This document shows, piece by piece, positions 1-64,000 of a stretch of 64,000 bases of DNA; the stretch's first letter is position 1, and each line of letters opens with the position of its first letter. Both the position numbers and the translations under genes were made by a program. The DNA comes from Polytrichum commune (Eukaryota; Streptophyta; Polytrichopsida; Polytrichales; Polytrichaceae). The notes under the pieces are model-generated. The model was not told the origin of the DNA. It worked only from the letters and a program-made list of their open reading frames with translations, and searched no databases. The DNA lies in NCBI GenBank assembly GCA_950295325.1, contig OX485808.1:376501-440500 (forward strand), read 5' to 3'.

Positions 1-1400
1 GCCTGGCAGGTTTAAACTACATTTAAGGTAGGCAAAGGGAAAGGGAAAGGGTTGCAACGTTTAGACTGAGGAAGAAGCAGAAAGGAAAGGAAGGATGAGA
101 CGCACGTAGTATTTATAAACATGGAGATCTCCACCAGGACAAACTACAACGCACTTAAATCCACTATGAAAACTGCGATGAGGAGAGAAGAGTTGTCGGG
201 ATTCCAGGTATGTACCTAGCTTAAGGCACAATAGCGGCTTCCCGCGGAATATTAACCTAAACCACGGGAGGTATTGCTGTTGAGAACAGTCGGCCACCAC
301 ACGGCGATCTGATGTCAGGAAAAAGCCGCTTCACAAGCTTCTTAAGGATCACTGAGATGATGGATAAACCTCCTCAGTTTCTGCAGTGATCCGCTTCAGC
401 ACCAGAACCAAACCCGAGCGAGACACTCGACGATGCTTTCTCGGGTTCTTTCTTTCTCTCCGCCACAAGAAACGATGCAAAAAAACACACGTTGTATGTT
501 CGCAGCCAGAGCAGAGCAGAGCAGAGAAAACTACTTCGGAGCTCGTCTCTTTGACCAAAAGTTGCAGAAACTGCATATGAAGTGGCTCTTGATGCACTCG
601 ATGATTTGAGGCCGTTCCTACTGCTCCTGAGATTGACGAGATAAAATAATCTTGCTACGAAGAGCACAAAGAAACAAAAGGAAGAGGTGCCAGAGGAAGG
701 ACGGATGCTCGCTGCCTTGGTATAAGAGAGACCAAGTCCTTCCACAAAACTCCCTTCCTATCCTATCTAAGACATCCAATGCTCCCGCACGCTCAATCAC
801 TTGCTCAAACCAGACCACGGAGACGGCTCCCCGCTGTCACAACCTTCTTCCAAACTCTTCCAAACTCCAAAGAAACTCGCTCAAAAACTCCAAAACTCCC
901 TCCAAACCACCGCCAAGCAGCCAATGTGCTCCGTGGCACAAATCTGCCAAAGAAACCGTCACCGGTGCAGCAAAAAGCGAATCAATCCCGGCGAATCGCA
1001 CTTGGAGCAGCCACGGGCGTATTCCTAACGCAATCAAGGCTCCAAGTGTGCGAGAGAGCGCCTATCTCCACGAAAAAGGGGTCCCAAAAGCGCGTTCCGG
1101 GGCCAAAAAACCCCGTGGAGGGATTAATCGAGAGCTGATCCAAAGCGCTCCAAGGAAGGGCAGGCGGGGGAGGTCGTTCGGGGTAGCAGATGGATGTGCG
1201 AGCGGGGTTTGGGACCAAAGCGTGCGATCGGTGAGTGCGGCGAGAAGTGGAGAGTAGAGAGAAGGAAGAAGACGAAGACCAGGATAGGATAGGGTGACCG
1301 GGTGGCGACCGGGCGCAGCCGGTGGTGTGCCGGTCTCCCTGCCCCTTTGCTTTTCTTAGCAAGTGTCCTTCTGCCCGATTGGGATGGATAACCTCGACCT
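1..1400 (-). promoter_or_regulatory. CpG-retaining segment; candidate 5' region of a minus-strand gene
   Basis: This segment is visibly richer in G+C and CpG than the following kilobases, especially 700-1400. Read on the minus strand it begins with a CT-rich stretch (about 1250-1300), the kind common in plant 5' leaders. Near 66-85 it has a long pyrimidine tract ending in CAG, which would make a good 3' splice site. A TATAAATA string lies on the minus strand at about 111-119. Open frames on both strands (up to 201 codons, 652-1257 +) look compositional and match no family I know. My reading is a promoter plus 5' leader or intron of a gene continuing left of the window. The coding part is not visible, so this is inference. 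Confidence 0.3.
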
Positions 1401-1433
1401 CCCCTTGGATGAATGGTGGATGGTTTTCATCCC

Positions 1434-2195
1434 GGTTCGTTCGGTAATATCATTATTGCTGGGGTCCTAGTGGATGTGCCATGGGCCCTCGGGCCCCCTC
1501 CGTTCCCCGGCTTCCGAGTCATGTCATAAATTTACAATGTGAGATGAAAAGGCTTGTTCAATTGGCCACTAGAAGCACGGACAAAGTTAACCAACCTCCC
1601 ATTGGTCGTCAATTCACTTAACCACATTTCACTCCAATTCGTTGGGTACCTAATATCATTATTGTTGGGATCTTAGTGGATGTGGGATGGATCCTTCATC
1701 CCTCCCCTGGGCCCGAGGCCTGTCATAAGTTAGAGAGAGAGAGAGAAAAAAAGCAAGCATTGATGTAAAGGCATCAGTATGGGAAAAACCTCGTTCACCG
1801 ACGGTTAGATGGCAACGATGTGAGATGGGTCTTTTTCTTGAATGGGCCACTAGCAGCAATGAAAGAAATTAACCAATCTTCTATTGGTTGTCAATTCATT
1901 GAACCATTCGTCTTGATTCGTCGAGTACCTAATGTCAATATTGTTGGGGTCTTAGTGGATGTGGTATAGGCCCTCCCTCCCTCCCCCTGTTGTGAGTCAT
2001 GTCAGAGAGAGAGAGAAAAAAGAATGTTGATGTTGAGGCATCAGTATGGAAAAACCTATTCACCAACCATTAGATGGCAACAATGTCGTAAGTTAAGATC
2101 TGAGATGGGATTTTTGTTTTTTTAATGGACGACTATAAGCAATGAAAAAGTTAACCAATCTTTATTGGTCATCGATTACATTAACCATGTGAACC
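1434..2195 (+). repeat. Degenerate tandem repeat, three units of about 205-280 bp
   Basis: Three consecutive units start near 1434, 1637 and 1916. Each runs from an 'attcgt..ggtacctaat' start through 'tcttagtggatgtg', a C-rich stretch, a (GA)n run and 'catcagtatgg', to 'taaccaatc' and 'attggt'. Units 2 and 3 are about 279 bp. Unit 1 is about 203 bp because it lacks the (GA)n-to-'gatggcaac' section. Divergence between units is substantial, so the array is old. No coding frame is shared. Confidence 0.85.
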
Positions 2196-4815
2196 ACATG
2201 GACAACTCCTCATTTGCATGTGAAATTGAACCGACACATCAATAGTTGTGCATAATGAGTAGGGGGAAATGACTCCCATGCAAGTCAGTTGTTGCATCAT
2301 TTAGATGCTGGAGATTTGGAAGGTGATTAAGTCCATACAAATGATAGAGGAACCAGTTTTCAAAAGGCCTTATTCCGGGGGATTAGTATGGTGCATGTAG
2401 AAAACCACACGAGGTCAATGATAGCACGTGTTCAATTCACGGGGTTCAAAATTATATTATGCACATAAATACGGTACCATGGGAAGAAATGCAAAGTAAC
2501 AAAATCATAAAATCATGCAAATTCTACAAGGTATCATGCAACTTAGCCCAATATGTAGTAATTAGATGTTCTTAAGGGTGTCGTTTTTTAGGTATGGATA
2601 TTTGATATGGTGATGGCATGTGGATCCCGGTATCCATATTCGTTTTCCTTGCACGTTTTGCAGTTCATATGAATATCTTATTCATTGCCAAAAGGGCAAG
2701 GTTTTCATAACATCGAGTCCCCCCCCCCCCAAAACACACACACACATTCCTTTCTACATTACAACTAGCAATTGACACCTTTAATTCATTATAAATTGAC
2801 CCAAAAACCTTTCGTATAACACCATAAACCCAAAGGTCAACATACACCCCAAATGGACCCACACCCCCTTTACACTCCCTCAAACATCCACCCCACCCCA
2901 CCACCCCTTTGACCACACCTCACCACAATCCACATGTGCCAGTTCAATCCTCATAACACCTACTATACAAATAGATCATTTGCCCTCCCCCCACCATCAA
3001 GGGGACGAAACATGCAACTATGCAAGTTTTGGAGTATACTACGCACATAATGACACCCATATTGTAGAATAACTCCCAAGATGCCCCAACATCTTTCATA
3101 CCAAACTATTTGCCATCTTACTAGCACCCCACACATGCCTTGCCACTACACATAGAAATCTATCTATTTCTAGATAACATCAAAAACATATATGCAACCA
3201 CATATGTATCCCCACATCCCCAAATAAATCACCCGGACTTACTTCTCATCAAAAGAAAATGTAGCTCATGACAACATCCAAGGCAATGAAATTGCATATA
3301 GCCTTGAAAAATTGGGATCCATCCTCCCCATAGTCTCCCATGCACCCATGCACCCATCATACACACAACACACGCCACCCCGTATTGGTGGCATTCCACG
3401 GCCATTTCAATATGATATGATGGCTCCATCCAAAATCTTAAATGATCACTATCAAAATATGATAATAATGTGCAACTTAACCATGCCAAGTAAAACTTCC
3501 CATATGCAGACAAATGGTTAGGTAATGGTAAGATCTGCCAAGCCCAGTCCAATGCATTTTGGACGGCATCTTGGACAACTAATGCACAAATTAGTCAAGT
3601 CCTTAAGTTCTACTATGCCCAATATATGGGCAACCTACAGAAACACATATCTTGGCCACACATACATTGCACTCTTCGCCCCCCCTCAAAAATCAACACA
3701 TGGCCCCATCTCTTATCCAAATGCACAAATAAATACATAAATGGTCTTTGTATCCTGAGACATAACAAGGCCATGCATGACATGGCTAGCATCTTTCTCT
3801 GGAGTAACCTAACCACATGTTCCACACTTATTAAGGCAAGAACCTGACACAATAGAACATGCAATAATACCCTTCCCTAATGGCTCGTCCCATGTTAATG
3901 TTATTCCTCACATTGCACACATCTGCCTGCCACATACCCAACATAACGTGCATCTTTCATACCACCAGTGAAGCCAACACTCCCCCCTTTTCCAACCCAT
4001 GGCTTGCGCGTCCAGTTCATTGAATTTACCTTTTGTCATAATAAAATGCCATGAGATTTCATAACACACAAACTACAAAAACACAACCCGGTCATTGCCA
4101 GATTATGTACACTAGGTTGGCAAGTCAAACTTTAGTTAAACCTAGATATGGGGTCCAATACGCCATCCACATACCCACAATATGATCCATTACGAACCTC
4201 AAACCGCCCAAACCTTCCATCTCCATATTCGTGGAAAAACTACATCACATGCCCATACAATACTTAACACACCTTGTTCTTAATAAACGCAAGCTTGAGA
4301 ATAACCAAATCCATGTCCTTCCCCCACCTTGATATTGTAAACCCCCTCGCCTACAACTTTCATGGTCAACACACCATCAACACCAACCAAAATTCCCAAT
4401 GTCTTTGGCATCCTCGTATTTCCAAAACCATTGTATTACACAATTTTCATAAATTGAAGGTAATGGTGAGAGACCAAGAGTTTCTTAGCTAGGGAGAGAT
4501 ACATCCTCACACTTTTTGTCCATGCATTAAATCAACCCACTCCTACCCCAATCTATCCACAACCCTCGAGTCAGGAGTCATGAACGTTACTAGTTGCTCT
4601 ATCAACATTACAACAACAACATGTGCCCCTCCATTATGCAACAAGGGCAACATCGACCCCCTTAAGCACCAATGATGGTTGTGAACCATGCCACCATCCT
4701 CAATCCAACCAGTCACGCCCCCATGCACTCCTACATCACTAGCTGATCGAACCCATAAACTGCTAGGCCCTCGTCCACCATGATTGCTAAACTCCGAGCC
4801 AATGTGTATTGAGGC
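2196..4815. other. Gene-free stretch with extreme G depletion on the + strand
   Basis: I see no gene or complete element. From about 2720 the + strand is very poor in G and rich in C and A. Hand counts over the 60-base lines starting at 2821, 3301, 3901 and 4201 give 91 C against 22 G. The small open frames here (for example 3229-3552 minus and 3312-3521 plus) overlap on opposite strands and look like chance. The bias resumes after the hAT insertion at 4816-5406 and runs to about 6480. Confidence 0.8.
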
Positions 4816-5406
4816 CAGAGGCGGAGCCAAGATTTTGACCTAAGGGGGCTTGACCTCAGAATATGGAAAATCCAATGTATATTTTATTTTCAAATTTCAA
4901 TAGGTGGTCGAATTTGATTATTTATTGAGAGATTTGGACTCATCGAACCGACATTCCCATAATTTTTCTTGATAATGTCGTTAATATCCAAAGTTTTGGC
5001 AATGGTATTTTCAATATAGATGATCATTAGATTGACCATCCAGTCATCACCACTAGACATTGTCAATACTAAGCAGATGTCTAACTTTCCTTCAATGCAC
5101 TCATAGAAAACATTGCGAAAAAGAATCGTTGTCGTTTTCCCATTGCAGTTTGTTTGACAAGACTACAATTTTTTTTTGGTTTTACCACCTGAAATTTTAG
5201 GAATTTGGGGGTTTGTAATATACCATTAGAAAGGTCTTGCAAACACCTTTCCAACGGTGTATTACACGTCCTGCATTTTTTAGCATTGTAGTTGCAAAAC
5301 AAAAAAACAAAAAATTATAATCGTTTTGGCATAGCTTTCTACTACTGATGTCAAGGGGGGTTGAGCCCCCCCCCCCCCCAAAGGCCCCCCCTTGGCTTCG
5401 GCCCTG
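4816..5406. mobile_element. Non-autonomous hAT-type element (591 bp) with 8-bp TSD
   Basis: The ends are imperfect inverted repeats: CAGAGGCGGAGCCAAG on the left, and CAGGGCCGAAGCCAAG as the reverse complement of the right end. The 8-bp sequence attgaggc lies directly outside both ends, at 4808-4815 and 5407-5414. A CAGNGGCGGAGCC-like terminus with an 8-bp duplication is the standard hAT signature. The interior has no transposase frame, so the element depended on an autonomous relative. A poly-C run at about 5368-5382 sits just inside the right end. The target was the G-poor block, so the element is younger than that block. Confidence 0.87.
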
Positions 5407-5931
5407 ATTGAGGCCCCACTTGATTGGGTGCCCACCTTGCCACACACAACGACCATAGTCATCACCGATCTCTCAATCCCACGGTCATTGCAAAAACAAT
5501 TGAGTCAAAACAACATCACAAACACTTACAACATGAGCCTCTTCAACTTTAGTCTCCCTAAGTACTCCTGATGAGGAGACCCCCATGATACCCTCAACCG
5601 CATCATTTACCGAAACCATCTCTCAAAAGTGCACAACACAAAGCAAGGACACACAACAACAACAACTTTTGCCCACCCCACCTTAATAAGTATGAAAAGT
5701 TTGTGCTTCCAAGCAACCTCCCCCCCCCCCTTCCCACAATCACTCACTAGAAAATCTCACACAATATAACTATACCCACAAGCTACCAAAATATTAGGCC
5801 AAACACCATGCGCCTTCCCGCCCCCTTCATTGCTCCAACATCGCACTAACAAAATGCTAAGCCTACGTGTTAGGACGGGGTCCTCCCCCATCTCAAGCTC
5901 ATAATTAAGGCTTCATGTTTTCATGCATCAA

Positions 5932-6309
5932 CTACACTAAATATAATATTTCTAGTCACCAATTCTAATTGTCTTGCTCAATACTAATTGTCAACCATGG
6001 TGTAGTGTCATCAACACTAAATGTTAACCCAACATTATTTGCCATTACTCATAGGATTTTTTGGGATTGTAGATTTATAGTGCTGCAATTACTGTCACTC
6101 ACCAAGTGATTTTTCATCCAAGTTTCAATCATCCATGACAATATTTCATCTCGAGTTGCTCACAAGAGAAGGTAGGGTTTTGGCCCAATGGGTGAACTCA
6201 TCCATCGTCCATCACAATATTGGTTCACTTATTCATAAGAAGTGTCATCCAAAAAGTCGCCATAGTGACATGAAATCCCATACGACACTAAACATCATAT
6301 TTAGTGTAG
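5932..6309 (+). mobile_element. CTACACTA-terminal MITE, family 2, copy 1
   Basis: The termini are inverted: CTACACTAAATATAATATTT on the left, and the right end reads back as CTACACTAAATATGATGTTT. It aligns over its length with 26095-26433, and in reverse orientation with 49419-49700 and 54957-55294. Shared internal blocks include the sequences around 'aaccatggtgtagt', 'catccatgacaatat' and 'attcataag.agtgtcatcc'. No coding capacity. The target-site duplication is not clear, so I leave the superfamily open. Confidence 0.8.
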
Positions 6310-6925
6310 CATTGTGGGTGCACAAGGAATCGACCTCAGCCCTTCATATAGGGCATAGTTACAACCACCCTCCTGAACACACTTAATCTCAACATGTCCA
6401 CCCCACGCCCCCTCACACCAACTTATATAAAAGGTCCAGGACACTTGATCCTCAGCCTTACACCCCCAGGATCACCCACCACCAATGAATATCACAAACC
6501 TCGACCTCATTAACCAATCCCATGTGTGAAAGTTTCAGTTTAGTTACAAAGCCTCCCTATGCAAACAACATTTCTAGGTGTAGACTCGACTGGGGTAACG
6601 CATTCGACCAACTCTAGAAATAACAGGCCCTCAATCACGCCGGAAGTAAAACATGCCAAAGTCCATTTTATTTATTTCTTTTGTTACTTATAAGGTATTG
6701 TTTTGCCAAATAGATTTATGAACATTTTAATAATGACATGTTTAACCTTTGTTGGTAAAATTCAAAGGTGTCGCAAAAGTAATAGAACATTTGGTGTAAT
6801 TCTAAACAGTGCGTGACCTTAAATACTATAGTTGACGTTATAGTGCAATCGTAAGTTTGTACTTGAGCCTTATAGTGCAAGATTACTTCATTTATGTCAA
6901 TAAGGCTTCACTATGCTACACATCG
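6310..6925. other. Intergenic, nothing recognised
   Basis: The end of the G-poor block lies at about 6480. It is followed by AT-rich unique-looking sequence with no gene, RNA or element boundary I can support. Confidence 0.6.
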
Positions 6926-7249
6926 CTACACTACGAAGGATGTTTAGTGTTTGATACACTAAATACGAACGCATACACTAAATGTCAATAACCCTATGAA
7001 AGTAAGTAACATTAAATGTAAACTCAAACACTAAATATCAACTATGGTACTATGTGAAAGTTACGTGTATGAATTCAATGTTAGTAGGGATATGAAACAA
7101 AAAATAACAATGATAGGAGAAGAATTCCAACATCTCTTCTAGCATATCTTCTAACACTAATTGTCAAGGAATTGAAAACTAGTGTTGACCATGGTGTGTT
7201 GGTAACAACATTAAATATAATCAAGCACTAAATATCCTTTTTAGTGTAG
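6926..7249 (+). mobile_element. CTACACTA-terminal MITE, family 1, copy 1
   Basis: The left end reads CTACACTACGAAGGATGTTT. The right end read back is CTACACTAAAAAGGATATTT. The interior is packed with short direct and inverted copies of CACTAAAT/ATTTAGTG, typical of subterminal transposase-binding repeats. It aligns with 14581-14883 in the same orientation, and in reverse with the double copy at 59706-60276. No coding frame. No clean duplication of flanking bases is visible. Confidence 0.82.
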
Positions 7250-9985
7250 TGACGAAGCGGCCTTTTTTGTATTGAAGGAGACCAAATGTACATTTTGTCT
7301 ATACAATATTCATTTAACATTTTAACATAACGCCATAAATTGACCCCTTGCAAACTTCAAAGTCGAGTTGCCCAAGGTTAGAATAATGCATCTTTTTGTC
7401 TATTGTGTATCACCTTCAATATGATCATGTATTATTTTAGTATGTAACATGATTTATTTTCTTGATGATTACACTAAACAGTCCAATTAGTTTGGTCAAT
7501 TATTAATATGGAGGTAATTAGTGTGGGCCACACTTATTGACTAGTCATAATGCAAAGACACCCAAATCCTCCCCTAAGTTTTCCTAGAGGCGTTCGATAG
7601 ACATCTTGAGCAATAGTTTATGCACAAAATTAACATAGAACTAAACAATCACCCACATCAATTTCTTATACTTTTTATATTAATATGGACCACACTAATT
7701 TAAAACTAGAGTTTTAGTGTGGAATGAAAATAAACATGGCCCACACCGATTCTCTTTCCATGAAATAGTGTGGATTGTAGGGGAAATAATGTGGCCCACA
7801 CCAGTGGGGTTATTTAGTGTATTGGTTCCCAGTTTATGTTCAAATGATCATCATCAATTGCTCTACACAAGATTTAGCTCAATTTTTATTTTTATTTTAC
7901 CATCAAATTGCTATTGGCTTAGAATTGGCACGACCCAAGTCGTTGTTTTGAATGAAGTATCTATCCAATATTTTTTCTTCCAATTTTTTTGTAACATTAA
8001 TACATTTAGAAACATTCAATCTCAAGTTTATTTTTAGACTATATATATATATATAATACACTTTCTTTAGTTTCAAGTATTTATTTAGTATTAAGCTTAC
8101 TATCATATTACAATTGGCATGATTGTTGGATTGAGTAAATTATATCTCCAATAAAAAAACTCTATCTCTACAATATTTTCCCTTGGACTATTTCTTTATG
8201 ATTTTAATGTTTTACATTTAGTTGACATCAATGTCAAAAATGGGCATCCCATGATAATATACCAATTTTGAACGGAAATGTCATTTGCATTGTTATTTGA
8301 CCAATATCAGGGGGTGGGCAGTAATGGTACAATCTTCAAGAATAATATCACTAGTAACATGGTAGCAACGAGGTCTTGGTAATAAGGTAATGTAGAGTAG
8401 AAGGGGTAGCTAACATGGGTAGTAGAGGGAATTCCATTCCAGCTACCGAAAATTTTCAATTGTACTACTACATAAATGCAAATCATGAAAGTAAATGTGT
8501 CATGAAGAAGGAAGAAAACCAAGTCTTTGCAATTCTTTATAGAGGCGTTGACTAAATTAGGATCACCTAATGATGCTTATGCATCTACATGTGAATTCTT
8601 TTCGAAGGTAATTGTGGATTTCAAACATTGAATATACTCTCTATGTCTATGTGGATGGCACATGCATTTATTCGTACTTGTTGGTGTAGTAACGTTGCTT
8701 CATCGCATTTGAGAGAGACTCTATCATATTTGATGTTATCTTGGCACCATCGTACAATACTCTATCCTCACCTCATAGTGGTGGCGCAATGGAGAAGATG
8801 ATCACATTGTAGTAGGTCATTGGGTTATGAACCTTGCACCTTACCATTCCTAAATGTCGAGGTGAAAGAGTGTATTGAACATGTTAGTGACAAAGAGTAG
8901 GAGGGAATGGAAGGCGATAGGGGTAGTTACAAAGCTTCTATGCATGTGTTCCACAATGACTGCATTGATATGTGTGAGTAATTTCTTCTTGTACTTCTAT
9001 CTATGTCCAAGAACTTTAGATTCTAAAATCATGCAATGCCTCTAGTAGTTAATTTCTCAAACCTACATTGAATTCTAGTAATACAAGCTAGAGAGCATGC
9101 TCGATACTTGGAATGTGGTTGCACCTTTTTTTATATAAAGAAATTGAATGTTGAATCTAACGACAATGCTAAAAAGCATCTCCAAACTCTCGTGATCCCT
9201 GGGTTTACCATTATTCCGGGTTCCATTTGGAGTTGACACTTGTCTTTTGGCTCTTGCAGTTGTTGATTTTAAGAGTGAAGTGAGCCATTCACTAGGTTGA
9301 TTACACTTTGTATGAACTTCCCACTCATACTATTATAAGCAAAGATGGTATTCTTTATGCCTAAACCCACGGTTATAAGACACTAGTGGGTGTATCTACA
9401 AATATTATGCCAACCTCTCATTGGTCACAAATTACCACTCATATCTCACTGCTCTCCTATTAGCGCTCCTTGATGCTAGCCTAACTTCCAATCATGTGTA
9501 TTTAACCTACACAAATTCATGAAATGCTTTTGGTTCATTGGACTACGCAAGACTAGTCAGTACCTAGACCGGCCTATGATATCCCAAAGAAACAATGGAA
9601 CTAGTCCGAAACATGTACGCGACTCCTCTACACATATGTAAAGGTACAATCCAATGTCACACCTTAAGCCTATATCTAAGTGAGATGACGATAACCTTGG
9701 TTGGCGTGGATGAGAGACCTAGCCCTAAAGACACGCACTAGGTTTACATTCAAGTTCATATTAAAATAAATAAAAACAAGTCACAATGGATGAATTGGAT
9801 CGAAGTGATTTGATGTTAAACCGTCGAGAAATAACATGGGAATAAATTAGATCCTAAATGAAAGTGATGATGCCATGTATAGCATATGCCTTGCACATGA
9901 CCAAAATATAAGGATCCTATACATAGTTCAAAATCATTTACAAGAAAAATAACAAAAATAACAAAATAACAAAAAATAAGCATAG
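7250..9985. other. Intergenic, AT-rich; possible old MITE at about 7470-7821
   Basis: The only structure I note is at about 7470-7821. It is bounded by 'tacactaaac' and 'tatttagtgta' and holds four copies of a TGG(G/A/C)CCACAC motif at about 7523, 7685, 7736 and 7791. An (AT)n run lies at 8040-8055. The 106-codon frame at 7717-8037 (+) is AT-rich and matches nothing. The remainder is unremarkable. Confidence 0.45.
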
Positions 9986-9990
9986 GTTAT

Positions 9991-10080
9991 ATTGATGTGA
10001 ATATGAGCTCGTTAGCCATATCCTGCTCAAGAGTCCCCTTGATGCATAATAAGGTGGATTTCTTACCTTGCAGTAGATGG
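9991..10080 (-). repeat. Short dispersed repeat, copy 1 (partner at 55711-55800)
   Basis: It shares with 55711-55800 a block of about 60 bases around GTGAATATGAGCTCGTTA, followed by 'ctgctc.agag.cccctt'. Read on the minus strand the block loosely resembles the D-arm part of a tRNA (…GGTTAACGAGCTC…), so it may be a tRNA-derived SINE remnant. That interpretation is weak; the repeat relationship is clear. Confidence 0.6.
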
Positions 10081-12849
10081 ACTTGATTTAACTAGTTTAT
10101 ATAAGCCGTTTGAAAACTAAAACGATGTGCTTCATTATGAGTGAAGAAACTAACAACGCTTGCGCAAACCTCATTGGAGAGGTTTTAAATCAACATTTTT
10201 ACTCTAATGCGCAACAATACACAAAATTGCATAAGCAAACAACTAATGTGAGCACCAATTTATGGGTACCGTTTTTTTTTAAAATTACGCACCGAATTAT
10301 GCAATCTTCCCACAAGAGCCAAAAGACAAGTGGCAACTCCAAATGGAACCCGGAATAATGGTAAAGCCAAGGATCATAACCAAATAGGAATTCCACGACA
10401 AAATCAACGTCGCATTCAACATCGCCATCACAGTCGCACTACACCAAATACCATTTGTATTAACATATCATATGTTGTTGGCAAAACATACAACGTACAA
10501 TGCCACAATGGTCCCTATTATGTAGTTATTTATTATTATTTAAATTTTTTAAAACCACAACAACATTAGAAAAAACTTCTCATAACAAGGTCATTAGAAA
10601 TATACAAATGAGAAAGAAACATAAAAGGAAAAAAGAATAAACAGAAAGCTCTACAATTCCTCACTAAGCATTGACTCCAATTTATCAACTTTACCAACCT
10701 CACACTTAGATTCATATAATGCAAACTCATGAAAGGACGTTTCATCAAAGAAAAATGAAAAATGAAAAATGAAAAATTGTGTAGTATATGAACATGCAAT
10801 GTCCGTTCACCTACTTCTACATGTACCCACATGGGCATGGGGGGCATAAAATCTACAAGGCAAACCACTTAGCAAGATGCTCCGATACATGATCACATGG
10901 TCTCGAATACTACCACATTCACAAAGACTATACTATATTACATTGGCATGACATTGACCTTCAAAGGAATTCATTGACCCTTGAGAAGATGAGGACTTCC
11001 AAAGGGAACATATTTGAGATTATAATTTCCGTTTCACTAGCCCCTTGAATTCAATATGGACATATGTGTTTACACCAATGGATCCTTCCTCCCACCTTAT
11101 AAAGGGGAGAAACAAAAAAGAAAAAGAAAAAGAACAAATTCAACCTTCCATGCTTAGGAGAATACAACGATTATGTTAATCTAAGGGAAGCATAGAGACC
11201 TCCCAAGTTGCTAAAGATCCTTAGAGTTGAGCTTAAAGCATGTCTACACTCGTGACTTAGTGACCATAATAATTGCTTTCAAAATCTCTCATTGGTTGAG
11301 AAACGAGTGGCGGTCTCACATAGAAGCTCGTCAAAAAATAAAAGGGACCACGAGTGACGATGTCATAAAATGGATGGGAAAACGACATGGAATCCTACAT
11401 GTTAGGATTGAACAGTATTCGATGGTGTCTTGAATTTTATGGCAAGAGAATCTGATTAGGTCATGTCAGTGGAAAACAAGACGACCATGTTTAAAGAAAC
11501 AATCTATTGTTGGTGATTTTAGTTTTAAATATGTATCAGTTTAGAGGTATTTAATTTAAGAAAAATATGTCTATAAATAACCATATATATTGGTCTAAAT
11601 CAGACAAAACCAACATATCAAATGGATTGACCACCGCATAATATTCCAAATGTAACAACCCACAAATGCATAATTGACAACAAAATGGCCAACAAACTAT
11701 AGAACATTTAAAGAGTGAGGGAGAGAGACAACCACACCCACAATCACGTGACTCACACTAACCCATATTGATATGCAAATGCTCCCACACATAATGGATC
11801 CATCAATTTCATTTCATCCAAACCTTTATTTCCGGAAAACAAATGTGCACATGCACTCACACACGTGTAGGAAATATTTAGATCCAAGGGAAACCATGAA
11901 CACCATAAGACATGGACAAAAGGTTCCCAATAACCTTCAAATTTACGGACTCCTTTTGGATAGAGATATGGACGTCATAGTAGCGAGACCTAAGCCATAT
12001 AGATGTCCCAAAACATAGGTAACCTCCCCTCTCATTGTCAACAAATTTAACCCTCCAATTTAACAAGTCTACCTTTTGCCACAACACATTCATCAAAGGA
12101 GCCTTAGTAAAAAGACGCTTACAATATATGATTCAACATCTAAAGCTTGCAAAATAATGCCATTTGTAGTTATTACAACATGAGTAAGAGGAAGCATCCG
12201 CAATCACTCCATGGGAAACTTGGAAATTCTCAACATCCTCATGAAATTTTGTCAATAGAATCATGAAAATCATTACTTCACATCTCACCTAGATATTTAG
12301 GTTGTATCATTCGGAAATCCATGAATAGCATACTCTAGGTTGATAGCAAGTTGGGCAAAAGACAATTTAACATAGTTAAGCCTGCTTATTTCATAATTTA
12401 TTGGGTTAGATGGCCTAAATAAAACAAAAAGTAGTCATCAAAATGCCCAAAATATTAGGAAATTTGGTGCATTGGAATAACCTCTACCGAACATGAGCAC
12501 AAAATGACATAAAACATTGTTCACAACCCTAATTAACACACTAAGATAACTTAACCTAATTCCTCAAGGCTAACATTGTGTACTTAGCCGTGATAATTGA
12601 ATGATAATATAAGTTATAGTACGTGGGATTGTATGCATGATATGTTATGTGCCTAAATGAATAATTATAAGTATACATGTTTTTCTAAGTTTTCATAAAT
12701 GCTTTTACAGATTGCCTAAGCCATGTTTTTTTGAAAATGATTAATTACTAGACAACATTTGCCCAACTTGCTATCGACCTACGGTAATTCTCATGAGCTC
12801 ATAATCTTCACTTCATAACAACAATGTTACTATGTAAAGAAAACATGAC
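10081..12849. other. Intergenic, nothing recognised
   Basis: AT-rich sequence with scattered short frames of at most about 100 codons, which overlap on opposite strands. C exceeds G on the + strand again at about 11650-12560, more mildly than at 2.7-6.5 kb. I find no terminal repeats, RNA genes or conserved protein. Confidence 0.6.
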
Positions 12850-13130
12850 TTCAAGGTTGCCACCAACGTGAGCATTTTTTAGTTGTTTCTAGTCAACTCA
12901 AGATTATGATGTTGCTTCGTTTTTTTAGTTGGTCTAAGTCTATATGTGATCCCAAGACATGCATACCAAGAATTAGAATAGCCCTCAAAGGCAAAGTTCG
13001 TAAACGAGCGCAGACATGCCAGCCAACACCTATCTCCCCCAAGGCCAAGCATCTACGTTCCCACATGATTGGTTGAAAATACCCGGTTCACCCAAATACC
13101 CCCAATATGGTTGAATAACATGAAGGGGTG
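12850..13130 (+). repeat. 5S-associated dispersed repeat, body only (copy D)
   Basis: It shares with 17700-17965 an upstream block ('gttgccacc..gtga', then 'tatg.tgttgctt') and a downstream block ('gccaacacctatctccccc' … 'ggttgaaaatacccggttcaccc'). The downstream block also precedes the 5S-like domain at 56573-56665. Here the copy stops before any 5S-like part and runs into unrelated sequence. Confidence 0.65.
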
Positions 13131-14580
13131 AAAGGGGTGAAAGGTCAACATGTGAGTAAATTGGCCCTATAACAAACACTTATAAGTCCGCATCTACTTG
13201 TGCCGTTGGATGGGGTCACAAATTTTCTCTTGCGGTTAGTAGTTGTGAATCACGTTGGATTGTTGTTTCAAGTGTCAAAATTGGAGTTTAGCTGCAAAAG
13301 TAATTTGAGGTCAAAGTGAGATTCTTCTTTATTTTGAAGAGATCGCATCTAGGCCCTCCTCATTGTGTTCAAATATTGAATAGAAAATGATGCATCTTTA
13401 TTTTGAAAGCATAGTCCAAGCTCATTGTAGTTCACATGTCTTTGTTTGTTTTTAACTACAAGCCTTGTCATATACAACGTGTATACATGGGTTCATAGAA
13501 GACTAATGTTTGATGAAGGTCCACATCTCTTACTATGTATGTGGATGGCAAGGCGAATGTCACAAAGTGAGAATCGAAGCCTCATGTGAAGAAGACGGGG
13601 ATAAGAATCAACAATAATTTCTCGCTAATCACAATAAACATCTCATTTCATCAACTAAACACCAATTAAACTAAACACTACGATGAGGATGTTACATGAC
13701 ACTTTGACACTATCTTAAAAGTCACAAAGACCACTCTACTTGACATGGCACACCAATTTCTTAATGCCACGATAAATAATATAGGTACCGTCGAATGTTT
13801 ATTGTATTGGTCATTCTTCATTATTTTGGGACATTGTGCATTGTTGGGTTTATGTTTACAATTCTCAATATCCCTTCCTTTTCTTCATATTCAATATGAA
13901 AAGTACAAAGTTATGAATATTGCGATGCTTATGTAAGCACGTGGAGGGTGGTGGGCCAAGTGTTGGGCCCCACGAACACAACCCCCCAATTGGAGAATGT
14001 AATGAAAGTAAAAGCGACTCACGGTTTCCATGAATGTGTAAAGTTGTAGAAAGGGGAAAAAAATCAACATAAAAATGTCTAGAAGTTTATGTTTTTTTTT
14101 ATATATATATAGGGCCTTATAGATGTCAATGGTAGATTAGTGCAAACCAAGTCCAAATTTAGTGTCGGGAAAAGGGAAAGGAATTGTTAGAATGTGAACT
14201 TCGAGAATTGAATTCATCCCAATTTGTTCATGAATCTCATTGGCTAATGCTTGGGTGTAGAGTGGGGCCTTTATACATAGCCCAAAATGGACGGGGCTTT
14301 TGGTGCAAAAATACTCCGTCGTAAGTTTAAATGGAGTAAGTTATGTTTTTGCACATGACAATGTCCGGATGGTAACGAGAACTGAATCTTGGGAACATAG
14401 CCTTTTCAAAGCTATCCCTAGAACGACACCACAAATGGAGGCCCCAATGAAAGCATTGCAATCCCATTAAACTCACCACCCGTTAGTGGCAAAGACGCCG
14501 CCCTAGATTCCAACACTAAGGTTACCTTTATTGCCCCCGGGTGCATTCCAATGAACTTGGAATTTTTCATATCATCCTCA
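13131..14580. other. Intergenic, nothing recognised
   Basis: No supported gene or element. There is an (AT)n run near 14100. The small frame at 13745-13936 has no support. Confidence 0.6.
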
Positions 14581-14883
14581 CTACATATACACTAAATACA
14601 AACGTATGCACTAAATATCAATAACCCTATGAAAGTAAGTAACATTAAATGTAAACTCAAACATTAAATATCAACTATGGTAATATGTGGAAGTTACATG
14701 TTCGAATTTAGTGTTAGTAAGGATATGACCAAAAAAAACAACAATGGTAAAAGGAGGATTCTAGCGTATCTTCTAGCATATCTTCTAACACTCATTATCA
14801 AGGAATTGAAAATTAGTGTTGAGTAGGGTAGGGTGGTAACAACGTTAAACATAATCAAACACTACATATCCTATTTATTGTAG
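14581..14883 (+). mobile_element. CTACACTA-terminal MITE, family 1, copy 2 (left end eroded)
   Basis: Collinear with 6926-7249 over nearly its full length, including the 'aaccctatgaaagtaagtaa' block and the paired 'tcttctagcatatcttctaa'. About 23 bp of the left terminal repeat is missing, so the copy opens CTACATATACACTAAAT. The right end reads back as CTACAATAAATAGGATATGT. Confidence 0.8.
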
Positions 14884-15145
14884 TACAAAACATGGCTCTT
14901 ATGAACATGAAAGAGAAGTCATTTCAACACAAAAGGAGTCATTTGCACTCTTGTCTAAAACTTGGCCCATGATGTCCAAGCCTTGATGTCGAGGAAATTT
15001 GAGCTCAATCTCGTTAACATTTGTTTTCATTAACCACCTACATGCAAAAGTCAAATGTGTGATGAAGGCATGGGAAGAAAGCATATCGTCATTCCAACAA
15101 AGTTTGAGAAGAACCAATGGCCGTGAAAGTTATTAAGATGGGCAA

Positions 15146-15391
15146 CAACACTAAATATGATATTTAGTATCACTTACTATTTGGAGTTACACAATGATGT
15201 ATTTTTTTTATTGATGTAATGTCTTATCAAGTAAAGTTGTTGTCGTTCTATAACGTCCAAACAAGTAATTTGACATTTGTTGGCAAGATATGAGATATAC
15301 GGTAAAAAATAATTAAAATAATAAAAATAATAAAGTATAGCATTGCGTAATTCCAAATAGTAAGTGACACTAGACATCATATTTAGTGTAG
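15146..15391 (+). mobile_element. CTACACTA-terminal MITE, family 3, copy 1
   Basis: Inverted arms of about 50 bp. The left arm runs through 'tatttagtatcacttacta' and 'tttggagttacacaatg'. The right arm runs back through 'cattgcgtaattccaaat' and 'agtaagtgacactag'. The partner copy is 35761-35971, with the same arms and an unrelated or deleted AT-rich centre. No coding capacity. Confidence 0.82.
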
Positions 15392-15998
15392 TTGCATATA
15401 TTTTTTACAATTTTGAATGATGGGATGGACATAGACCCTCAATTGAAATATACACACATGTACAAAATCGGGAAACATACATGCGAGAGTTTGGAAATTC
15501 AAATTGAAGTTCACATGCCTCTTCTAGAGACAGTCAAAGTTCATTGACTAGATGATGGATGTCTCTCGTATTGAACTTGAATGCTATCTTTGAAGCATGT
15601 TTTCTTTGAGTTGTTGGCCACACTGCTAAAGATAGCTTATTATTTCAATGGGAAATGCCCACGGGCAAGAGAACTTGCCTCCTTGCTCGGGTCTTAGTGG
15701 CCTTCTAAGAGAATCAAATTCACCTCGAAGCATTGTTCTCCTTTATATCAAATTGAAAGTTAACGGGACTTGCGCCTATCTCTTCTTGAAATGCATAAGA
15801 ATCAATATGCCAAGTTAGAGACCATATGACGATGTGAGGTGACGATTCAGAACACTCTCCCAACATATATCACCCCTCGGGTCACTGGGGGCAACAAAGG
15901 GTTAATCCTAGATGGATGCATGGATGTCATACTCCTCTATATCATATCAAGCCCTAAAGGTATGTCAGCCAAGTTATGTGACATATCACTCTTCTTAA

Positions 15999-16400
15999 GG
16001 TAGATGGGTCATAAATGGTTACTCTCTTCAACGAGCCAACTTCCTCCTAGGATATGATACACACAATTAGTATGAGATGCTTAGCGTATGCAGATCGAGG
16101 CCGTGACCACTTTCCTCATACTTTTTGGAGCCCAAATGAATAAATCTTCATCACCAAAGCAAAGATTTTTGTGCTCGTTAACTGGTCATATACGTCCCTC
16201 TGATTATGTTGACCATTGAGCCTAGAATGGTTATTGTACCTTTGAGCATGCAGTCCAATCTATTTTGGACACTTGTCATTTTGGCGTCTATTCTTGGAGC
16301 CATACCTAAAACACGTTCCACTCAAATGTGGGTGTATGATTGAGACAAGTAACCAAATTAGGCACCCCTACCTTAATTGGGCGGCTATTATATGGCAGCG
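15999..16400 (+). repeat. Dispersed repeat R1, copy 1
   Basis: About 400 bp aligning with 46128-46520, and in pieces with 41575-41770, 50610-51105 plus 51525-51720, and 51895-52060. Shared landmarks are 'tcctcctaggatatga', 'tttcctcata.tttttgga', 'gtgctc.t.aa.tggtcata', 'gttgac.attga.c.tagaa' and 'taccactcaaa..t.ggtg'. The element type is not identifiable: there is no clear terminal repeat and no coding frame. This may be a solo LTR or part of a larger element. Confidence 0.72.
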
Positions 16401-16664
16401 GTCATAGTCAACCATGTATCGTGTATTTTTGTCAGTCAAACTAGAATTCCACTATGAAGTAGCTTTCAATTGTTATTGATCTCAACTAATAAAATGAAGT
16501 CATCTTAAAGTTTGCTTTCTATTCCACTTTACAAATTTCATTAGTTTCAAACATTGAGGGTTTTTTTTATCAAATGTGCAAGTTCTATAGGTCTAAGAAT
16601 CTCACTACACTATGTTCCATATTTTTATATCAAAGTTACATATTTAGATACTATAGTACAAATT

Positions 16665-17300
16665 GGGGGACGTTAAAGTTTCCCCAACGAACTTATAGGG
16701 GAGGTAGATTCGGACTGGGGCAGCCGTCCGTCCAATTTTTTTAGATTTTATGGACCCGACCGAAAATTGTTGCCCCCCTGCCTGATTTCAAAAAAACCAT
16801 TGCCCTTGCATTCTTGAAGACCACTTATCCACAAATCCCATATTGAGTGCATTTCACCTTCAAGGTCCAAAATCAAATATATAGGTTCACTTCCATTGAG
16901 TAAATTAGCGATTGACTAGGATTTCATTTTCAAAATGAAACCGCCAATAAAGCATGTAAATAACTAGGAAGTCAAAAATATTATAAAACCCTCATTAGCA
17001 CCGAGGTTATGATTTTTGTGACTTGCCATTGCAAGGGTCTTTGTCATTCTTAAAATGGAACTAAATTTTGCAGCTTTATTTTTAGTGTGTTCAATATTCT
17101 TTTTAGTATGTTCAGCACTCAATATGGGATTTGTGGATAAGTGGTCTTCAAGAATGCAAGGGCAATGGTTTTTTTGAAGTCGGGCGGGCGGGCAACAATT
17201 TTCGGTCGGGTCCAGAAAATCTAAAAATTTTGGGTGGGCGGTTGCCCCTGCACGAATCTACCTCCCCTATAAGTTCGTTGGGGGAACTTTAACGTCCCCC
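16665..17300. mobile_element. Mutator-type (MULE) foldback element with 9-bp TSD
   Basis: 636 bp with very long terminal inverted repeats: 16665-16850 pairs with 17115-17300, about 186 bp each, at high identity. The ends read GGGGGACGTTAAAGTT inward from both sides. The 9-bp gtacaaatt is present on both sides, at 16656-16664 and 17301-17309. Long terminal repeats with a 9-bp duplication are diagnostic of the Mutator superfamily. The loop of about 264 bp has no coding frame, so it is non-autonomous. The close match of the arms suggests a fairly recent insertion, or hairpin-driven conversion between the arms. Confidence 0.92.
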
Positions 17301-17699
17301 GTACAAATTGCATGTAGGGGTACTTGATTGAAAAAATTGGAAGAAGCAAAAGATTAGAACTAACAATTTTGGGCTTGAAAGTACAAACAATAATAAGTCC
17401 ACCACGGGATTTTATTATTGTTGTGAAGTGTAATAAAAGAAAACATGCTATGAAAATATAGATTTATGCATCAATTTTGGACATAACAAAATTGTATATG
17501 TATGGGATATTTATGCGCATTTCTATTGGTGGAGTGTATGACAGAAATGACATACATACTGGTTTTTAATGTGAATTACATCAATTGTGCCATGTGTTAG
17601 TTGCATGCACATTTTGTTGTTTGTGGGGAATACACAATTAGAATAATCATTAGCAATATTTTGCAATTGCATTGGACCTTCTCAAAGAGGGAAATACGA

Positions 17700-17965
17700 C
17701 GACGGTGTTGCCACCGGTGTGAATTATGGTGTTGTTTCATTCCGAGCTAGTACAAATGCACACATAATTTTGAATAAGGCATTGCAAGAACTAGCGGCGC
17801 CCCGACAACTATTGTTTTTTTTTTAAGGTGAACACCTTGAACATGCATAGACAAGCCAACTGACACCTATCTTCCCCCGGGGGCATGCCCTTGGGTTTGC
17901 ACATGGTTGGTTGAAAACATCCATCTCACCTGGATACCCTCACTATGATTTAGGTGGATCACAGT
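17700..17965 (+). repeat. 5S-associated dispersed repeat, body only (copy C)
   Basis: It aligns with 12850-13130 through 'ttgccacc.gtgtgaattatg' and again through 'gacaagccaactgacacct'. It then shares 'ggttggttgaaaacatcca' … 'gattta.gtggatcaca' with the region preceding the 5S-like domain at 56573. At the point where the 5S-like part should begin the sequence changes to a different repeat (17975 onward), so the copy is truncated or interrupted. Confidence 0.65.
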
Positions 17966-17974
17966 TGGTAGACT

Positions 17975-18270
17975 ACACCCACTGTAATTTTGACACACCA
18001 CAATAATTTTGGTGAATGTAGTTAGTCTCGACACAACCATGTTTTGTGACCACAATCTCCATGTTCAAATCTAAGAACATGGAATCAAAGTTCTATTTTC
18101 ATTACATTAATTATTAAAGGTTGGAACTATAGTATAAATATAATAACGTTTCAATTATTTTTGAATTTCATCACTTTATATTCTACATATTAAGAATTAT
18201 TACCTTATATGCCGTCCAAACTTTCAACACCTACTTAGAATATTGCGGGTCATGGTATTTCCCACTATGT
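17975..18270 (+). repeat. SINE-like dispersed repeat, copy 1 (partner 39077-39345)
   Basis: The two loci align loosely over about 280 bp. They start at 'cactg.aat.ttgacatacca', pass through a GTTCAAATC-type box at 18062-18070 (39153-39161 in the partner) and 'agaacatggaatcaaag', and end near 'atggtattt'. The GTTCAAATC string resembles a pol III B box, which suggests a tRNA-derived SINE. I cannot identify a convincing A box. Confidence 0.5.
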
Positions 18271-18562
18271 TAACTTTTATCCCATTATAACAAGTTTAGA
18301 AGATGGGGTTCTATTTCCTTGAAGGTTTTTTGTTTGTTGCAGTTTCATAAAACCTAGAATGCAAAATTTTGATCCACTTCATTTGATTAATCAAAGAGTG
18401 AAACTCTTTCCATCTCTCAGGGAAGAAACTAGATTCCCTCCACCTCAAACATTTATTTTCAAATGCACATGTGAAATGTAATTGAAGCAACCATGGAGAC
18501 CACCACAACACATGGTCATTGTTGGTTACTGCACTTCAAATCAAAGACTTGCCATCAAAATT

Positions 18563-18690
18563 GAATGGCGGTGTGAACCAAAGTGGGATCTCTGCCCATT
18601 CTCAACCAATGATCAAATTTAAAAAATGGTGGTCATGGTCCACGGTCACTACATGTCATGTAAACTAGCCCTCAAAGCTTCCTTTGGAAA
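18563..18690 (+). repeat. Dispersed repeat R2, partial copy
   Basis: It shares 'ctcaaccaatga' … 'gtggtcatggtc' … 'taaactagccct' with 19425-19610 and 35612-35760. Boundaries are not defined. No coding frame. Confidence 0.55.
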
Positions 18691-19424
18691 ATAAGAACGT
18701 TGCGAGGGTCTTAGGGAGGGGGGTCCACCCCAAGTGTAGACTTGCCATAAAGTGCAACTTAGTTATTTGACTTTGTTGGCAAAGTGGTCCACCTTTGTTG
18801 GAAATTTCAACTCCACTAGACTTGACCCCCCATGCCCCCCCCCTTATCATGTATGCCTTTGGTACAATCACACTCTTTATTCTCTTTTCCTCCTTACAAA
18901 GTTCCCACAAAGGGATGGTATGATGAAGAGTGGGTTCGCACTAGGATGCAAGACCCAATGGAACTCCGAAATCGAGCGATCCTATTGGTCGAGAGAAATT
19001 GTTTTGGAACCAAGGGGTATGCACCAGGGTCCAGGTCCAAGGTATGAATAAAATGAAATGGAAGTAAGGGTGGTTTGACTTAAGTGACCAGTGACCGCAA
19101 GAAAGAATGAAATTTTTATTTATTGTGGTCATGGTTGATGGTCGACAATCTGAAGACCACGACGGAGAGAAATTTACGTCACATTTTGAAAAGCCTTGGT
19201 CACATGTATTGTAAAGTGGACTTAGATTGGGAAATAATGTTTTTAATGGAAGTAAAAAAGACTACACAAACGTTGATTCTTATTGACTAATGTTTAGTAC
19301 TTCTATGATTTAAAAATACATTATGCTATTTTTAATTTTTTTACAAGGTTACCTTCTGGTTGAGACAACCTATCAGGTTATCTTGCTACAAAATTAAAGT
19401 GATTACGAATCAATATTTATTTAT

Positions 19425-19610
19425 GGGCATGTAGGATTCTATGTCACTTCCTCAACCATTTTCTGACATGCTCATCTCATGATCACTTCTAGTTTAGGTG
19501 ACCACGTGTAAAACAAAGTGGAACCACCACTCATTTCTTAACCAATGAGATTCTAGAAATCAATGGTCATGGTCATTGGTCAATATTGTAAATTGGCCCT
19601 ACAATGGCAT
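19425..19610 (+). repeat. Dispersed repeat R2, copy 2
   Basis: It aligns with 35612-35760 over 'catgtaggattctatgtca', 'ttaggtgacc', 'ccactcatttcttaaccaat' and 'gtcatggtca'. In the 35.6-kb copy a family-3 MITE has inserted right after the last block. The copy here shows the uninterrupted arrangement. Confidence 0.6.
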
Positions 19611-20439
19611 CACTTGCCCCCTAAATCTTAGCGGTCCTCGTTGAAAGGGAATAAAAAATTAAAAAAATTAAATAATCCTTCGTCGTTGAGAAACCATACT
19701 TCAAGCTCCAGTCCAATCTTGAGTCCGAAAGTCAGGTCCGATAAAGGGTGTTTTGGACTCCAAGTTTCTTGGATTTTGTCTAGTGTAGACCCACCCCAAG
19801 GTACGCAGTCTCGATATAGGCCACAAATAGTTATGGTTGTTGGATCTCATTGAGAATTGCAAATCACAAAGATTGTGGATCCAAGCTCCAATATTAGAGT
19901 TGATGAGATGCAAAAGTTGCAAAAAACAATTGTAAAAGTTTGTTTTTTCCCCTTTGTACAATCATATGACCCTCCTCCTAGCTATGTTCATCGTTGAACC
20001 TACAATGGTTTGTAGTATATTTTAAACATACAATTGTAACACTTCAATATCATGCTGACAAATGTTTTTTCAGTGTCCTTTCTTAACCATTTACTGTTTG
20101 AGTTTATTTTCCATATGGTCAACATTTCACCACTCATTTGTGATAATTTTATCCCTCTAGTAACAACACGAGCACATCATTAACCTATTTATTCATTATT
20201 TATTTTACTTAATAATATGAATTCAAAACCTTTTACAAATTGTGTAACATAATTATAAGAACTCCATGGTAAGGTCAAAAATATAGTTTATTTCATGCTT
20301 CAAATTCTTTTGGCAATCCTCATATGACCAAAATTGAGAGAGGTGATTTGTCACTTCAAGATTCAACCCTTTTGGCACATGTATTCTTAATTATTATAAA
20401 CTCTCAAATGGATAACAAACAACTCAATCATGTTGCATT

Positions 20440-20780
20440 TCAATATAAGGTCCACATGCCTAATTTGGTTACTTGTCTTAAACGGACACCTATATATTGA
20501 GGTGTGTGGTTATGTGTGGATCTAAGAACGAACACCATAAAGACGCGTGCTTAAAAGAGATTGGACCACATGCTCCTATGTTATTATCTTATTCTAGACT
20601 CAACAATTTACATTATACGGGGCAACATATATGATCATTTGATAAGAGGGGAGAATTGTCAAGGTGAATATTCGTTTGCGTTATAAATTTTCTTTAAAAA
20701 AACCATGGACATGATTTGGAATTGCTAGTTACCTCACACTAAATGTGTGCTTCATATCCTCCAACAAGTAGGTGCAAAGC
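20440..20780 (+). repeat. Dispersed repeat R3, copy 1; partial second copy at 20838-20990
   Basis: This block aligns with 29615-29965, with landmarks 'ggacacctata', 'gtgtggatctaagaacga', 'cgtg.ttaaaagagattgga' and 'tttcatatcctcc'. A further diverged partial copy follows at 20838-20990 ('cgaacacctacgtgttga' … 'gtgtttaaaggagagtggac'). The local doubling suggests tandem duplication or repeated insertion. No coding frame. Confidence 0.62.
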
Positions 20781-21259
20781 TAAAAGTGTCCTTATGAAGT
20801 CCAATTGCCTTACACCCTTCTTATTTACTCATAAGTCATGCAAGCCGGTTGAATAAGGCATACAAGTATTATTCGGTCACTTTTCTTAACCGAACACCTA
20901 CGTGTTGATCAACGTATGGTTAAGTGAGGGTCAACTAACAAACACCATAAAAAAGACATGTGTTTAAAGGAGAGTGGACCACGCCTTCAAACATTAACAA
21001 CTTCTCCACACTCGACAGTTAACATGACTGGGAGGACCTTCGTAACCATCCAAAATAATCAACAAACATACACTTCCAAGAACCATACCTAAAATCAGGA
21101 AAGCTCCAACGTTCAAACCGATTTTTGTTCACGCTTCATCACAAATTCGTGAATGCAACACAAATTTCATCGTAGAAATCTTGGAATTGGCAAGAATCGG
21201 CAAGAATCGGGGGGCATGGAAAACAAACCTTATTGAATGATGCCAACCGTAGGGAACAC

Positions 21260-21960
21260 CTCAAATGTGTGTGTATACATGCATATATATATTTGTATAT
21301 AGGAAAAGAGAGAGAGAGAGAGAGGTATGGTAGCCCACATTCCCATGCGTTTCCAAGTTGTGGAGAGCATCCAATGATGTGAAGTGTGTCTTATTACCAA
21401 ATCCAATTCCCCATTTGGACTTGAATCGGGCTACGTAGAATCCACTTATGTAATGAATGCTTGTGGTGGGTGGGCCGTTGAAGCCAAGGCCCACAAAGCG
21501 ACTCGGACCAATTCGAAGCCCCACTGCCCCACCTCCCCTCATGCCCTTTTCCCCGTTCCGTTACAAGGATGACAGGATGAAAAGGCGTCGGATGAACACC
21601 CTTGGCCATTCACCACTCACCACACGGGAAGGGGTGAACGGACGGACGGACGGATGAGAGTTGCCACAATCATGTTAAGGGGGGGGGGGGGGGGCTAGGG
21701 TGGGGCCCAAAAGTAACTTTAGGGGGAAAAGGTTGTGGCTGTACTTTTTACTACCTGACCGCCCGCCCTTTCGCTCTCTCTCTCTCTCTCTGGCCCGATC
21801 GACCTGCAATGATGCTCTTTGGCAAGCGTCCAATAAAGGAGGCAAATCCGGTTTGGGCCAATGAGGGGGCCCCGCACACCCCCACCCTCCGATCGCATGG
21901 GATGCCGGCCCTCGTAACGGAACAACGCCTTCCATCCATTTCGTAGCCTACGTCTTTTGG
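21260..21960. other. CpG-retaining GC-rich segment with (GA)n and poly-G runs
   Basis: It contains (GA)n at 21307-21324, a GGAC/GGAT repeat at about 21640-21656, a run of about 16 G at 21679-21694 and (CT)n at 21774-21791. The overlapping open frames on both strands (up to 98 codons) are driven by these simple repeats. The block at 21837-21906 recurs at 50260-50328. It could be a gene-proximal or recently inserted segment, but no gene is recognised. Confidence 0.5.
21837..21906 (+). repeat. GC-rich dispersed repeat, copy 1 (partner 50260-50328)
   Basis: The two 70-bp blocks match at most positions: 'aggc.aatccggt' … 'gggccc.cacac' … 'ccaccctccgatc.catg'. Both lie downstream of a poly-G run and near a (GA)n/(CT)n tract, so a larger element is probably shared. 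Its ends are not visible to me. Confidence 0.7.
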
Positions 21961-23432
21961 ATGAAAGTGAGCGGGATGGATCTCATATACATGTGTATAT
22001 ATCCTATGGACGCGAACTCCGTCTTCGATAGACTATGTCCTTTTTGGTCTTATAATGCAGTTGAAAACGAAGCACACTATTGTGTGTGTGTGTTGGAGTG
22101 TCCCCTGTGTAATCCCATCACATGTACGTTTTCATCACTCTTTGAGAATGCAGTGTTGGGAAACCTCAAGTCTTTCTTTCAATCATATCAACAGGTTGAG
22201 GTTAGTCTCTATCTTATGAAGGGTATCACACTTCCGTCACTCCAAGGAATGAACTAGTTTGAAACCATCGTATTGTACTTTCAGTCTCCACTAGTCTTTT
22301 GGGTTCTTGAACTCTAAAAATCAATTTTAGTTCATTGCGGCGGGGGTGGGTGGAGATTCCTTTACACTTGGTTATAAATGTTGGAGTTGGTTCTCATGTG
22401 ATATCATCTTTAAGAGAATGCTAACTCTTATCCTTTTGCCAAGTTTCGTGTAAGAGGGAGGCTAATGGTCTAGGATATGAGTGCGATAATTTGAGCAAGT
22501 GGATTGGGGAGGACATGGGTACGTAAATCTTAGCAAGGAAGAAGACCGTTGGGTTCACATGAGCGGGAACATGAGTTGCAATAGTAGTGCATATTCGTGA
22601 GAATATGGCTCTTCTTGATGTCTTGTTTGAAAAATCTATACAAGCTTCCAAATGCCAATCTCAAATTTAGGATGGAAGGAGGAGATGTACACTTGTAAGT
22701 AACAATTTCCCACGGCTATTGTGCCCACGATGTTGCTTTCACCATCAAGTACGTTTGTACCATGGAGAACATGCAACTTACCCTCTATAACTCAAATGAT
22801 TGAACCATATAGATAGATAGATTTCACAAAGCTAATCAATAGACAAGGGGGTATTTGTCCCTTGTTATTAGAGTTGTTATGAGCATTCTAGAAATTTTAA
22901 TACCATGATAGATTCTAAGAGTCTTTTCAGTTGTTTATGCTCAATGTTGTCTTATGACAAACATAGAGAGGTACACTCAAAATAAAAATATAGTGTAAAA
23001 ATGAACGAGCCAAACCGCAACTCAAATCCTCTTATAAATACCATACACATATATACATTCACTCTCAAAATTGAGTCAATCAATAAAACAACAAGTTTAT
23101 GGAAGTCATGTCTAGAATAGTATTGGTCTTTTTGTCAAACTGCAAATTGGGTTAGATGTGCAACCGAGATGGTTGTTATTCTTCCAGATTTTAGCTTGAG
23201 TACTATAGCAACAAGAGAGAAATTTCATTTTGAATGAATTTAGGTCCATCGACTCAACTTTGAAATTATTTTCATTGCTCACCTTTAATTGCAAGGATAA
23301 GTTCATAGCGCGGCTTATGGTTCTTCCTCTCACTTCCAATTAGTAGTGCGGTCTCGTAGGATAATTTCTCTTACAGTTGTGAAGGTATTCTTTATCCATG
23401 AAAGCATTACTATAGGAGAAGAGGTTGAATGC
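21961..23432. other. Intergenic, nothing recognised
   Basis: AT-rich sequence with only short frames (largest 98 codons, 21961-22257 +), none resembling a known protein. No terminal repeats or RNA genes seen. Confidence 0.55.
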
Positions 23433-24396
23433 TATGGCCCATTTGTAGCATGGGCGTAGCACACGTGAAGTATCGAATTTGTTGGGTATCCCTCAATCTA
23501 CATGCTATAGGATTTATAGGGAGTGTGTTCCTCATGTGAAGCCTTGAAGAGGAAGGAAGGAGGGCGCCTGAGAAGCATTACCTCTGCTCAACAAGGAGCA
23601 TGTGTAAGAGCCATCACAATCGGTGGACTAGATAATGGTGTGGAAGTGAGGTATGCTCGAGTGAACACCTGATTGTGACAGTGAGCACCAACATAGTGAG
23701 GCATGCACTTCATGAAGCATGTTTTGGGTCATTAAAGAAGTAGAATAAGTCGTTGCTCACGACCAAGAATGTGCGTTACAAGTTGGAATTTGCTCAATGT
23801 CATCAAGATTGGACTATCCATGGTTGGTGTAGGGTGATTTTCAGTGATGAGACTAAGATCAATCGAAATCAATGTAATGATTGCACTTGGTGTTGGGTGA
23901 AGGATGGTGAATCTTGATTACAAGCTCATCATGTAAGTCAGATAATAAAACATGAATGTGGTGCAATTTATGTGTGGGGTTGTATGACTTCCCATGGCAT
24001 GGGTTACACATGTGCACAATAGATGAGAAGATGACACAAGCTCTGTATCTTCGCATTCTTCAAGATAGGGTCATGAAGACAATTGAACGGTACCACTTCG
24101 ACCCTTCATGTGTCATATTTCAGCATGATATTGATTCTAAACATATTACAAAATTAATCATGTTGTGGTTGTCAATGCAAAGAATTGATGTACTTACCTG
24201 GCCTCCTCAACCGCTTCACCTACATCCAATGGAGCATGTGTGGACACTTGTGGGATGGAAATCAAATGAGTATCCAATGCTAACCAAAGGAATGCTTCAA
24301 TTTTGGGAGCATGTGCAAACTTCTTTCCATTCCATCAATCTTGAGCAATGTCAAAAGTTCTATCATAGCATGCCCAATCTATCCAAGTTGTTTTAG
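23433..24396 (+). pseudogene. Tc1/mariner-superfamily (DD34E) transposase pseudogene
   Basis: Read through breaks, this is the catalytic and DNA-binding part of a Tc1-like transposase, a cut-and-paste nuclease acting on its own terminal repeats. Visible landmarks are STREVSNLLGIPQSTCYRIY (helix-turn-helix region, about 23448-23510), VIFSDETKIN with the first catalytic Asp (about 23837), WGCMTSHGMGY (about 23973), IFQHDIDSKH with the second Asp (about 24125) and HPMEHVW with the Glu (about 24230). Exactly 34 residues separate the second Asp from the Glu, which gives the DD34E class. It is dead: an in-frame stop replaces the Trp expected near 23445, other stops lie in the region 23540-23740 and near 23917, and a frameshift lies near 24016-24020. 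The last intact stretch ends at a stop at 24396. I could not find its terminal repeats. The best family resemblance I recall is to Tc1-like proteins of fungi and other non-seed-plant lineages. Confidence 0.9.
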
Positions 24397-24399
24397 CTT

Positions 24400-25503
24400 C
24401 TAAGAGAATATTGACAAATCATTGATCTATAGGTAGATGTGGGTTTCAAAACCGAGTCAATGTATATAGTTCTCTTCATATCATTGTTTCTTCATGTGTA
24501 GTTTCACAATAGACACGAGACTTCGAAATTGATGTACTAGATTGATTATTAACTTACACGAATGAAAATTTATATGTTCTTATTTTCATTTGCTTGGCAT
24601 TGTGTGTGAAAATTGATATGAGGCAATGTATAATGTGTGTGAAGGCATGCGAAGGTGTATAAGTACTTGCACCCATGTGAATTGCCAAATCTTTGTGTCA
24701 TGTAGCCACCCAAAGTTTTGCAAACAGTGGCCACAACTAGGCATGTCCCATCTCAATGGGTGGACACGAGGATTGAACTACAAAGCTTGATGATGGAATT
24801 TAGGTGTGGCCATGTTTGATGGAAAAGGACTCGTGTCACTTGGACTCGAGAATATAGTCCTTGTGGGCCTATTTGTTTGCAATGTAATAGCTAAGTTGGG
24901 TGTACATGGGTGTCATGAATTGTGTGACCTAGAATGGACAACTATCGTTGTGCGTATACATTACTTGTCAACTTGTTGACAAGGAATGAACTTCTACGAT
25001 GATGCTTACAAGGACCAAATAAGGAGATTGTTGAGTCGGTTGAAATTCTTTTACCTATGTAGTAACCGCTTATTACTATCATCCATCAATGAAATACGGC
25101 TCCTATGAAAATGCATATGGTTTCGACTCCACTTGAACTCTATAACTCCTACCTAGATACCACAAGAATAGAGAGTTATGAACCTTATGTTGGTTGAGAG
25201 AATGAGTTTGAGATTGCATGCAAATATTTCTTAACACGTAGATGCACTTGGGGTGAACTCTCCAAAAACTTTATTTATAACTTGTATCTATAGGATTTCC
25301 CTCACACAAACCAAAACCAAATGACTCGAAGGTCTATGTGACAATCCAAATATGAGATGATGTAGCATGACAACATGCGGTTGCCATTTGTTTATTTATT
25401 AATCTGGCTAATAATCATAATTGTAATGTTCAATTAATGTAACTAAGAGCATTTCAAGGGTGTCTCTAAGTTTGCCTATATTTCTCCTTTACTCATGCTA
25501 TGC
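24400..25503. other. Intergenic, possibly 3' remainder of the Tc1 element
   Basis: No gene recognised. The right terminal repeat of the Tc1 element would be expected in the first few hundred bases, but I could not match a candidate to the left side. Confidence 0.5.
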
Positions 25504-25506
25504 TAA

Positions 25507-25868
25507 GGGCCGGTTTACACTACGGTGGAGAAGTCCACCGGTCATGAAAAAAAGGGCGTTTCTCAATTGTGATTGGTCGAAAATGCAACTCTTGACCGGT
25601 GGGTGTTTACACTAGGTGAAGAAAACAATGGTGGTGAACTTTTCTCATGGATGATAAAATGACATGGCGCCACTTTTTGGAGTTGGGCTTCTCCGGAGGA
25701 GGAGTTTCTTGTCTGGCCTCAAGAGGCCGGAGAAGCCCAACTCAATAGAAATATTTTATTGCCTGTAATTCTTCTCCGGCACATCCACCATTTGCCTCAT
25801 ATAACCATGTCTTGGCCAGGCATTCTTGACCGACCGGAGGCCTTCTCCACCGTAGTGTAAACCGGCCC
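25507..25868. mobile_element. PIF/Harbinger (Tourist-type) MITE with TAA TSD
   Basis: 362 bp with perfect 27-bp terminal inverted repeats beginning GGGCCGGTTTACACTACGGT. TAA lies outside both ends (25504-25506 and 25869-25871). A GGSC-type start with a 3-bp TAA/TTA duplication is the PIF/Harbinger signature. Internally, 'accggtca' and 'tttacactagg' repeats extend the pairing near both ends. No coding capacity. The perfect terminal repeats suggest relatively recent activity. Confidence 0.9.
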
Positions 25869-26094
25869 TAAAGTGGATCTAGCTACCGATAGTTGCAACA
25901 CCATTCAAAGTAAATCTAGTCCGACGACCACACAACATTTGAACAAAACCATTTTAAATTTCAGTACAGACGGATCATGTACGACAAAGTGTTAAAAACA
26001 AGCCGTAAAATTATATAAATACTTCTTATTCTTATTCTCCAAGTGTGTTGGTGACTGTTTGGATGTCAACTATGAAACTATTCAATGCAACTTA

Positions 26095-26433
26095 CTACAC
26101 TAAACATGACATTTAGTGTCACCAATTATTATCGTCTCGCTCCACACTAATTGTAAAACCGCGGTATAGTTTCACCAACACCAAATGTTAACCCCACATT
26201 ATTTGTCATTCCTTGTAAATTTTTTTGGGGGTTATAGGGTTGCAGTGTTGCAGTTACTGTGACTTACCGAGTGGTTCTTCATCCAAATTTTGAATCATCC
26301 AACTTGGCTGACGGATGAACTCATCCATCATCCATGACAATATTTGTTCACTCATTCATAAGGAGCGTCATCCGGAAAGGTATCATAGTGACATGAAATA
26401 CCACATGACACCTAAATACCATAGTTAGTGTAG
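26095..26433 (+). mobile_element. CTACACTA-terminal MITE, family 2, copy 2
   Basis: Collinear with 5932-6309 over its whole length, including 'gttaaccc.acattattt', 'actcatccatc' and 'tccatgacaatattt'. Left end CTACACTAAACATGACATTT; the right end read back is CTACACTAACTATGGTATTT. Flanking bases are TTA on the left and TTT on the right, not an exact duplication. Confidence 0.82.
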
Positions 26434-29400
26434 TTTCAATAGGTATGCAAGATGGCACAACGTGTGACTTTCCAAAAACAATTGTTACATGCGATAATTG
26501 TAAGTCTTATACTAGCCAACTACTGCCAAAATTTTGAATAATAAAACGATAATAATTGTAGTTGGCTTTGAGGCAAACAACAAACCCAAAAATGAATTAT
26601 CAACAATAGAATATAAACAACCACAAATGACTCGAGCTCAATGTTAGTGCAATCGATCCTATTCGATGTTGTGGTAGTTGTCTTAATTAATTGTGATATT
26701 GCTACAACGCATTCCATCGGCATTGGTTGTGATGTGTCCGTCGAAGGTGTGTTATATCGTAAAAGGCCAACCTAGCATGTGGTATACATTCAAGAAACAA
26801 CAAGGTTGACAAATGAAGTAGGGAAGGATCCACCAATGTGAGAGTTCAAAGTGTCTAGTAAAACCAAGCATGCTAAATGTTCTAAGAGCATTACCACATG
26901 TTATACATTAAGCACTAACTTTGAGGGTGTTAAAATCAAGTAACTTCGTTTTAGACCGTAGTAGCCCCTTCTATAAACTCCGTGCGTTCACTTTAAATGA
27001 GCACTTCAAGTTACGGGTCTCATTGTCAAATTGGGTTCCTTCAAAACACGGGATTACACATAGATGGTGAGATGCTAATGGAGGAGTTGAAGTCTTCTCT
27101 CCCTCTCTTTAATATGTTGCATTTTGGAAGGAATGAGGTTTTTGAGAAACGGGAGATAGCACTTCAACTTTGGCAATAGCAATAACATGTGGCACTTGGT
27201 TTAGTTGCCCCAACGAGAACTTCAACTTTTATGAAATTATGTTTTATTAAAAAAAAGTTGGTCTTTTGGTCTACTTACAAAATATTACAAAATTTCTATC
27301 TCTTTAATACTATGTCAGAATCCAAAATAAGGTGGATTGATTTTAATAGATCCTTTATTAACTTTCTCTTTTGTTTTACGCTTCCTATGTTTAGGATGGG
27401 AGTACATTCGCAAGAATGAAACCCAAAGGGGTTTTCTAAATGGGGTTTGTTCTTTAGTAATTTTTTCCCGAACCTTGGCTTGTTGTACGAGCCTCAATTT
27501 CTTATCTATCAATATGAATGGAGGTATAAATATATATTCATATACCAAAACGCTCACTTCTCAAAACTTCTCCAATTTGGAAACAATACTCACCTTGTGT
27601 CATCATATGAGCTATTTACTCGGCACAAAGATTTTGTGTGTGTTGTATGTGTTGTAGAGAATTTAGGTGAGTGTAGGTGAGGCTAGATTTCATTTTGACT
27701 TGAAGAAGAAAGCACATTTGACACGTAAAAAGTTTTCGAGTCTTGATCGAAGAGGCAAGCTTTCATATTTTGATTCCAATTACTTTACATTTAAAAAGCC
27801 ATGAGAATTGATTGCCTTCACGACAACTCAAAAAAGAGGCGTGTTTCAATAAACTTTTAGTAGTTTGGCACAATGAATAGAGAGAACCGACAGCTAGTTA
27901 CAGATAAACCAGTTGAGTTTGAGAAATAACCGGTTGAAGTTCAAGACTTAAGAAAAATGACCAATCGTTTTAGAGGAATTTATAGACTACTATTATTAGT
28001 ATTATTATTGTCTAATCATGGAAGAAAATCCGAAAGATGTCAACATGTAAGGAAAGATTAGGATCTTGACCAATTGTGCCCAAAAATCTCCCTGGACATT
28101 GGTTTGGCCACCGTCTCACACCACAATTGGCTAGTGTGATCAACCCCTCATACCAAGTATGCTCAAAATATGACACTCAAGTTCAATATGTGATTCCGAT
28201 TATAAAGCGCATGAATTAGGATACGTATATGAACTAAAAATTTGGAAACTGCAAATTCTTTCAATTGTACACATTCTAGAATTTTTTGTTGCATATGAAG
28301 TCCCCAACCATCATGTCATCCATACTCCGAATGAAAACAAGGTTTGCCCTATTTTGCCCCACCTTGTGAACTTCAACTTAGTGAATGTGTTGATCTTCTT
28401 AAATGAATCTCTTCCCAATTTCCATCACAAAGTTGGCTTCCACACACAAGTGGTGGATTGTAAAAACAATGCTTGGACGAAGCGGGCTCAAAATCCCTTG
28501 TACATCAAGGGCGGTTTGAAAATTTCAAGCTCATTGGAATGCACCCGGGAGCAACCAACCCTTCAAGCATGTTTTTTTTACAATTCATATATGGATTGAA
28601 AAAAATTGACGTCTTAGTCTCAAAGATATTTTCACCTCTCTACAATGTTGTTGTTGGTTTGTAGACCACGTCCATATGATCATACTCCTAAAAAATCCTC
28701 ATGAGCTTCATGATTCAAATGTTAACAAATTTGAATGTAAAAATTCACAAGAAATCAACATAATACAGTGGAGAGTCCAAATATTGTCAAAGTTGTCACA
28801 AAATTTGTGCTTTCACTTAACGAAAGCTCTACAAGCAAAACAAGTCATATGTGGCAAATATGGCAAAGCATTCCACTTTCAATAAGAAAGTTAACAACTA
28901 TACATATCTTATTTGAACAATTATAGACAAAAGTAATTAACATTGTATTTGCTAATCGAAGATTTTTTCATGATTTTGAGACTATTTAAGGATATGGTTT
29001 TCAAATAAAGAACAAGGAAAACACAAAAATATATTCAATATGACTTAATAGATTGATTTGCATGGGTGGCACAAATACATGTCATCACAATAAGAAATTG
29101 AACTAGATATTAAACCATTTGCATTTATTTTGAGACAATATGAAATCTCTTATCAACGAGTATAGTGATAATTATATGTTTTTTTTCCAAAAAATAAATC
29201 CTATAATAGATTGAAGAAGGTTTTCCCACACATGATTCAATTTTTGTCCCATTCCACTCAAACTACCTTTGCCATCCATGGCCTCAAAGTAAGTATTCAT
29301 CAATTTCGATCCCTTGATCATTTAGGGATTAGAGAAAACCTAGATGTCGAAGAAAGCTGAAAGTTTTCAAATTCACTCGTAGGAAATGAAAACTGATCCT

Positions 29401-30062
29401 AAAGTCCATGAAACCAAAAGACATATGCAACTAGGAATACACTAAGGTAGGGTCCAAAAGGCTAATTCCCTAGAGTAGTAGAACGCAATCACTTTATGAG
29501 ATAATGGATAACATCAACATGAAGATCCAGTTGGTAGAAAGGCTTGAGACTACCTAACACCATGTACTAACTGGAATAGGGAAAGTCATTCCAACACAAT
29601 GTGTGCTTCACTTTCAACTACGTTGTAGAGTAGACATGCCTACTTCTGACATAAAAATAATTTGGACACCTATAATTTGAGTGGTACTTGATTAGGTGTG
29701 GATCTAAGAACGAGTACGAAAGAGGCGTGTGTTTAAAAGAGATTAGATTGCATGGCCAAAACATGATAACCATTCTAAACTTGATATTCAACATCAATGG
29801 GGGGAGAATCTATACGAGCATTTAATGAGCACAATAATCTTTGCTTTCGTAATGAATAACATATTCATATGAGCTTCGAAAATTATGAGGAATTTGGTTA
29901 TGGCCTCCTCAATTTTGGATTTGCTAACCATCTTGTACTAATCGCATGTTTCATATTGTAGGAGAAGTGCGGACTAGTTGGGAAAAACAATCATTTAAAA
30001 CCCATCTACCTTAAATGGATGTAGTTGACGATATCATGTGGCCAAATAATGTGTGAAGTCTG
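26434..30062. other. Intergenic, AT-rich; one short shared motif block
   Basis: No gene, RNA or complete element recognised. At about 27884-27952 the motif 'accggttgaagttc' with 'gagaaccgac' recurs in diverged form. A similar block sits at 35057-35110, so a dispersed repeat is probably involved. Frames such as 27337-27657 and 28354-28599 (+) match no family. R3 copy 3 (29615-29965) lies inside this stretch and is listed separately. Confidence 0.5.
29615..29965 (+). repeat. Dispersed repeat R3, copy 3
   Basis: Aligns with 20440-20780: 'ggacacctataattt', 'gtgtggatctaagaacgag', 'cgtgtgtttaaaagagatta' and the terminal 'gtttcatattgtagg'. Diverged and indel-rich, so old. Confidence 0.62.
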
Positions 30063-30200
30063 ACCTTGATAATACGACACCTCGATTATACGACACATTT
30101 CCCATCAACCAAACTTTCTAGTGTTAATTTACTCCTATATTACAACTAGGACGCTCGTTAAACGACACTTTTCAGGTTTGGTTTGTCATATAATAGAGGT
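30063..30200. mobile_element. Short foldback element with repeated ATTATACGACA motifs
   Basis: The left side carries two direct copies of ACCT(T/C)GAT(A/T)ATACGACAC (30063 and 30079). The right end reads back as ACCTCTATTATATGACA, and 'cgttaaacgacac' lies just inside it. That gives an inverted pair about 138 or 122 bp apart with subterminal repeats, the architecture of a small MITE. No clear target duplication, so the class is open. Confidence 0.5.
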
Positions 30201-32390
30201 AATCAATGTGCATAAGTGGTGGGACCCATATTAAGTATATGCCTTGGGATTGTGGAGTTGTTCCAAGGACAAAATGAATCGGAAGGAGAACATGAATCAC
30301 GATCATCGGTGGGTTAGCTTAACTTAACTTAATTCGAGGAGTTTTTTTTAAAACCTTGGTACCAAAACATATGTTGCACTTTTGAATCTTTGGATTGAGT
30401 GGAGGTTAAGAAACGATTGAAAGAAAATAAAATATTCATGTAAACTTAACGAGTTGTTCCAAAATCCTTCTTGACTATTGATTGAAGTTTGGGTGGAGGT
30501 GGCTTACTTAGACTAATTCGTAGGAGAGTCAACGAAGGCGATTGAAGGGTTGAGGTTTGTTAATTAAAATGCCTAATGTTAAGGCTAGGAAAATTCATTC
30601 ACGTATATTGAAAGAATCCAATAGTAGGCTCTAGAATCTTGGTAGCATCATTGGTGGGGACAATTTCATGTTAGAGTTTTGGTGGCCATGTGATGTTTGG
30701 TATTTGAAAAAAATGAAGTAGGGTTAAAGGTTTTAGGTATAACGACTCCTCTCCTCTCCCCTCCTCTCTATGTTAGAATTAGATTTGGAAGTGGGTTAAG
30801 GGAGTGATAATTGCTAATAATCTAGATGATTGGGTAAATCATTTCTTGATTTTTGCGATTGATGGATGGATTGCAGTTGCAAAGATCGATCTCACAACCT
30901 AGGGTCAAATATTGAATGATGTGATAGGAGGGATGTGTTAAAGGCATGGTTGAGTTGGTAGATTTGGCATGGGGTAGAGAAGTTCATTTGAGTTTAGATT
31001 TGAATGAAGAGCCAATGAAGGAGAATGACGTGGATGACTAGCTAACACCAATAGTCAAGCTTCTTGAAGCTTGTGAGCATGCCCGACTACTATCAAATCT
31101 TGTAGTGGAGCACTATTCAAAGTTTTTAATTACAAATGTGATGCAACCTTTTATGAATAGGTTGAACAAGATGTCAATTTACAATATCAACAAACATATC
31201 ATAAGACAATAGAATTTTTTCTACTTTCGTAGTGTGTGATATGATGAAGACATCTTCATAAGACTTATTAATCTTCATATTGTGTGATATTGAGAGCATA
31301 TTTTTTCAATATAAAATGTTCTTTCCTACCTACATATATTCATTACATATACAAAATGATATTTTACATCAAACTAGCCCATTATCTTGAAAAAAACTTG
31401 ATAATACAACATTGGAGGCCAAAGTGTCATGTCATCGAGAATAAAACATTAAGATAATTTGACATTTTTATAGCATTATTCAGTCGTTTGGTTGTGTTTT
31501 GTTCTATATTTAGCATTTGACATGGACCTCCACTGTCTTACCTACATGGGAAGAAACTTAGAAAACAAAAAGATATTGATGCTAATACAAATAAGGAATG
31601 GTGTTGGGATGAATAGTAAGAGTATTGTGAATAGAGTTAGTATTTTCAATAATAATGTTGCTATGAATAGTATTTTCAATGAACAATACCGGGACAAACA
31701 ATGATTATTGTGAATAATGCCAAGAGTTCAAGAGTGAGTTTTCATGCAGGCCGCTCGTCCACCATATTCTAGTGTGAATAAACACAAACCCACCCAAATG
31801 TAGAAAGGATCTAGTGGGGTACGGTTTGTATGTGCCAACAAGCTAATCCTGTCTTCTCAAATCCAAGTGTCATTTACTAACCTCCTCCTCCCGGTTACAA
31901 AAGATGGAGTTCTAGACCAACATTGATTCTCTTGAGTCTTCAACCGGTCTTAATCCTTCAGTGATTGGGACTTCTAGGTAAAGATTCTTTAGTGGGCGCA
32001 TGGGAATTTAGCGGCATGTGTCCCATGGCCCTTGTGAGCCCAAAATGGTGCCCACATGTGGTGATTAACTCTTCGAAACCAATTTTAGTTTGACTTTGAG
32101 GTGTTATGATTATTCACAAAACATAAAAAGAGTGAAGTGTGGTGTGGATTTAAGTTTAGGCATTAGAATGTGTTGTGTGGTTATTTCAAGGTTTGATTTC
32201 AATAAGAGAATGCCTTGATTATGTGAGTAAGGGGTAAGGTGAGGCAAGGTGAGCTCCGCGGGTTAAATGCCCACTTTTGGATCCACCTTGTTAGTTTAGG
32301 AAGGAGGAAGCTTGGTGGATGGGGATTAGTCCCTATTTTGGAGGAGAAGGTTAAAGGATTGTGATTGGAGGTGCTAATCCTCTCACCCTA
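30201..32390. other. Intergenic, nothing recognised
   Basis: G and T are favoured on the + strand at about 30300-31100. No gene, RNA or element with ends is seen. The 70-codon frame at 31492-31704 has no support. Confidence 0.55.
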
Positions 32391-32625
32391 TCCTCACCTC
32401 TCTCTCCCTCTCTCCCTCTTTGCTACTTAAGGTGTTTTTTCTCTCATTTACCTCTCTCTCTATCAAGTGCTCTCATGAGAGCGAGCTCTTAAGAGCTTGA
32501 GCCACGTGTGTGGGTTTATTAGTTTTAGTAAAGTGAAGGAGTTAAGCTCTCTCTCTTGTCCTCTCAAGGAGGTGAGCTCTTAGAGCTTGGAACCATGGGT
32601 GTAGATTAGTTAAGGTTGTTAGTTA
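32391..32625 (+). repeat. CT-rich leader-like tract and an 85-90 bp tandem duplication
   Basis: A pyrimidine-rich run (32391-32470, repeated 'ctctccctct') is followed by two diverged copies of a block. Each copy contains 'gagctctta.gagcttg' and 'gtgtgg/gtag.tta' (about 32465-32525 and 32555-32620). CT-rich runs like this are common in plant 5' leaders. A transcript starting here and reading into the minisatellite is possible but not shown by the sequence. Confidence 0.45.
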
Positions 32626-32792
32626 ATTATTTAGTTTATTAGTCAAAGACTAAAAGAGTTAGCCATTGTCCGATTAAGCATCTTGAGAGGATAACATTTA
32701 GTGTGTAGTTGAAAGGCTCGCATGTGGGCTTTTAACTAATTAGGTGATTAGGTGGATTGTGGTAAATTTTAGTTCGGCTTGATTAAGCTTAT

Positions 32793-33505
32793 GGAGAGCC
32801 GAGGTGGCTAAGCCCTGGAAGCACTGAAGTATGGCTTAAGGCCCTGGAGAGCCGAAGGTGGGTTAAGCCTGGAAGCTCTGAAGTCCGGCTTAAGCCCTGG
32901 AGAGCCGAGGTGGCTAAGCCCTAGAAGCTCTGAAGTTTGGCTTAAGGCCCTGGAGAGCCGAAGGAGGGCTAAGCCCTGGAAGCTCTGAAGTCTGGCTTAA
33001 GGCCCTGGAGAGCCGAAGGTGGACTAAGCCGGAAGCTCTGAAGTCTGGCTTAAGCTTATGGAGAGCCGAGGTGGCTAAGCCCTGGAAGCACTGAAGTATG
33101 GCTTAAGGCCCTGGAGAGCCGAAGGTGGGCTAAGCCTGGAAGCTCTGAAGTATGGCTTAAGCCCTGGAGAGCCGAGGTGGCTAAGCCCTGGAAGCTCTGA
33201 AGTCTGGCTTAAGGCCCTGGAGAGCCGAAGGAGGGCTAAGCCCGGAAGCTCTGAAGTCTGGCTTAAGGCCCTGGAGAGCCGAAGGTGGGCTAAGCCCGGA
33301 AGCACTGAAGTCTGGCTTAAGGCCCTGGAGAGCCGAAGGTGGGCTAAGCCCTAGAAGCTCTGAAGTCTGGCTTAAGCCCTGGAGAGCCGAGGTGGGCTAA
33401 GCCTGGAAGCACTGAAGTATGGCTTAAGGCCCTAGAGAGCCGAGGTGGGCTAAGCCCGGAAGCACTGAAGTATGGCTTAAGGCCCTGGAAAGCCGAGGTG
33501 GCTAA
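32793..33505 (+). repeat. 53-55 bp minisatellite, 13 full units plus a partial, with higher-order repeat
   Basis: Units begin GGAGAGCCGA and end GGCTTAAGGCCCT. They start at 32793, 32846, 32899, 32952, 33007, 33060, 33113, 33166, 33219, 33273, 33327, 33381 and 33434, with a partial at 33487. Units 6-10 repeat units 1-5 almost exactly, so a five-unit block of 267 bp was duplicated. Unit 1 equals unit 6, including the preceding 'aagcttat'. Each unit carries an internal inverted pair (ctaagcc … ggcttaag) able to form a small hairpin. A 76-codon minus-strand frame within it is only the repeat read through. Confidence 0.98.
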
Positions 33506-35610
33506 TTAAATTAAAAGGGTACCTGTTTGGTTAGCCCATTTATATTTGATTAAGCTAAGAGGCTACTCAGAGTTGGAACTAATCAATAAAGCACGAGCAT
33601 ATTCTAGCATCTATCACATTAGATTCCCTGAGACCTTAATTAGCCATGGGAAAGTAGTTAGTACTTTTAGTATAGTTAGAATTAAGGGTGGCCGCAAGGC
33701 AATTGTGTGGGAGCGTGTTTAACCATTAAGGGAGTGTTTTTCAACACTTACATCCTTTTTGGTAGAAAATCGATCACTTATAAAAAAAATGGAGAAAGCG
33801 GAGGACATCCACATTGGCGAAACAAAGGAGGTTAGGCCGATGGAGAAAGCGGAAGACTCTAGCAATGGTCAAGTAACGAAGAGAATAATCAAAGGCCAAA
33901 GGGGAATATCCTTGAGAGCTTGTGTTGCCAAGGCCGCCGGTTGGACCCTTGAGAAGGCCAACGCGTCCCAAAGCCAAGAGGCTACCACTAATAAACAAAG
34001 TGATTCAAAATGATAGGAACGCCTTTGGGTGCAAGGAGATCATTCTTCCGATACAAACAATACATGTGATTCTCAACACCATCACCCGGACTAGGACGCT
34101 TAAGGGTGGTGGGTTTGGCCTCACAACCCTCCACATTCTAGTGGACTGCCATAATGTGGTTGGATGGCGGCTTGTGCTTAACTACATGCAAACACCTCCA
34201 ACCCACTACTGTCTATAATCTAGCAGGCGAGTGGCCTACATGGGATCTCATGGCCCGATCACAACAAACCTTATGTCCAGTTCCAACTATGAAATTGTTG
34301 GGGATTACGTTTAAAATTAGATGGTGGCCCACCACCTTTCACCACTATTACAGGCGGAGATGTTGACATACAATGCCAGAAGTGGTTGGTGTGATCAACC
34401 CCTCACCCTAACTCCCACCCAAATTTCCAAGTATCATCTTGAATATATGAATAGTAAACAAACATTCCCACTTCGTTCAGGGGACCACAAAATAGAATTA
34501 ACATATTCCAAGGTCACGGAACCGGCCCACGTGGCTCTCAACAAGCTTGTGATCTCGCGCGACCAAACGTGTCACATGAAAGAGGGGAGCAAAGTGTCCA
34601 TATTATGCACCGAGAGTCAACATCCGAAATCGGTGCTAATGAAATGAATATTTTTTTTAGGGTTGGGACGGGCGGGGGCCATAATTTGGACGTGAATCGT
34701 TATTCCATCCCTAATAATGATTCAATCCTAGCCTCACAGGGTGTAACTTAAATATCAATTGTTGCTAAGATATGGATGACCATGATATCTATCCGAACTT
34801 TAGACTATTCACCGTTTTGGCACCTTCCTCGGTCAACTCACCCCGCGTTTGACCGCAACTTAAGTGAAGGTGGTGAATAGGAGCGCAAGTTCTATCTCCA
34901 AATGAATAATGTTATATATTCATTGCACGTAAGCCGGAGCCCCATGCTAGTATAGTAGACGGACGGATGGATGGATAATTGGATGATAAATCCCACCCAA
35001 TTTCATTCATTCAAGGCTCGATGTCCGAGGCTCGGGAGTGTACTATACATGAACATGGAGGAACCGACCGTTAATTACCGTGATGAACCGGTTGAAGTTC
35101 GGGACTTCGAAGGGAACTTACCCGGCATTTTAATGGAATTCCACGTCGAAACAATAAAGAGGAAAGACCGAAAGATCGCAACATGTCACAAGTTGGACTT
35201 GGAATGAATTTTAGGATCTTCACTTATTAATGCTCAAATTCTTCATACCTCTATTTCACCCGACATAAAATATCTTGATCCTTAAATGCTTGGGCAATCA
35301 CAAAGTGGTCGGCTTAGGGTCAAAGTGTCGGATCAACAATTTCCTCGCCTATGTTGAAGTTATTATTTTGACGAGATGTTTAAGTTACGTTACAATGCAT
35401 CATTTTAACTGTGGGGATTGAGCATAGGACCTACTTTGTAGATTCAACACTACTGAGCAAAATTGAAATTTGGTTGTCCAAAACGCAAACTGAATTCCAG
35501 GGATATTTCAATCATGTGCTTCTTGTAGCATTATTATTATTATTATTATCATCATCATCATTCTTATGTATGTGGATTCTCTTGCTATGAAATCCGGGTC
35601 ATCACCAAAC
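33506..35610. other. Intergenic; CpG-containing, several unexplained short frames
   Basis: From 33750 to 35210 the sequence is richer in CpG than average. It holds frames at 33759-34013, 33922-34218, 34321-34647 and 34971-35207 (+), of 60-108 codons. None matches a family I recognise. They lie in different frames without splice signals I can defend, so I call no gene. An (ATT)n/(ATC)n microsatellite lies at 35529-35562. Confidence 0.45.
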
Positions 35611-35611
35611 A

Positions 35612-35760
35612 TTATGCATATATGAACATGTAAGATTCCATGTCACTTTCTCAAGTGTTTTCTTACACACTTACCCTTAGGTGACCTTATGTAGAACGAG
35701 GTGGGTCTATCACTCATTTCTCAACCAATGTAAAATTTTAGAAAGTGGTGGTCATGGTTA
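35612..35760 (+). repeat. Dispersed repeat R2, copy 3, interrupted by a MITE
   Basis: Aligns with 19425-19610 ('catgtaagattccatgtca', 'taggtgacc', 'tcactcatttctcaaccaat', 'gtggtcatggt'). The family-3 MITE at 35761-35971 sits at its right end. The sequence resumes with 'gtgtaaagcaaccct', comparable with 'catgtaaactagccct' at 18655. Confidence 0.6.
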
Positions 35761-35971
35761 CTGCACTAAATAGTGTATCTAGTGTCACTTACTATTTGGA
35801 ATTACACAATGCTATAACTATAACATGTGTATCTCATTGCTAGCCAACCAAGGTGAAATTGGTTGTTTGGGCATCATAAAAAAAGCCATCAAACTCTTTT
35901 AAAATAGAAAATAGAAAAAGCATTGTGTAACTCCAAATAGTAAGTGACACTACATACAATGTCTAGTGTAG
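35761..35971 (+). mobile_element. CTACACTA-terminal MITE, family 3, copy 2, nested in R2
   Basis: The inverted arms match 15146-15391: left CTGCACTAAATAGTGTATCT then 'agtgtcacttactatttgg'; the right arm reads back as CTACACTAGACATTGTATGT then the same block. Left flank TTA, right flank TCA. A 3-bp duplication with one substitution would fit, but one case cannot prove it. Confidence 0.82.
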
Positions 35972-37814
35972 TCACGAGTGTAAAGCAACCCTAACTTGGT
36001 CAAAATGGTGACTTCCATTAAATTGGATCTACTCCCAACACCAAACAATTGTGGAAAACTTTGCCACCCAATGGGACGGGGTTGTACGTCTCTTTGACAC
36101 CTTCAACTTGAAGATGTGCATTCGTGGGAAGAGCGACATAGAGTGTATGTTCCTTAAGCTTAAGCCTTAAGATTTGAGAGGTCTATGAAGAGTTTGAATA
36201 AAAAAGTGACAAAATGTTAGGTAAAGGTGTATAAACTTACATTTCGAGACATTCAATAGAAGATGCTAAGAAATGAACCTGCTCATTGGTTGGTGGAAAG
36301 GTGAGAGGCTTGTGGCGAACACTATTTTACTAAAGAGGTTACCCATGTATGAATGTCCTAGATTTTCATTTGTATTTGAACATGTGTGTTGTATATTACA
36401 TGATACCACTAGCATCATATGAGTCCTAGACAATTGCCCTCCATTGGCGGAAGGAATGAAATGAAGTGAATTCAAAATAATTTTAGAGTTCACGAAGTCA
36501 AAAGGCTAGTATACAAATTTGCAGATTTTCTAATGACATGGGACAATTTATCAGCGATGCAGGACAATTGTCCTTGACTCGTATGCTTGTAGTGTATTGA
36601 CCACTCTAGCAAAGGTGTTTATGATATGGGCTTCTACATCTTACATAAAGAGTTTGCTCAAAATATCGTAGCTCTCTAGTAGCTTGGGCACCTTTCTGCA
36701 TAATAATAAATTGAAGTGCAAAAGTAAGTTAGGCAGCCCAAAACAATATATTTTGAAATTGGGTAAACTATAATAATAATTTAAAATACGTTAGACATTC
36801 ATCCAAGTCATTTCCATAATTCATGGATGGTTTTCCTAATTTCATCTTTGGCGGCTATGATTAACCTAAAAACTTTCCTTACCCTAAAGTTTGAGTGAGA
36901 TTGATGGCGGGTGAAGATGATGTTGAAGTTATTTGATGCTACTTTGTTGGATTCCAATGAATGTCACTTGCATTGTTGTGATTCTAGACACTCTTTGAAC
37001 GTGTTTTTTTATATATATATTTGAACACTCAATGATTTTATTTTATTTTATTTTATTTTATTGTTGGTCCATGCTGCTAGAGAGCTACGGGACCTATTTT
37101 GAGTTCACAGTTGGGTTGGACTCACCGTAAAGGGCTATCTATTTTGACAATACATAATTATATCCTCCTCATATTATGCCATGTGTCAATCCTACATTAG
37201 ATGAGACCTCTTGTGTCCCAAGTGGAAACTGCATTCTAGACACTAGTAAAGATGAAATTAAGCAGCCTCTATAGTCACTATATTCGTTAATCTGAGACTT
37301 TCTCTTGTCTCAAATTAATATATGGACCACAACAACATGGTCTAATGTTTGGGTCGTCCTACCTAAACCATCTTGATATGAGTTCTTAATTGGGTTCTTG
37401 ATATGAACACCTGCTTCAAAGTATTTGCATCTTACAACCTTCTCCAATATATGTGTGATTTTATCCATGTTCTTATATTTGTAACCGTCTCAAAATGCCG
37501 AAAAAATCCCAACTTAACGAATATAGTGACAGTGTATAAGACCATTGGAAACATGATCCCTAACTATTGAACTTATTCATTAATCAACCCTAAATCACGT
37601 CTCTTCGAGTCGGACGGATAAATACACAAAAACGCAAATTGACCTATATCCTCTGATAAGTTAAACAAATGACCTCCACATGGACCAATTATGAACGATT
37701 GTCTATGGAAATCAACTAACTTTCCTTCTTATGCCTTTAAGTGTACAAAGTGTTGCATAAGTTCTAAGACCAAGGGCATGACACCTTGCATAGAAGAAGA
37801 AGGAACATATAACC
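35972..37814. other. Intergenic, nothing recognised
   Basis: AT-rich. Contains a (TTTTA)n microsatellite at 37034-37062 and a short (AT)n at about 37010-37020. No gene, RNA or element ends supported. Confidence 0.55.
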
Positions 37815-38344
37815 TCAATGTTGCCACTAATGTAAGTTATGGTGTTGCTTCATCTTCAAGTGGGTCTTAAACTTTTGATGTGATCCCGAAATTACAATCA
37901 TTCAAGGAACCTTAAAGAATGATGTTTCGTTTCAAAGGTGCTAGAATAGCTTCAGCATGCACAACAAGACAACGGAGACAACGAGTTATCATATATGAGA
38001 GCACCTCTCCTTCATCCAAGATAAAAGCCATGAAACAACATGCAAACACCAAGGTTACTTTCATAAAGGTTATATGACACCAGAATTAGCTTTAAAACTC
38101 CCAGATTAATCTACTCAACATAATTTAAGATGAATTGGCAACAAACCTACATGGGGATCAAGTTTTAATGTTGGATGGATGAGAGCTATTCTCACATACA
38201 ATATAACTCCCTCTCTCCCAACACAACTCACACTCGTATCACTAAAGGCACAACTCCAAGTTTCCGATACGGTCGATTGAAGTAGTTTAAAGGTGCATTT
38301 TGTTTACCCAAATACCCTATGATTGGGTGAACCAAATTTGCGGC
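37815..38344 (+). repeat. 5S-associated dispersed repeat, body of copy B, with internal extra sequence
   Basis: It starts like copies C and D ('gttgccactaatgtaagtta', then 'tggtgttgcttcatc'), continues through 'catgcacaacaagacaacg', and after extra sequence reaches 'acccaaataccctatgattg'. It then enters the 5S-like domain at 38345. The extra 300-odd bases between blocks suggest an insertion in this copy. Confidence 0.5.
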
Positions 38345-38425
38345 GAGGTCAACATCATAGAACTACTCTCACCTTAAGACAACTTGATCTCGAAGTTCAC
38401 ATGGAATTTGTGTGAAGGCCTTGGA
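38345..38425 (-). repeat. 5S rRNA-like domain within a dispersed repeat (copy B)
   Basis: Read against the reverse complement of plant 5S rRNA, the block matches at 'gaggtcaacatcatag.act', 'actctcacc', 'ctcgaagttc' and 'atgg.at'. It is diverged. It shares the derived tail 'aaggcc(t)ttgg' with 56573-56665, so both come from the same modified source and not independently from 5S genes. Not a functional 5S gene. Confidence 0.68.
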
Positions 38426-38429
38426 ATAC

Positions 38430-39076
38430 TTTAAGAAATTAACTTGGAGAAACTTTAACGAAATCTACGTTTTAGAATTGACAATAGCTTCAACACAAAA
38501 TTCAAAACTTGACATATGCCACTACTTCTATCATAATCCAAATGTCCAGTCCCCCCAACCCTTAGCGTGCGCACGGTTGTTTTCAACATTTAAGCATCAA
38601 TTTGTTGAAATTGGTATTAATTTGTTTTAACTCAACATTTCCATATGTTGTTTTGCATGTTCACAAGTTAATGAATAAACAAATAGACATGTTGGCTTCC
38701 TTGGGATCATGAATGTGGAGTTTTTTGTTGTTGCATGTGGGATATTATCATGTGTCGGTGGTGGACTTGATTGCTCACAACTTATATAACAACTCGCTCT
38801 TGTGTGAAAACCAAGTCTTTGTTTATTCTCCGATAATGTTTCACCCAAGAGTTCATTAAATATATAAAAGAAGGTTGGACCTAGACATGATGTCATGGTA
38901 CCTTTGTTAAATTCATGCTGCCCTTGCAATTCAAATTGTCCACAAACGATCTATGAGCCCTTCATTTGAATACCACCATGAACAAACTCTCCTTTTAGAT
39001 TTGGCCTCCACGTCAACGCATGCATTAAACCTACATACGCCCATGACAACTGCACATTTCACACCTATTATGGTGG
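38430..39076. other. Intergenic, nothing recognised
   Basis: No supported gene or element. The 72-codon (+, 38412-38630) and 100-codon (-, 38627-38929) frames have no recognisable similarity. Confidence 0.55.
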
Positions 39077-39345
39077 CTCACTGCAATATTGACATACCAC
39101 GGTGATTTTGGTCAACGTACCTTTTCTCAATCCATGCCATTTTTTAAGCCCACGATATCACGTGTTCAAAACCTAAAAATATAGAATCAAAATTCCTCAC
39201 AGAACATGAATTATCATGGGTTGCAGAATATAATGTCAATATTATACCAAAACGTGGGAACCATTCAATAATCTTTACGTTTATAAAGCACCCGAATTCT
39301 CAACCCACGCATAAAATAATAATAATAGTAGGCCACGGTATTTAT
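39077..39345 (+). repeat. SINE-like dispersed repeat, copy 2
   Basis: Aligned with 17975-18270 from 'ctcactgcaatattgacata' through 'gatatcacgtgttcaaaacc' to 'ccacggtattta'. The GTTCAAAACC string occupies the B-box-like position. Diverged. Confidence 0.5.
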
Positions 39346-40180
39346 CGGTGTGAATGACGGGAGTACGCCCTCAACTTGAAAGCCCATGCAAAGGCGAACA
39401 AACATCGTTTTTCGTGTCGGAATCCAAGTGGTGTTTCTTTACTCGTTTTTTTCCTTTCTCGCTTGTTTATGGTTTCGAGGATCGTTGGAAAGTGGATGGA
39501 TGGGGCCGTGGATGGATGAAAAAGAGGACGTGGGATGTTCCCGACAAATGGATGAAGAGCAAGTTATGGTTGTGGATGAATCAAGGGGATCGGAGAAGGG
39601 AAAGTGGGGCCGAATCTCTCTTTTTCTTTCTTTCTTTCTTCCTCAAGAGCAGGGGAAGCTTAGGGGCCGACTTTTCATGTGACAATGATGATGAATCCCC
39701 ACAGCTTTCGGATGTGGATAACGTGGATGGATGAATGGATGAACTCTCGGTAAAAGGAGGGATGGATGAACGGAAAGGCCATGGCTGATCCGGATGTGTG
39801 TCCGGGGAAATTTTTGGGGGCGTAATCGGTCAAAACCCTAGTGTTTCCAAGTCCAACTGGTTGCGTGCTATGATTTTTCCGGGTCTTCTTTTTATGAGCT
39901 CGAGGTATATTCCATAGATTCCCCTAAACTTCCGGGTAGTTCATCTTGAAGTCTTGAACTCCAAGACGTTGTTTTCTCAAACTCGACCATTTCATTTGTA
40001 ACTCGCGGTCGGTTCTCCCCGTTCATTGATTCGGACACTACGGTTTGGGAACCTTTGGCATGTGGGGCGTGGTTATTAATGTAAATGCTACAACTATCGC
40101 CCCCACCCGAAACCCTAAAATATCGCTCAGCAAGAAGATATCGAGTTTGAGAATGTCCACCATCTTAAAACATTTGGCTC
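39346..40180. promoter_or_regulatory. CpG-retaining island with telobox-like motifs
   Basis: Composition changes sharply here, with frequent CpG, GGAT/GATG-rich runs (39490-39760) and two telobox-type strings: AAAACCCTAG at about 39832 and GAAACCCTAA at about 40110. Telobox motifs are common in plant promoters of growth-related genes. The 126-codon frame at 39354-39734 (+) is dominated by GATG repeats and is probably not a gene. A promoter or unmethylated gene-proximal segment is possible; no coding exon is recognised. Confidence 0.3.
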
Positions 40181-41574
40181 ATGTGATGATTCTTGACCAT
40201 CTGTTTTACACAAAAAATTGAACCCCTATAAGTTTTGCATACAAATTTCGTATTCATTTCATTTCAAATAAAGCCTATTGTGATGCATTAGAGTCTTTCT
40301 TGATATTACTAACAAGGAAAACAAATTATCATTCTCATAATGTTAGCTACCACTCGGTATATAGAGTAATGGTTTTTGCATTGTCTATGTTGAGGTGTTT
40401 ATCTAAACTCAATCATTGTGGATGAAACGATTCCACTAAACTTAAACACAAGCCTCCTATACATGAAGGGTCGATCCATTCCAATTAGATCTCACTAAAC
40501 TAATTTGAGTTCTTTGAGAACATTTGTGGAATCGTCAGTTTCCAAATATAGACCAAAAATTTTATGAATGTAAAATATGTTACTGCATTTTTATCTTTCC
40601 GACATGCGAGTTTACCTACAATGGATAAGTTTACCTTTGTAGGGTAGATTGACTACTTGACTACATGGATTTGAACTTCTAAAGGGTTGTTGCCGCTTGG
40701 GTTGGGCTAGATGTCATGCTCATTTGGTTGGGCTCCTATTACAAATTTTACTAAGTTAAAGAGAGTAAAACCATGCACCCCGCCCCTCACCCCTATTTTG
40801 TAGTAAAAAACTTTCCTCGTTGGGTCATCCTACAATTAATTTGAGGTATTTAATTCTAACTCCGGAGAGTGAGTCAAATGATACAATTAATAACTTCTCA
40901 CTTGGTGACGGTCGACTCAAAGAACAACACATCTAATCCTAGCCTCTTTTTGTTGGCGGGCATGTCATAAGTTGGCTCATCATTTTATAGATTAGCCTTC
41001 AAAATTGGTGATGGAAAATTCAAGAAAATTTATGTGAGCCTCAAATGGACATAAATTGGAAAATGATCTCAATTCTTGAATATAACACTAGGAGTGCCGT
41101 ATATTGCTAACCTTCTAAGAAAAGTGTCCATTTTTAAGACCTAGTTTGATTGGATTTTCACACATGATAATAACATGACCCAAAAAAAAATGGTGGAAGG
41201 TTTTTGTGCCAAAAGTGATGACCACGGTATGAGCATAATAGGTGACCATTCTAGGATTATCATATAAACCTACATCTGAGAAATGTGAGCCCCCTTTATA
41301 AGTACCGTGGTTACATAACCACTTTAGGTTAAGTTTAATAACACCACGATTAATATATAAAAATATAAATGGCAGTGTTGGATGATCTTGTCCGCACGTT
41401 TCTTCACATATCGACGACACCAATTGTACTCGTCCCTTGAGCTTCCGGTTGTTCCTTGACAAAGTTCCGGACCAATTCAACCATCAAGACAAAGAAGTCG
41501 GGGTTAAGTGTGAAGGAGCGAAACCATCGTAGTTAACTTAAAGTAGATGTGTGTTAATTTCATGTGTTTTATGC
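40181..41574. other. Intergenic, nothing recognised
   Basis: No supported gene. The 121-codon minus-strand frame at 41115-41480 has no recognisable similarity and no supporting context. Confidence 0.5.
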
Positions 41575-41770
41575 GCACGCACAATTAGTGTGGAATGATT
41601 AGCAAATCCAAATCATGCCCATAGCCATCTGCCTCGTAATTCGTGGAGCTCGTATAATTATGTTATTCATTATCAATGTTGAAGAATCTCATGCTCACTA
41701 TGCGGTCACATAGGTCCCCGTAATCGTGTTGACTATGGAGCTTAGTTAATACACGTGGTTAGTTTCATGT
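41575..41770 (+). repeat. Dispersed repeat R1, partial copy
   Basis: It shares 'aattagt.tg.gatg.ttag', 'tcgtggagctcgta', 'tgctcactatg.ggtcacata' and 'cgtgttgactatggagctta' with the R1 copies at 15999 and 46128. It lacks the 3' part. Confidence 0.55.
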
Positions 41771-41991
41771 ATGAAATCAACAATTTTTTAATTAAAAAAA
41801 CATAGGAAAGAGTACCAAGAAATGCACATATGACAATAACGAGCTTAAGTGAGCAACCCAAGAAGGAATTCTTGGTATCTTACTAGAACCTGGTATTCTT
41901 TAAAGTATGCAAATCTAGCAAATCAAGGCGGTTGATCACTACATCTTGATTTACATCATGATTTGAAAACTTACGATGACCCTAAAAGTGC

Positions 41992-42144
41992 CATCAAGAC
42001 ATTACTCAACTGATGAGTTGTGTTCACCCACCCTGACTCCAAATTTGGTATGCAGCAGGTGGGATTTCGCCATCCTGAGTCTTTATTCTCGGCTTTGCTA
42101 TTGGACCCATGAACACAACTCATCAGTTGAGTAATGTTGTGATG
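41992..42144. repeat. Foldback with 35-bp inverted arms (MITE-like hairpin)
   Basis: 41992-42026 and 42110-42144 are inverted copies. The inner 28 bp (ACATTACTCAACTGATGAGT then TGTGTTCA) match perfectly. The next seven are imperfect. The loop is 83 bp. No flanking duplication is evident. As RNA it would make one long stem, so a miRNA-like precursor or a very small MITE are both possible. Confidence 0.8.
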
Positions 42145-42399
42145 TCTTGGGCTCACATCATAATGTTCGAAAAAAGGAAAACAACAACCTCTTCCATGTA
42201 GAAGTTTGGCCCCACTAGGCTTTACTTTGTTGCATATTTACCTCTAGGTAAAAATTACCCGCATGATCCTTACATTTTTACGACGAAACAAACCCTTCAT
42301 ATGTAGAGCTATCATCACTACTTGGCCCACATATACAGAGCTATAAGGCAACATAGATGATCTATCAAGCTACTTAGGCAACGATATTAGCCTTCCACT

Positions 42400-43060
42400 C
42401 GGTCATTGTGGCACCCCCTTGTGCACGAGCAAATTGGACGGAATAGCCATCCATCCATCCATCCATCCATTCATCCGTCACACGAGCACTTTGCCCAAGA
42501 CGGATTCCTTTTCATCTGCTCCCAAATATCATTAGTTGTTGCTCGGGCTCTCCTAGTGCATGTAGAGTGGGATACTCCGGGAAATTGGGGGTGGGGGCGG
42601 GGGCGGGGGCGGGTCGAGTGTTGCTTTTTCAAGGGCGTCAATTACAAGCTTGCTTGCCACCGTAGTACACATGTGTAGATTATATTCACTCGGGAAGCGG
42701 CACTTGAACATGAAAGGCCGGAATCTAACTTAGTAGGAAAGCCGTTTTGGCAAGTGGTAATAAGAAGTTCGTAACTCGACCTACTTTTTAAAAGGCCGGG
42801 CCAATCAATTTTCCATTGCAAGGATAATATAGAGCAATGGTAGATTCCACCCTAGTGCTTATTTTAACACGACGGCCTCACCGCATTCCTTGAACGTTTT
42901 GAATGGACGAGTGCACCGTCGACCGTCACTTTGGACACCTTTTGCAACTTCGGGGCCTTTAAAAAAAGATTGATAAGGGGCAAGGGCGGAACGAGACTTG
43001 GGCAAGTTAACAGAGCGACCTTGTTTGTAAAGTATGTCGAAGAAATTCATCCATTCCGGA
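42400..43060. other. CpG-containing segment with simple repeats and a G-quadruplex-prone tract
   Basis: Holds (CATC)n at 42449-42475 and a G-tract cluster at 42587-42613 (five G-runs of three to five separated by single T or C). It also has a 63-codon minus-strand frame (42859-43050) with no known match. CpG is more frequent than in the neighbouring DNA. No gene recognised. Confidence 0.5.
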
Positions 43061-43615
43061 GGTGAAAATATAGTGAATTACACTATGAACTTAGTCATAT
43101 CAACCTAGGTTTAATGTTGAACCTTCTCTTGTATCCCAAAATCCTAGGGAACGGATGTGCTCACTTTAAATCCCACTCCTTGTTGTCACGATTCCCTCCC
43201 ATATATCATGGGTTTTTGTGACATGAAAATAAATCGCACGCTCGCATGCATCACATTCTCATTAATGCAAGGTTGACTTTGTGTTATTCTGTAATATCAC
43301 ATGCTACATTGATTCTCTTTTGTCACGCATCCATGTTGACACTACAAAACTCCTTAATTTCACATGCACTTTGGTTGTCGCAAATGTGATGTTACGAAGT
43401 TAAGAGTATATATCAAAATATGTAAATGTACAATTTTAGATTGTTTGACTATGTAAATAGATAGAGACCCCAAATAAGTCTAGGGAGTCGAATTGGAATG
43501 GATCAACCCTCAATCTTGTAGGGCACTTTATTTTTACTCAAACCCCTTCATCCATGTTGGATAGATTTACACAAATGCCACAAATCCCGAGCTATCATGC
43601 CTTGAATGATACTAA

Positions 43616-44021
43616 GGGCCAGTTCGCACGGGGTCCCAGGTCCAAAGCCCTACGTCCCAATTCACTCGAGGTCAATCCATGCAATCTTAGCCATTAAGAG
43701 CATGGAAGTTGGGACTTACCACTTCGCACCCATTTACCAAAGTCCTAAGTCTCAAGTATGACATGGATGCCTCCATGGCAACAATGTTTTGAAAGTAAGG
43801 CTCGGGACTTGTGTTGAGAGTTGGGCTGAGCAAAAAGCTAGACCCAACTTGCAACACAAGTCCCGATATTTTTTGGTGTACAATAACTAGGATGTGACAT
43901 AACCATGATGTAACATACCCATGCTTCAATGGGCTCTTGAATGCTCAAAACTTGGGAAATTGCCTCCATATTGGGACTCAATTGACGTGAGTGGGACTTG
44001 GGACCCCATGTGAACAAACCC
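43616..44021. mobile_element. PIF/Harbinger (Tourist-type) MITE with TAA TSD, copy of a second family
   Basis: 406 bp. Left end GGGCCAGTTCGCACGGGGTC; the right end reads back as GGGTTTGTTCACATGGGGTC, with the match continuing through CCA. TAA flanks both sides (43613-43615 and 44022-44024). Internal halves are partly palindromic ('acttg.gttg.gac', 'caacacaagtcc'). Different sequence from the 25507-25868 element but same superfamily signature. No coding capacity. Confidence 0.85.
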
Positions 44022-44024
44022 TAA

Positions 44025-46127
44025 TACTAAGACTACACCGTTCCCGGAATTTAGTGTCACGTGTACTATTTTGCAAAGGGCCTAAACTGGATGCCTAGAG
44101 GTCTCAATGTGTCACGTCCATTAATTGTCAATATGATACTATTTGTTGACATAAGTGACAAGTGAGAGTCTATTTACATGATGACATGTAGCGTAGCATA
44201 TTGGGATACTTGAGATGATAGTTGTACGTTTTGGTATGTAAGGGGAAGATATTATTCACCCTACTAATAACAAGTGTCGTGTGTTTGCATTTTAGTATGC
44301 AAGAGAAAGATCTTCTTGAACATACTACTACCAAGTGTTATTTGTGTAAACTTTCGTCAACTTGTAGACCGATGTGTAACATCGGCATACACCTCATAAA
44401 CTGTTGAACATATTCATGCCAATATATCAGTTTGTGCACTTGAACCATAAGTTGTTGATCATTAGTGTAACCTAACATACACCTCAAAATAGGGTAAGTG
44501 ACACTATTACGCATGTGACACAAAGTACCATAAATGGTGTACTACAACTACTACTACTACCACTAATAACAATATGGAAATTAGCACGAATGGAACGGCA
44601 ATTATTTATAAAGAAATCATTTCCATTGTCAAACCAAGTCCGAGTTGAAAGTCCACAAGTGAAGGGGTCTTGAAAGGATTACTTGGACCTGAAATTTGTC
44701 TTGAGTTTTGGACCCTAATGTAAGTCCATCTTTAGCTTAGGCAAAAATCACCTCCGTAGGTATACATAATAACGCTAAATGTTACATAACGGATGTGTTT
44801 AGTCAAACTTACAAGTGGTGGGGAACTTCTTTTAGTTCCCACTTGTTCATTCAAGTCCACTTACACTTGAGCTCACAACTTGAGAGCTTGAGCTTGAGCT
44901 TACAACTTTTTTTATAAGGCTTACAAATCTCTTGTGGCACCTTGATGGATCCAATTTGAAACCTCTATGACAAGCCTTTTATAAAAAAAAATTCATAATA
45001 ATCAATCAGTCAAACTCATGAGCTATCCCGTGAGCATCTCTCAAGAATGTCAAGAGATTGTAAATATTGCACTTCTTGTCGATAGGGGTCCCATGCCCAT
45101 GGGCTTTGAAGGGATTCTTTGGCTTGTCGTGAATGTTCCTTTTTTGTTGCGTACAATATCCCACTTGATATCTCACTTTGAGCATCACCACTTTGTAGTT
45201 CCTCAAAGTATCGAGAGCTTGAATGATAGTCAAGCTCATAATGGCTTGTTTAATCCAAGTATCAGACGTTGGAACGTGCAATTTTGAGCTCTTGACTCAC
45301 CTTTTAGAGTGAATGGGACCAAAATATTCAGAAGTTGTCAAGTTGAGGGTTTCGTGACACTTCGTAGGCTCTAAAAAGAATCAAAATCTAAGTTTGGATT
45401 TTGTATTTAAACCATACAAATCAAAGATCAAAATGCCATTGCTGCAATGGTATGTTTGATTGGAAGATTATGACATTTTGTTGTTGAAGATCGAAGGCTT
45501 GGGGTTCGTGGCATCTACATGAACTCATCCATCATGAATGAAGGGGTTGTAGTAAGAACAAGTTTCCTAAAGAATCGAAGATCGATTCAATCCGATCCCA
45601 ACCCTCCTAAACTAACTCAAGGTCTTTGACCTCATTTCTAAAGTCAAATCGTCTCAAAGTAGTCAAATACGGGCTATAAATTGGTGCACTACGAAAACAC
45701 CACAAATCCCCTCCTAGCCAAAATTGAGGTGTTGCTTTAAACAACCTTAAATACACCTGTAGATGTAATAGTTGACTTTTGGATATGATGCTAACAGTAA
45801 CAAGTAAAGTATAGAACCTTTGCCTAGAAGTGAAGTTCATATACTTAAATTATGGCATATGTTTCTACTTGGTGGCAATGACACTCAGATCATAAATGGC
45901 CAAATATAGCCCACTAGGTTCAATAGTTTGGGTGCCAAATATACATAGCTAGCAATGCGATCAATTCTAAGTATAGAAGTCTTCGAAGGTTCGATTCGAA
46001 TATGAGGAATAATTTGAGTACATCTCCAAGAAATATCTTTTTCAAACCATGCAATATGGCATTATAGTATTGTTAATGAGCCCATCCCAAACTACTACTA
46101 ATATCTAGTGTACTATGTTCGGAATAA
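44025..46127. other. Intergenic, nothing recognised
   Basis: The overlapping opposite-strand frames at 45006-45287 (91 codons minus, 89 codons plus) are unusual in being open on both strands. I recognise neither, and I call no gene. Confidence 0.5.
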
Positions 46128-46520
46128 GGTAGATGGGCTTCAAAATGGTTACCGCTTTTCCGAGTAGCTCACTCCTCCTAGGATATGAAACAAGTAATTC
46201 GATGAGTATGAGATGGCTCACAAATCCCAAATCAAAGTTGTAGCAATTTCCTCATAGTTTTTGGAGCTAATACGAACGTTTTGTTCATTGTCATGGTGAA
46301 GAAGATTCTAGTGCTCATCAAATGGTCATATAAGTCCCCTCGATCACGTTGACTATTAAATTCAGAATGGTTGTCATATTCTGAGCACGTAGTCCAACCT
46401 ATGTTACACATATGTCTTTTTTTTTGGAGGCACACCTTATCACATACCACTCAAACATAGGTGGCCGATTGAGATAAGTAACCAAACCAGGTACGTCTAC
46501 CTTGTTAACATGTAATATAT
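46128..46520 (+). repeat. Dispersed repeat R1, copy 2 (most complete)
   Basis: Full-length relative of 15999-16400, from 'aggtagatgggc' to 'taagtaaccaaaccaggtac'. No coding frame, no clear terminal repeats. Confidence 0.72.
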
Positions 46521-48815
46521 TTGATACCACAAAAGGACAACCCCCTTATTTAGTACTCCTCCCTAAAACCTAGTTGTTGCAACTGACCGACCCTACCAGC
46601 TTCATCTTAACCTTTGTATTGTTGTGGATAAGAAAAAAATGAGAATGGAGAATTGTGTAGTTTATATGGTCAATTGTGGAGGTGGTGACACAACGACTCG
46701 TCTTATGTACTATACAATGGCCATTGGGTGGGCTTTACATAGCTTGAACATTTTATTGAGCATGTGGATTCGCTTGGCTTGGTGTGGATGCTAGCTATAT
46801 ATGTCATACGGCTAGACAATGATTTTCTCATCAATTTTTGTTTGTTTGTGTTGTTAACATGTAGCTCCAAATGATAATCCACACTAATAAGAAAAACCAT
46901 TGTAGTTAGCTTGAGGGCTTTACTATAGTTGAAGGATACTGGAGGACTTATCTTTTCTAATTTTGTTCTCATTGCATTGAGAAACACAACTACGACATCT
47001 GAAACGAGGTTCTCCATAACACTCATTCATAAATTGCCACACTCCATATCTAGAAGAAGAAAGGCTCCAATGGCAACCTTGCTGGTAGAAATCCATGTGG
47101 ATTCCCCATGACCCCACCTACTTGGCGCTAGCAGTGACTTGCCACTCACGTGCGCCCCTCTCGTATGGGACCCGACAAACTGTTACGACTAGATAAACTT
47201 ACTAACAATCCTCACTCGCTGACCATGTCACTGAATCTCGGGTTCGGTCCAACTATTGGTGCGCTCTTATAGAGTGAACAATACTTAGGCCGAATGTTAC
47301 TCATTTATGCAAGGATGACTCGACATAAATGAGGCGCGATGCTTCCAAATCCATGGCATTGGGGTGCATCACCATGGCGATGAGTAACATTATCCCCTTA
47401 CTAGTTAATAAAAGGTTCTTATATAAAGATTTCACTAGGCCTCTTTGACCCACTATAAATAAATAAATAAATATACACACACATATATATGTATATCTAA
47501 AAGAGAGATACGACCTCGCGATCCTTCAATAGGGGGTTACGATGATCTACATATTTCAAGCTTGATCACAAGGATTTGTTTCAATCCAATCACTATAATC
47601 CTCTATGGCACAACATTCCCTTGCATGTAGTTGTGGAAAGCATCCAATCATGTGGGGTTGTGGGTTTTTCCAAATAGATTTCTTCTTCACCAAAACGGGG
47701 CTAGAAAATCCGATATTGTTCACCCACCACATTCATTCATTCATTCATTCATTCATTCATTCATGGTCCACTTTTGACATTCCCTTTCGACAACTGTATT
47801 CCACACTCCCAAAGCAAAGTACTACTACTCGGGGGAGGGGAGGCTTCCTTCTCATTGATTCCTCTTGTGGTATTTTCGTGCACGCTGACCGAATCCGCCG
47901 CACGTCCATCGATTTTCTTACCTACCCTCAGTTCGAAATTTGAAAAATGTGATTGATTTTGATTTCATCATTCAAACCACACTAATTGTGGTAAATTAGT
48001 ACTCGTGACGAGGAATCCACACTAAAAAAGAGTCGGGATAATGTTATGGGTGCACATTATTTCTCGAACCAACATTGTATAACATTGGAGTTCAAGAAAC
48101 ACATCATGATATCTTCATTTAAAAGAAGATACCTCAGTTCTTTTTCTAGTGATTTTGTTACAAACACATATTTGATCTTGCATAACTTCTCGTGCTCAAA
48201 AATACACACACACGCACTGAGATTGTCTCCTAATTCTTACCCATTTGGACGCATTGACCATTCAGAGATCAGTTGCATCTACCTTCAAGAAACATGTGCA
48301 TGTCAGTTGTTCGGATGTTTTTTGCTTTGATTCTTGAACTTAGAAAGTGAGTTTATGCTAGTTGGATTTGCATTTTGCATCGATTTTATATGTTACGTTA
48401 CCCACGACTAAAAATGAAAGGAGGAGAACATAGTGAGTGGTTGAAGATTGAAGTGTAACTAGCGGTGCACGTTATTTTCATGTGTAGTGGCGTTTAAGGG
48501 ATGCACAAGGTAACTGACATACATACATGTCCATTGCCCACATTATTTACCATCATTTTTGCAGTCGGTATGGATTACAATTATAGAGGGTGCAAAGTTG
48601 TTGATTGTAAAAAGGTTAATACAAACAACCCAAATTTGGTAGGCCAATCTTAAAAGTAGATGCATAGCACATGTTTGATAGAAGCACACTAATTCTTACT
48701 ACGAAAAATAGAGTGTTCCCCAATAACTACTATAACCAATGTAGTCGCCCAAGTCTTTGCTTTCGTTGGAGGTGTGGTAAGGGTAAGCTCGATTGGTGGG
48801 ATGCTTTCAAAAGGA
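46521..48815. other. Intergenic; microsatellite, no gene recognised
   Basis: Minus-strand frames at 46703-47026 (107 codons) and 46923-47117 (64 codons) overlap in different frames and match nothing I know. (ATTC)n with eight or so units lies at 47731-47764. A CpG-richer patch lies at about 47820-47930. No RNA gene seen. Confidence 0.5.
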
Positions 48816-48821
48816 AAGTTA

Positions 48822-50165
48822 TTGCATACAAGTGTGCTTCTCATTCATCCACCATGTTTACGTTTTGTGATACCTACTATATATGCACATCTTAAATAGC
48901 TGCATAGGCCCTAAATTAGTTCAACGTGGGTCCAATTGAGATGATTTAACTAGAAACTTGAAGGGGCACGGAAAATGAGAGGTACGCTCGTATGCAACAT
49001 CTCCCTCATGCTAAGGATTCGCGGGACCTACTTACCCTCATCCATAATGAAGGTGAAAATGCGGAAACCTATTCATAGCATGTGATTGTTTTAGAAGAGA
49101 TGAGTCAACTTTGGAAACGGACATCAAAGACCACAAAAGAAATCTAGAGGGGCTTCACTTGGAATGAATCGGCCCTCAACTTGTAGGGTGTTAGTTTTTC
49201 ACTAAAGAGTTTGCATAGAAGTCACGACCCCGAACCATGCTCTTGGCTTGGACAAGAGAGAATCGTTGTTTGTTGCACACGAAAGCACTTCTTGTTCATC
49301 CAACATAGGCACATGTCTTGAAATAGTATGTAGAAAATGCAAAAGTTTTGTTCTTAACTTTCTTCTAGGGAGTGACGGTGGTCCATTTGGAATGAATCAG
49401 CCCTCAACTTGTAGGTGGCTACACTAAATATGGTATTTAGTATCATATGATAGTTTATGTGATTGTGGTAACATTTATACCGACATCTCTTATGAACAAC
49501 TTCACAAGTATTGTCATGGATGATTGAAATTTGGATAATAACAACTTGGTACGTAAGTTGACAATGATTGCAACATTGTAAACTTATAAGCTCAATTTTT
49601 TAAAAAGAAAACAAAGAGTGACAAATATTGTTAGGGTTACATTTAATGTTGGTGACACTACAAATAAAATCGATGGTGCTAAATAGAATAATTAGTGTAG
49701 TTTTAGTGTTTCTTTCCTTCCGTAGAGCCTCTTCATCCCTGGTGGACGAGTCCAAATAGATGGACATGACCCCAAGTCATCCCTTGGACTTGTCTACACT
49801 ATGCAAATTGAGCCCACCTTCCACACTTAATTCAAGCAATCGATAGCTGAAGCATTACTATACACCCTAAGTTCTAGAGGTTGTCAAGCCATACTGGACA
49901 GGGAAAGACAATAAACCCTACTCTTGAAACAAAGGAACTCCCCTGAGGACATGGCCAACATGCTCACATTCACATCAACACATCTGACATTCATTTTTTC
50001 AAAATTTTCTTTTATTCATTGTTTCCCATACCAGAAGGCATTGTTGTTGCACACAAGAGCACTTCTCATTCATCCAACATCGGCATATGACATCTTCAAG
50101 ATAGCATGTAAGTTGAACACGGGGGGCAAACGTCTTGTTATTAACTTTGTACTTGGAAGAGAGAG
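48822..50165 (+). repeat. Locally reiterated short repeats (three copies of one, two of another)
   Basis: A block with 'gca.ac.ag.gcacttct.attcatcca' occurs at 48822-48860, 49271-49320 and 50042-50095. A second block, 'ttggaatgaatc.gccctca' plus 'acttgtagg', occurs at 49158-49190 and 49386-49415, with a diverged third copy at 43491-43522. The arrangement suggests an old local duplication later split by a MITE (49419-49700). Confidence 0.6.
49419..49700 (-). mobile_element. CTACACTA-terminal MITE, family 2, copy 3 (reverse orientation)
   Basis: Left end CTACACTAAATATGGTATTT. The right end reads back as CTACACTAATTATTCTATTT. Interior matches the reverse of 5932-6309 ('tcatggatgattgaaatttg', 'ggttacatttaatgttgg'). 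About 280 bp, so internally deleted relative to copies 1 and 2. Confidence 0.78.
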
Positions 50166-50600
50166 AGAAAGGGAAAGGTTGTTGGTTTTGGGTGGTGGGG
50201 GGGGGGGGTCCACAATGATACTCGTTCGTGGAGGCCTGACAAAAAGGCCGATGAGTGAAAGAGGCCAATCCGGTGGTGGGACCATCGTGGGGCCCGCACA
50301 CCGGCCACCCTCCGATCACATGCCATGCCAGCTCCCCCTCTCCATGCCATGCTTGGATGGACTCGTCAAGCTCCGCCTTCGCCTTCAACCAACCAACCAA
50401 CAAACCCACCCACACTCCAACATACAAACAAACAAACAAAGCAAGCAAGTGAGCGCCGCCCCCTTCGCTTTGGTGGACCCATTAAGCTTCTTTACACATG
50501 GCCTCCCCCTCCAACACTTGGCCGCCCCCCGACCCACTTCTTGTTGTGTGGGGCCAAAGCATTCATGAGCGAGTGAGCGAAGTGTGTAAATTTCGCCTTA
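50166..50600. other. CpG-retaining GC-rich segment with poly-G and GC-rich dispersed repeat (50260-50328)
   Basis: Contains a run of about 12 G (50197-50208), the second copy of the 70-bp block at 21837-21906, and an (AAAC)n-like tract near 50390-50440. The 214-codon frame at 49924-50568 (+) crosses these tracts and an opposite-strand 149-codon frame. It is low-complexity and not supported as a gene. Confidence 0.5.
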
Positions 50601-50609
50601 GAGTGTTTC

Positions 50610-51720
50610 AACGGGCTCTTAAACGGTTACTTCTTTACGAGCACGTCGCTTTCTCTTAGGATATGGAACGCGTGATTAGTGTGGAATAGGACATCATCGC
50701 ATATAAGGACCTCTTGAGCGTGTGGGCGTGGGAGGGGGGGGGGGCTTGTTTCCAATGATGTCCCTTCTAGTCGGAAAGGTGTTACTGCACGTAAAGACCT
50801 AGCTGTAATTTCTAGATGACCCACATGTAATAGGAAATCGTAATGCCCTTCATGAAAGTTGGAGGGAGATTACGTTGTGTGAGGGGTATTACTCAACGGG
50901 AGGTGCCAGTGATACCGTACAAAAATTAGGGGTGGGTCTTCGAACGAGATGGTTAGCGGATCAAACTCGAGGTTGTAGCCGTTTTCCTCGTGATTTTTGG
51001 AGCTTGTACGACTATCTTGTTCATCTTTAAAGTGAAGATACTTGTGCTCAGTAAATGGTCATACACTCCCCTCGATTTTGTTGAGTATTGAGCTTAGAAT
51101 AGAGTTATCCGTAAAGTCTCTCAAAGAGGGTCGAAACCATGAGGTTTGATCCTTCTTTGAAAAGACTTTCCAGTAAGAGCTCGCTAGCTTGTTGTGTGCA
51201 TAGGAGTCTATTTTGAAAGTTGGATGAAACTTTTGGGACCTACTCTTCCCACCTCTCAAACTTTGAGTAAATGTTAGGTTTTAAAGTAGGGTATGCGCGT
51301 GGGACCCGTTGTCCTAAAATCCCGGATCGGCCTATGCAAGGCTACCTTGGCCACCCATCCTAGTAGGACAAGCTAGAAAACCCATGTTTCATAGCCTCGC
51401 GCTGTTCTTTGTGCATGATAATTTAAGCATGAAAAGAACTTGGATGACCTAGTGGTAATTCTCATCAACTCATGGTTTGGGACTAAACCCATAGTTTCAT
51501 CTACTTTACTTTATAAATAACTTCAATGCTTGTCATACTTTTGAGCATATAATCCAATTTCTTTTCAACACATGTCCTTTATTTTAATCCGTTTTTGAAG
51601 GTGCACCTAACCACCTACCACTCATATATAGATAGCCGATCAAGATAAATAACCAAATCGTGACATCACCTTACGTTGTGTGGCCCTTATATATTGGGCG
51701 CTTCTAACTCCACATATGAT
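50610..51720 (+). repeat. Dispersed repeat R1, copy 3, interrupted twice
   Basis: R1 segments lie at about 50610-50684, 50945-51105 and 51525-51720. They are separated by about 260 and 420 bp of unrelated DNA compared with copies 1 and 2. Whether the interruptions are insertions or fragments of tandem copies cannot be settled by eye. Confidence 0.55.
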
Positions 51721-51894
51721 TTTGGTTGTCATAACATAATTGAGATCAACTCACTTGGTTTGTAACTGTGAACCATAAGATTATCATTTCAAATTTCAAA
51801 ATTGAGGGAGGGATGCAAAAGTTATAAGCGGTCAAATAGGACATTAAGAAGAAGAAGAAGAAGAAGACTCAAATAAAAAAAATTGGTCATTGAT

Positions 51895-52060
51895 AGACGC
51901 TTCCTCCCAGATTGTGTTAACTATTGAACTTAGAATTGTGAGCACGAGGTTAATCTCATCGTGACACTTGCCTTTTTGGCGGTCAGGCACAACTACAAGC
52001 ATGATCACATACCATCATTACCGATGAGAAACCTTATCCAACGACTTGTTAAACATTGAT
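51895..52060 (+). repeat. Dispersed repeat R1, partial copy directly downstream of copy 3
   Basis: Contains 'gtgttaactattgaacttag', 'cgtgacacttgcctttttgg' and 'cacataccatca', matching the 3' half of R1. (AAG)n at 51846-51868 precedes it. Tandem arrangement with copy 3 suggests local duplication. Confidence 0.5.
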
Positions 52061-54956
52061 ATTATTCTTGATCATTACATTATTCAATTGCTAGCAACCG
52101 TTCCATCCTAAAAACAGTTTAAACGTTTGCTTCACCCAAGTTTATCATGCTGAATATGCTTTGTTGAGAGAATAAACAAAGTATGATTTCGAATAGAATC
52201 CGGATTATTCATGGCCCCACCCAACGTACAGGCGCACTCGAATAATGTTACGATGTTCTTGGTGTGGAATATCTCGTTTGTAGTGTGAGCTACGACATTT
52301 ACCATAATCAATGTAGTGGCAATGACATGTGTAGTAAAATGTAGATTGGGAAGAGAGATAGAAAAGATCGCTCAAATACTACGTACATCTATAAAGGAAA
52401 AGAACATATGAATTCAATTTCATAATTATCGAGGTTGAGAAGTTAGATAAACGTTCACAATATTTAACCACTTGCGAAGCCTAGTGAGGATAAGCTCACG
52501 TGCATTGTTTAAGCGGAACTTAAACATCTTGCCCCAGATTTGAGCGGAACTCGTGTGAAGGTGAATAGGAGCCGATGTCTATCTCGAAAACTGTATGATA
52601 TTATGCATACTATTTTGACTCACTTTTGGATGTACGACTTTACTTTTGAGTGGATGAACGTTTGTTCATTCATCCAACAATGCAACCACACTTTTCCTTC
52701 TTCTACCATTGGCTTGACTCGATTGTTCATGACATATTCTAACTAGAACTTAGTCGCTCTAACTAGGGAATGAATTGGTTCCCGAGAACCAACTAACCTA
52801 CAAACTTTCTCATCCAATCGTGAGGCCTTGTTCGTTCTTTGGACATCGTCTAACGTACCAAGGGCGTGGGGGCATTTGTGGCAAGAGAGGAACTTGAACT
52901 TAACCCCCTAAATGCTTGGGGGTTCCAACTCCAATCGAAGATGCATAATAGAATATGGTTTATGGACATTATTTAGAGTCGACACCAATCCTACTTTTTA
53001 AGGCAAACATGACCATGTGAAGAATCTAACAATGAGAATATAATTTGTTGTTGTTTTCCACGAATGGAATCGCCATAAACAATCAAACGATCAATGAAAC
53101 GGATGAAATTTTACGACTTGGATGAAATTGTTAGTATTATCCACATGTGGTTTCATCACTCCAATAATTGTTGCCACGTCGATTTTGTTGAAAAACTCAA
53201 AATAAGTGTTGGTTGACATACAACACAAACTTGCAAAGAGGGAATTGTAGACCACTTCCACATGATTGGAATAAGGATCATGATTTTCAACGTATGAGTT
53301 CGGGCCCATTTTTCTCTCTCATAAATGGAGTATAATCCAAAGGCAAACGATAGTCAAGTTATCACACTTGTTCGCCTATAAATAACCAAAGTGGTAAAGG
53401 TACTATCATGATATATAAGTGCAATTTTATTTTGCATACAAAGTTATTGAAAGTTCATGTTACCTCCAAAAGCTAGATCATAATACTCTTGAATAGTTAT
53501 TGTCTATATGTCATGAAGTGTTTGCATCTCACGAGACAATTCCACATTATGGTAATTTTAAATTCACATAATCCTTGCACCATTCCAAGAATACATAGTA
53601 TATGTAATCTAGTCAATCATATTAACATTCTCATCAAAACAATGAGAAGCGTGAGTACGATTTACCTATTTGTTTCCTTTAACAATTTTATAATCACATT
53701 CTTGAAATTCTTATTTAAGTGAAATTAAACGTCTTCTTCTTCTTCTTCTTCTTCTTCTTCTTCTTCTTCTTCTTTGTTTTTATTTTTTGTTTCCTTAATT
53801 CTATGATGACCATGTTTTGATGAATAAAAATCAACAAAACTAAATGTCAGAAGAGATATGTGAATCCTCAACGATTGCTAGAATGTTTGGTATTAAAAAA
53901 TGATGGTAAAAATAAATCAACATACTAACATTCTATGTAAAATAGATAGAGTAATTATATAAATTATGATATTTTATATTCAAACTATAAATTTTATTAT
54001 AATCATGTATGCATATTACATTGGAAGATCTTATCATACAATTTGACATGTTATGATTATAGACTAGACTGTGGTCTATACTTAGAGATGGGTTCTTAGT
54101 GTTTCATGTTGAATTTCTATCAGATTCTTTTACGATGCCTTCTCTTAGTGATAATGTTTTTTTATTTTACTTTATTTCTTGAAAAGATAGTTTTATAATA
54201 CATGGAAGAAATGGGGCATTTACTGCCACTTGGGCCTTTAAGGGTAAAAGTAAAAGTAGTTGAAGAAAGAGGCACTCGTGGGAATCTCCAACTCCAACTT
54301 CGAGAGCCATGAACTTTTCACGTGACAATCATGAATGGAAGCTTTTGGAATGCGAGTGTGGATAAGTTTGGTCGGCCGCTAAATTATAAATGTTATGTAG
54401 CCTTGGGGTTGGATTGCTAATGGATGAGTGGAGTTTACTATTCACAATTTGAATCTAATAATTTTGAGAAGCTATTTGACGAGACCAACTATTTAAGGTT
54501 TTTGGCCAAGGGATTTTTTTTTAAAAGGAAAAAGAAATTGGACTAGAGATTATACATTGAAAACAAAATCACGCGATCTATTAAATAACTCATATTGTAA
54601 GTGGACTAAGGCGTGGTCCAAAATTACAACGTGTTTTGAGTTGTGGTGACGAACAAAAGACTTGATAGAATTGCATGTATGACCATAATTATGATAAAGT
54701 CCAAATAGGGTGTCTCGATTTGATCCTTGCTAGTTACCTTTTCGATATAAGATGTTAACATCACATTGTCATGTGTTGACTTTTTATGAACTACATTAAA
54801 AATAAAACTTAACATATATGACTCATGATTCATGTATTTCTCTTGGAGTTTAGACAAATTGCAAGTGTGTTGACCTATTCTCCCTTGTAATCAAAGGTAT
54901 CCAAAAGTCAAAATCTTGCCGGATTTCTGCTAAATTCGTCCTTTAGATTTGAGTTA
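52061..54956. other. Intergenic, AT-rich; (CTT)n microsatellite
   Basis: A pure (TTC/CTT)n tract of about 44 bp lies at 53732-53775. The rest is AT-rich sequence with short unrecognised frames and no element boundaries. Confidence 0.55.
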
Positions 54957-55294
54957 GTACACTAAATATTGTATTTAGTGTCATACGGTGTTTTATTGTC
55001 ACTATGGGAACTTTTTCTAATGACACTTCTTATGAATAAGTTTACAAGCATGGAGCATCCCGACTTACTTTCAGTTCATCTCAATGTCAATTATTGAAAC
55101 AAAGTTCGGTATATATTGCATCCTAGTTTTGAATTCCATAACCAAATAGTGGATGAAAAATCTCTTAGTAAGTAATTGTAACATTGTTAACCTCTAATGC
55201 CCAAAGTGTTTTTACGAGGAATGACACATAATGGTAGGTTTACAATTAGTATCGAGATAGCATTGGTGACACTATATACAAATTTTGGGTATAG
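54957..55294 (-). mobile_element. CTACACTA-terminal MITE, family 2, copy 4 (reverse, right end eroded)
   Basis: Left end 'tagtacactaaatattgtat' then 'ttagtgtcatac'. The interior matches the reverse of copy 1 ('gtcactatgg', 'gacacttcttatgaataagt', 'ggatgaaaaatc'). The right terminus is degraded to 'gtgacactatatacaaattt'. Confidence 0.72.
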
Positions 55295-56439
55295 TTCTTT
55301 GAGTTTTCAAAAGTTCAATGCACCCCCCCCCTCTTATTTTGGTTGGCTTCCCACTTGTGTACCTACAATGAAAGTTGCGGCGGACGGTTAGCAACAACGT
55401 TGATTCATTCATAATTCTCAAACATATCCAATTGCAAAGGACAAGCCACAATGGACGGCAACAATGGACAAGATATTCTCCGTAGGATTCCGGGTGGGAT
55501 GTATATTATAGTGTCTAGTATGCGGGGCCTTGCACAACTACCGATCTCAACACCTTTTTCATGACTAGGGATTGCCCGCTTGCATATAAATTTTAGGAAT
55601 CAAAATACCCAGTTAGCATCAAGTTGTTCCCATGGCCAACGGTTTCCAAAAGAAAGCCATCCAGAAGTAGAAAAAAAGGAAGAAGGAGGGAACTGAACAC
55701 CTGGTGTTCTCACCGACGTGAATATGAGCTCGTTAACCCCATCATGCTCGAGAGCCCCCTTGGTACGTGCTAGGGCGTAGTGCCTACCATTCGGTAGCTG
55801 GGTACTAGAAAGCCATCAATAGGTGTGGCCTTCAAAAGTTTTATTTTCAATAGACATGATTGTACCCTCTCGACCCTTTAGATACTTGCTTGGGATATTG
55901 AACGAAGGCACTTGTGTGTATGGTCTATACACCTACATGATTCCTATGAGTTCTCACTAGGCCTTAAAACAATTATATATATATATAGGTCTGAAAAAAT
56001 ATTTAGTGCATCATCTTATGTCAAAATATCTCAAGCATTAGAAGAAAATACAATCACATGTGACCAATCTCAACATAAATACCCTTTAGAAAAAATGTGT
56101 TTTCATCCAAGGACATCCAAGTCATGTAAATTGATTCAAATCCTTGATTGCATCAGAGTATTCAAATGATTTCAAAAGTGCACTTGATAAATGAATTCAT
56201 TTTTGAGTAGTGTTAGTTTGATATGATCAAATTAAATTGAATGTATGTAGCTTAGAACCCATGTTTTGTGCAAGCCCACTTATAGTAGGACATCAAACAT
56301 ACAATCAATACAAGATGATTATTAGCAAATTCAAATTGTAGCCTTAGCCCATTTTATTCGCAAAGTTTTGTAACACATATGATTGACTCACTCACTTTGA
56401 TGTTGAAGTTTTCTTCTCTTTTCTTCTTGAATTATCAAT
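55295..56439. other. Intergenic; holds copy 2 of the short dispersed repeat at 55711-55800
   Basis: A poly-C run lies at 55322-55332. At 55711-55800 the sequence around GTGAATATGAGCTCGTTA is shared with 9991-10080. On the minus strand a 'ggtgttcagttcc' string just beyond the shared block resembles a pol III B box, which would fit a tRNA-derived SINE. No gene seen. Confidence 0.5.
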
Positions 56440-56572
56440 ACCTTGAACGGGTGTGAACAAGCCGATTGGCACCTACCTACCCCAAGGGCAAGGCCCTAGG
56501 TTGGTTTGAAATATCCAGTTCACCCAGATTACCCCACTGTGATTGGGTGGATCATAGGGAAAATGACTGGAA
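56440..56572 (+). repeat. 5S-associated dispersed repeat, body of copy A
   Basis: Starts 'ccttgaacgg', continues 'aacaagccgattggcaccta' … 'tccagttcacccagattacc' … 'gtgattgggtggatca', matching copies C (17851) and D (13018), and leads directly into the 5S-like domain. Confidence 0.7.
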
Positions 56573-56665
56573 ATTAATCGCTAGGAAGGTCACCCATCCA
56601 CGTACTATTCCAGCCTTAAGCGGCTTAACCTTGGAGTTCCCATGGAATCTGGATTAAGGCCTTTG
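56573..56665 (-). repeat. 5S rRNA-like domain within a dispersed repeat (copy A, best preserved)
   Basis: On the minus strand this reads like a near full-length, diverged 5S rRNA. The + strand shows the complement of the 5S 3' half ('ggtcacccatcc', 'gtacta', 'gcc'), then 'aagcggcttaacc', 'ggagttc' and 'atggaatc'. It shares a modified end ('aaggcctttgg') with 38345-38425 and is embedded in a repeat family, so it is an element-borne 5S sequence. Cassandra TRIMs of vascular plants, which carry 5S in their LTRs, and 5S-derived SINE3 elements are the two known precedents. Too diverged to be a working 5S gene. Confidence 0.82.
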
Positions 56666-57945
56666 GTTTAAGTGACAATTTTGCATGAAAGCATTTTGAA
56701 TTCCAGGGTTAGGCAAAAATGTAATGAAGCTTTGGACAACCACTTGGATTATTCAAGAGTCATGATGAATGGGATGGACGCATCGCAAATGTTTTGGGAG
56801 AGTCATTATTTTGGGTACTTTTGTGTGTCTCTCTCTATCTCTCTATCTCTCTCTCTCTCACACACAATATCAAAATAAACAAATAAACAAATAGTTTTTA
56901 GAAAATTCTTTTAATACCGGTGCATGTTTATTTCAAAGTATTATGTAATATCATTTCCAACAAAAGAGAGAATAGAATTGAAGGTTTATCAATGAGTATC
57001 ATGAGATCTTACCCGGAAAATCGAATGTGTAAATGGAGGTCAAGCAAAGAGGACGAAGGGTGTTTGTAGGGGGACCATGGGGAGGTTCGTTTTTGGGGCA
57101 ATTTTTGATCCCACTCTTTTTAATGACAAATGAAAATTGTACATGAACATATTAGCAAATTCAAATAAGAAACATTCAACCACAAGGGTTGAGGTTGTTG
57201 AGTCTAGAGTCAATATGCATGAGCTAATGTTTTTCCAAATGCTTGAAGAGGGATTGAACTCATAGATAAGCTATAATAGTTTTCTCTAAATATCTACATT
57301 AATGACTTTGGACATGCGCCGCATGTAGACAACACTAATTCCGCCCCCTATACCCGCCTCTCATTATGGTACCCTTATTAAGCATGATGCCGACCTTTGC
57401 TAATTACTTGGTTTAGGGTCGGTATTTAAAAAGTTGAGTGCCAAGGAAGGGCTCATAATGGGCAATGGGCATGTCAAGGCTCCATAGAGAGTGAGTAACA
57501 AGTAACAAAGGTAAGGACTTCCAAAAGCCATGGGTCCATGTAGCTAGTATAAAAGTCGTGGGCCCTTTAGAGCAAATGAAGGTGCATGACACACCAATTT
57601 ATGGGGTTTTGTACAATGGACGGACATAAGAAGGCTATAAGAGACCAACTATGGGGTAGAATGGGATGGAAAAGGCTAGAAAGTGATGGAATAATAATTT
57701 AAAACACTTGCTTTGCAACTACCCATTGGCCTAGTCAAACACCCTTTATATGACGGCATTTGAAACCTAGTAGATGTTGTGAAAAAAACTTCCTACTATA
57801 TTCATGTTGTGGTGTGTGTGTATATATCTATGGCATCTTGTTTCCATTTGCTAAGTTTTCTTTGCCCTCACTTATACAGTTATGATACTCTATATAGGTT
57901 AAACTTGCCAAAGATTTGGTTAAAGCACCCTCTACCTTATATGTT
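56666..57945. other. Intergenic, nothing recognised
   Basis: (CT)n/(CA)n microsatellite at about 56830-56866. No gene or element boundaries supported. Confidence 0.55.
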
Positions 57946-58280
57946 AGAAACCATGTGAGTCATTATCCACAATATATGTACTCGCCTTACATTGTTATAT
58001 AGGTGCCTATGTTAGTCAATCACCAAACGCATGCATGTCCAAAAATCATAAAATCTTCATATATATATATATATATCATGTTTTGAGTCAAAGTTGGATA
58101 CCTTCTAGATTCTTGAGATGGAAAATCATAAATGATCTGCAACGGTTTTCTCTTGAATGAGAACATGAAATTCTTGGATGTAAAACTATATGAGAAACCA
58201 TTTTTAGGTCATTATCCGCAACTTTGATATTGCATAGGTAACTATGCCCATCAATCAATCACCAAACAAACACATGTACA
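57946..58280 (+). repeat. Diverged direct duplication, about 245-bp spacing
   Basis: 57946-58040 and 58192-58280 share 'gaaaccat', 'gtcattatccacaa', 'attg.tataggt.cctatg', 'tcaatcaccaaac' and 'cacatgtac'-type ends. An (AT)n run (58059-58077) lies between. Probably an old tandem duplication. Part of it recurs weakly near 61095-61190. Confidence 0.65.
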
Positions 58281-59705
58281 TATGGTAACACATTCTCTGT
58301 TCATTTTGTAGGAGTGGTATTCATTCTTCATTCGTACGATTTCAATAAGTTAACATAAACTAACTAAGATCGCTTCATTTTTAGCAAAGCCTTAGTCAAC
58401 CTTATCCACTATGCCTACCATCTCTACTTCCGTACCCTACACCCGCTCAAAATGAGTCTCCACAATGTCTTTATCCCAAGTCTTGGATAAACCTAACAAA
58501 AACTATCTGACCACACTCCACTATTACATATGATTTGGTGTGGTCCACACTATTCATCATCGGTCCTTGTGAAAGATTTTGCAAATCAATGGGTGACAAC
58601 CAGAGAAGGTGACATGGGACACTTGATGTTGCAAGACAAGTCATATATGAGCCACTCTAAAAGAAAAATGGCACATCAATAGTAACGTCACACTTAATAT
58701 TTCCAAAAATTGTATATAACACAATCAAATGAGGAAAGAACTTGCACTCTTTGGAGCCAAGGTGAAAATCTTCAAAGTTCTTGAAATGAAGTTCATAGAC
58801 GACACGGATGGATATCTTTCGAATACGTACATGTTAAAATAGGATATGCTTCTACACAACATAAACCATCAAGGCACCTAGTGTGCCTCACAAAGTGTTA
58901 TATGCCTGAAATATCACGTATTATTGACCCTAGAATCGGCATGTATTTAGTGTAAATGCCCAATATTTGATGAGCGTCCTATAGAAATTTCCAAAAGTGA
59001 CAAGGTGACTTGGGACTTTCATCCTCTATTTAAAGGGTACACACACACATATCCAATACCAACAACTAATTTTAAATCAACACCTATGAATCTTGCGTAA
59101 AATGTACACATAGATTTTGAGAATGTACATCACCTAAACATATGATATAAGTGTTTGGTTTTAGGTCACCGACAAATGAAAATTAAAATCCTAATAAATT
59201 TTCATACAATATATGTGGTGCTAATATTTGATTTTATAGTCCAAGTGACCATGACACATGATCCATTTGATGCCATGTAGGAGTCCATGTAGACTTTTAC
59301 ATCCATTTTGCATTCACACACTTACTCCGTTGGTCCCTCAAGCGTAGTGTGGAGCGAACTTGGACCGGCTCCGCCTTTTCCACCAATGAGAGTGCTTGAA
59401 GTGAGCTGGTCACGGGCTCTCAGCCTCGTGTGTGAAGGTGCCCTTTTTCTTGCCTTTACCCTTTGACCGCACATTTCAGGCGAAAGGACCTTCCATAAGA
59501 CTTTAGATCTCAGGAGAAATAAGGGAGACCAAAAGGAAGCTTGAACCTTCAAGAAGAGAGTTAATCTTTCCGTTTCAAAAATATCATTTGCCCATAGTCA
59601 CTAAGAAATCAATTTTTATAGTTTGTTGGGGATAATTGTGTCAATGAAGGAAAGATAAGTTACTGTGAGATTGGCTATAAAGTTACCACCCTATCTTGCT
59701 CAACA
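58281..59705. other. Intergenic, nothing recognised
   Basis: AT-rich with short CpG-containing patch at about 59330-59480, where a 76-codon minus-strand frame (59322-59552) has no known match. Confidence 0.55.
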
Positions 59706-60276
59706 CTACACAAAATATGAAATTTAGTGTTTGATTAGATTTAGTGTTTTACCACCCTACTCTGCTCAACACTAATTTTCAATTCTTTGATAATTAGTGT
59801 TAGACATAAATGCGCCGCCGCCGCCTTCCTTGTTGCCACCTCTTTCCTACTAAACACTAAATTTGTGTATGTAACTTTCACATATTACCATAGATGATAT
59901 TTAGTGTTTGAGTCTACATTTAATGTTACTTACTTTCATAGGGTTAGTGATATTTAGTGTAGTGTTCGTATTTAGTGTATCTAACACTACATATCATATT
60001 TAGTGTAGTTTTCAGTTCCTTGACAATTAGTGTTAGACATAAATGTGATGCTACCTCCCTACTGTCACCTCCTTTCCTAACACTATATATATATATCATC
60101 TTTTTTCCATATCCTTACTAACATTAAATTCAAACATGTAACTTCCATATATTATCATAGTTGATATTTAGTGTTTGAGTTTACATTTAATGTTACTTAC
60201 TTTCATAGGGTTATTGACATTTAGTGTATGCGTTTGTATTTAGTGTATCAAACACTAAATATCCTTTTTAGTGTAG
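59706..60276 (-). mobile_element. CTACACTA-terminal MITE, family 1, head-to-tail double copy
   Basis: Two family-1 bodies in the same (reverse) orientation, 59706-60008 and about 60009-60276, share a single internal terminus ending 'tttagtgtag' at 60008. Both contain 'tactttcatagggttagtga'-type blocks, 'tttacatttaatgttactta' and 'acaattagtgttagacataa'. The outer ends read CTACACAAAATATGAAATTT and, read back, CTACACTAAAAAGGATATTT. A (GCC)n run lies in the first copy at 59813-59823. Confidence 0.82.
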
Positions 60277-62363
60277 TGGATGGAAGAACATGTGTCTAGT
60301 TTATCTTTTGTTACCTTCTTTCCAATTGAACTTACATGATATGAAGTGCACAATCACAAATACTAAGGTGAAAGGAAGGGATTAAGACCATGGACTGCTA
60401 ATGTGAAATGTGGTATGACCTATTGGCTTACACGGTGGACATGTAATATTGGTGACTGGAGTTGAGGTAAAAAGACTAATGTTTGACAAATCAATTATAA
60501 TAAGAATCAACTAAGGAGACGGAAAGCCTTGCAAGGGTGATTAACTGCATTTTCAAGTTACACTTAAAAGGTTAATCGGCACAAGACCAATGACCACACC
60601 AAAGTGCCCTTGGCTTTGGTACATTAACAACAAAAATTTTTGGGATACTTCATGCAAGATTATTGACGATGGTTGTGCCTTCACTTGCACACCGCACAAG
60701 GTCCAAGTAAAATGAACTCATTGCAAGACTATGGCATGGTTAAATAGTGTGAGATTGAAAGTTTGCCACAAACGCATGTACTATTATCGAGAGACTCTAA
60801 ACCCTTATTCATGAATAATTGTGTGGATTATTAGTCTGCATCCTCAATAACCTAACATGAACCTACGTCTTGTCCTGGTCAAACTTATTTGAGACACCTA
60901 GATAATACGCAAATCACCCTTTTAAATCTTCCACGAGCGTTCCTTTATTTTTCATTTTTTATAAACTAAATCTATTCAAACAATATTGTATTTGGTGCGT
61001 TGGAAACCTCATGATCTTACAGAGCACACAACTTGACCATTCCAACAATACAATCCACACTCAACACCCATTATGTTGGTTTTACGTTATTTAACTTGGT
61101 CCACACACCTTACATGTTGTTATCACCGGTCAACATTAGGTGCAATACTATATAGACGCATATGTCAATCTATCACTAGACATGGCTAGGAATGCATTTT
61201 GCCATCACGAATTCATACATTTGGAAGGTGAAAACCCAACATACTCTCTACGATCCAAAAATGGTCACCAAAAACAAGTTGAATGTGAAAGTGATACCGG
61301 AAACCCCAAAGTAATTTAGCGGAGCCTAGTTGAAATGAACCGCCCCCCTACTTCTCATGGATCGATGATCGATGGATGCGTTTACACAGACGCCCACTAA
61401 CCGCAAGCCCACCATCTACATTCTCCGTTTCATAATGCACCAGGGGTGTACATTCTCTGTTTTGTTATGTACCAGTGGTGTACATTCTCCTGTAGTTTGT
61501 GGCCCCGGTCCTCTTTAATTGCATCAAATCAAGTGCTCACTCTGTCGAGTTTTTTTGTCACATTGATTGCACCAAATTGATTGCACCGAATTCGATAGCT
61601 TAAGGACTTTCATCATCATCAACAACAACAACAACAATAACCGATCAAGTTGACATTCTTCCCATGGTGGTCAATGAAAGGGATCGGTTTCTTCTTGTGT
61701 GGAGTAGTTGGGAAAACGCAACTTAAACGGTCCATTTTGAGATTGCAAATCTAGATCGGTGTATGAATGAATTCCCTTCTCCCGACTCGTCAAAGGTTGT
61801 GGCGTGTTTGTTCTTATCCAACGCACGGACATAGCTCAAGGAGGCTCGGGTTTCCATAGTGTCTATATATGTGAACTCATTCATTGCGGATGAAGTGGCT
61901 CTAAGGTAGAGGATGCTAAAACCGTTGCGTGGAACATATATAATATGATTAAGTTTACAAGGATGTGATTCTAGCAATCGAAAAGGGACTCCAACGCACC
62001 AAAATATTACTTATATCGACTCTGCATGCAAATATTAAAAGGGTTGGAAATTTAGTTGGTGGATGATTCAAAGTCAATATGGGAGTCTGATGTGTAGGGT
62101 GGGTGGACATCCTCGTAACCAATATGTACTTTATTGTGCAAGGTTTGAAGGTGTTGGTGTTGGGTGGGGTGTTCGTTTTAGCATCATCGACCTTGAGTGA
62201 ATACATGTCCGCTATAGGTTTAGGGTCAATTCATTTTGGTTGGGTCCCACTAGACTAATCTCTGGGGTGTTTAAAAACATATCCGGTGTCAAATAAGCTA
62301 AAACGCATATTAGAATATGTCACTACGATTTCCCCTTCCCAATGGGTGAGTTTACTTAGACAC
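60277..62363. other. Intergenic, nothing recognised
   Basis: (ATC)n/(AAC)n microsatellite at about 61610-61639. A local direct duplication 'tgtacattctc' occurs at 61446 and 61481. No gene, RNA or complete element supported. Confidence 0.5.
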
Positions 62364-62425
62364 CACGTAGCTCAAGCTGTTGGGCGACATGATCGACATC
62401 GTAATTCAAATCTAATCTAATGTGG
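62364..62425 (+). repeat. tRNA-like segment, possible SINE head
   Basis: 'gtagctcaagctgttgggcg' resembles the A-box half of a tRNA or tRNA-derived SINE. 'aattcaaatc' follows at 62403-62412, at about B-box spacing. Acceptor stem pairing is not convincing, so it is not called as a tRNA gene. A single copy is seen here. Confidence 0.3.
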
Positions 62426-64000
62426 CAGTCTAATTAGGGTGGCTTCCATGACTTGTGCCCTAGTGGCAAGTTACCTATGCCATTGTATATGGTTGCCACC
62501 CAATGATTGCAAGATCATTTACTTTTCATAGTTCACATGTTTTTTTAGAACAAATCAAAGTAGATTTAATTGCTCAAAAAAGAAAACACCAAAGACAAGG
62601 TAACCCCCCAAAATTAGGAACCGTCCACAAGGCTCAAGAAACAAATACCCATTCTTGGGCCTAACATGTCGCTCTTACAACCAATCACGCCTCTCGTACA
62701 CGAAATCCTTTCCAATACATCAAGAACATCAACGTTTAGCCACATTCGAAGCTCTTGCACAATCCCTCTCGGCACGCTCCCACTCAAGTCAATCAAAGCA
62801 TTAAACAAATTACGACAAAAACGTTAGGAGGAGGCCTTTGAACTTGATTGAACACAAGGTCATTCCCGTTTTTTAATTTTTGATTTTTAATTATACAAAT
62901 AATAATGATAAATCCAAATAAGCCAACGGATGAAAGTACGAAGGAACACCAAAAGCAAACTAAACTTCTCAAGAACCTTAAAGGGGCAAACTCTTATCAA
63001 AGAGGCACACCACCAAGGGCCTTGCTTCATCGGAATGGAGTGAAGCTACCACTTGATGTTAAAGCCCCACATTGCCAAACACGTCGCGCGAGAGGACAAT
63101 CAAAGAAGCAACAATGTTCCGCCGACTCCAAGTTATTGCCACCGCAATGAGGGCATTTGACATCCACCTCATGTGAGAATCCACCTCTCCCTCATTCACC
63201 GTGGCCGCTTTGTGAAGATCCGATGAAAGAGGAAGACCATCAACCTTTGAAACTCGAGCTTGTGGCGCAACTTAATATTAATCTTGGATACTAGGTAGAG
63301 GTGATGAATTTTGGGGCTCTTGTGAATGCCTTTGCATCAATCTTGTGGATAATCTTGCATTGATCTTGTAATCTTGTGAACATTAATCTTGTGATTGCCT
63401 TTGGAGTGTTGGATGTGAGAGGTAAGTGGTTTAGTGAGGATAGTAGAAATGTTGAAAGTCATAGGTTTAAGGTAGATGTTGTTAAAAACCGTTGCTTTAA
63501 GTGACGAGCGTAGATATTATTATTACATTTAAGAAAAAAAAAAAAACGAACCTCGATTACAATTCAAAGGGGATTCCAACACACCAAAATGTTTCTTATT
63601 TGAATTCCGTGTGCAAAAGTTACAAGGGTTCATGGGAGCTGATGTGAACGTGATGTACACTTTCAAGAACAATATGTTTTTATTGTGCAAGAACTTCGGG
63701 GTGTTGGTTTTGGATGGTGTGTTGGTTTTAGCACCATCTACCTCATGATATCATGCTCTCTCCATATGCACAAGGGCTTGAAGTTCATCGCCCTTTGTAC
63801 AATATCTAGAACTAGGGTAGATGGTACCACTAGTGAAAGTGGTACATCTACCATGATCCTAAATATTAAAACACATCCATGTGACAATTTGTAAGGCTCA
63901 TGTGCTACATCCGATTGTTGTGGTCGAGGTCTTTAATTTATAGTGTACAAAAACCTTAGAGACGAAGCAATAGACTAACCAATATAGGTTGTAGTGGCCA
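62426..64000. other. Intergenic, nothing recognised
   Basis: Short frames only (largest 81 codons at 62905-63150 +), with no recognisable product. A poly-A run at 63532-63546. 61967-62180 and 63559-63745 share loosely similar strings ('aaggggactccaacgcacca', 'ttattgtgcaaggtttgaag', 'gtgttggt.ttgg'), a further old dispersed repeat. Confidence 0.5.

Follow-up and report, generated by a model that had tools for sequence, protein, structure and literature searches.

Retroposons with a 5S rRNA-derived 5′ part have been described in animals. In the animal SINE3 elements, like zebrafish SINE3, AmnSINE1, Ped-1 and the lepidopteran HaSE3, a 5S head with an internal RNA polymerase III (Pol III) promoter forms the 5′ end and is followed by an unrelated body and a LINE-related 3′ end (PMC3747384, PMC10886601). 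A moth SINE is also treated in connection with 5S rRNA (PMC3272025). The table rows consulted in PMC3747384 give 5S SINEs for vertebrates only; for Chlamydomonas they name a SINE that ends in (CTTT)n and has a RandI tail. Outside of animals, 5S-related SINEs are reported from the fungus Aspergillus fumigatus (PMC5063351). According to PMC10886601, SINE3 elements were born several times.

In plants, the Cassandra TRIM is a retroelement with a 5S-derived promoter, which is located inside of paired LTRs. Cassandra has been recorded in monocots, dicots and ferns (PMC10853983), and no TRIM was detected in Physcomitrella according to PMC4717578. For its origin, a capture near 5S rDNA arrays was proposed, and promoter gain is cited there for SINEs of animals (PMC10853983); it was also speculated that Cassandra stems from a SINE3 inserted into an LTR (PMC10886601). 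The green lineage further contains SINEX-2_CR of Chlamydomonas, a SINE that ends in (CTTT)n and shares its RandI-2 tail with a LINE partner (PMC3747384).

The locus described here lies in a stretch of 64,000 nucleotides of the moss Polytrichum commune (contig OX485808.1, positions 376,501 to 440,500), referred to as the window. Its focal repeat is very probably a decayed copy of a SINE which carries a copy of the 5S rRNA gene as its 5′ end and was spread by retroposition. It is the 3′-truncated, minus-strand copy (about 56678-56437) of a dispersed element of 402 nt. In architecture this element resembles the animal SINE3 elements, with the 5S head at the 5′ end and an unrelated body behind it; the comparison concerns the arrangement of these parts. 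It differs from them in that it occurs in a land plant, has a head similar to the 5S gene of its own host and ends in a (CTTT)n tail. The fungal elements share with it the occurrence outside of animals, and SINEX-2_CR shares the tail and probably the presence of a LINE partner; both are compared by their descriptions. The following features were identified in the window:

56561-56679, minus strand: 5S rRNA-derived head of the focal SINE copy, with SINE position 1 at about 56678 (cmscan with RF00001 and alignment to the family consensus)
56588-56599, minus strand: core of the 5S box C, GGATGGGTGACC, intact in the focal copy (read from the sequence and alignments, with box C limits that we assumed)
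56437-56560, minus strand: SINE body of the focal copy, positions about 119-257 (blastn with the consensus)
17684-17979, minus strand: second copy, SINE positions 111-405, body and 3′ end without head (blastn, 74.1% identity over 297, E 5e-53)
12836-13113, minus strand: third copy, SINE positions 138-366 and 367-401, without head (blastn, 75.8% identity, E 7.5e-42)
37794-38424, minus strand: fourth copy, SINE positions 14-92, 129-165 and 258-407, with a partial 5S head (blastn)

The preliminary description had placed a nearly complete 5S-like block on the minus strand of the focal repeat and called for its scoring with the Rfam 5S covariance model. Within the segment 56300-56800, cmscan detected this block at 56561-56679 (minus strand), where it covers the entire model RF00001 (positions 1-120) with 24.9 bits and an E-value of 0.0065, below the gathering score of 38. 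At the Rfam gathering thresholds no RNA family was found in the whole 64-kb window, and the focal copy is therefore regarded as a decayed relative of 5S rRNA and not as a gene. ARAGORN found no tRNA in the window. Alignment with the family consensus covers SINE positions 7-257 at 56672-56437 with 80.9% identity (blastn), and positions 258-402 and the tail are missing. Compared with the extent given before (56440-56665), the repeat is a little wider, at about 56437-56678.

The body sequence had also been reported from three further places in the window, and all three were recovered with the consensus (second to fourth copy above). All four copies are located on the minus strand. When the focal region itself was compared with the window by blastn, its body was matched at 17815-17964 and at 13027-13113, and its head at 38346-38422. 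The last piece of the third copy (12836-12871) is weak if taken singly (E 0.073). The three pieces of the fourth copy are colinear (E 5e-07, 0.004 and 4.7e-16), with about 360 nt between the last two pieces compared to 92 nt in an intact element. The top window match of the 402-nt consensus reached 206 bits, whereas 50 shuffled versions gave at most 29.7 bits and the reversed version 22.6 bits, so that the presence of the repeat in the window is not a matter of chance.

Several other repeats were observed in the window. A tandem array (GGAGAGCCGAGGTGGGCTAAGCCC...) that repeats about every 53 bp is located at 32778-33496; the surrounding interval 32001-36000 has 44% G+C, compared to 35-41% further along on either side. 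Terminal inverted repeats (arms of 74 and 65 nt, ends CACTAAATA...) delimit two related elements at 15135-15402 and 35757-35975, which are perhaps MITE-type DNA transposons. Another dispersed repeat occurs at 6926-7250, 14587-14884 and 59749-60277 in both orientations, with its copies 84-93% alike.

The genome has a size of 407.8 Mb and consists of 64 contigs. Seven of these are large (42-78 Mb each) and together make up 406.1 Mb; such a size and number of chromosomes would suit a polytrichaceous moss. Among the best 40 of 1182 rough candidates scored, 39 loci besides the focal one match the focal sequence, with 73-82% identity. Alignment of 12 fetched loci revealed a common start, GGGTGG..., and a sequence which runs past the block first described, with only the focal copy stopping early. 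The complete element has a length of about 402 nt plus tail. Searched against the genome, as had been suggested for the body, the 402-nt consensus revealed a dispersed family: the best 40 of 2705 rough candidates are distributed over all seven large contigs and show 86-90% identity, with the element starting at consensus position 1-3 in 39 and ending at position 399-402 in 38 of them. Co-occurrence of head and body elsewhere in the genome was confirmed as well. All 40 of these loci carry both parts, in a set which the search had practically restricted to full-length copies. With only the 3′ end as query, at least 40 loci were matched, and 20 of those absent from the full-consensus set were fetched. 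At least a part of the 5S head is present in 18 of these 20, with 16 extending back to position 14 or closer to the start and two lacking a head. If the four copies in the window and a single one in 32.7 kb of loci fetched for a different purpose are extrapolated, the copy number would be in the region of twenty thousand, an estimate with a wide margin of error.

The family starts with the first nucleotide of 5S rRNA, and the complete 5S-like head is located at the very 5′ end. For comparison, 47 of 15430 rough candidates for host 5S genes were scored, at least 29 of which exceed the 5S cut-off, 12 of them with 98-110 bits. The consensus head aligns over its full length with one host 5S gene (L013), with 90 of 119 positions identical. 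Within the limits which we assumed for the promoter boxes, 6/6 positions of the intermediate element, 16/18 of box C and 11/15 of box A agree, compared to 35/49 for positions 1-49 and 13/22 for positions 98-119. The intermediate element and box C are therefore the best kept parts of the internal promoter, and box A is no better preserved than the remaining head. The consensus thus retains the sequence of a putative internal Pol III promoter. Head and body are conserved to a similar degree among the 40 copies. When single copies were compared with the Rfam 5S model, only 1 of 20 full-length copies reached an E-value of 0.1, which indicates that little of the 5S secondary structure is preserved. 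Downstream of the head, the consensus contains a TTTT run at position 172, and 31 of the 40 copies have at least four consecutive T between positions 121 and 390, five in a row being found in only 4 of 40. A strict Pol III terminator at such runs would shorten the transcript, which counts against the Pol III model.

The genome contains many dispersed 5S genes and pseudogenes. Two 5S genes are located at L018 (1501-1619 and 2700-2818), 1.08 kb apart in opposite orientation and inside of long inverted arms. L017 and L082 share flanking sequence with L018, which suggests a dispersed 5S-bearing segment. In the alignment to L013, the host 5S reads GGGCCGGAATAGTACTGGGATGGGTGACC. Flowering plants have GGGCGAGAGTAGTACTAGGATGGGTGACC at this position.

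Behind the head, the element consists of an unrelated body of about 280 nt, a 3′ end capable of forming a hairpin and the (CTTT)n tail; a 3′ SINE tail, for which the preliminary description had advised to look, is hence present. Target-site duplications (TSDs) were scored in 40 copies as the best ungapped match between the 20 bases before the element and 50 bases at its end, and the expectation was derived from 60 re-pairings of the flanks. A score of at least 7 was found in 24 copies (2.5 expected) and of at least 9 in 11 copies (0.15 expected), the remaining 16 copies scoring below 7. In 13 of the 16 copies with a score of at least 8, the duplication lies within 2 nt of the first base of the element. 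The TSDs of these 16 clearest copies are variable in length (8-17 nt); examples are found at L056, L028, L040 and L046. The focal copy scores 4, which means that no TSD was found, as expected for a copy that has lost its 3′ end. Composition, boundaries, duplications and dispersal of the family can be read directly from the aligned copies. Fixed ends, TSDs, the CTTT tail and one copy per locus correspond to the anatomy of a SINE and not to that of an LTR or a pseudogene. As judged from sequence, the 5S head at the extreme 5′ end, the TSDs of variable length and the simple-repeat 3′ tail support the assignment of the element to the SINE3 class of 5S-derived SINEs.

For identification of a possible LINE partner, the best 150 of 2620 rough candidates for reverse transcriptase and the best 150 of 402 for endonuclease were scored, and 16 places downstream of such matches were sampled for LINE 3′ ends. 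One group, named LINE B, combines an Exo_endo_phos_2 endonuclease with RVT_1 and RNase H and ends about 6.06 kb past the endonuclease match. In one of its first three ends (L113), a weak match to the SINE end is located exactly at the LINE terminus (E 0.057). For the three single sequences, 12, 62 and 128 of 500 mononucleotide shuffles scored as well against the SINE end, so that the match was not convincing at this level. From 17 more places fetched, 13 contained the LINE end, and a consensus was built from 16 ends; some of these are near-identical copies and the 16 ends are thus not 16 independent lines. The consensus 3′ end reads ATTCACGCCGGT...GGGCGTT, followed by a TTTTC tail. The 12-mer ATTCACGCCGGT and the subsequent AA.AT.CGG are common to LINE B and the SINE end, with the 12-mer at a similar distance from the tail in both. 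The last approximately 45 nt of the SINE reach a local score of 13 against the LINE B consensus, over a match of only 24 columns, and 12 of 20,000 shuffles were as good. This score was not reached in 731 other windows of a single LINE, where the maximum was 11, nor in 61 other SINE windows, where it was 7. A hairpin is possible at the shared point in both ends, with unexceptional stability (z -1.8 and -1.2). Both ends are followed by pyrimidine repeats, CTTTT in LINE B and CTTT in the SINE. From these sequence similarities, LINE B is likely the partner of the SINE, an assignment which depends on a short match.

This shortness gives room for the alternative that the 5S-derived SINE was moved by other machinery, such as a poly(A) L1 or an unseen LINE, and that the LINE B block at its 3′ end arose by chance or convergence. 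L1-type LINEs with poly(A) are present in the genome. Two more LINE-like groups are present as well (L105-L110, L116 and L117), whose 3′ ends were reached only tentatively and gave no convincing match to the SINE. However, three L1 3′ ends score only 5-7 against the SINE end, in contrast to 13 for the LINE B consensus, and the (CTTT)n tail resembles the CTTTT of LINE B and not poly(A). The poly(A) L1 elements L097-L100 were therefore rejected as partner by 3′ sequence. In addition, SINE and LINE B both leave TSDs of about 10-16 nt. We consider a different machinery unlikely, though clearly more probable than the other alternatives discussed below.

At least 40 loci match the LINE B tail, 20 of which were fetched. 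The match to LINE sequence extends over more than 200 nt in 11 and over 62-171 nt in nine. These nine have no common sequence upstream of the last approximately 120 nt, and no tRNA was found by ARAGORN in the eight that were scanned. TSD-like repeats (score 10-16) occur in 8 of the 9, compared to none of 72 mispaired flanks reaching a score of 10. Since they combine such repeats with the lack of a shared upstream sequence, they were read as 5′-truncated LINE copies and not as another SINE family. The repeats further indicate that LINE B integrates by target-primed reverse transcription with strong 5′ truncation. The polyprotein of one LINE (L111, C1:44787300-44791200) shows a weak PCIF1_WW match at residues 779-867 (E 7.9e-07). 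It is located between reverse transcriptase and RNase H, and its 29.3 bits are just below the curated cut-off of 31.1.

With LINE B as the likely partner, a mobilization in three steps can be proposed. With TFIIIA as its guide on the internal 5S promoter, Pol III would transcribe the SINE from its first base. The EN-RT-RNaseH reverse transcriptase of the LINE, whose own RNA would carry a similar 3′ sequence before its CTTTT tail, may then take the SINE RNA by its 3′ end. Copying of this RNA into a nicked target by target-primed reverse transcription would leave the observed duplications. LINE copies are up to 99.2% identical to each other (L102 and L111), whereas SINE copies are at best about 90% identical to their consensus among the best 40 of 2705. 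The copies are thus old and the family is probably no longer moving, so that the SINE looks like an older passenger of the LINE.

A 5S block joined to a non-5S body in a short dispersed plant repeat looks at first sight like the LTR of a Cassandra-type TRIM, present as solo LTR with the 5S promoter inside, and Cassandra is widespread in plants (PMC10853983). Both Cassandra and SINE3 had been named as precedents, together with a search for LTRs and 5-bp target duplications. Neither LTRs nor 5-bp duplications were found, and there was no internal domain that could hold a primer-binding site and a polypurine tract. In all 12 loci of about 3.2 kb there is no second copy of the focal sequence; in one further locus (L075, one of the 20 3′-end loci) the first piece is followed by a second one that is 5′-truncated. 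The 5S part is located at the very 5′ end and not internally, the element ends are GGGTGG... and (CTTT)n instead of TG..CA, and the duplications measure 8-17 nt in the 16 clearest copies instead of 5. Cassandra or a solo LTR was therefore rejected on structure and has next to no probability left, while the SINE3 precedent holds with its 5′ head, variable TSDs and tail.

The repeat could also consist of 5S pseudogenes which were duplicated together with flanking DNA, segmentally or in tandem, without any retroposon. This genome indeed has many dispersed 5S genes and pseudogenes, along with duplicated 5S-bearing segments. The explanation is contradicted by the TSD statistics, since it accounts neither for the sharp and uniform element ends nor for the direct duplication of unrelated flanks at scattered places, and we regard it as highly improbable.

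P5SM is a 5S mimic which regulates the splicing of TFIIIA. A derivation of the head from P5SM in TFIIIA pre-mRNA instead of a 5S gene was set aside on box C and is almost certainly wrong, because the P5SM-like copies in this genome, which include one dispersed fragment of about 212 bp (L093), lack box C (GGGAGGGTAGCAACC), whereas the SINE keeps it and starts at the first 5S base. Paired 5S-like blocks, 184 bp apart, were observed in three related loci and are presumably tandem P5SM copies:

C2:59433393-59434288: pair of 5S-like blocks (L079)
C7:14287827-14288725: pair of 5S-like blocks (L080)
C4:54347459-54348181: pair of 5S-like blocks (L092)

At L079 the blocks are followed by an open stretch that encodes C2H2 zinc fingers (PF00096). 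Among natural proteins in the PDB, TFIIIA (1tf6) matches this stretch best, with a designed protein ranking first. Elsewhere in the genome, fourteen light-harvesting protein matches with equal top score are located within about 94 kb in both orientations (C5:1751760-1846160). The top single-stretch structural matches of an LHCB protein of this genome are chains of 8htu and 7xqp, structures of the moss Physcomitrium patens, with 460.8 and 458.9 bits compared to 437.9 for the next one. A 9vfj entry ranks higher with 512.4 bits, but none of its stretches passes the cut-off singly.

The family described here is apparently new. Its kind, the 5S-derived SINE, is known, and it occurs in a kingdom for which our literature search found no such element. 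This search covered the listed titles and beginnings of abstracts of freely available papers, and a status as first in plants is therefore a lead and not a proof. We see the arguments as evenly balanced for the wider reading that the element represents the first land-plant lineage of 5S SINEs, that it arose separately from those of animals and fungi by combining a plant 5S gene with the tail of an EN-RT-RNaseH LINE, and that plants thereby had the SINE3-type element proposed as source of the Cassandra 5S promoter. Such a SINE in a plant is the intermediate which was postulated for the birth of Cassandra, and it makes the route of a SINE3 into an LTR testable. The moss element would add one more to the separate births of 5S SINEs. 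Together with LINE B it makes a probable SINE-LINE pair of a bryophyte, in which the tails consist of pyrimidines and not of poly(A).
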